Program-made: the position numbers and the translations under genes
Part shown: one piece after another, positions 1 to 27,479 of the stretch
Position numbering within the stretch: the stretch's first letter is position 1
How the letters are laid out: each line of letters starts with the position of its first letter
The notes under the pieces: model-generated
What the model was told of the DNA's origin: nothing
What the model saw: the letters and a program-made list of their open reading frames with translations, nothing else
The model's database searches: none
From: a virus
IMG/VR virus record: IMGVR_UViG_3300009488_000060
Span: 1-27,479 of that record
Direction: 5' to 3' (one strand)
DNA: 27,479 nucleotides

Positions 1-1
1 C

Positions 2-121
2 ATCGGCGCTGAATGTGTAATTGTTAAAAAAACAAGAGCAGGATTAATTCAAGTGGCCCTAAAAGACAATTTAAAGAGAACCTATTCTGTGCCACAGAGA
101 AATATTACTTTAAAAGTATAA
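2..121 (+). CDS. C-terminal end of an unidentified gene (5' truncated by window edge)
   Basis: Frame 2 is open from the first base to a TAA at 119-121 and encodes 39 residues with no start, so only the end of a gene is present. The residues are a plausible soluble beta-rich protein tail (hydrophobic and charged residues alternate, ending NITLKV). It lies on the same strand as the following phage genes and is separated from the next one by about 100 bases containing hairpins. I do not recognise the family, and with so few residues it could be a chance open frame. Confidence 0.35.
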   Translation: MGAECVIVKKTRAGLIQVALKDNLKRTYSVPQRNITLKV

Positions 122-165
122 CGATGTTGATAACCAGCGGCAGGGAACGAAACACTAAAAACCAA

Positions 166-223
166 GCAGACTGTTAGCCGTCTGCGTTGATTATGGGGTT
201 ATAATTTTTTGCCCCAAAGGAGG
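166..223 (+). promoter_or_regulatory. Leader with two small hairpins, a TATAAT box and a strong ribosome site
   Basis: GCAGAC at 166-171 pairs with GTCTGC at 180-185 across an 8-base loop, and TGGGG at 194-198 pairs with CCCCA at 212-216. The second arm runs directly into the ribosome site AAAGGAGG (216-223), so the hairpin could mask it. TATAAT at 200-205 matches a -10 box, but no -35 element is visible at 16-18 bases, so promoter activity is doubtful. The ribosome site is clear; the regulatory role is inferred. Confidence 0.35.
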
Positions 224-227
224 ATTT

Positions 228-1016
228 ATGGCACTTGTTGAAAACGATTTATTCTTAGGTGAAATTGACAAAGTGAAGGTAGCTATTGAAAGGCTAAAGA
301 CCTTTGAGCCTGCCGAGGGATATTACCTTGCCTTTTCAGGGGGGAAAGATTCGGTTGTGATAAAACGCCTTGCTGAGATGGCTGGCGTTAAGTTTGAGAC
401 ACATTATCATTTGACCACTGTAGACCCGCCGGAGCTTGTTCATTTCATAAAAGAGTTTCATCCTGACGCGATCTGGCACAGACCAGAGAAGAATATTGCT
501 GAGAGAATGTATGATAAAGGCGTTGCCCCTACTAGGATGATTCGCTGGTGCTGTGATGAATATAAAGAGAGAGGCGGGGCGGGGCGAGTTGTGATAACAG
601 GCGTGCGCTGGTATGAATCGGCTCGAAGGGCGCGAACCAGAAGAATGAATGAAACGTGCTTTAGGGACAAAAAGAAGCATTATTTGAATGCTATTATAGA
701 TTGGGAAGACTCTGATGTATGGGATTTCATTCATTCTCAACAAGTGCCATATTGTAGCCTATATGATGAGGGATTCAAGAGGTTGGGGTGTGTTCTCTGC
801 CCGATGACGACACCGGCAAACAAGATGAAAGAGGCTGCGAGGTGGCCTAAAATAGAAGCCAATTGGAAAAGATGGATTTATCGTTTGTGGGAGAAGCAGA
901 AAGAAAAGCGAGGCGATGACTATAATTTTAGGACACCGGAAGAGTATTGGAACTGGTGGATAACTGGCAAGGGAGGCCAAGGGCAGAACCCCGACCAGAT
1001 GAAAATGTATGATTGA
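228..1016 (+). CDS. PP-loop (PAPS reductase/DndC-like) family protein with a [4Fe-4S]-type cysteine pattern
   Basis: This 262-residue protein belongs to the adenine-nucleotide alpha-hydrolase/PAPS reductase superfamily. The PP-loop SGGKDS is at residues 37-42 and a conserved GVRWYESARR segment at 125-134. Cysteines occur as CC at 108-109 and C-x2-C at 188-191, a spacing close to the CC-X80-CxxC signature that ligates a [4Fe-4S] cluster in APS reductases and is also used by relatives such as DndC. The C-terminal ECGLH-type catalytic motif of true sulfonucleotide reductases is absent; the protein ends in an aromatic-rich tail. Phages often carry such genes with unknown roles; sulfur transfer to a nucleic acid or nucleotide is possible but inferred. 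No dnd partner genes are in the window. The start is fixed by AAAGGAGG four bases upstream of the ATG. It lies upstream of the integrase, separated by a short leader. Confidence 0.85.
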   Translation: MALVENDLFLGEIDKVKVAIERLKTFEPAEGYYLAFSGGKDSVVIKRLAEMAGVKFETHYHLTTVDPPELVHFIKEFHPDAIWHRPEKNIAERMYDKGVAPTRMIRWCCDEYKERGGAGRVVITGVRWYESARRARTRRMNETCFRDKKKHYLNAIIDWEDSDVWDFIHSQQVPYCSLYDEGFKRLGCVLCPMTTPANKMKEAARWPKIEANWKRWIYRLWEKQKEKRGDDYNFRTPEEYWNWWITGKGGQGQNPDQMKMYD

Positions 1017-1039
1017 AGGGGAAAAATTATAACAATAAC

Positions 1040-1060
1040 TAACCGTAACTGTTCCGGTTA
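1040..1060 (+). other. Small hairpin between the PP-loop gene and the integrase
   Basis: TAACCG at 1040-1045 pairs with CGGTTA at 1055-1060 around a 9-base loop. There is no T tract, so this is not a typical terminator. It precedes the AAAAGGAGG ribosome site of the integrase gene. It could be a minor RNA structure or a chance repeat. Confidence 0.25.
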
Positions 1061-1088
1061 TCACTCAAAACAAAAGGAGGAAGAGAGC

Positions 1089-2069
1089 ATGAAAAAGATA
1101 AATTCACCATTTTTGCAGAGGGTGTCTGATGCTATCCGAGTGAAGCATTATGCGGAATCTACCCGCAAGAACTATGTCGGGTGGGCGCGGAAGTTTATTC
1201 TCTTTCATAAGTTTGATTCTGAAGGGGCTATGCTAGTAAGCCCTGAAGAGCTTATCAAAATGTATCTCTCACATCTTGCTCTTTTTCGCAAGGTCTCCGC
1301 CTCTACTCAAAATCAGGCTATGAATGCGCTTGTCTTTATGTATAAAAATGTTTTTATGATTGAACTAAACGGCAAGATAGATGCGGTAAGAGCAAAGCGG
1401 GCTAAGAAAAAACCACGGTATCTTTTTGTTGATGATACCCGTATGCTGCTCGATGCCCTTTCCGGCACAGGCGTCGGTCTGATTGTTGAACTTGCCTATG
1501 GTGCGGGGCTACGGCCCGGCGAGGCAGTATCGCTCAGAATGGAGGACATAGATATCGACTGGCGCCAGATTAATGTGAGGGACGCTAAGGGGAAGAAGGA
1601 TCGCGTAACTGTTCTACCGGAAAATCTTATCCCTTCTCTACATGTCCAGATGCGGAAGGTGGAGAGAACCCACCGTCTCGATGTTTCAAAAGGTTTCGGC
1701 CATGTGGAGATCTCTTGGAATAAAGACCACACTACAGACAAGCTCGGTCAGCAATTTCTCTTTCAGTCTGGTAGACTTTCACAACATCAGGGTACCGGCA
1801 AAAAGGGGCGCTTTCATATCTTCGACTCTACCATCCAAAAGGCGGTCAAAAAAGCGGCAGAGCGCGTTGGTATACTCCAGAGGGTAACGCCTCATATGCT
1901 TCGCCATTCCTTCGCCACGCATATGCTGGAAAGTGGAACGGATATCCGCACTGTGCAGGAACTGCTTGGTCATAAAGATGTGAGAACAACGATGGGATAT
2001 TGTCATCCGACAAGAACGGCAGGGGAGATCAGGAGCCCGCTGGATGATTTGAGAGCAATTAATAATTGA
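1089..2069 (+). CDS. Integron-type (IntI-like) tyrosine recombinase/integrase
   Basis: This 326-residue tyrosine recombinase would catalyse phage or element integration and excision. The N-terminal SAM-like core-binding domain covers about residues 7-95 and the catalytic domain about 110-305. The catalytic set is complete: R142 in GAGLRPGE, K170 in KGKKDR, H269 and R272 in HMLRHSF, H295 in LLGHKDV and nucleophile Y304 in TMGYCHP. This numbering runs close to IntI1. Between the second and third catalytic patches (about 185-250) there is an insertion with the pattern THRLDVSKGFGHV and a FLFQS stretch, resembling the extra segment that separates integron integrases from XerC/D; the C-terminal IRSPLDDL is also IntI-like. 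No attC cassettes were recognised. The gene starts with ATG after AAAAGGAGG and ends 46 bases before the terminase module, an unusual place for a phage integrase. Confidence 0.9.
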   Translation: MKKINSPFLQRVSDAIRVKHYAESTRKNYVGWARKFILFHKFDSEGAMLVSPEELIKMYLSHLALFRKVSASTQNQAMNALVFMYKNVFMIELNGKIDAVRAKRAKKKPRYLFVDDTRMLLDALSGTGVGLIVELAYGAGLRPGEAVSLRMEDIDIDWRQINVRDAKGKKDRVTVLPENLIPSLHVQMRKVERTHRLDVSKGFGHVEISWNKDHTTDKLGQQFLFQSGRLSQHQGTGKKGRFHIFDSTIQKAVKKAAERVGILQRVTPHMLRHSFATHMLESGTDIRTVQELLGHKDVRTTMGYCHPTRTAGEIRSPLDDLRAINN

Positions 2070-2090
2070 TAATAGATAATTGACAATTAA
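2056..2090 (+). repeat. AT-rich palindromic block after the integrase; candidate attachment core
   Basis: CAATTAATAATTG (2056-2068) is a perfect palindrome with a 3-base centre and overlaps the integrase stop. AATTGACAATT (2078-2088) is a second one with a 1-base centre, and GATAAT-type units repeat between them. Core sites of tyrosine recombinases are paired short inverted arms, and phage attP often adjoins int. That this is attP is inference; no matching attB can be seen. It may instead be simple AT-rich intergenic sequence. Confidence 0.3.
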
Positions 2091-2115
2091 TTACAGAAGC
2101 ACGGAGACACAGAGA

Positions 2116-2688
2116 ATGACTGAGCAACTGAAATTCAAACAAGCAACCGAAGTCCATCAATATGCCATTAAGCAGGGCTATGATATGGGATCTAGCAAGA
2201 TGAATTCTACTCTTGCAACAAAACTAAAGGGCATTTCTAAAAAAGATGGTTACTGGTTCAAGGAGGATATTGATAATCTTTTGAGGTTCGGCAAATTTAA
2301 GCAGCTCTCTGGTGCTATGCCTGCCGACGTTGCCGTCCTGGACCGCAAGATCAAAGAAGCCGAACTTCGTACAAGAGAAGGAAATGCCGATAAGGTAGAA
2401 AGAGAGAACGCTAAAGCCTCCGGACAGTTAATTGAACGCTCTAAGATGAGTCGCGAACTTGTTGCTAGGATGATACAACTCCGCAAAGATGAGAAGACAG
2501 ATAATAAGATTAAATCTTCTCATATTATAGCCCTTGTAGATGGAGATATTGAGAAAGAAAAAGAGCTTAATAAATTACTAGACAATCTAACAGACAAGCG
2601 AATGAATACCTATGCAAAGCCTTTTAAATTTGCCGTTTCTATGACTGAGCTTGAAAAAGAGATTGTCTTGCTTGAGGCAGAGGATTAA
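2116..2688 (+). CDS. Putative terminase small subunit
   Basis: This 190-residue protein lies immediately upstream of the terminase large subunit, 10 bases away, on the same strand, which is where a small subunit is expected. The N-terminal 75 residues are basic and helical with an LLRFGKF segment, and could hold the DNA-binding fold. Residues about 75-115 are rich in charged residues (a predicted coiled coil with KIKEAELRTREGNADKVERE), followed by a helical C-terminal half that would contact the large subunit. I chose the ATG at 2116, with GGAG at 2103-2106. A longer TTG start at 2080 would read through the palindromic AT block and a low-complexity segment, so it is less likely. The role would be cos or pac recognition in DNA packaging. 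Assignment rests on position and general architecture, not on a strong motif. Confidence 0.6.
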   Translation: MTEQLKFKQATEVHQYAIKQGYDMGSSKMNSTLATKLKGISKKDGYWFKEDIDNLLRFGKFKQLSGAMPADVAVLDRKIKEAELRTREGNADKVERENAKASGQLIERSKMSRELVARMIQLRKDEKTDNKIKSSHIIALVDGDIEKEKELNKLLDNLTDKRMNTYAKPFKFAVSMTELEKEIVLLEAED

Positions 2689-2698
2689 CAGGGGCCAA

Positions 2699-4615
2699 AT
2701 GCAAATTAAATCAGCGCAGACTGAAACAACACAAGCCGAGATGTATTACCCTTTCACCTTCTCTTCACAGGAGTGCCGTGCGGCGGAAACGAAAATAAAG
2801 ATCCCTATCTCGGAGCATGCTGAGAAATATCAATATGTTGCCAGGGGGAATCATACCGGCGCATGGCGGAATGATATCACCCCGGATCTTGCCTTCATCA
2901 TGGACACTATCGGAGAGGAGCATGTCCGGGAAGTCATATTCATGGGAACTCCGCAGGGTGGAAAATCGAATGTGCTCCTGAATGCCCTCGGCTCTTTTAT
3001 TGATCAGGACCCTGCAGAAGTGCTTGTCGTCTTCCCCACGCGGGACGATGTGCGGGAGTTTATGGACGACCGTATCATTCCTATGCTGGAAAATAGTCCG
3101 CAGTTATCTCAATATATATCACCAAACCCTGATGACACAGCCAAGTATCACGTTAAGCTGACAAACTCAGCCATTATTTACACGGGCTGGGCAAACTCAG
3201 CCAGCCGTCTTGCATCTAAGGCTATTAAATATATTTGTCTTGACGAGGTTGATAAATATGACGCTACTGTCGGCAAAGAGACGGATGCCATTTCGCTTGC
3301 CAGAAAGCGGAAGAGGACTTTCGGTGATACTTACAAACTTATAATCACCTCCTCGCCCACGCGGGAAGATGGTCACGTCAATAAAGCTTTTAATGCTGCC
3401 CAAGTTCAATATCGCCGCCATGTTGTCTGTCCCGATTGCGGCACTGACCAGTTAATGAATATCACCGGCATTAAATATCCTGAAGATAAAACAAAAGAAG
3501 AGATCGCAGCAGGTGGTTTGGCATGGTACGAATGCTCTCATTCTGATTGTCAATCTAAATGGACAGAGGCGAAACGGAACCTAGCTGTCCGCGCAGGAAG
3601 ATGGGTGCGCTACAAAGGACAGGATCTAGAAAAACCGACGACCATTGCTTTCCATAAGCCCGGTTGGCTCTCTTTTGATGTTACCTTTGCCGAGATCGCC
3701 GTCTGTGAGATTGAATCAAAGACGGACCACGCAAGGCTGATCGACCTTTACAATGATTATATGGCGGAGCCATTCATTGAATCTGAAGAGGGTGAAGGTA
3801 TAACAGAAAAGGTCCTTTATGACCGTCGGGAGGACTATGGGCCGGAGAATGCCGAATGGGTGGTGCCTATGGCGGCTAGTGTTATCACCTGCGCGGTGGA
3901 TGTTCAAAAGAACCGTTTGGAGACGGAAGTAGTAGCATGGGGCGAAGGTCTTGAGAGTTGGGGCCTCGAATATAAGCAGCATATAGGAGACCCGGCAAAG
4001 CCGGAAGTCTGGGCGAATCTCGACAGATATCTAAAAAAGAAATTCAGGCACGAAAGTGGAATAGATTTAAAGATCGCCATTACCGCAATTGACTCAGGTT
4101 ATCTGGCTGGGGAGGTTTACAAATTCGTAAAGCCCCGGCAAGTGAGACGGGTCTATGCTATTAAAGGGGAAGATGCTATCGGCCATGCCCTTTATGCCTT
4201 TTCATCCAAAAAATATAGCGGGGCGAAAAATAAAAACCTCAAAGATATTCATAAAATAAATCTTTGCAGGATAGGCACAGAGACGGCAAAAGACCAGCTT
4301 TTACATTGGATGCAAATTGAGGAGCATGGCCCATGTTATATGCACTGGCATATGGGATATCCTCATGAATATTTTAAACAATTAACAGCGGAACATGCCA
4401 TCCAGGATAAAGGCAAGCGCCGCTGGAAACCTAAAAAGAAAGGTGCACCAAATGAGGCGGTGGACTTAAGGGTTTATAATTATGCAATGATCGAAGTTTT
4501 AAATCCTGATTTTGAAGAGTTAAATATAGAGATTGCTGCCATAAATCAAAAAGAAGATAATCCCGTTAAACAAATAAAGCGTCCTGTTATGGTTCAGGGT
4601 TTAAGGAAAAAATAA
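2699..4615 (+). CDS. Terminase large subunit, lambda gpA family
   Basis: This 638-residue protein is the packaging motor and cutting nuclease of the phage. The ATPase domain shows a Walker A-like GTPQGGKS at residues 83-90, Walker B YICLDEVD at about 178-185 and a motif III-like ITSSPT at 216-221. A zinc-binding insertion follows (CPDCG at 244-248, then C279 and C284), typical of the gpA group. The nuclease half begins near residue 395 with AVDVQ (D401), and a second acidic strand ITAIDSGY follows. The length matches gpA (641 residues in lambda). I chose ATG at 2699, preceded by AGGGG. An upstream in-frame ATG at 2651 would overlap the small subunit and add basic residues not typical of the family. 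Lambda-type cohesive-end packaging is plausible, but no cos site was identified. Confidence 0.93.
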   Translation: MQIKSAQTETTQAEMYYPFTFSSQECRAAETKIKIPISEHAEKYQYVARGNHTGAWRNDITPDLAFIMDTIGEEHVREVIFMGTPQGGKSNVLLNALGSFIDQDPAEVLVVFPTRDDVREFMDDRIIPMLENSPQLSQYISPNPDDTAKYHVKLTNSAIIYTGWANSASRLASKAIKYICLDEVDKYDATVGKETDAISLARKRKRTFGDTYKLIITSSPTREDGHVNKAFNAAQVQYRRHVVCPDCGTDQLMNITGIKYPEDKTKEEIAAGGLAWYECSHSDCQSKWTEAKRNLAVRAGRWVRYKGQDLEKPTTIAFHKPGWLSFDVTFAEIAVCEIESKTDHARLIDLYNDYMAEPFIESEEGEGITEKVLYDRREDYGPENAEWVVPMAASVITCAVDVQKNRLETEVVAWGEGLESWGLEYKQHIGDPAKPEVWANLDRYLKKKFRHESGIDLKIAITAIDSGYLAGEVYKFVKPRQVRRVYAIKGEDAIGHALYAFSSKKYSGAKNKNLKDIHKINLCRIGTETAKDQLLHWMQIEEHGPCYMHWHMGYPHEYFKQLTAEHAIQDKGKRRWKPKKKGAPNEAVDLRVYNYAMIEVLNPDFEELNIEIAAINQKEDNPVKQIKRPVMVQGLRKK

Positions 4616-4625
4616 AGGAGATAAT

Positions 4626-4805
4626 ATGTCTGAAGATAAAAAGCTTAGGGTTGCCCATGTCGCAAAAAGATTAGATGTATCTGATAAGACTATTTATAGA
4701 TGGCTCGATGAAGGAAAGGTTTTTAATCTGGAGAAAGTGGTTTACATCAATAAGAGCCCTCGTATCCCGGAATCTGAAGTAAACAGGGTCTTAAATGCAG
4801 AATAA
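4626..4805 (+). CDS. Small helix-turn-helix DNA-binding protein (excisionase/MerR-like, HTH_17 type)
   Basis: This 59-residue gene has AAAGGAG at 4614-4620 ahead of its ATG. The sequence LRVAHVAKRLDVSDKTIYRW followed by a wing-like segment ending RIPESEVNRVL is the classic layout of excisionase-type winged HTH domains: helix, recognition helix with KTIYRWL, wing, and a final ESEV helix. It sits between the large terminase and the gpW-like connector, where lambda has no regulator. Nu1 of lambda also has a winged HTH at its N-terminus, so a packaging role is an alternative. A local regulatory role is possible because a strong inverted repeat lies 57 bases downstream of its stop. DNA binding is well supported; the target is not known. 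Confidence 0.8.
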   Translation: MSEDKKLRVAHVAKRLDVSDKTIYRWLDEGKVFNLEKVVYINKSPRIPESEVNRVLNAE

Positions 4806-4861
4806 TAATTAAAACCTTTTTTCTTATTTTTCTTAATCTTCTTAGACAATTTCTTTTTCGT

Positions 4862-4908
4862 GCCATAGAATAGCCGTATTATAAATATTTTTATGGGTAT
4901 TCTATGGC
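4862..4908 (+). promoter_or_regulatory. Long inverted repeat covering the gpW-like start codon
   Basis: GCCATAGAATA (4862-4872) is perfectly complementary to TATTCTATGGC (4898-4908). Pairing continues inwards past one mismatch, CC at 4874-4875 with GG at 4895-4896. The ATG of the next gene (4904-4906) is inside the 3' arm and the only weak ribosome site (GGG, 4895-4897) is in the stem. As RNA this would block initiation; as DNA it could be an operator for the neighbouring HTH protein. The repeat is seen; the function is inferred. Confidence 0.6.
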
Positions 4909-5140
4909 CGGAATAACATTAGCACAAGCAGAAACAAACCTCACAAAATGGCTTGCCGCCAGTGAAGCAGTAGCGGCAGGACAATCTTTTTCTTATTCTT
5001 CAGGGATTACATCCCGACAACTCACCAGAGCAGATGCCTCAGAAATCCAATCCATGATTGAATTCTGGGATAGTCAGTGCAAGCGCCTCAGTCGCGGCAG
5101 CGGGACAGTAATGCGCCAGGGGGTACCTAGTGGAAACTAA
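4904..5140 (+). CDS. Head-tail connector, gpW-like (DUF6148-type) protein
   Basis: This 78-residue protein starts MAGITLAQAETNLTKWLAAS and has the pattern SRQLTRADASEIQSMIEFWD, typical of the small gpW-like neck proteins encoded between terminase and portal. It would sit on the portal ring and help attach the tail or stabilise packaged DNA. Length agrees with the family (about 70-80 residues). The ATG is inside the 3' arm of a long inverted repeat and lacks a normal ribosome site, so initiation may be controlled. The stop codon overlaps the portal GTG start by 11 bases, suggesting translational coupling of the two genes. Confidence 0.8.
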   Translation: MAGITLAQAETNLTKWLAASEAVAAGQSFSYSSGITSRQLTRADASEIQSMIEFWDSQCKRLSRGSGTVMRQGVPSGN

Positions 5141-6872
5141 GCTTACCCTTCAAGGTAAAGAAATTACTGTTCCCTGGACTATTTCAGATCGCGTTGTAAC
5201 ATGGGCAAGTCCATCTAAAGGAATGGCCCGTTTCAAGGCCCGTGCAACTTTGGCTATGGCAAACGGTGGCTATAAAGGGGCCTCTAAATCTCGAAGACAA
5301 ACGAGTCAATGGCCTACTAATGGCAATGATGCCGATGCTGTTGTTCAGAGAGATCTTCCTACACTTAGAGATCGAAGCCATGATGCAGTAAGAAATCAAC
5401 CTCTTGCTGCGGGTGCAATCAATACAGTCTGCACTAATGTTATAGGAACGGGCCTCCGTATGAAAGCTCAGATCAATAGAAATGTTTTAAATATGTCCCA
5501 GGATGAGGCGGACGCATGGGAATCACATACTGAAAGCGAATTCCTTCTCTGGTCTGAATCTACGGAATGTGATGCTGCCAGGACTCTTGATTTTTATGCA
5601 CAACAGGAATTGGCATACAGATCATCGAAAGAAGGCGGCGATGTTTTAACCCTGACCCCAATGATAACAAGAGCCGGGTCGCCTTATAATCTTAAGCTTA
5701 AAATGATTGAAGGCGAAAGGCTCTCCAATAAAAATAATGCTAAAGATACGGCATCTCTTGTCGGCGGCGTACATAAAGGGACAAATGGAGACCCTACTGC
5801 CTACGACATAATGAGACAGCATCCCGGCAATATATATTCTTTTGGTAAGAAAGAATGGGATACGATTAAAGCATTCGGGTCACTGACAGGCAGGCGAAAT
5901 GTCATCCATCTTTATAAAATGCTCCGGCCGGGGCAAACAAGAGGCGTCCCTTATCTTGCTCCTGTCACTGAGATGATCAAACAGTTGTCGGATTATACCG
6001 ATAATGAGGTGGAGGCAGCAGTCCTCAGCTCGGCCTATACTGTTTTTCATAAATCTAAATATAATGATGGCGCCAGTTCACTGGATGCCCTTGACCCGGA
6101 GAAGGCAGCGGGCACAAGTAGCGTCCCTACTGATCAGCTTAAAATAGGTGGCGGCATGATCATCGGCATAGGGTCCGAAGATGAAATTGACTTCTTTGAT
6201 CCTAAAAGACCTAACAGCGCCTTTGATCCTTTTATCCAGGCCATGCTCAGGCAGATAGGCGTTGCTCTTGAAATTCCTTTTGAAATCCTTATCAAGCATT
6301 TTACAGCGTCATATAGTGCGGCTCGCGGAGCTTTGTTGGAGGCTTGGAAATATTTCAGGAAGGAAAGGGCGTGGTTTGTTTCTCATTATTGCAAGCCGGT
6401 CTATGAAGTCTGGATGGATGAGGCCATTGCAAAGGGCCGTGTCTCTGCTCCCGGATATTTCGATAATATGTCTATCAGGAAGGCATATCTCGGGACAGTA
6501 TGGACTGGTCCACCTCCAGGGCAGATAGATCCACTTAAAGAAGGGATGTCTTCAAAGCTTCTTGTTGATGAGGATTTTTCCACGAGGACAGAAGAGACAA
6601 TGAAGCTCAATGGTGGGGATTACGAGAAAAACGTGCCTCAAAGATCCAAAGAGGAGAAGATGCGGAGGGATGCAGGGTTGACTATCGTTCCTGAATTAAA
6701 CAAGGAGATTGGCGACCTTGATGATAATAATGGGTCTGATGAAGAGGATGAAACAAAGGTTGCGAATTTAACGCTAATGGATATGGAAGGGAATGTTTAT
6801 TCACATATTGCCGGTAAGGGTCTTAAATTAATTAGCGAGACGAATGATATTAAAGAGGGGTCGACTGTATGA
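5130..6872 (+). CDS. Portal protein, lambda gpB family
   Basis: This 580-residue protein forms the dodecameric vertex through which DNA is packaged. Family features include the N-terminal RDHDAVRNQP-like stretch (here RDRSHDAVRNQPLAAGAI), VIGTGLRMKAQ, the central GQTRGVPYLAPVTEMIKQL segment and SYSAARGALLEAWKYF in the C-terminal third, all typical of lambda-type portals. The length is close to gpB (533) plus a charged C-terminal tail with an acidic run near residues 530-545. The start is GTG at 5130 with AGGGGG upstream, overlapping the preceding gene. The stop overlaps the protease ATG (ATGA at 6869-6872), so portal and protease are translationally coupled. Confidence 0.93.
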   Translation: METKLTLQGKEITVPWTISDRVVTWASPSKGMARFKARATLAMANGGYKGASKSRRQTSQWPTNGNDADAVVQRDLPTLRDRSHDAVRNQPLAAGAINTVCTNVIGTGLRMKAQINRNVLNMSQDEADAWESHTESEFLLWSESTECDAARTLDFYAQQELAYRSSKEGGDVLTLTPMITRAGSPYNLKLKMIEGERLSNKNNAKDTASLVGGVHKGTNGDPTAYDIMRQHPGNIYSFGKKEWDTIKAFGSLTGRRNVIHLYKMLRPGQTRGVPYLAPVTEMIKQLSDYTDNEVEAAVLSSAYTVFHKSKYNDGASSLDALDPEKAAGTSSVPTDQLKIGGGMIIGIGSEDEIDFFDPKRPNSAFDPFIQAMLRQIGVALEIPFEILIKHFTASYSAARGALLEAWKYFRKERAWFVSHYCKPVYEVWMDEAIAKGRVSAPGYFDNMSIRKAYLGTVWTGPPPGQIDPLKEGMSSKLLVDEDFSTRTEETMKLNGGDYEKNVPQRSKEEKMRRDAGLTIVPELNKEIGDLDDNNGSDEEDETKVANLTLMDMEGNVYSHIAGKGLKLISETNDIKEGSTV

Positions 6873-8167
6873 AAAAGTCAAAGTCAAGAAGCTGGTTTTC
6901 AATTGAAGCAAAGGCAGGGGACAAAGAAGCAGATGTCTTTATATATGACGATATTGGAGGATGGGGAATCACTGCCCAGAATTTTGTGACCGCTTTAAAT
7001 GAAATCACAGCAGATCAGATTAACGTAAGGATTAACTGTCGTGGAGGAGATGTTTTTGAAGGTGTGGCTATTTTTAATGCATTGAAAAGGCATGACGCAA
7101 AGGTGGTTACTCATACTGAGGCTCTAGCCGCATCTATTGCTAGCATTATTGCCCTGGCAGGTGACGAGGTTGAAATTTCCGAAAATGCTTTTTACATGAT
7201 CCATAATCCTTATTCATGGGCAGTTGGTGATGCCGCCGCTATGAGAAAGGCTGCAGGAATGCTCGATAAGGTGACTGATTCTCTCATTAATATCTATACC
7301 GCTAAGACGGGCAAATCAGATTCTGAGATTCGTGATCTTATGGACGACGAAACATGGTTCACTGCTGATGAGGCAAAAGCTGCCGGGTTTGTAGATGCCA
7401 TAACGGACGAGGAAATAATCGAGGCTGCCTTTGATCTTAGTGTCTTTAATAACGTACCGAAGCAAGTTTTTAATACCTTAAATGCGACAAAGCCATCAAC
7501 TCGCAAACTGGAGCATGCCCTGCGGGAGGTAGGGGGCCTCAGTAAAGCCGACGCTAAGGCAGTAGTCGCCAAAGGATATAACGCCCTGGACCATCGGGAT
7601 GATGGAAAAGGGGAGGGTCATCGGGATGATGATGGGAAACCACAAAATAAAAAAGGAACGGAGGAAAGTATGAATAAGGAAGAACTGAAATCTAAACACC
7701 TTGATACTTTTAATGCCATCGTAACGGAAGCTCAGGCAGGACTTCTGACTGAAGATACGGTAGCTGCGAAAGTAAAGGCGGGTATTACCGCTGAAAGGGA
7801 GCGGATAATTGCTCTTGATAAATTGAGCGAAGATATGCCGGGTCACGAAAATATGATTGTTGGTTTTAAAGCTGACGGGACTATCACGGCTGAAAATGCT
7901 GCGCTTCAGATTATTGCTGCTCACGGTGAGAAGCTGAAAGGCATAAAGGCACAGCAGGAGAGTGATGCGGCTGGACTTGATACGGTGCCTGGAGCGGATG
8001 GTGGTTTGGGCGGTGACGGTGCAAAAGGCTTCATGGCTCTTGTCGCTGATCATCAGACAGAGCATAAATGCTCAAAAGGCACAGCTATTAAGGCGATAAC
8101 CGCTTCACATCCAAAAGAGCACAAAGCTTATATCAAAGAGCAGAATAAGGAGGCCGACGATGTATAA
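6869..8167 (+). CDS. Head maturation protease (ClpP-like) fused to scaffold, lambda C/Nu3 arrangement
   Basis: This 432-residue protein has an N-terminal ClpP-type serine protease domain (about 15-200) and a C-terminal scaffold region. Likely catalytic residues are S89 in LAASIAS, H112 in MIHNP and an Asp in the LMDDETWFTADEA segment near 159-160; GGDVFEGVAIFNAL forms the oxyanion-side strand. Residues 200-265 are a linker that ends in a charged repeat (HRDDGKGEG then HRDDDGK). An in-frame ATG with a strong ribosome site at residue 268 starts a nested scaffold product. The protease is expected to cut scaffold, and perhaps portal, during procapsid maturation. The gene overlaps the portal stop by 4 bases and the next gene start by 8. 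Confidence 0.92.
   Translation: MKKSKSRSWFSIEAKAGDKEADVFIYDDIGGWGITAQNFVTALNEITADQINVRINCRGGDVFEGVAIFNALKRHDAKVVTHTEALAASIASIIALAGDEVEISENAFYMIHNPYSWAVGDAAAMRKAAGMLDKVTDSLINIYTAKTGKSDSEIRDLMDDETWFTADEAKAAGFVDAITDEEIIEAAFDLSVFNNVPKQVFNTLNATKPSTRKLEHALREVGGLSKADAKAVVAKGYNALDHRDDGKGEGHRDDDGKPQNKKGTEESMNKEELKSKHLDTFNAIVTEAQAGLLTEDTVAAKVKAGITAERERIIALDKLSEDMPGHENMIVGFKADGTITAENAALQIIAAHGEKLKGIKAQQESDAAGLDTVPGADGGLGGDGAKGFMALVADHQTEHKCSKGTAIKAITASHPKEHKAYIKEQNKEADDV
7592..7631 (+). repeat. 27-base tandem repeat in the protease-scaffold linker
   Basis: CATCGGGATGATG occurs at 7592-7604 and again at 7619-7631, a period of 27 bases (nine codons). It encodes a repeated HRDD unit in the flexible linker. 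The in-frame period suggests a small duplication tolerated in a disordered segment. Confidence 0.7.
7670..8167 (+). CDS. Nested scaffold protein from an internal in-frame start (Nu3-like)
   Basis: An ATG at 7670 is in frame with the protease gene and preceded by GGAGG (7660-7664) five bases away, stronger than many real starts here. It would give a 165-residue protein equal to the C-terminal part of the fusion: MNKEELKSKH, a helical region with ITAERERIIALDKLSE, a glycine-rich stretch near residues 105-120 and a basic C-terminal end. In lambda, Nu3 scaffold is made in just this way from within gene C. Scaffold proteins are helical, charged and poorly conserved, which fits. The start is seen; use of it is inferred from the lambda precedent. 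Confidence 0.7.
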   Translation: MNKEELKSKHLDTFNAIVTEAQAGLLTEDTVAAKVKAGITAERERIIALDKLSEDMPGHENMIVGFKADGTITAENAALQIIAAHGEKLKGIKAQQESDAAGLDTVPGADGGLGGDGAKGFMALVADHQTEHKCSKGTAIKAITASHPKEHKAYIKEQNKEADDV

Positions 8168-9110
8168 TCCCGGGACAAGAACATTTACTGGGGGGGAAGC
8201 CCTCGAAAATAAAAGGCGGGTAAAGATAAAGAACGGTACCACTACTACACCGCCTGAAGTAGAATATGCTGATGCAGGCGAACAGCACATCGGAGTGACT
8301 GAATATGCTATTGCTTCAGGCGATCTCGTGGCCATAAAGTTAAGAAATGCCGACGGAACGCATGAAATCACTGCGGCAGGGGCTTTTGCTGTTGATGCTA
8401 CTCTTTATGGCGCTGCCGATGGTAAGGTAGATGACGCTGCCAGTGGTTCTGCAATAGGTAAAGCGGTGGAAGCTGCTACGGCTGATGGCGACATAGTGGA
8501 GACTGTTGAATTCGCGGTATTATCCACAACTGCTGCGAATGTATCAATAGCGGACGCCGGTAATCATACCGCACAAACCACTACTGAGGCGGCATTGCAG
8601 GAGCTTTATCAGCACCTTTTAAGCGTGCAGAACTTTATTCCTGTGTCTCTTGAGTCACTTATTGAAACTGACGGCACGAATCTCGTTGCCCGTCTCGGAA
8701 TCGCAACGACACCTGTTCTTGATATGGCGGGCGGAGATGCAGATTCGAGTTTGGAGGTGAACTGGGTAGCAAGCAATAATGATGCAGTGCTCTTTCAGGT
8801 GTCACTACCGCCATCTTTAGATGTCTCAGCTGATCTGGTGATTCACTTCAGGGCTAAGTCCGGTGGAGCAACTGATACTCCTACCATCTCCTCGGATGCC
8901 TTTTTCAATGAAGGAGATACGAAGGTGGAAGATGTGAGTTCGGCTCTTGGTGCTGCATTTGCAGAGAATACTATCACTATCGCAAATGGAGATATCCCAG
9001 CAGGGGCGCAGACACTTACGGTGGAGTTAACACCAGGTGCGCACACAACTGACACGGTTGTTCTTTCAGCTCTGTGGATCGAGCATAAAAATTCAATTTT
9101 AACCAGCTAA
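8160..9110 (+). CDS. Capsid cement/decoration protein (DUF2190-like) with an extra C-terminal domain
   Basis: This 316-residue protein lies between scaffold and capsid genes. Residues 1-115 (GTRTFTGGEALENKRRVKI, GVTEYAIASGDLVAIKL, AVDATLYGAADGKV, GSAIGKAVEAATADGDIVE) match the pattern of short capsid cement proteins, which are normally about 110 residues. A linker with TTTEAALQELYQHL at about 140-155 is followed by a second domain (about 160-310), a predicted beta-sandwich ending in ALWIEHK. The second domain could project from the capsid surface as an adhesion or carbohydrate-binding module; that is inference. The ribosome site AAGGAGG lies before the ATG, and the start overlaps the protease stop. 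Confidence 0.7.
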   Translation: MYNPGTRTFTGGEALENKRRVKIKNGTTTTPPEVEYADAGEQHIGVTEYAIASGDLVAIKLRNADGTHEITAAGAFAVDATLYGAADGKVDDAASGSAIGKAVEAATADGDIVETVEFAVLSTTAANVSIADAGNHTAQTTTEAALQELYQHLLSVQNFIPVSLESLIETDGTNLVARLGIATTPVLDMAGGDADSSLEVNWVASNNDAVLFQVSLPPSLDVSADLVIHFRAKSGGATDTPTISSDAFFNEGDTKVEDVSSALGAAFAENTITIANGDIPAGAQTLTVELTPGAHTTDTVVLSALWIEHKNSILTS

Positions 9111-9137
9111 TAAGCTGAGAAAAACAGGAGGAAAAAA

Positions 9138-10088
9138 ATGAGACCTAGCACAGCAGTATCGAGGCCCGAACTGGGCGCCATCGCTTTTGAGTATATGCTC
9201 GAAAAGGCAATGACAATGTTTATCGGGATGAGGTTAATGCCGATAAAAAGGGTATCCAGGCAATCAGCTGAATATCCGGTGATCCCACTTGCAGCACTTC
9301 TTGAGGCGCCTGATACCAAAAGGGCGGATAGGGGGAATTACAACAGGTCGGATTGGACCTTTGATTTCCAGAACTATGCAACGCAAGACCATGGCTGGGA
9401 AGAAAAGATCGATGACCGCGAAGAGGCCTTATATCAAAATTATTTTGATATGGAAGAGGCTGCCACTCTCAGGGCAATGGGTATTATATTGAGAGGGCAT
9501 GAAAACCGAGTGAAAGACCTTGTTTATGATACTGGAACTATCGCAAATGGAGCTGTAGGAGTTGCGTGGACTACGCCTGCAACTGCGACACCAAAAGCAG
9601 ATGTTGATGGTGCCAGGGACAGTATGCGGAATAATTTCGGGGTACTTCCGAATAAAATGACTATTTCGTATAGTCGTTTTAATGCTCTTATCAGAACGGC
9701 TGAATTAAAGGATGCATTGAAGTATACAAATCCAATCGAGATGGGAGGCTTTGAGGTTCAAAAAGCCATCGTGGCTCAATATTTTGGCCTCGATGAGATT
9801 CTTGTGGGCGATGCGCAGGAGAACACGGCCAAAAAAGGACAAACAGCAAGTCTTGGAGAAATATGGACTCCAGGCAATGTAGGTCTCTATGCCGTATCTG
9901 ACGGGTCTGATGATATGAAAGAGCCCGTAATCGGTAGAACGATGCTCTGGGAAGAAGGAGCGCCCGACATCATTACTACGGAAACCTACAGGGATGAATC
10001 AGTTCGTGCCGACATTGTCAGGATCAGAAATGATGTTGATGAAGTTTATCAGTATGAAGGCGCTGGTTATATTCTGACTGGTATTTAA
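9138..10088 (+). CDS. Major capsid protein (HK97 fold)
   Basis: This 316-residue protein is in the canonical position after protease, scaffold and cement genes. Its sequence resembles the lambda-E/HK97-fold capsid group: an N-terminal segment MRPSTAVSRPELGAIAFEYM, a DWTFDFQNYATQDHGWEEKIDDRE region at about 65-95, a spine helix, and a C-terminal end with SVRADIVRIRNDVDEVYQYEGAGYIL. It has no large N-terminal delta domain, in keeping with a separate scaffold. The ribosome site is AGGAGG at 9127-9132. A strong hairpin follows directly after the stop, probably adjusting downstream transcript levels. Confidence 0.85.
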   Translation: MRPSTAVSRPELGAIAFEYMLEKAMTMFIGMRLMPIKRVSRQSAEYPVIPLAALLEAPDTKRADRGNYNRSDWTFDFQNYATQDHGWEEKIDDREEALYQNYFDMEEAATLRAMGIILRGHENRVKDLVYDTGTIANGAVGVAWTTPATATPKADVDGARDSMRNNFGVLPNKMTISYSRFNALIRTAELKDALKYTNPIEMGGFEVQKAIVAQYFGLDEILVGDAQENTAKKGQTASLGEIWTPGNVGLYAVSDGSDDMKEPVIGRTMLWEEGAPDIITTETYRDESVRADIVRIRNDVDEVYQYEGAGYILTGI

Positions 10089-10091
10089 TCT

Positions 10092-10121
10092 TTAAGGTGG
10101 ACGGAAAACCGTCCACCTTAA
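10092..10121 (+). terminator. Strong post-capsid hairpin (attenuator or processing site)
   Basis: A 13-base-pair perfect inverted repeat, TTAAGGTGGACGG with CCGTCCACCTTAA, encloses an AAAA loop. No T run follows, so it is not a classic intrinsic terminator. Its place just after the capsid stop suggests mRNA 3'-end protection, processing, or partial termination that lowers downstream expression. Confidence 0.6.
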
Positions 10122-10144
10122 TAAACCTAAAGGGGTGAAAAATT

Positions 10145-10624
10145 ATGTCAAAAGTTCTTGGACAAAATGCAATCCTTGGAGGCCAGGAATTCAAAGCAGG
10201 AATAAAAGAAAACGACCTTCCTGCTGATGTCAAGAAGATGGCATCACAATTTCTTGTTGATGAGAAGAAATACAAATCTCCAATCAAGTCTGAAAAGACT
10301 GAATTGGCAGACGCGAATGCCAGGTTTGAAGATTCTCTTCAAAAACTGGAAGAGGCTGAATCTAAACTGGCCACAGCGATTGAGTATGCAGAAGATGTTG
10401 ATTCGTCTTTATCTTTGGCTCATTCGGAGATTTCAGGACTAGAAACTCAGCTTGAAAATGAGAAGTCAAGGGCTGATGGGGCTAAGATTAAGCTCTCCGA
10501 TCTGGAGGCTGCAATTGTTGAAGCTGGTGGATCTGTTGTTCGTGATGAAGAAGTTGATGGCGGTAAAGTCTCAGTTGAAACAGCGAAGGATGAAAAGACT
10601 CCGGAAACCAAAAAGAAAAAGTAG
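10145..10624 (+). CDS. Coiled-coil protein of the head region, unknown function
   Basis: This 159-residue protein is highly charged. Residues about 48-125 form a long predicted coiled coil (DANARFEDSLQKLEEAESKL and further heptads to LSDLEAAIVEAGG), and the C-terminus is a lysine-rich tail ending in four lysines. The N-terminal LGGQEFKAGIKENDLPADV may be a small folded part. Its position just after the capsid gene matches the slot of lambda FI, a charged packaging accessory protein, but no sequence motif proves this. The ribosome site is AAAGGGGTG. Structural or assembly role inferred from location. Confidence 0.6.
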   Translation: MSKVLGQNAILGGQEFKAGIKENDLPADVKKMASQFLVDEKKYKSPIKSEKTELADANARFEDSLQKLEEAESKLATAIEYAEDVDSSLSLAHSEISGLETQLENEKSRADGAKIKLSDLEAAIVEAGGSVVRDEEVDGGKVSVETAKDEKTPETKKKK

Positions 10625-10679
10625 TTTTGAAAGAGGCAGCATTCGCTTCCTCATAAATAAAATAAGGAGGTAATAAAAA

Positions 10680-11102
10680 GTGAAAAGATTTGGTTTTTTT
10701 TATAAAAGTTTAATTTTACTGATATGTCTGCTCTTATTTGCAGTCACGACACCGGCATTCGGGGGCGAGATAGATGCCCCCGCCTCAGAGGGTTTTAGTT
10801 TAGCAATTGATTCTGGAGGTGGTGATGTTTTGACATCTCTTTCTATTGATGACGTCGTTGATTATGCCCATGATTTTAAATATGTTGCTGCTTTGGATTC
10901 TGCTGGTTATATAAGTCCGGCAATATATAAAGCACCGGTTATTGTGCAGCATAGAGACAGAATAGTTTCAGCACAATATGACAAATTTGAAGCCAGAAGC
11001 CCTGATAAAATACTTATATCGATGGATATCCTGGGCGGGAAACAAGTAATATTTGCTTGTCATTCGGACGGACTGAGCCCAGGACCACTCATCACTGCTT
11101 AG
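10680..11102 (+). CDS. Secreted protein with signal peptide, unknown function
   Basis: This 140-residue protein begins at GTG with AAGGAGGT upstream. Residues 1-30 are a clear signal peptide: basic MKR, a hydrophobic core SLILLICLLLFAV, and a cleavage region near TPAFGG. The mature part of about 110 residues has no membrane segment or family that I recognise; it contains LSIDDVVDYAHDF, IYKAPVIVQHRDRIVSAQYD and one cysteine near the C-terminus. Export is unexpected for a gene lying between capsid and head-tail joining genes. It is followed by an intrinsic terminator, so it may be a small moron-like insertion. It could act in the periplasm, for example in host conversion or exclusion, but no function can be named. 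Confidence 0.65.
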   Translation: MKRFGFFYKSLILLICLLLFAVTTPAFGGEIDAPASEGFSLAIDSGGGDVLTSLSIDDVVDYAHDFKYVAALDSAGYISPAIYKAPVIVQHRDRIVSAQYDKFEARSPDKILISMDILGGKQVIFACHSDGLSPGPLITA

Positions 11103-11120
11103 TTTATAGTATAAGAATCC

Positions 11121-11148
11121 AAAGGGAGGGGACTTCCCTCCCTTTTTT
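11121..11148 (+). terminator. Rho-independent terminator inside the structural cluster
   Basis: AAAGGGAGGG (11121-11130) pairs with CCCTCCCTTT (11136-11145) around the loop GACTT, followed by more Ts. It ends the transcript after the signal-peptide gene, 23 bases before the head-tail gene start. Read-through or antitermination must supply the tail genes unless a promoter lies in the short AT-rich gap. Confidence 0.85.
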
Positions 11149-11170
11149 AAAACCTTAATTAGTGTATAAA

Positions 11171-11494
11171 ATGACAGATTTTGACGACATGATAAGAGAT
11201 TCATCCGGGGTATTTACAAGCGGACTTAGTTCTTCAACTATAGGGACCTATCATGCAAACGGTCGGCCTGTTGTCGAGAACGTGACGGTTATTTATGATC
11301 CGAAGATGTACGAGCCAGATCCCTTGGGTGATGGTCTGGTAGAGAAGAATCCACAGATTACTGTTGAAACTGATTCCTTTGCTGAAAAGATAAAGCAGAA
11401 CGATAGATTTGAATTCGATGGCATTAAGGTAAAAGTGGAACATAACGAAGGTGACGAGATAGGGCTGACGACTCTCCGGGTAAGGGTGATATGA
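11171..11494 (+). CDS. Head-tail attachment protein, lambda FII-like
   Basis: This 107-residue protein begins MTDFDDMIRDSSGVFTSGLS and continues with a beta-rich body ending in TLRVRVI. The size, the start (MADFDNLF in lambda FII) and the place before the U-like gene fit the FII head-tail joining family, which forms the ring between connector and tail. A GTG at 11162 could add three residues, and an ATG at 11189 is possible too; no ribosome site is convincing for any of them. The stop overlaps the next ATG (ATGA, 11491-11494). Confidence 0.65.
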   Translation: MTDFDDMIRDSSGVFTSGLSSSTIGTYHANGRPVVENVTVIYDPKMYEPDPLGDGLVEKNPQITVETDSFAEKIKQNDRFEFDGIKVKVEHNEGDEIGLTTLRVRVI

Positions 11495-11919
11495 GTGTAA
11501 ATGCAGCCACAGTCAATTCTATTACTGATAATCTGATTTCTATATTGACGGCTCTTTCCGGATTTTTATTTGAGAAGGATTCAATCGACCCGAAGATCAA
11601 CACATGGGTGCAGTTAAATATCGGCAGTGATAATGAAGATGAAAATCACGGCGAAGGCCCTATGTATATCGAGCAGCAATATGAAATTGTTGCTCAAAGA
11701 GAGATAACGGATAAAAGAGATCACCGCACAAAAGGCGCGCAAATCAAGTGGGATATTAAAGAGGCAATAACTGTTGCGGCCCTTAACGTGAAAGACCTTG
11801 CATCGAGCAAGCTTATTTCCATCGTTGAGCAGGACAGCAGCGTTAATGAATATAGCAGTGCGGAAGGTCTTGGCGTCATGGTGAATGTGACGGTAAGATT
11901 CAGGGATTTAAGGACTTAA
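11491..11919 (+). CDS. Tail terminator / minor tail protein U-like
   Basis: This 142-residue protein follows the FII-like gene with a 4-base overlap. It has an N-terminal helix (SITDNLISILTALSGFLFEKD), then a strand-rich part with PMYIEQQYEIVAQREITDKR and a C-terminal VMVNVTVRFRDLRT strand. This helix-then-beta layout, the size and the position between the head-tail joiner and the tail tube match tail terminator proteins, which cap the tail tube and set its length at assembly. In lambda the Z gene would come between FII and U; here it is missing from this spot. Family assignment is by position and fold pattern. Confidence 0.55.
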   Translation: MSVNAATVNSITDNLISILTALSGFLFEKDSIDPKINTWVQLNIGSDNEDENHGEGPMYIEQQYEIVAQREITDKRDHRTKGAQIKWDIKEAITVAALNVKDLASSKLISIVEQDSSVNEYSSAEGLGVMVNVTVRFRDLRT

Positions 11920-11931
11920 GGAGATAAACCT

Positions 11932-12231
11932 ATGAAGAACGCATTTATTTTTTTAACAAGCGGGGAGGCACCTGACCTCGGCTCCTTCAGTAAGGGGGAA
12001 GTCAGGGAGTTTGAGCCGGGGGAGGTTGCCACCCACGCTGCAAGAAAGACGATGATGGCTGTCGATGATCTCAGTAAGGACGTGCTCATTTACTGGCTGG
12101 TAGGCCGTGGCATTGACCCGCCGGATAAGGCGAATAAGACGGAGCTTAGAAAACTTTTAATATATGGGCCGGCACATAAAGATGTCGATCTCGAAGAGAA
12201 AGAAACGGAGGAGGTGAAGGACGATGACTAA
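11932..12231 (+). CDS. Small tail-region protein with a SAP/HeH-like motif, unknown function
   Basis: This 99-residue protein starts at ATG after AAGGAG. Residues about 48-75 (KDVLIYWLVGRGIDPPDKAN followed by KTELRKLL) look like a helix-extended-helix motif, known from SAP and Rho N-terminal domains, which often bind nucleic acid. The C-terminal 25 residues are very acidic. It lies between the tail terminator and tail tube genes. The next gene begins 8 bases before its stop. Function unknown. Confidence 0.6.
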   Translation: MKNAFIFLTSGEAPDLGSFSKGEVREFEPGEVATHAARKTMMAVDDLSKDVLIYWLVGRGIDPPDKANKTELRKLLIYGPAHKDVDLEEKETEEVKDDD

Positions 12232-13318
12232 AAGGATTTTGTATATTGAGGTGCGAGAAGAGGCCACAAGAGGGACGAAGGAGGCAACTACTACCGGGGC
12301 TATTCCTCTACTTAATGCTGCTATTCCTGATATGGAGTTTGACGACCAGAAGCGTGGCGAATTTCGTGGGGAAGAGACGGCAAAGGGTGAAACACTGGTC
12401 CGCAGGCTGGGACAGAAGTGGGCCGGGTCTTTCGAGATTCCTTTCTTTACCGAGGCAGGGACTACGGCAGGGATGATTGCCACGCTGATTAAGCATTTTT
12501 TTGGTTTTGCAGTCAGTGTGCAGAATGCCTCAACGGGGCAGTATGCACACATGATGTATCCCGTTCCGGATCCCGAAGCGGCAGCGGCCCTTGGCACAAA
12601 GGCCCTCACCTTCAATGTGAACGTAGGTGAAGGCGCGACCATGAATAACTGGCCCTATGTAGGCGGTAGGGTGAATTCTCTCGCCTTCGATTTTGAGCCG
12701 GGGCAGCCGGTGAAGATGACTATCGAGACGATGGGACAGAAAAGAGACACGGTGACAGCGGAGCTTGGCTCTCCTGTTTATCCTGCGGAAAATCTTAGAT
12801 GTGACTATAACAACCTGACCCTCTACTACGGCGCCGGGATCACCCGGACAGGCAGCGGCCCTGACTATACCGATCTCGATCCGAACACCATGACGGCCAT
12901 CAAACCGGATAAGGTGACGCTCAAGATCGAAAGCGGCGCAGAGGATAAGATGCGCCTATCCGGCGTTGATTATCCCGATAAGACCAGCTTCGGACAGTTT
13001 ACCGCTACACTGGAGATCACTATGGACTGGGACGATCCGGCCAGCGGATTCAGTTCGTCCGATGAATTTGCGGCATATATGGCGGGTATCGGTTCCGAGA
13101 GTTTCCTTCTTGTGAATGATACGGGAACAGTGGCTGGGACGGGCGATAATCATGCCCTTATTATCGATTGCCCTATTGCCAACAGGACAGGCGGTAATCC
13201 GGAGTTTGACAGGGAGAAAGACCCTATAACAACCCTCACATATGAACTGCTCTATGACCCGACAACGACGAAGTATCTCGTCGGGGTGATGGTGAAGAAT
13301 ACGGCGGCAACGGTTTAA
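12224..13318 (+). CDS. Major tail tube protein
   Basis: This 364-residue protein is in the tail-tube slot, just before the G/GT-type frameshift genes. Its pattern (EEATRGTKEATTTGAIPLLN near the N-terminus, GEFRGEETAKGETLVRRLGQKWAGSFEIP, SLAFDFEPGQPVKMTIETMG, and repeated T-L-E-I-T-M-D strands) is that of large beta-sandwich tube proteins that stack as hexameric rings. It is longer than lambda gpV (246), which fits the two-part tube proteins of other siphoviruses. The ribosome site is GGAGGTGA, and the start overlaps the preceding stop by 8 bases. GC content here looks higher than in the neighbouring genes. Confidence 0.78.
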   Translation: MTKRILYIEVREEATRGTKEATTTGAIPLLNAAIPDMEFDDQKRGEFRGEETAKGETLVRRLGQKWAGSFEIPFFTEAGTTAGMIATLIKHFFGFAVSVQNASTGQYAHMMYPVPDPEAAAALGTKALTFNVNVGEGATMNNWPYVGGRVNSLAFDFEPGQPVKMTIETMGQKRDTVTAELGSPVYPAENLRCDYNNLTLYYGAGITRTGSGPDYTDLDPNTMTAIKPDKVTLKIESGAEDKMRLSGVDYPDKTSFGQFTATLEITMDWDDPASGFSSSDEFAAYMAGIGSESFLLVNDTGTVAGTGDNHALIIDCPIANRTGGNPEFDREKDPITTLTYELLYDPTTTKYLVGVMVKNTAATV

Positions 13319-13378
13319 AAACAATCCCCTCAGTCCCTCTTAGTAAAGGAGGACTTTTAAGGAAAAGGAGAAAAGAGT

Positions 13379-13798
13379 ATGGCGTTAATGAGCTTTAAAA
13401 GAGGGATTGTAGTTGATTATGTTCCTAGTTATGGCGGAAACAGGCAGCATAAGGAAAAGACGGTTATAGGCATAAGACCGATGAACAACGACGGGGCTAT
13501 TGATTTCATGTCGGACTTGGATAAGAAGCTTGTTGATTGCGGAGATGAAAAAGAGAAGGCGCATGTCAGCAAGGAAATCGCGAAGCAGACATTTATCGAA
13601 CATGTGGCCTATGTGAAAAATTATCAGGTGGCTGATGAAAAAGGCGGTGTGATCGAAGTCACGACAGGAGAAGCCCTATATAGCGACGCATCAAAGGCGC
13701 TAATTAACGAGATATCATTCGCCATTGAAAACTCATCGCGTCTCAGTGAAGGCCAGATAAAAAACTTCTCGGGGGACTCCGCTGGTTCAGAAAAGTAA
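13379..13798 (+). CDS. Tail assembly chaperone, G-like (zero-frame product)
   Basis: This 139-residue protein precedes the tape measure gene, where tail assembly chaperones are found. It begins with a beta-strand region (MALMSFKRGIVVDYVPSYGG), has a helical centre, and ends in a polar tail. The slippery heptamer A AAA AAC lies at codons 127-129, ten codons before the TAA, and the -1 frame stays open for 136 more codons. Most ribosomes would end here to make the G-like form, and a minority would make the fusion, as with lambda G and GT. The ribosome site AAAAGGAG precedes the ATG. Confidence 0.8.
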   Translation: MALMSFKRGIVVDYVPSYGGNRQHKEKTVIGIRPMNNDGAIDFMSDLDKKLVDCGDEKEKAHVSKEIAKQTFIEHVAYVKNYQVADEKGGVIEVTTGEALYSDASKALINEISFAIENSSRLSEGQIKNFSGDSAGSEK

Positions 13799-14175
13799 AC
13801 AATAAAGACGGGGTTCCCTTTAATTGCGAAGACTGCGACGAAAAGGGTAGAGAAAATCGCAATTGCCTGAATCATAAAAAGGTCATGCAATCTGTTATAG
13901 ACTGGACTGTATATAAGGACAGGAATGAGGAGAAGACAATCCTCTTTGAGAAGATGGGGAAACCACCGAAAGTCTTCAGGCTCGGCAACCTGACCTTTTA
14001 CGAATGTCCGCCCCGTTGGATAACGCGGGACACAGCGAAGATACTCGATGCTGTTGCCATTTTCGACAATAAGAACATCCTCCCCGTGGGGACATCACAG
14101 GCCGACCTCCCTTTGTGGTTTATGGAGGCATATAAACTTTATATGAACGAGATGAGACCGAAACAGGAAGATTAA
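13379..14175 (+). CDS. Tail assembly chaperone frameshift fusion, GT-like
   Basis: Slippage at 13759-13765 would fuse 129 codons of the G-like gene to 136 codons of the -1 frame, giving about 265 residues. The added part begins LLGGLRWFRKVNNKDGVPFN and carries a probable zinc site C-x2-C-x9-C-x2-H (CEDCDEKGRENRNCLNH), then a domain containing VFRLGNLTFYECPPRW and a helical end. An ATG at 13885 within this part has no good ribosome site, and conserved-looking residues lie before it, so a frameshift fusion is more likely than a separate gene. In lambda the GT fusion recruits tube protein to the tape measure. The stop directly abuts the tape-measure ATG. Confidence 0.75.
13759..13765 (+). promoter_or_regulatory. 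Programmed -1 frameshift heptamer A AAA AAC
   Basis: In the G-like frame the codons are ATA AAA AAC, so the sequence A AAA AAC is in the right register for simultaneous slippage (X XXY YYZ). The -1 frame is open from 13750 through the start region of the downstream 13885 ORF to a TAA at 14173-14175. The zero frame stops at 13796. GC-rich sequence starting five bases later (CTCGGGGGACTCC) might form a stimulatory structure; this was not computed. Confidence 0.75.
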
Positions 14176-15993
14176 ATGGCGCAGGAAGTATCATACATAA
14201 TCAGAGCACGTAATGCCTATTCGGCCATACATAGGGGCGCCGATAAAGCGGTTGACAGAACAGCTCAAAATTTAAAGAGAGCCTCTGGTGTTATGGTTAT
14301 TGCTACGGGCGCTGTTTCAGCTTCTCTATTTGTTATGATGAAGACTACTGCTGCGTCAGGAGATGAATTCCAAAAAATGTCCGCTCGGCTTGGACTTTCA
14401 TCTGAAGCACTTTCTGAGTTGAAATTTGCAGCAGAACTTTCGGGTGCATCTATAGGTGATATTGAATTAGGTATAAAGAAAATGTCTAAAACTGCCCTCG
14501 ATGCAGAGAGAGGGCTTATTTCTGCGAAAAGAAGTTTTGATGAACTTGGAATTTCTGTAACTGATTCAAATGGAAATTTAAAAAATTCAGAAAAATTATT
14601 TACGGAAGTTTCCGAAGGCCTTAAAAATGTAGAAAATGAAACAAAAAGAACAGCATTAGCACAGGAGCTTCTTGGTCGTTCAGGTTTAAATTTATTACCA
14701 TTAATTAAATCCGGTGCTGATGGTCTTAAGGAAATGCGTCAGGAAGCCCAAGATCTTGGTATTACTTTTACTGATTTTGAAGCCAATCAATCTGCTGCTT
14801 TTGTAGATGCTTCATTGAGAATACAAAGTTCAGCAATAGGTATAAAAAACACATTAAGTAAAGAATTAATACCTTTTTTCACAATAGCTATGGATACTAT
14901 TGCTGAATCGTTTATAGAGGTCAAGAAATCAGGAGACCTGGATAAGTGGGCCGCCGATATGGCGGAAGGGGTGATAACAGCTTTCAGTGCCACGGCGGAA
15001 GTGGCAACAAATATGCCTATGATATGGCATGCCTCCATGGTGAGCGTTAAAACAATTGCCGCAGATGGTGTTGCCATTATAGATACGGTGCTTTTAGGTG
15101 TTGAGAAGTTTTATGGCGTAATGGCTTTACTCCCCGGCACTATAGGTCAGCCTTATCAAATGGCTGCCGCTGATATCAGTGAAATGAGAGGATCTCTCTC
15201 TGATATAGGGACAGACCTTCTTATCAGTGCAGACGCAAGTTCTACGGCGGGCGAAGAGTGGGCCGTATGGCAACTCAAGGCTATGTCGGCCATTGATGGA
15301 GTAAGGACACATATTTCAGAAACGGAAATCGTAACAGCAACTCGCCCCGAAGAGGAGATCATCGCTGCCAGCGAATCCACAACAATGATTGTCGTGGAAA
15401 ATGATAAGAAGATGGCGCAGTCCGCCCAGTGGCGGGCAAACATTACAGGCCGGGCGAACTCGGCCATGCAGCAATCTATTTTAGGGCTTGTCGAAACGGG
15501 TAAGTTTAGCGTGGGGGCCTTTGCAAATATAATGGCACAGCAAGCCAAGATCGAACTTACAGGGATAGCGGCCAAGGCGGGAGTTCAGGCTATCTACTAC
15601 ACCGGTCGTGGACTTGCAGCCACGGCAATGGGTGATCCAAGAGCTTCGGGCTGGTTTGCCGCAGCCGGGCAGATGGCTTTAATAACCGGAGCTGCAACAG
15701 CAGCAGCTTCAGCCGTTCATGCCGTTGCAGGCGGCTCGGCCGGGAAACCGGCGCCGGGTACAGCAGGCGGCGAGCCGATAGGCACCCAGGAGGCAGGAGC
15801 CCTTATTGGATTATCCGACATTGAAGAAGCAAGACCGGTTCAACACATTACTTTAAATATAAAAGCCCTTGATCCTTCAGAGATTAACTGGGACAATTAT
15901 TCGGAGCATATCGTTGACACCATAAATAGGGCAGGCGCAGAGCGGGATGTAAAAATAACAATGGAGGCTGTGGCTACTAATGGCATGGGCTAA
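14176..15993 (+). CDS. Tail tape measure protein
   Basis: This 605-residue protein follows the chaperone fusion with no gap and sets tail length. It is mostly helical and alanine-rich. The N-terminal part (RARNAYSAIHRGADKAVDRT and a hydrophobic VMVIATGAVSASLFVMM at about 38-55) and a region around KMSARLGLSSEALSELKFAA are typical of phage tape measures. A hydrophobic alanine-rich segment lies near 490-520. By the rule of about 0.15 nm per residue the tail would be near 90 nm if unprocessed. The first 750 bases are AT-rich and the remainder is visibly richer in GC, suggesting a recombination joint near 14930. The next gene starts 14 bases before the stop. Confidence 0.88.
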   Translation: MAQEVSYIIRARNAYSAIHRGADKAVDRTAQNLKRASGVMVIATGAVSASLFVMMKTTAASGDEFQKMSARLGLSSEALSELKFAAELSGASIGDIELGIKKMSKTALDAERGLISAKRSFDELGISVTDSNGNLKNSEKLFTEVSEGLKNVENETKRTALAQELLGRSGLNLLPLIKSGADGLKEMRQEAQDLGITFTDFEANQSAAFVDASLRIQSSAIGIKNTLSKELIPFFTIAMDTIAESFIEVKKSGDLDKWAADMAEGVITAFSATAEVATNMPMIWHASMVSVKTIAADGVAIIDTVLLGVEKFYGVMALLPGTIGQPYQMAAADISEMRGSLSDIGTDLLISADASSTAGEEWAVWQLKAMSAIDGVRTHISETEIVTATRPEEEIIAASESTTMIVVENDKKMAQSAQWRANITGRANSAMQQSILGLVETGKFSVGAFANIMAQQAKIELTGIAAKAGVQAIYYTGRGLAATAMGDPRASGWFAAAGQMALITGAATAAASAVHAVAGGSAGKPAPGTAGGEPIGTQEAGALIGLSDIEEARPVQHITLNIKALDPSEINWDNYSEHIVDTINRAGAERDVKITMEAVATNGMG

Positions 15994-16750
15994 AGTAAAA
16001 CTTTTCTATAGTAACGTGCTGGCAAACATGGCTGCAACGACCACAGCTGCAGGTTATGCTGTGGTGAATCTTCTTGATTGGAAAGAAGGTTCATGGTGGC
16101 AGGCTTTGAATACTACCGTCCCTATGTATATTTATCCAACAACGGGACCGGGCGGAGGCTCTGCCCTGACGGCAGCTTACCTTTTAATTTATGGACATAA
16201 TCTTGGCACCATCGGAGCTACCGTGACGCTTCAGCATTCTACAACAGGTGCATGGGCAGGTGAAGAGGTGAATATCACAACACATACGCCTTCTAATGAT
16301 AAAGGCTTTGCGAAGATATTTACCTCGGCCACAAAAGATTATTGGCGCTTAAAGATTACCGGCTCTCTTTCTGCCGCCCCTTATATGGCTATATGCGTAT
16401 GGGGTGAACTAACGGAACTTGAATATTGCACGTCATCTTTTGATCCTTATGCGGAGACAGTGAAGGCAAACGTAAAGACCACCCAGGGGGGTGTTGTCTC
16501 CGGCATTCATATTAAATATTCGGAGAGGCAAATTAAGCTCACTTTTAGCGATGCTGACGATACACTATATCAAAAGATAAAGACCTTATGGGAAGACCAC
16601 GGCCTTAAAAACTTCGGCCTCGGCTGGGAGACTACGGAGCATCCAAACGATGTCTTTTTAATGCGCCGCGATGAAAAATTCAACAATCCTTTCACGAAAG
16701 GCGGGCTATATAGGAATGTTACTTTAAACCTGAAGGGCAGGAAAGAGTAA
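15980..16750 (+). CDS. Distal tail / minor tail protein
   Basis: This 256-residue protein directly follows the tape measure, the slot for distal tail proteins that join tube to tip. The N-terminal segment has the pattern AGYAVVNLLDWKEGSWWQA followed by a beta-sandwich with YLLIYGHNLGTIGATVTLQ and YWRLKITG, typical of galactose-binding-like domains in such proteins. The C-terminal part (KLTFSDADDTLYQKIKTLW, then GLYRNVTLNLKGRKE) resembles the belt region. The ribosome site GGAGG lies 13 bases upstream. The stop shares a base with the next ATG. Confidence 0.65.
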   Translation: MAWAKVKLFYSNVLANMAATTTAAGYAVVNLLDWKEGSWWQALNTTVPMYIYPTTGPGGGSALTAAYLLIYGHNLGTIGATVTLQHSTTGAWAGEEVNITTHTPSNDKGFAKIFTSATKDYWRLKITGSLSAAPYMAICVWGELTELEYCTSSFDPYAETVKANVKTTQGGVVSGIHIKYSERQIKLTFSDADDTLYQKIKTLWEDHGLKNFGLGWETTEHPNDVFLMRRDEKFNNPFTKGGLYRNVTLNLKGRKE

Positions 16751-18414
16751 TGGCTATAATATTCAGCGCAAAATACCTAGAAGAAGCGGCGAAGATCCCT
16801 AATACTCCTGACGTGATCGTGCAGATCGATCTTGATAGCGGGACAATAAAGATAGGCGAACACGTTCCTTTTGTGGGCGTTATTACTGCCCTTGAAAAGC
16901 CTACTTCTTTCCAAAACAAGATTGAACCCAAAAAAGGTTATGCAACGCTGGGGAAATTCTCCTTCCAGATTATCGGGCGGGAGAATTTCAAAGATCTGAT
17001 AAAGGATGAATACCTGAAAAATCGTCGCGTTACGAAATATGAAGGCTTTGTGGCGGACGGCTTTACCTTCAGCGACTATGCAAATACATATACGGGCATC
17101 ATAAGTAACTGGACACGCAAAGGCGATGTGCTTACTGTGACTGTGGCCGATGATATGCAGCCGACGACAAAATCTGTGCCTGCCGAGAACGAGACAAAGA
17201 CGCAATATCTTGACTATAGCAACATGAATCCCGTTGACAGCATGACGAATCTCATCCTCACACAAGCTGCAGTTCCATCGGCAAGGGTAGACTCAACACA
17301 GTTTACCAGTGAACGTGACACATGGCTGGCGGGCTGGAAGTTCCAGAGGGTTTTAGTGGAACCGGTAAAAATCAAGGAGCTACTCAACGAACTACAGGAA
17401 TCAACTAATAGTTTCGTTATCCATGACGGCGAGAAGATAAGCTATAAGGTCTTTTCACCATTACTGCCGGGACAGACTGCGGTGGAACTACGGGACCAAT
17501 ACGAAATATTGGACGGCAGCGTCAGCCAGGAGAGCGGTTACCTTGACCTATTCTATAACCGCATTGTTATCTATTACGATTATGACGAAAGCGGTGACGA
17601 CGGTGAGAAGCACTTTGACAGCGTCTATGATACGAACGATGCCGACTCACAAGGGTCGCCGGAATGGGACGAGACGACAACGAAGAGGATAAAAAGTAAG
17701 TGGATAAAATCATACACCTTTGACCAGCCCTCCAACATCACTGGGCTAAAGCTTTATCACGTCAGTAAATCAAACGGCCTATCCTCCGGCAAGACGGGAC
17801 ATGAGATAAAGTGGAACGCGACGAATAAAACGCTTTCGTGGACCGCCCCTGATGGCACGGAAGGGGCTACTGTGACAGTTGAAGAAGAAGGACGTTTCGA
17901 TCTCTACGATGCAGATACAAGGAAGTTTGTACGTGTCATAGTGACGGACTTTGCGGGCCTGCCGGGAACGAACCAGACCGATCCGATCAGCATCACCGCC
18001 CTTTCGGGTAGCAATTATGCCGCTACCATTGCAAATAAATGGATCAACCGCTATCGCGATCCGGTATCAATAGTTCCCTTCAAAGTGGGGCTGAATCACA
18101 CAGCAAATAATGGTGAAATGTGGAAGCCGACAGATCTTTTTAAGTTGACGACGGATGATGCCTGTGTCAAAGGCAAAGATAGCTTTAATGCTGAATCTAT
18201 GATGGTTTTAAGTGTCCGCCCCAATAGCGGGGCAAACGAGATTGCCCTCAGTGCGATACAAACGAAGCTATATAAACGCTATGGTTTTATAGGTTCTGCA
18301 AGTATGACCAGCGATTATCCATCAGCTACTGAGGCTGAAAGAGAGTATGCCTTTATCGGTGATTCAAACAACAAAGTCAATGGTGGCGCAGAAGATGGCT
18401 ATTATATTATTTGA
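16750..18414 (+). CDS. Tail hub / baseplate tip protein
   Basis: This 554-residue protein comes after the distal tail gene. It begins with a beta-strand domain (residues 20-140: DVIVQIDLDSGTIKIGEHVP, KFSFQIIGRENFKDLI, YTGIISNWTRKGDVLTVTVA) and has a long central part with LNELQESTNSFVIHDGEKIS, a pattern seen in tail-tip hub proteins. The C-terminal 40 residues are polar and may connect to fibre proteins. It would form the trimeric hub through which DNA leaves. Order and size support the call; no enzymatic motif is visible. The stop is followed at 10 bases by the next start. Confidence 0.6.
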   Translation: MAIIFSAKYLEEAAKIPNTPDVIVQIDLDSGTIKIGEHVPFVGVITALEKPTSFQNKIEPKKGYATLGKFSFQIIGRENFKDLIKDEYLKNRRVTKYEGFVADGFTFSDYANTYTGIISNWTRKGDVLTVTVADDMQPTTKSVPAENETKTQYLDYSNMNPVDSMTNLILTQAAVPSARVDSTQFTSERDTWLAGWKFQRVLVEPVKIKELLNELQESTNSFVIHDGEKISYKVFSPLLPGQTAVELRDQYEILDGSVSQESGYLDLFYNRIVIYYDYDESGDDGEKHFDSVYDTNDADSQGSPEWDETTTKRIKSKWIKSYTFDQPSNITGLKLYHVSKSNGLSSGKTGHEIKWNATNKTLSWTAPDGTEGATVTVEEEGRFDLYDADTRKFVRVIVTDFAGLPGTNQTDPISITALSGSNYAATIANKWINRYRDPVSIVPFKVGLNHTANNGEMWKPTDLFKLTTDDACVKGKDSFNAESMMVLSVRPNSGANEIALSAIQTKLYKRYGFIGSASMTSDYPSATEAEREYAFIGDSNNKVNGGAEDGYYII

Positions 18415-18423
18415 GGTGAGAAA

Positions 18424-18684
18424 ATGAAAGACGGAACGGAAGAGACGATTATAAGCCAGGTTGTGCAGTGCCGGGCTTTTGGCAAACTGATAACCACTGA
18501 AACATGTCAGCAGATCTGCGAATATTTCGGAGATATTCATAAGGAACCTGTCAACGGTAGGAACGAAGAAGGGAAGATGGCCCTGCTTCGCTATGATTAT
18601 TATATAAAATGCAACCGTCCCAGGCTGCTTCCCTTTCAGCCGGTGGGTGAAGTATTGCCGCAGGCAGATGGGAAGGAGGAATAG
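18424..18684 (+). CDS. Small tail-tip region protein, unknown function
   Basis: This 86-residue protein starts at ATG with GAGGTGAG upstream and overlaps nothing. It contains four cysteines (VQCRAFGKL, TCQQICEYF, YIKCNRP), which might bind metal. The sequence is a mixed alpha/beta protein with an aromatic-rich YDYYIKCNR stretch. Its place between the hub and the fibres suggests a tip or assembly role. No family recognised. Confidence 0.6.
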   Translation: MKDGTEETIISQVVQCRAFGKLITTETCQQICEYFGDIHKEPVNGRNEEGKMALLRYDYYIKCNRPRLLPFQPVGEVLPQADGKEE

Positions 18685-18687
18685 ATC

Positions 18688-19515
18688 ATGTCCTTTGTAG
18701 CTTTAACACCAGCAGAAACGGATGCAGATAGCCCGCTCAACGAACCTCTTTTTACAAAGATCAGGAATAACTTTGATGCCCTTGAGTCCGCTGGTGTTAC
18801 TGGTGGCGATGCTCATGATCATGATGGTGGCGATGGAGCGCAGATACCACAGGGAGGAATAGCTGCAAATGCAATAGGGCAAGGGCAGTTAAAAACAGCG
18901 TCGGGTGCAATTAGCACTTCGTCTACTTCTCAAGTTAATCTTATTTTGCCTGGTGGCCAATATGGATTCTATCCTCAAACAAAAGGAAATTTTGGTCTTG
19001 CTGGTGTAATTTTTGCCGTGGGGAATATAGGCGCATCCTATGTGACAAATATTACATTAGAAGCCGCCACTGGTACTGTTTATGCACAACAAAGATACAG
19101 CCAAGCTTCGCCGCCGTATAAAGTCGGGAATAAAAAATGGGGGCATTTTCTTTACATACTTGTCAATGCTCAAGGCGATATTGTCGCAAGCTATGAAGCT
19201 GAAGACCCACCTTATGCCTATAACGGATCGCCGCATAATAAAAAAGATTCAATCGAAAGAATTCAGGCCGTCCCGCATCCTTTTGCTGATTATCACGACA
19301 AAGACCCTGCCATTGATGGTCTTGAAATTGTGCTGGTTGATTTGACAGCACACAACACTAAGAAATGGAAGGAAGACAGCGCAAAGCAGGGCAAAGGCAT
19401 TCTTGAAAACATGGGGCATATCAATAAAAAGGGCAGCATAATCACGCCGCAGGAACTAGGCATCGTAGATATTCAAGGCTTTACTGATAGAGTAAAAATA
19501 AGGAAGGCAATATAA
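18688..19515 (+). CDS. Putative tail fibre / receptor-binding protein
   Basis: This 275-residue protein starts with MSFVALTPAETDADSPLNEP and continues LFTKIRNNFDALESAGV, an attachment-type N-terminus common in phage fibre proteins. A short histidine/aspartate-glycine segment (HDHDGGDGAQIPQGGI) followed by ANAIGQGQLKTASGAIS is typical of fibre shafts and trimerisation elements. The remaining part (residues about 85-275) is a globular beta-rich domain. The ribosome site AAGGAGG is strong. It probably binds host surface structures; which ones is not visible. It is the first of three successive fibre-type genes. Confidence 0.65.
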   Translation: MSFVALTPAETDADSPLNEPLFTKIRNNFDALESAGVTGGDAHDHDGGDGAQIPQGGIAANAIGQGQLKTASGAISTSSTSQVNLILPGGQYGFYPQTKGNFGLAGVIFAVGNIGASYVTNITLEAATGTVYAQQRYSQASPPYKVGNKKWGHFLYILVNAQGDIVASYEAEDPPYAYNGSPHNKKDSIERIQAVPHPFADYHDKDPAIDGLEIVLVDLTAHNTKKWKEDSAKQGKGILENMGHINKKGSIITPQELGIVDIQGFTDRVKIRKAI

Positions 19516-19566
19516 ACCTTGATTTCCTTGGGGATAAATAATTTTTGAAGGATTGAAGGTGGATGT

Positions 19567-20832
19567 ATGATAACACACAAAGGCTGGGATATAGACGAAC
19601 ACGAAACAGGCCGCTTTAAAAATGGCAAGCCTGTTATCGGTGCAACCTTCCAAAATGGCCTGAATGATATAGAGCCGGACGGGTCTTTTATTCCTTGTGA
19701 TATGGATCTGGAAGCTATCAGTGATGGCGTCACAACACATCAAGTTAAGCGTGGGCGGTTTGGTCAGTTAAGATTTACAGATGCAGATTCTGCCAATAAA
19801 CATCTTTGCAAGATCAAATATAAAGATGGCAAGGGGCTTAGTTTTAAATATCTTGGCGGCGATAGTGGTCTGCCAGATACAGCCAATGGAAAGCCATGTT
19901 TTGTCGCTGATAACGGAGTTAAGATTGAGCATACGCCAATATATAAGGGTGTTAAAATTGAGTTGGTAGTTGATCCTCAAACAGCCCCTCTTGAATACCC
20001 GTTTTCTATAAAAAGCTATGGCCAGAATTATAGCTATGAAATAGTAAACGGAGCGATCATAGCCACAGGCGAAGACGGAAATAAAATCACTTTGCACGCA
20101 CCGTTTGCGATTGATGCAGCCGGTGAGATAGGTCAAGTTAGCTATGAAATGACAGGCATTGTCAACAACATGCAGACCTTTAAAAAGGTTGTTAATGAAG
20201 CGTGGATGCTGTCAAGGGTTGGTGAGGTTAGGATTGACCCTACTGTTATTATTGAGGATGGCGTTGATGGGCAAACAGTTGAAGAGACTCATATGAGAGC
20301 TGCTATCCCTGATCTTAACTCTGGAGGTCTTATATATGTCTATGTGCGCGAGAATATATATCGTGGCTTATTCAAGAACTCATTCCCAGACCTTGGCCCA
20401 ATTACTGTCTTAAATTCTCATTGGAAACTGTATAATTCTGGTCTATATTCAGTCAGTATCACTACTTATAAGGTCTTACGGGACTGGTTAGAAATGGAGG
20501 CCACATGGAACTCATATCAAACAGGACAGTTGTGGACGGGTGCTGGTGCTACTGGTGAAGGTGATGCAAGCTCTCCCCTAGAGACTCAGCCAATATTACA
20601 AGGTTGGGATGAGTTGAATGTTGATGCAGCGGTCACACAAGACCTCTACGACAGCCCAGCTACTAATTTCGGAATATTGTTATCAGGTTCAGGACTAGAG
20701 GCTAGTTTTAACAGTTCGGAGAACGGGGCTAATAACCCACAATTTTACATGGAATATACAGAAGCTGCAGCAGGACTTCACAGAAGAGGATTAAACAGAG
20801 GATTAAACAGAGGGCTAGGGAGGGGGTTTTGA
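19567..20832 (+). CDS. Tail protein with a DNRLRE-like C-terminal domain
   Basis: This 421-residue protein has an N-terminal region (1-230) with repeated short strand motifs (VKRGRFGQLRFTDADSANKH) of unknown family. From about 250 to 405 it follows the pattern of DNRLRE domains, extracellular beta-sandwich modules: strands and the signature LEMEATWNSYQTGQLWTGAG, then DVDAAVTQDLYD-like sequence (here NVDAAVTQDLYDSP), and NFGILLSGSGLEASFNSSEN before the last strand. The C-terminus is a basic glycine/arginine tail with repeated RGLN units. It would project from the tail to contact the host. Such domains are also found in bacterial surface proteins, so the module may have been acquired from a host gene. 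Confidence 0.6.
   Translation: MITHKGWDIDEHETGRFKNGKPVIGATFQNGLNDIEPDGSFIPCDMDLEAISDGVTTHQVKRGRFGQLRFTDADSANKHLCKIKYKDGKGLSFKYLGGDSGLPDTANGKPCFVADNGVKIEHTPIYKGVKIELVVDPQTAPLEYPFSIKSYGQNYSYEIVNGAIIATGEDGNKITLHAPFAIDAAGEIGQVSYEMTGIVNNMQTFKKVVNEAWMLSRVGEVRIDPTVIIEDGVDGQTVEETHMRAAIPDLNSGGLIYVYVRENIYRGLFKNSFPDLGPITVLNSHWKLYNSGLYSVSITTYKVLRDWLEMEATWNSYQTGQLWTGAGATGEGDASSPLETQPILQGWDELNVDAAVTQDLYDSPATNFGILLSGSGLEASFNSSENGANNPQFYMEYTEAAAGLHRRGLNRGLNRGLGRGF
20785..20820 (+). repeat. 12-base tandem repeat encoding RGLN units
   Basis: AGAGGATTAAAC at 20785-20796 is repeated exactly at 20797-20808 and degenerates to AGAGGGCTAGGG at 20809-20820. The in-frame units give RGLN, RGLN, RGLG at the extreme C-terminus. 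Likely slippage-prone variation in a flexible tail. Confidence 0.75.
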
Positions 20833-20833
20833 T

Positions 20834-22435
20834 ATGGAATTAGTGGCTTGTGAGTGGGGACAACCCAAAACTTTTATGCTGCCTTTTATTGAATACGGTG
20901 CAACGGATTTCAAGGCAGGAGTGACTCTGGCTGAGGGGGATGTGAAGATTTCCCAGGACGGTGGAGCTTTCACAAATATTGACACTCTCCCAACTATTCT
21001 GGGAGCTTGGATGATTATCACTCTCTCTGCTGCGGAGATGCAAGCCCGATATATTGCCATACAAGCAATTGACCAGACAGGGACCAAAGTCTTTGAAGAT
21101 ACTGGGGCGATTCTTACCACAGATGAGAGATCATGGCATCAAGCTCTTTTTGCTCTTGTGGAGAGCCAGAGAGGATCTCATACTGGAGTCCATGATATTC
21201 TCTATTGGGATCCTATTGGTGGAAATGATGCCAACTCTGGAGCTCTCTTCCATGATGCAAAACTCACCTATAACTTTAATGGAGCCGGAGGGATGCACTC
21301 TCTCCTTAATGCCAATGAACATCAAATCGTTATCTTGGTCCCTCATGCCTCAGGAGCTCCTACTGTTGTCAATGAATATGTGGAAGTAGATACGGCTTAT
21401 ACCTTCCTGAGAGGGCCGGGTCGGGACTTCTTGATTGAGGCTACTCATAATGAGCCTTGTGCTGTTAAGGGATCTGCGGAGGGCGTGGAACTCTCTGGGA
21501 TGAGGGTCAAGACTAAGACCACAGGATCTCAAGATGCAATCTGCTCTTCTGGAGACTTTGCGAGGCTCCACAATCTCTGGGTTGACTATTCAAGGGGGGC
21601 TGGAATTATAATGGATAATTGTTCCTCTAATCTCCTTGATAATTTCCTTGTCCAAGATGCAGCCCAGGGAGGATCTGGCCATGCTGCCCATATTCTTGGG
21701 GATACTTCTCTCACCACGAGAAATATCATAGGATCTGGACAGATCTTTTCCAATGGGAATGGAGGAGGAGGTGCTGATGGGATCCGGGTGGAAGGTCAAT
21801 ATTGTGATCATAATTTTGTCACCGGTGGAAGCTCTGCTCTCTTAATTCATGATAATACTGGATGGGGAATCAATGAAATTGATAATGCCAACCACACTAT
21901 AATAGTAGGGCCAACGGTCAATCTCCACCACAATGACCTTGGAGATCACAACCTCACAGGAGATGAGAGTTTGATTCTCAACTATGAGCAGTGGGCTAAG
22001 GACACTGATCTCCAGACAGCTCTCTCAGCAATTGCAGCTCTCCCAACAGATCCGGTGACCGTTACAGGAGGAGGCGGCTCAATCACACCATCATATGCCG
22101 AAGAGGGCAAGCCTGAAGATATTGTTCAGGGCGATGTGATAAATAAGCCGCGATATGTGACGGGTGATCAGTCTGCAAAGACTATCTTCTTCGGGGCCAA
22201 AACAGCTTCGGGAGATACATCTTATGCCGTAGGCCTGATTCAATGTACCGTAGGCGCGTATGATGCAGGTAACGATCAAACTTCTTATCTTATACCCTTT
22301 GCGGCTGATGATACCAAAACGGTGACGTCTGCCACTTATAAGGGCGAGTCGGAGGTGAGGGATGCTAACGGCACGAGCAATCCCGTAACGGCAGATAGGT
22401 TTGATTTGAATATAATTGGCGAGATAATAACATGA
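20834..22435 (+). CDS. Tail spike-like protein with predicted parallel beta-helix
   Basis: This 533-residue protein has an N-terminal attachment domain (1-110) with an immunoglobulin-like beta pattern, a central region (about 120-400) of short strands and turns (for example AICSSGDFARLHNLWVDYS and GIIMDNCSSNLLDNFLVQD) typical of right-handed beta-helices in phage spikes and pectate-lyase-like enzymes, and a C-terminal domain (about 415-533) probably needed for trimerisation. The region is glycine- and asparagine-rich and may bind or cut host polysaccharide, but no catalytic residues were pinned. Codon use (many GGA, CTC and TCT) differs before and after about 22080, so the C-terminal domain seems to come from a different source. 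The ribosome site AGGGAGGGGG lies in the end of the preceding gene. Confidence 0.65.
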   Translation: MELVACEWGQPKTFMLPFIEYGATDFKAGVTLAEGDVKISQDGGAFTNIDTLPTILGAWMIITLSAAEMQARYIAIQAIDQTGTKVFEDTGAILTTDERSWHQALFALVESQRGSHTGVHDILYWDPIGGNDANSGALFHDAKLTYNFNGAGGMHSLLNANEHQIVILVPHASGAPTVVNEYVEVDTAYTFLRGPGRDFLIEATHNEPCAVKGSAEGVELSGMRVKTKTTGSQDAICSSGDFARLHNLWVDYSRGAGIIMDNCSSNLLDNFLVQDAAQGGSGHAAHILGDTSLTTRNIIGSGQIFSNGNGGGGADGIRVEGQYCDHNFVTGGSSALLIHDNTGWGINEIDNANHTIIVGPTVNLHHNDLGDHNLTGDESLILNYEQWAKDTDLQTALSAIAALPTDPVTVTGGGGSITPSYAEEGKPEDIVQGDVINKPRYVTGDQSAKTIFFGAKTASGDTSYAVGLIQCTVGAYDAGNDQTSYLIPFAADDTKTVTSATYKGESEVRDANGTSNPVTADRFDLNIIGEIIT

Positions 22436-22450
22436 TAAAGGAGACATAGG

Positions 22451-22684
22451 ATGGAATCAGTGCCACAGACTGAATGTGAGTTACGTCGTAAAAATATAAG
22501 CGAAAGAATTAAAAATAATACAGGACATACTAATCGAGTTGAGGGAGAGATGTCCGAAGTTGAACTTAGATTACTGGAACGGATAATCAAGCTTGAAGAG
22601 AAATGGAACTGGATAATCGGGCTTTTAGTACTTAATCTGGGCGGGATAATTGGGCTGCTCATTACTGCTATATATGGAAAATAA
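22451..22684 (+). CDS. Holin-like protein with C-terminal membrane segment (XhlA type)
   Basis: This 77-residue protein has a charged helical N-terminal part (residues 1-50, coiled-coil-like with EVELRLLERIIKLEEKW) and one C-terminal membrane segment, WNWIIGLLVLNLGGIIGLLI, with a short basic tail. This is the layout of the XhlA/hemolysin-type phage holin accessory proteins. The ribosome site GGAG lies upstream, and the stop overlaps the likely start of the endolysin gene. The position before a cell-wall enzyme supports a lysis role. It could instead be an antiholin or a membrane anchor. Confidence 0.65.
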   Translation: MESVPQTECELRRKNISERIKNNTGHTNRVEGEMSEVELRLLERIIKLEEKWNWIIGLLVLNLGGIIGLLITAIYGK

Positions 22685-23291
22685 AAAGACAATGATAAAC
22701 GGCGCCGAACATATCATCCGCGTGATGGAACGCAAAGGATATAAGGTCTTTAAAGATATTAAAGGCCATGATCTTAATATCGCAGGGATTCGCACAGGAG
22801 ACATGACGGCCAATAGTTTCAATGACTGGCTTTGTGTCTTTTATCTTTTCGATGGCCATTGGAATTTTTTTGCCTTTCCTGCCACTACAGATCCCGGCAC
22901 TTTCTATCGTAAAGATCCTATTAATGTGAAAGGCACAGGTATCCTTAAGCCTGGCCAATATCGCGGCATGTGGAAGATAGGCAAGCATAAGGGATATAAA
23001 GCCCTGCAGCAAGTTAAGCCTTGCATCCTTTATCGTGACGTAAACAGGGATAATATCATTGACACTGAAGGACAATCGGAAGAGACTGGGATTTTCGGTA
23101 TAAATGGCCACCGGGCGAATTCAGGCCGGGCATCCACTCAGGTCGATAGATGGAGCGCCGCCTGCCAAGTGCTTCAGGACCCTGATCATTTCGCTTTTTT
23201 ATTAAAGCTCTGCCAGCGCGGGGCCGAGAAGTTTGGGAATAGTTTTACTTATACGCTTTTAACAGAAAAAGACTTTAAAGAAAGGGGGTGA
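22674..23291 (+). CDS. Putative endolysin with YkuD-like H...C motif
   Basis: This 205-residue protein starts at an ATG inside the end of the holin-like gene, suggesting translational coupling, and no independent ribosome site is seen; an internal ATG at 22692 is an alternative. It has TTDPGTFYRKDPINVKGTGI and LKPGQYRGMWKIG in the centre, and H146 in GINGHRA followed by C164 in RWSAACQV. A histidine followed by S-x2-C resembles the H...S-x-G-C arrangement of L,D-transpeptidase (YkuD) folds, although the usual glycine before the cysteine is alanine here. Phage proteins of this kind are found next to holins. Peptidoglycan cutting is inferred from the neighbours; no muramidase, amidase or chitinase motif is present. 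Confidence 0.55.
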   Translation: MENKKTMINGAEHIIRVMERKGYKVFKDIKGHDLNIAGIRTGDMTANSFNDWLCVFYLFDGHWNFFAFPATTDPGTFYRKDPINVKGTGILKPGQYRGMWKIGKHKGYKALQQVKPCILYRDVNRDNIIDTEGQSEETGIFGINGHRANSGRASTQVDRWSAACQVLQDPDHFAFLLKLCQRGAEKFGNSFTYTLLTEKDFKERG

Positions 23292-23297
23292 AGATCG

Positions 23298-23468
23298 ATG
23301 GAAAACTTATTGAATGAGAATGTGCTATTAATTATAGCTGCTTTAGCTACAGGTATTGCGGCCATATCAGAGTATCTCGGCACAACAAAAAGGTTTGAAA
23401 GTAATTCGGCAATTCAACTTGCTGGCAAAATCGCAGGCGGGCTATTAAAGTTTATTAAGAGGCATTGA
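23298..23468 (+). CDS. Small membrane protein of the lysis cassette
   Basis: This 56-residue protein starts at ATG with GGGGGTG upstream in the end of the endolysin gene. Residues about 8-26 (VLLIIAALATGIAAISEYL) form a membrane segment, followed by a short polar turn and a second amphipathic helix (AIQLAGKIAGGLLKFIKRH) with a basic end. It could be a holin or antiholin partner, or a pinholin-like small membrane protein. Its position between the enzyme and spanin-like genes supports a lysis role. No family recognised. Confidence 0.6.
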   Translation: MENLLNENVLLIIAALATGIAAISEYLGTTKRFESNSAIQLAGKIAGGLLKFIKRH

Positions 23469-23469
23469 C

Positions 23470-23661
23470 ATGTTTCGTTTTTTAACAGTCCTTCTGGAAC
23501 TCGTAAGCTTCTTTTTAAAGCGGGGCAAGTCGAAGGAAGAAAAAGAAAAGGATAAATTTGATGAAGCACTTGCGAAAGATGATCATATTAACTTGTCTGG
23601 TAGTCTTTCTGATAGTTTCGACCGGGTGCATCGGGAGAAAGGTCGTAGTGATTCCGAGTGA
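23470..23661 (+). CDS. Candidate inner-membrane spanin (Rz-like) small protein
   Basis: This 63-residue protein begins with a short hydrophobic N-terminal helix (FRFLTVLLELVSFFL) followed by a strongly charged helical segment (KSKEEKEKDKFDEALAKDDH). An N-terminal membrane anchor with a charged helical outside part is the layout of i-spanins, but it is short compared with Rz. The 3' half overlaps the lipoprotein gene in another frame, the arrangement of Rz and Rz1. It starts one base after the previous stop. The call rests mainly on this overlap. Confidence 0.5.
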   Translation: MFRFLTVLLELVSFFLKRGKSKEEKEKDKFDEALAKDDHINLSGSLSDSFDRVHREKGRSDSE

Positions 23662-23758
23662 CAGAGAGCTTAAACCTTGTCCTATTAATGAGGGCAGGAT
23701 CTCAATTAGTAAAGGATATCTAAGGGAGATTAAACAGGCTCTTGATCATTGCAACTAA
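23561..23758 (+). CDS. Candidate outer-membrane spanin lipoprotein (Rz1-like)
   Basis: This 65-residue protein begins inside the preceding gene in a different frame. It has a lipoprotein signal: MKHLRKMIILTCLVVFLIVS, then STGC with the lipobox cysteine at residue 23, followed by I24, so export to the outer membrane is likely. The mature part of about 42 residues has two further cysteines and a short helix (SISKGYLREIKQALDH). Rz1-type o-spanins are small lipoproteins overlapping the i-spanin gene; this matches in size, order and position. Two-component spanin function is inferred. The next feature is a strong terminator that closes the late cluster. Confidence 0.65.
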   Translation: MKHLRKMIILTCLVVFLIVSTGCIGRKVVVIPSDRELKPCPINEGRISISKGYLREIKQALDHCN

Positions 23759-23767
23759 AAATATGAT

Positions 23768-23803
23768 AAAAGGGCTTACAGCTTGAAACTGTAAGCCCTT
23801 TTT
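23768..23803. terminator. Strong, probably bidirectional terminator closing the late operon
   Basis: AAAAGGGCTTACAG (23768-23781) pairs with CTGTAAGCCCTTTT (23789-23802) around a 7-base loop, and a T run follows. On the reverse strand the hairpin is also followed by T-rich sequence, so it could end the convergent lipoprotein transcript as well. Confidence 0.9.
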
Positions 23804-23889
23804 AATAACGCCTAGAACTGAAATAGCCTAACAAAAATATCCATTAAAGTTTAAATTGATAATCAAACTTATATTAAAATAATCTAATA

Positions 23890-24612
23890 TTAATATGGAA
23901 TTGATGAGATAACATTAAAAATATAAGCTTTCGATGCTAACATGATTCCTTCGCTGTCTTTCACGGTCCATCCGATATAATGGTCTGACCTGACATCTAT
24001 CGCTGTATTACTAAATCCGACAGTATTTTGGAAGACTTCACCGATATCAAGGGAGCCTATATTGCCGGAGGCTTTCCATAAACCATCCCCTGGTATTTGA
24101 TACTCTACTTCCCATGTTGGGCTATCGCAATCCATCCCGCCAGGGAATGTATCAACACAAAAACCAAAAGAGGAGGATGTTCCCTCACAAGACGACATAT
24201 CAGGTGTTGGCTGAGGGTCATTAATATCGCCACCTATTATCTCTATGGCATAATTACAGCCACTTCCATCACCAGACGGAAAGCATTGTTTGCATATCCA
24301 TTTCTCAGGAGTTAAAAAAATTGCATCTTCAAGTTCTATAGAATATATCAGATTTGAAAGATCTACAGAACCGCCATTTTCTACACGAGTCGAGATGGTG
24401 ATCATATCTCCCTGAAAGACATCGGCAAGACGTTCTTCCGTTCCATCAAATACCTTATTTAAAGATTGTCCTGTTGTTTTAAGCGAAGCAGATTTATTAT
24501 AGATATTACCCGTTATTAAAACTTCGATATTATTATCATTAGTATCATTTCCATTATTTCCACCGCAGGCAAAGAGAAGAAGAATAAAGGGGATAAGTAT
24601 TGTTTTTTTCAT
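23890..24612 (-). CDS. Outer-membrane lipoprotein, moron-type gene
   Basis: This is the only clear gene on the reverse strand. The 240-residue product has a lipoprotein signal (MKKTILIPFILLLFAC) with the lipidated cysteine at residue 16 and glycine at +2, which favours the outer membrane. A short asparagine/glycine-rich linker follows, then a beta-rich domain with six further cysteines (about 107, 110, 119, 142, 152, 162) that may form disulfides, and a last strand region with YIGWTVKDSEGIMLASKAYI. GGAGG lies 7 bases upstream of the ATG. The gene lies behind the late terminator, has its own likely promoter, and faces the opposite way, which is the classic layout of a moron. Surface lipoproteins of phages often block superinfection or change the host surface; that role is inferred. 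Confidence 0.75.
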   Translation of the reverse strand: MKKTILIPFILLLFACGGNNGNDTNDNNIEVLITGNIYNKSASLKTTGQSLNKVFDGTEERLADVFQGDMITISTRVENGGSVDLSNLIYSIELEDAIFLTPEKWICKQCFPSGDGSGCNYAIEIIGGDINDPQPTPDMSSCEGTSSSFGFCVDTFPGGMDCDSPTWEVEYQIPGDGLWKASGNIGSLDIGEVFQNTVGFSNTAIDVRSDHYIGWTVKDSEGIMLASKAYIFNVISSIPY

Positions 24613-24667
24613 TTTAAAGCCTCCATTAATTTATTTAGGTAGTTAAAGATTGAATGATATACAATAA

Positions 24668-24695
24668 GTTAAACAAAGGGTATGATCTTTGTCAA
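24668..24695 (-). promoter_or_regulatory. Candidate promoter for the lipoprotein gene
   Basis: On the reverse strand a perfect TTGACA lies at 24695-24690, with TTTAAC (4 of 6 matches to TATAAT) at 24673-24668 after a 16-base spacer. The predicted start lies about 45 bases before the ATG. A GTATGATC motif (24680-24687) sits in the spacer. Confidence 0.45.
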
Positions 24696-24714
24696 ATAAA
24701 AATAAAAATAATGC

Positions 24715-24743
24715 TTGACATTTCCATTGAACAAAATTATGAT
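24715..24743 (+). promoter_or_regulatory. Near-consensus sigma70 promoter
   Basis: TTGACA at 24715-24720, a 17-base spacer and TATGAT at 24738-24743 form a near-consensus promoter, the best in the window. It points into the accessory genes from 24789 and is divergent from the lipoprotein promoter. Expression is expected without phage factors unless repressed. Confidence 0.8.
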
Positions 24744-24752
24744 TCGATCATA
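24738..24752. promoter_or_regulatory. Palindromic operator candidate overlapping the -10 box
   Basis: TATGAT (24738-24743), TCG, ATCATA (24747-24752) is a perfect inverted repeat whose left arm is the -10 box. The extended half GATCATAC (24746-24753) recurs inverted as GTATGATC at 24680-24687 in the spacer of the divergent promoter. A protein binding these would control both directions. No candidate repressor gene is obvious in the window. Confidence 0.5.
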
Positions 24753-24788
24753 CACAGCAATTCAAATTATTAACAAGAGGCTCCCACC

Positions 24789-25118
24789 TTGAAAAACTCA
24801 AATAGATTATCTCAACTTATATATAAAAGCTTGAGGCCAAAAAAAGGAAAAGACATGGGAGTCTCCCTTCTTTTGGTCAAAAGAGTGCCTGAGAACGGCC
24901 TTGTTGAAACCTTTGCCGGGGGACACAGGGCCGTTCTTATAACACTACCGCAAGCTTTCTTCATAGTTAAATTCTTTTTTCTTTTTATAATATATATCAT
25001 ATTAGATGCATTAGATTCTCTTGCCGAGATAAATAAAGGCAGGAATTTCTATACTGAAAGTCATCTCTTAGTAAATGATCTATTCAGATTATATCCTCTA
25101 AGCCAGGTATCAATATGA
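24789..25118 (+). CDS. Small single-pass membrane protein, unknown function
   Basis: The first gene behind the near-consensus promoter encodes 109 residues from a TTG at 24789, or 87 from an ATG at 24855 that has GGAAA upstream; the latter start is at least as likely. The N-terminal half is basic, and residues about 54-74 (PQAFFIVKFFFLFIIYIILDA) form a membrane helix. The remaining 35 residues are polar. The front half of the coding sequence overlaps several inverted repeats, so part of it may also act as structured RNA. The stop overlaps the next ATG (ATGA), which ties it to the following gene. No family recognised. Confidence 0.5.
   Translation: MKNSNRLSQLIYKSLRPKKGKDMGVSLLLVKRVPENGLVETFAGGHRAVLITLPQAFFIVKFFFLFIIYIILDALDSLAEINKGRNFYTESHLLVNDLFRLYPLSQVSI
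24857..24937 (+). other. Three consecutive inverted repeats (possible structured RNA)
   Basis: GGGA/TCCC at 24857-24867, TCTTTT/AAAAGA at 24869-24884 with a GGTC loop, and AGAACGGCC (24892-24900) with GGCCGTTCT (24929-24937) follow each other within 81 bases. They begin about 100 bases after the promoter. They may be an RNA structure in the leader or coding sequence; no known RNA class was recognised. Confidence 0.35.
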
Positions 25119-25309
25119 AGTGGGAAAGAAAACATGAAAGCAAGGAGACCATTATCAGCAAGCTTAAAAGTCTTGCTGAAGAGCTTGGCAAATCTCCTAC
25201 GTGGATAGAGTGCATGAAACTTAGTGATATTTCTTTGTCTCGGCTTACCTTTCATTTCAAAACATTAAATAATGCCCTTATTGCTGCGGGGCTTCCGGTA
25301 AATAGATAA
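25115..25309 (+). CDS. HNH-associated helical-repeat protein (N-terminal part of a TAA-split gene)
   Basis: This 64-residue product (ESKETIISKLKSLAEELGKS, then TWIECMKLSDISLSRLTFHF and LNNALIAAGLPVNR) matches the homing-endonuclease-associated repeat, a small helical DNA-binding unit ending in the pattern NAL-x-AAGL. The ATG overlaps the stop of the preceding gene. A TAA at 25307-25309 ends it, but the same frame continues without a start codon into a zinc ribbon, so this looks like the front half of a 138-residue protein. It could still work alone as a small DNA-binding protein. No HNH nuclease core is present. Confidence 0.6.
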   Translation: MKWERKHESKETIISKLKSLAEELGKSPTWIECMKLSDISLSRLTFHFKTLNNALIAAGLPVNR

Positions 25310-25531
25310 AGAGCAAAAAAGAGTAAAGGATATACGAGAAGAGGTGGCGCTAGATCAAAGACTAGAATTATCAAACCTATATTTACTTCTCGTATTTGCA
25401 ATGTGTGCGAGCGGAAGTTTCAAGCCGAGGATGATATGCGAAGCTGCCCTGTTTGTGCAACTACTAAAAAAACTGCCGATAACCGAGGCGGGTTTGTAGA
25501 CACAGATTTTGGTTTTTCATATTTCAGTTAA
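25310..25531 (+). pseudogene. In-frame zinc-ribbon remainder after the TAA
   Basis: Directly after the TAA at 25307-25309 the same frame stays open for 73 codons to a TAA at 25529-25531. It encodes a very basic stretch (RAKKSKGYTRRGGARSKTRI) and a zinc ribbon, C-x2-C (CNVC) and later C-x2-C (CPVC). No ATG, GTG or TTG in this frame precedes the first cysteine, so it cannot easily be translated as a separate gene. Together with the helical repeat it would form a 138-residue DNA-binding protein. A nonsense mutation, stop-codon read-through or a sequence error would all explain it. Confidence 0.55.
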
Positions 25532-25544
25532 TTCAGGAGGCGAG

Positions 25545-25895
25545 ATGAGAACTATATTGATAGTGGAAGATGATGAAACAGTGAGGCGTACACTGAATAC
25601 TATATTTATGCGTAAAGGATATAAAGCTATCGAATGGCCTGGCAGCACAGGTGTCGATAAGATTATAAAGCATCTCCATCCGGATATAGTGCTGACTGAT
25701 CACAACCTCAATCCCGGGGAAGAAGAAGGTTTTTCCCTTGCCCTGAGACTGAGATTAGAAGGAGTCAGGGTTATGCTTATGTCGGCTGATCCTGATATCG
25801 GCGAGCTGGCAGAAGTCAATGGACTACCTTTTATTCAGAAACCTTTTGATATACAGCCCCTGCTTAATATGGTTGAGGAGGTATTTCATGACTGA
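25545..25895 (+). CDS. Stand-alone response-regulator receiver domain (CheY-like)
   Basis: This 116-residue protein consists of a receiver domain only. The acidic pair D9/D10 follows ILIVEDD, the phosphoacceptor is D52 in VLTDHNL, S80 lies in MLMSAD and K99 in FIQKPF, so all key residues are present. It lacks an output domain, so it would act by binding a partner, as CheY and Spo0F do. The start is ATG at 25545 with AGGAGG at 25535-25540; an upstream in-frame GTG/TTG-type start would overlap the zinc-ribbon frame and is unlikely. The stop overlaps the next ATG. No histidine kinase is in the window, so it probably acts in a host phosphorelay. Confidence 0.9.
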   Translation: MRTILIVEDDETVRRTLNTIFMRKGYKAIEWPGSTGVDKIIKHLHPDIVLTDHNLNPGEEEGFSLALRLRLEGVRVMLMSADPDIGELAEVNGLPFIQKPFDIQPLLNMVEEVFHD

Positions 25896-26067
25896 AACTC
25901 ATGGAATGAATGAAACGGAAGGAAGAAGCGGTGAGTACGAGCCAAATCCTGTATCCATAGATGTCGTTTTTTGTTTCCTAAGCAATAAACGTGTAAGCGT
26001 TACACAGGCCCGAGCCTCATATACGGTGCATAATGAGGTTTGTATTGAATGTGACGCATGTCAGTAA
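25888..26067 (+). CDS. Small cysteine-containing protein, unknown function
   Basis: This 59-residue gene overlaps the end of the receiver gene by 8 bases and has GAGGAGG at 25875-25881 ahead of its ATG. The N-terminal 20 residues are polar and acidic. Four cysteines occur, one in DVVFCFLS and three near the C-terminus in VCIECDACQ, which could bind metal. Translational coupling with the receiver gene suggests a linked function, perhaps a partner. No family recognised. Confidence 0.55.
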   Translation: MTETHGMNETEGRSGEYEPNPVSIDVVFCFLSNKRVSVTQARASYTVHNEVCIECDACQ

Positions 26068-26089
26068 AGTAATTAAATATGTTTATCCC

Positions 26090-26115
26090 TTACGTTAAGA
26101 ATGATCTTATCGTAA
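26090..26115. other. Long inverted repeat upstream of the terminator
   Basis: TTACGTTAAGA (26090-26100) pairs with TCTTATCGTAA (26105-26115) with one mismatch and a loop of four bases. It is AT-rich, is not followed by a T run and lies 12 bases before the next hairpin. It may be an operator palindrome or an RNA hairpin. Confidence 0.5.
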
Positions 26116-26127
26116 GCCTCCTTAGTT

Positions 26128-26151
26128 GCCCCGTCTCCGGGGGCGTTTTTT
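26128..26151 (+). terminator. Intrinsic terminator ending the accessory operon
   Basis: GCCCC at 26128-26132 pairs with GGGGC at 26140-26144 around a 7-base loop, followed by G and six Ts. It ends transcription from the promoter at 24715. The next gene's ATG directly follows the T run, so that gene needs read-through or its own start of transcription. Confidence 0.8.
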
Positions 26152-26376
26152 ATGAGAATAGATATGACCTGTAAATGCGACATCATACAGCAGAAGATCG
26201 ATGCCATAGAGAAGTTACTTAAGGCTGAAGGATGGGCCTTTATGCAGCGAAGCGGGGCCATCATGCTGGTAAAGATGACAAGGGATGAATGCAGGCATGA
26301 GGGCACCAATAAGACAGCTTATTGCAAGAATGGCGCATGTGCCTCTGGGTGTGATGTTTGGGAGGGTAGGGCGTGA
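26152..26376 (+). CDS. Small cysteine-rich protein, unknown function
   Basis: The open frame encodes 74 residues from the ATG at 26152, or 70 from the ATG at 26164, which may be the true start because the first abuts the terminator T run. Neither has a good ribosome site. An N-terminal C-x-C pair (TCKCDIIQQK) is followed by a helix and then cysteines at DECRHEG, YCKNGACASGC, suggesting a zinc-binding fold. The stop overlaps the next GTG start (GTGA). Function unknown. Confidence 0.5.
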   Translation: MRIDMTCKCDIIQQKIDAIEKLLKAEGWAFMQRSGAIMLVKMTRDECRHEGTNKTAYCKNGACASGCDVWEGRA

Positions 26377-26561
26377 GCATTACAGTGAGATGCATATGCG
26401 GCCAACAGGACGACTTCACAGCCTTTGCGACTTCGACCAACGGGGTGTGGAAGTGCCCCGCCTGCGGCACTGTGAAGGATACCAGGGAGAACTACACAGA
26501 CGAAAACTTTCTGGCCGTTATGGCCGAAAGGGCGGGAATAAGGGAGGCTGCAGAGTGTTAA
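26373..26561 (+). CDS. Small zinc-ribbon protein
   Basis: This 62-residue protein starts at GTG, overlapping the preceding stop, with GGAGG upstream. It has C-x-C (RCICGQQDDF) and C-x2-C (WKCPACGTVK) pairs about 19 residues apart, giving a compact zinc ribbon, then a helical C-terminal tail. Phages often encode such proteins as nucleic-acid-binding or regulatory factors. The target is not known. Confidence 0.6.
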   Translation: MSITVRCICGQQDDFTAFATSTNGVWKCPACGTVKDTRENYTDENFLAVMAERAGIREAAEC

Positions 26562-26854
26562 TGTTTGTGAACCATAGCCCTGCTATTCCACCTTGCACAG
26601 CAGTTCTTACTGCCCTTCAGGACGGGCATATCATCCGCGCTGAATTCTTTGTTTGTATAGATACAATAGAGCGCACCATCCGTATAAAAAAGAGACATAC
26701 CAACTGCCACACCGTACCTACAACGCAAGCCACAGCCAAACCTCGGGTGCTTCCTTTATGCTCTTCTTCTTTAGGTGCCGCCCCCCGCGCCCCCCATGCG
26801 CCCGCCCGTCAGGGTACAAAACACCCGATCATCGAGGCCCATTATGGAGTTTAG
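26561..26854 (+). CDS. Doubtful small gene in a C-rich region
   Basis: An ATG overlapping the preceding stop (TAATG) opens 97 codons. The first 45 residues (for example HIIRAEFFVCIDTIERTIRI) look coding, but the second half is proline/alanine/arginine-rich from a C-rich tract near 26775-26815 and looks like random translation. GGAGG lies 14 bases upstream, rather far. It is included because otherwise about 280 bases would hold no gene; an error or frameshift in the C-rich runs is possible. Confidence 0.3.
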   Translation: MFVNHSPAIPPCTAVLTALQDGHIIRAEFFVCIDTIERTIRIKKRHTNCHTVPTTQATAKPRVLPLCSSSLGAAPRAPHAPARQGTKHPIIEAHYGV

Positions 26855-27437
26855 TTCAATCAAGGTGGACAAAGTAAAAGGGATGCTGGACCAGAAGCTG
26901 GTTAATAAGGCAGAGCCGAGAGCCATTAATAAAACAGCAAAGATGTCCAGAACTGAACAGTCTAAAGAGATCAGGAAGGTCTACAACATCACAGCCACGA
27001 GACTCAATGAGGAACTTGAGAAAGTAAGCGGTCCGAACAGGGCAACGGTGAGTAAGCCCCGCGCTGTTATTCGTGCGATGAAGTTAAGGAAAGGTAATCC
27101 AGGACTTCAACACTACAGCGCAAAGCAGACAACAAGAAAAGGCGTTACTTATAAAATCCGTAAAGATAAAGGCCGCGTTACAAGACCCCGCGCTTTCTTT
27201 GCCACTATGGCTGGTAAGAACAAGGGTATATATATTAGATCCGGTGAGAAAAAGATAATGTCCAAAGGTCGTTACAAAGGAAAGAAGCGGGAATCTATCA
27301 TCCGACAAACTGGACCTTCTGTGGTACAGATGATGGAGCGGGTAGGCATAGCACCTATCAAGCGGGCAGTTAATAAGAATTTCGCACGCCTTTTCAGGCA
27401 CGAATATGAGAGGGAACTATCCCGCGCCAAGCGTTGA
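26844..27437 (+). CDS. Minor tail protein Z-like (gpZ family)
   Basis: This 197-residue, very basic protein follows the pattern of phage minor tail protein Z: an N-terminal helix region with RAINKTAKMSRTEQSKEIRK, YNITATRLNEELEKVS, the central HYSAKQTTRKGVTYKIRKDK, the segment ending RAFFATMAGKNKGIYIRSGE and then RQTGPSVVQMMERVG. The length is close to lambda Z (192). It would act in tail completion and head joining. GAGG lies 7 bases upstream of the ATG. In lambda-type genomes Z lies between FII and U; here it lies far from that place, behind accessory genes. An overlapping gene starts 32 bases before its stop. Confidence 0.8.
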   Translation: MEFSSIKVDKVKGMLDQKLVNKAEPRAINKTAKMSRTEQSKEIRKVYNITATRLNEELEKVSGPNRATVSKPRAVIRAMKLRKGNPGLQHYSAKQTTRKGVTYKIRKDKGRVTRPRAFFATMAGKNKGIYIRSGEKKIMSKGRYKGKKRESIIRQTGPSVVQMMERVGIAPIKRAVNKNFARLFRHEYERELSRAKR

Positions 27438-27479
27438 CGGGTCCTTCTGGCGACCTTACGCCATGCGGGCAGCTAAGCG
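27406..27479 (+). CDS. Start of an unidentified gene running off the window
   Basis: An ATG at 27406 inside the end of the gpZ-like gene opens a frame to the window edge, 24 codons plus two bases. It reads MRGNYPAPSV followed by DGSFWRPYAMRAAK. The aromatic-rich sequence looks like a real protein, while the gpZ frame ends at 27437. AGG at 27396-27398 may act as ribosome site. The identity cannot be judged from this fragment. Confidence 0.5.
   Translation, partial: MRGNYPAPSVDGSFWRPYAMRAAK

Follow-up and report, generated by a model that had tools for sequence, protein, structure and literature searches.

Integrons are known as bacterial gene-capture systems. In the class 1 and Vibrio-type integrons (IntI1, VchIntIA/IntI4), the array lies on the 5' side of intI, and the attC sites, which possess R and L boxes and both bulges, are polarized away from intI. 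In bacterial IntI, the I2 helix is the element held responsible for docking the extrahelical attC bases (PMC7790495). Integrons and CALINs have also been described in phages, and the attC sites of lytic phages are functional with IntI1 (Qi 2023, PMC9892861). The complete phage integrons in that report were captured host integrons or, in P1, class 1 integrons, and the lytic-phage arrays possessed no integrase. Another tailed phage, Virus Rctr41k (KX853513), carries an IntI-like gene together with five or more attC sites.

Here, we analyzed a 27,479-base IMG/VR virus record (the window) together with other contigs, all of which are metagenomic. The system found in the window shares with the class 1 and Vibrio-type integrons the integrase lineage and fold, the two boxes and two bulges of attC, the side on which the array lies and the attC polarity. 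It differs from them in that it is phage-borne, its integrase is without the I2 helix, and its ORFs are inverted, so that attC is 5' of the ORF and often contains the start codon. With the phages of Qi 2023 (PMC9892861) it has in common attC sites, methyltransferase cassettes and integrases in phage genomes; unlike the window system, TJE1, the sole lytic example checked, shows the canonical ORF orientation. Virus Rctr41k differs in that its array is downstream of the integrase, its ORFs are in the attC sense and the I2 motif is present.

Results

Phage contigs and features of the window

The window encodes a GpA-type terminase, a lambda-family portal, a ClpP-like protease, a major head protein and a tape measure. 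Thus, it represents a tailed phage whose head module is of the lambda type. The original prediction had placed the recombinase near the terminase of a lambda-like phage, and the lambda-type portal, GpA-type terminase and ClpP-type protease were indeed found downstream of the recombinase gene. A second contig of the window phage (L002) is 99.98% identical over 12 kb and reaches 1.4 kb further left. Two other viral contigs, L003 and L004, bear the closest relatives of the integrase (78 and 84% identical). Baseplate genes are carried by L004, and L003 has the same region at 83-86% nucleotide identity; these two are myovirus contigs. The features at the left end of the window are as follows.

1-121, plus strand: 3' part of a cassette ORF, from comparison with L002, where the whole 86-aa ORF is at 1257-1517
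117-203, minus strand: attC, the only window match of the phage covariance model R2 (E=1e-8); its canonical top strand is the minus strand and points away from the integrase
228-1016, plus strand: cassette ORF of the PAPS-reductase family (phrog_424, PF01507), by family match; opposite to the attC polarity
1029-1062, no strand assigned: attI-like block with repeated GTTA motifs, conserved in three phages; similarity begins at the R box TAACAATA
1089-2069, plus strand: tyrosine recombinase of the integron-integrase lineage without the I2 helix, by profile, AlphaFold model, structure match, alignment and dN/dS
2116-2688, plus strand: probable small terminase gene, from its position only; a family search gave no match
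2651-4615, plus strand: GpA-type large terminase, start uncertain; a packaging gene just past the integron module

Some other genes were noted in these contigs. A radical SAM gene lies directly 3' of the integrase in L004 (7128-7877, overlapping the integrase stop) and in L003 (2010-2759). The window ORF at 25509-25895 resembles a response-regulator receiver domain (LIVEDDETVRRTL...), as judged without a family search, and an ORF with a lipoprotein-like signal (LLFACGG) lies on the minus strand at 23890-24612 among plus-strand genes and is possibly a moron.

The recombinase belongs to the integron-integrase lineage

The recombinase is a 326-aa ORF preceded by a strong ribosome site, AAAGGAGG. 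R142, K167, H269, R272, H295 and Y304 were invariant in alignments of 9 and of 40 sequences, in agreement with the earlier statement that all catalytic residues are present, and the IRSPLDDL end, which had been called IntI-like, matches the S-P-L-D end of IntI. With the NCBIfam integron-integrase profile TIGR02249, the recombinase scored 307.8 bits against a cut-off of 265, and its relatives were likewise above the cut-off. The best solved structure by sequence was V. cholerae IntI4 (E 9e-52). The AlphaFold model (pLDDT 89.6) was compared with known structures; IntI4 (2a3v) was matched with a Z score of 29.5 (2.5 Å over 294 residues), and the next fold was an archaeal Xer (Z 19.6).

In trees with IntI, Xer and phage integrases, as had been suggested as a check, the recombinase and the two viral relatives formed a tight group, which branched with IntI and apart from Xer and the remaining recombinases. 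The support for this placement was 93, and 99 when long branches were left out. Thus, profile, structure and tree all uphold the proposed IntI relationship. A basal place of the phage subfamily relative to the other IntI was compatible with the data in the AU test, and from these sequences the subfamily may be placed either within IntI or as sister to all other IntI.

The dN/dS ratios among the three subfamily integrases were 0.04-0.08; for two of the three pairs, the synonymous sites are almost saturated. These low values show that the integrase is under strong purifying selection. The Pfam search detected two domains only, the catalytic one and a SAM-like core-binding domain that starts at residue 8, and the arm-binding domain typical of phage integrases was absent. 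As for hosts, no close relative appeared among the best 80 matches of the GTDB scan, and a search of 296 genomes from a single phylum, run without a positive control, detected none at E<=1e-80. Beyond the subfamily, no protein exceeded 47% identity among the contig matches listed. The subfamily has so far been found on phage contigs only, the genome search being partial.

No I2 helix is predicted in the insertion between boxes II and III

The original prediction had likened the insertion between the second and third catalytic patches to the IntI-specific segment. Its position and flanks (KGFGHVEI...FLFQS) are indeed those of IntI. However, the core is four residues shorter than in IntI and the motif ALxxKYPxAxxxWxW, present in nearly all other IntI compared, is missing. 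No helix of at least four residues was observed at 202-225 in the AlphaFold model, whereas the control, a Vibrio IntI modelled with that alignment as well, possessed the I2 helix at 204-209 (H204-209). The likeness to the IntI-specific segment was thus confirmed only in part. The deletion and the loss of the I2 motif occurred together only in the three subfamily members among the sequences compared; most other sequences that failed the exact motif regex retain variants of the motif, as read by eye. On the evidence of the model, the recombinase most likely either lost I2 or never had it. Since the integrase is without I2, its activity on the attC sites described below is not assured.

attC sites and the array

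For a bacterial covariance model (R1), 21 attC sites were taken from bacterial genomes in GTDB. As a check, R1 detected two sites in phage TJE1, which agrees in number with the sites tested experimentally by Qi 2023 (PMC9892861). In L002, L003 and L004, short ORFs with hairpin elements between them are arranged to the left of the integrase. R1 detected 16 sites in these contigs (E 3e-10 to 0.04), all on the minus strand and all upstream of int, and no match at E<1 elsewhere in their 70 kb. A phage model (R2), trained on the 16 sites, detected 22 attC sites in L002-L004, all of one polarity, and one in the window. The polarity relative to int is the same as in canonical integrons, such as those of Vibrio and Shewanella.

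The window attC is the same site as L002 1513-1599, which is outside the R2 training set. It was missed by R1, and the unconstrained single-strand DNA fold of 117-203 was no better than those of shuffled sequences (z -1.0); plain folding was therefore dropped as proof of this site. Thus, the case for the window attC rests on R2 and on the relatives. Both attC bulges are present; the bulge detector scored 11 sites, and in every one of them the second bulge was A. The extrahelical bases are kept in the attC sites despite an integrase without I2. Altogether, the window retains one attC, one complete cassette and one attI-like block.

The AT-rich block at 2056-2090 had also been put forward as a recombination site. 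This block shows no conservation in the other two phages and no match to either attC model, and was rejected.

The attI-like block and the integrase module

The 60 bases upstream of the integrase gene are conserved across the three phages. To the left of the attI-like block every phage is different, and on the right side the window phage ceases to resemble the other two at the integrase stop codon. Since the similarity is limited to the block and the integrase, the pair seems to move as one module from one phage type to another. From its position and conservation, we infer that the block at 1029-1062 is a putative attI.

Traces of probable cassette movement

Window positions 6-123 have a 99% identical duplicate at L002 1-118, and the identity breaks at TATAAC|G. 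A diverged duplicate of a whole cassette is present in L004 (494-856 and 3633-3998). Furthermore, L004 5136-5471 is 100% identical over 336 nt to positions 713-1048, in reverse, of another viral contig, G036, and the flanks are unrelated. The ends of this shared unit, TAAC and TATAACGA, are at R boxes on both sides. L004 and G036 are unrelated phages. Judging from these comparisons, cassettes appear to move as units bounded by R boxes, and the enzyme encoded beside them may be what recombines them.

G036 (L190, L191; IMGVR_UViG_3300037245_001014) was found by a pattern scan. It is 36.7 kb long with a 127-base terminal repeat, and carries a phage terminase, a portal, a head protein and a helicase. 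It has 13 attC matches, the first and last of which are in or beside the terminal repeat, and no integron integrase was found in its 36.7 kb. Thus, attC sites can persist without this enzyme, and another enzyme can serve such sites. G036 is also similar to the window at 19072-19571.

Cassette ORFs are inverted relative to attC

The 336-nt moved unit consists of an attC and the ORF after it; attC thus sits 5' of its ORF. Cassette ORFs were picked by length and ribosome site. In L002-L004, the best-scoring ORF was on the plus strand, opposite to attC, in 21 of the 22 cassettes, and the great majority possessed a ribosome site. The ORF started inside attC in approximately half of the cassettes, and the next R box often provided its stop, TAA. 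Codon usage agreed with the ORF choice where it was decisive, most single cassettes being undecided by it. The cassette ORFs of G036 are again opposite to attC. Among decided cassettes, the ratio of opposite to same sense was 45:4 in viral arrays left of the integrase, a set that includes contigs of unproven phage nature and in which cassettes within one contig are not independent, and 2:15 in bacterial arrays. The cassettes of L002-L004 and G036 thus depart from the canonical arrangement, in which attC follows an ORF of its own sense, whereas the reverse-layout phages (Rctr41k and its relatives) keep it. The open-access literature searched yielded no paper describing inverted cassettes in phages.

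Integron integrases on other viral contigs

A GpA-type terminase was detected in 10 of the 36 records tested, and a large terminase of another kind in 4. These 14 are a minimum, as the search was limited to some terminase families, and only they were counted as phages because other viral IntI contigs may include misassigned bacterial integrons. The contigs with IntI and a large terminase are L022, L060, L063, L069, L076, L077, L085, L090, L091, L093, L017, L048, L078 and L087. Most of them carry R1-model attC sites; in L076 the integrase ends approximately 84 bases before the terminase match. The viral IntI fall in a few clades, one of which contains 37 viral sequences and 1 genome sequence and lies next to the class 1-type IntI. 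In Virus Rctr41k (L005), the integron occupies 4680-10100; five or more attC sites, oriented like the integrase, come after it, the ORFs are canonical, and several members of the viral clade L016-L062 look like this reverse layout.

Discussion

The locus is probably an integron borne by a tailed phage, in which the recombinase would use two kinds of site, namely the attI-like block immediately 5' of its gene and the attC sites in the array that extends away from it. Cassettes would thereby be captured, lost and shared among phages. They carry accessory ORFs of approximately 45-340 aa, including DNA methyltransferases and the PAPS-reductase-like gene, and would be read from a phage promoter presumed to lie to the left. 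Since the ORFs are inverted, attC is upstream of the ORF and in many cases supplies its ribosome site, start codon and a leader peptide.

It is unlikely, in our judgment, that the cassettes, although real and mobile, are moved by another integron integrase from the host or a co-infecting phage, the window enzyme having lost attC recognition and now performing, for example, double-strand attI-type recombination. G036, with its attC matches and no IntI, and the absence of the helix held to dock extrahelical bases (PMC7790495) would fit such a division of roles. However, in three phages that belong to at least two types the enzyme has kept its place next to an attC array, it is accompanied by the attI-like block, and purifying selection on it is strong.

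As for the origin of the enzyme, the phage lineage might be sister to all other IntI and represent a state before I2, intermediate between double-strand recombinases and single-strand attC recombinases, while still exchanging cassettes. We consider this reading quite improbable.

The original prediction had regarded the gene as a phage (prophage) integrase. This was not supported, because the gene is at the canonical integrase end of an attC array with the attI-like block between. Some phages integrate by means of borrowed simple tyrosine recombinases (PMC8138268), and att sites beside int are usual in temperate phages; an ordinary prophage integrase of IntI descent, accompanied by mere hairpins moved by homologous recombination, is nevertheless very improbable, since the repeats score as attC with the bacterial model, have the two bulges in place and one polarity, and the cassette ends fall on R boxes. 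In addition, no lysogeny gene was recognized in an unsystematic look at the window.

A captured piece of a host chromosomal integron, as in the Vibrio anguillarum phages and most published complete phage integrons (PMC9892861), or a chimeric assembly, is scarcely credible given two contigs that agree at 99.98% over 12 kb, a subfamily on phage contigs only (in a partial genome search) and inverted ORFs unlike those of the bacterial arrays tested.

With the phage-borne integron as the preferred reading, phages carry an integron lineage of their own and share identical cassettes. The DNA methyltransferase cassettes may help against host defence. Inverted cassettes with starts inside attC would constitute a natural system which places new ORFs behind a fixed start. 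If the sister-lineage placement were true, phages would preserve the missing intermediate from before I2 evolved. Moreover, as an integrase without I2 is found beside attC sites that keep their extrahelical bases, the need for I2 becomes directly testable in a natural enzyme.
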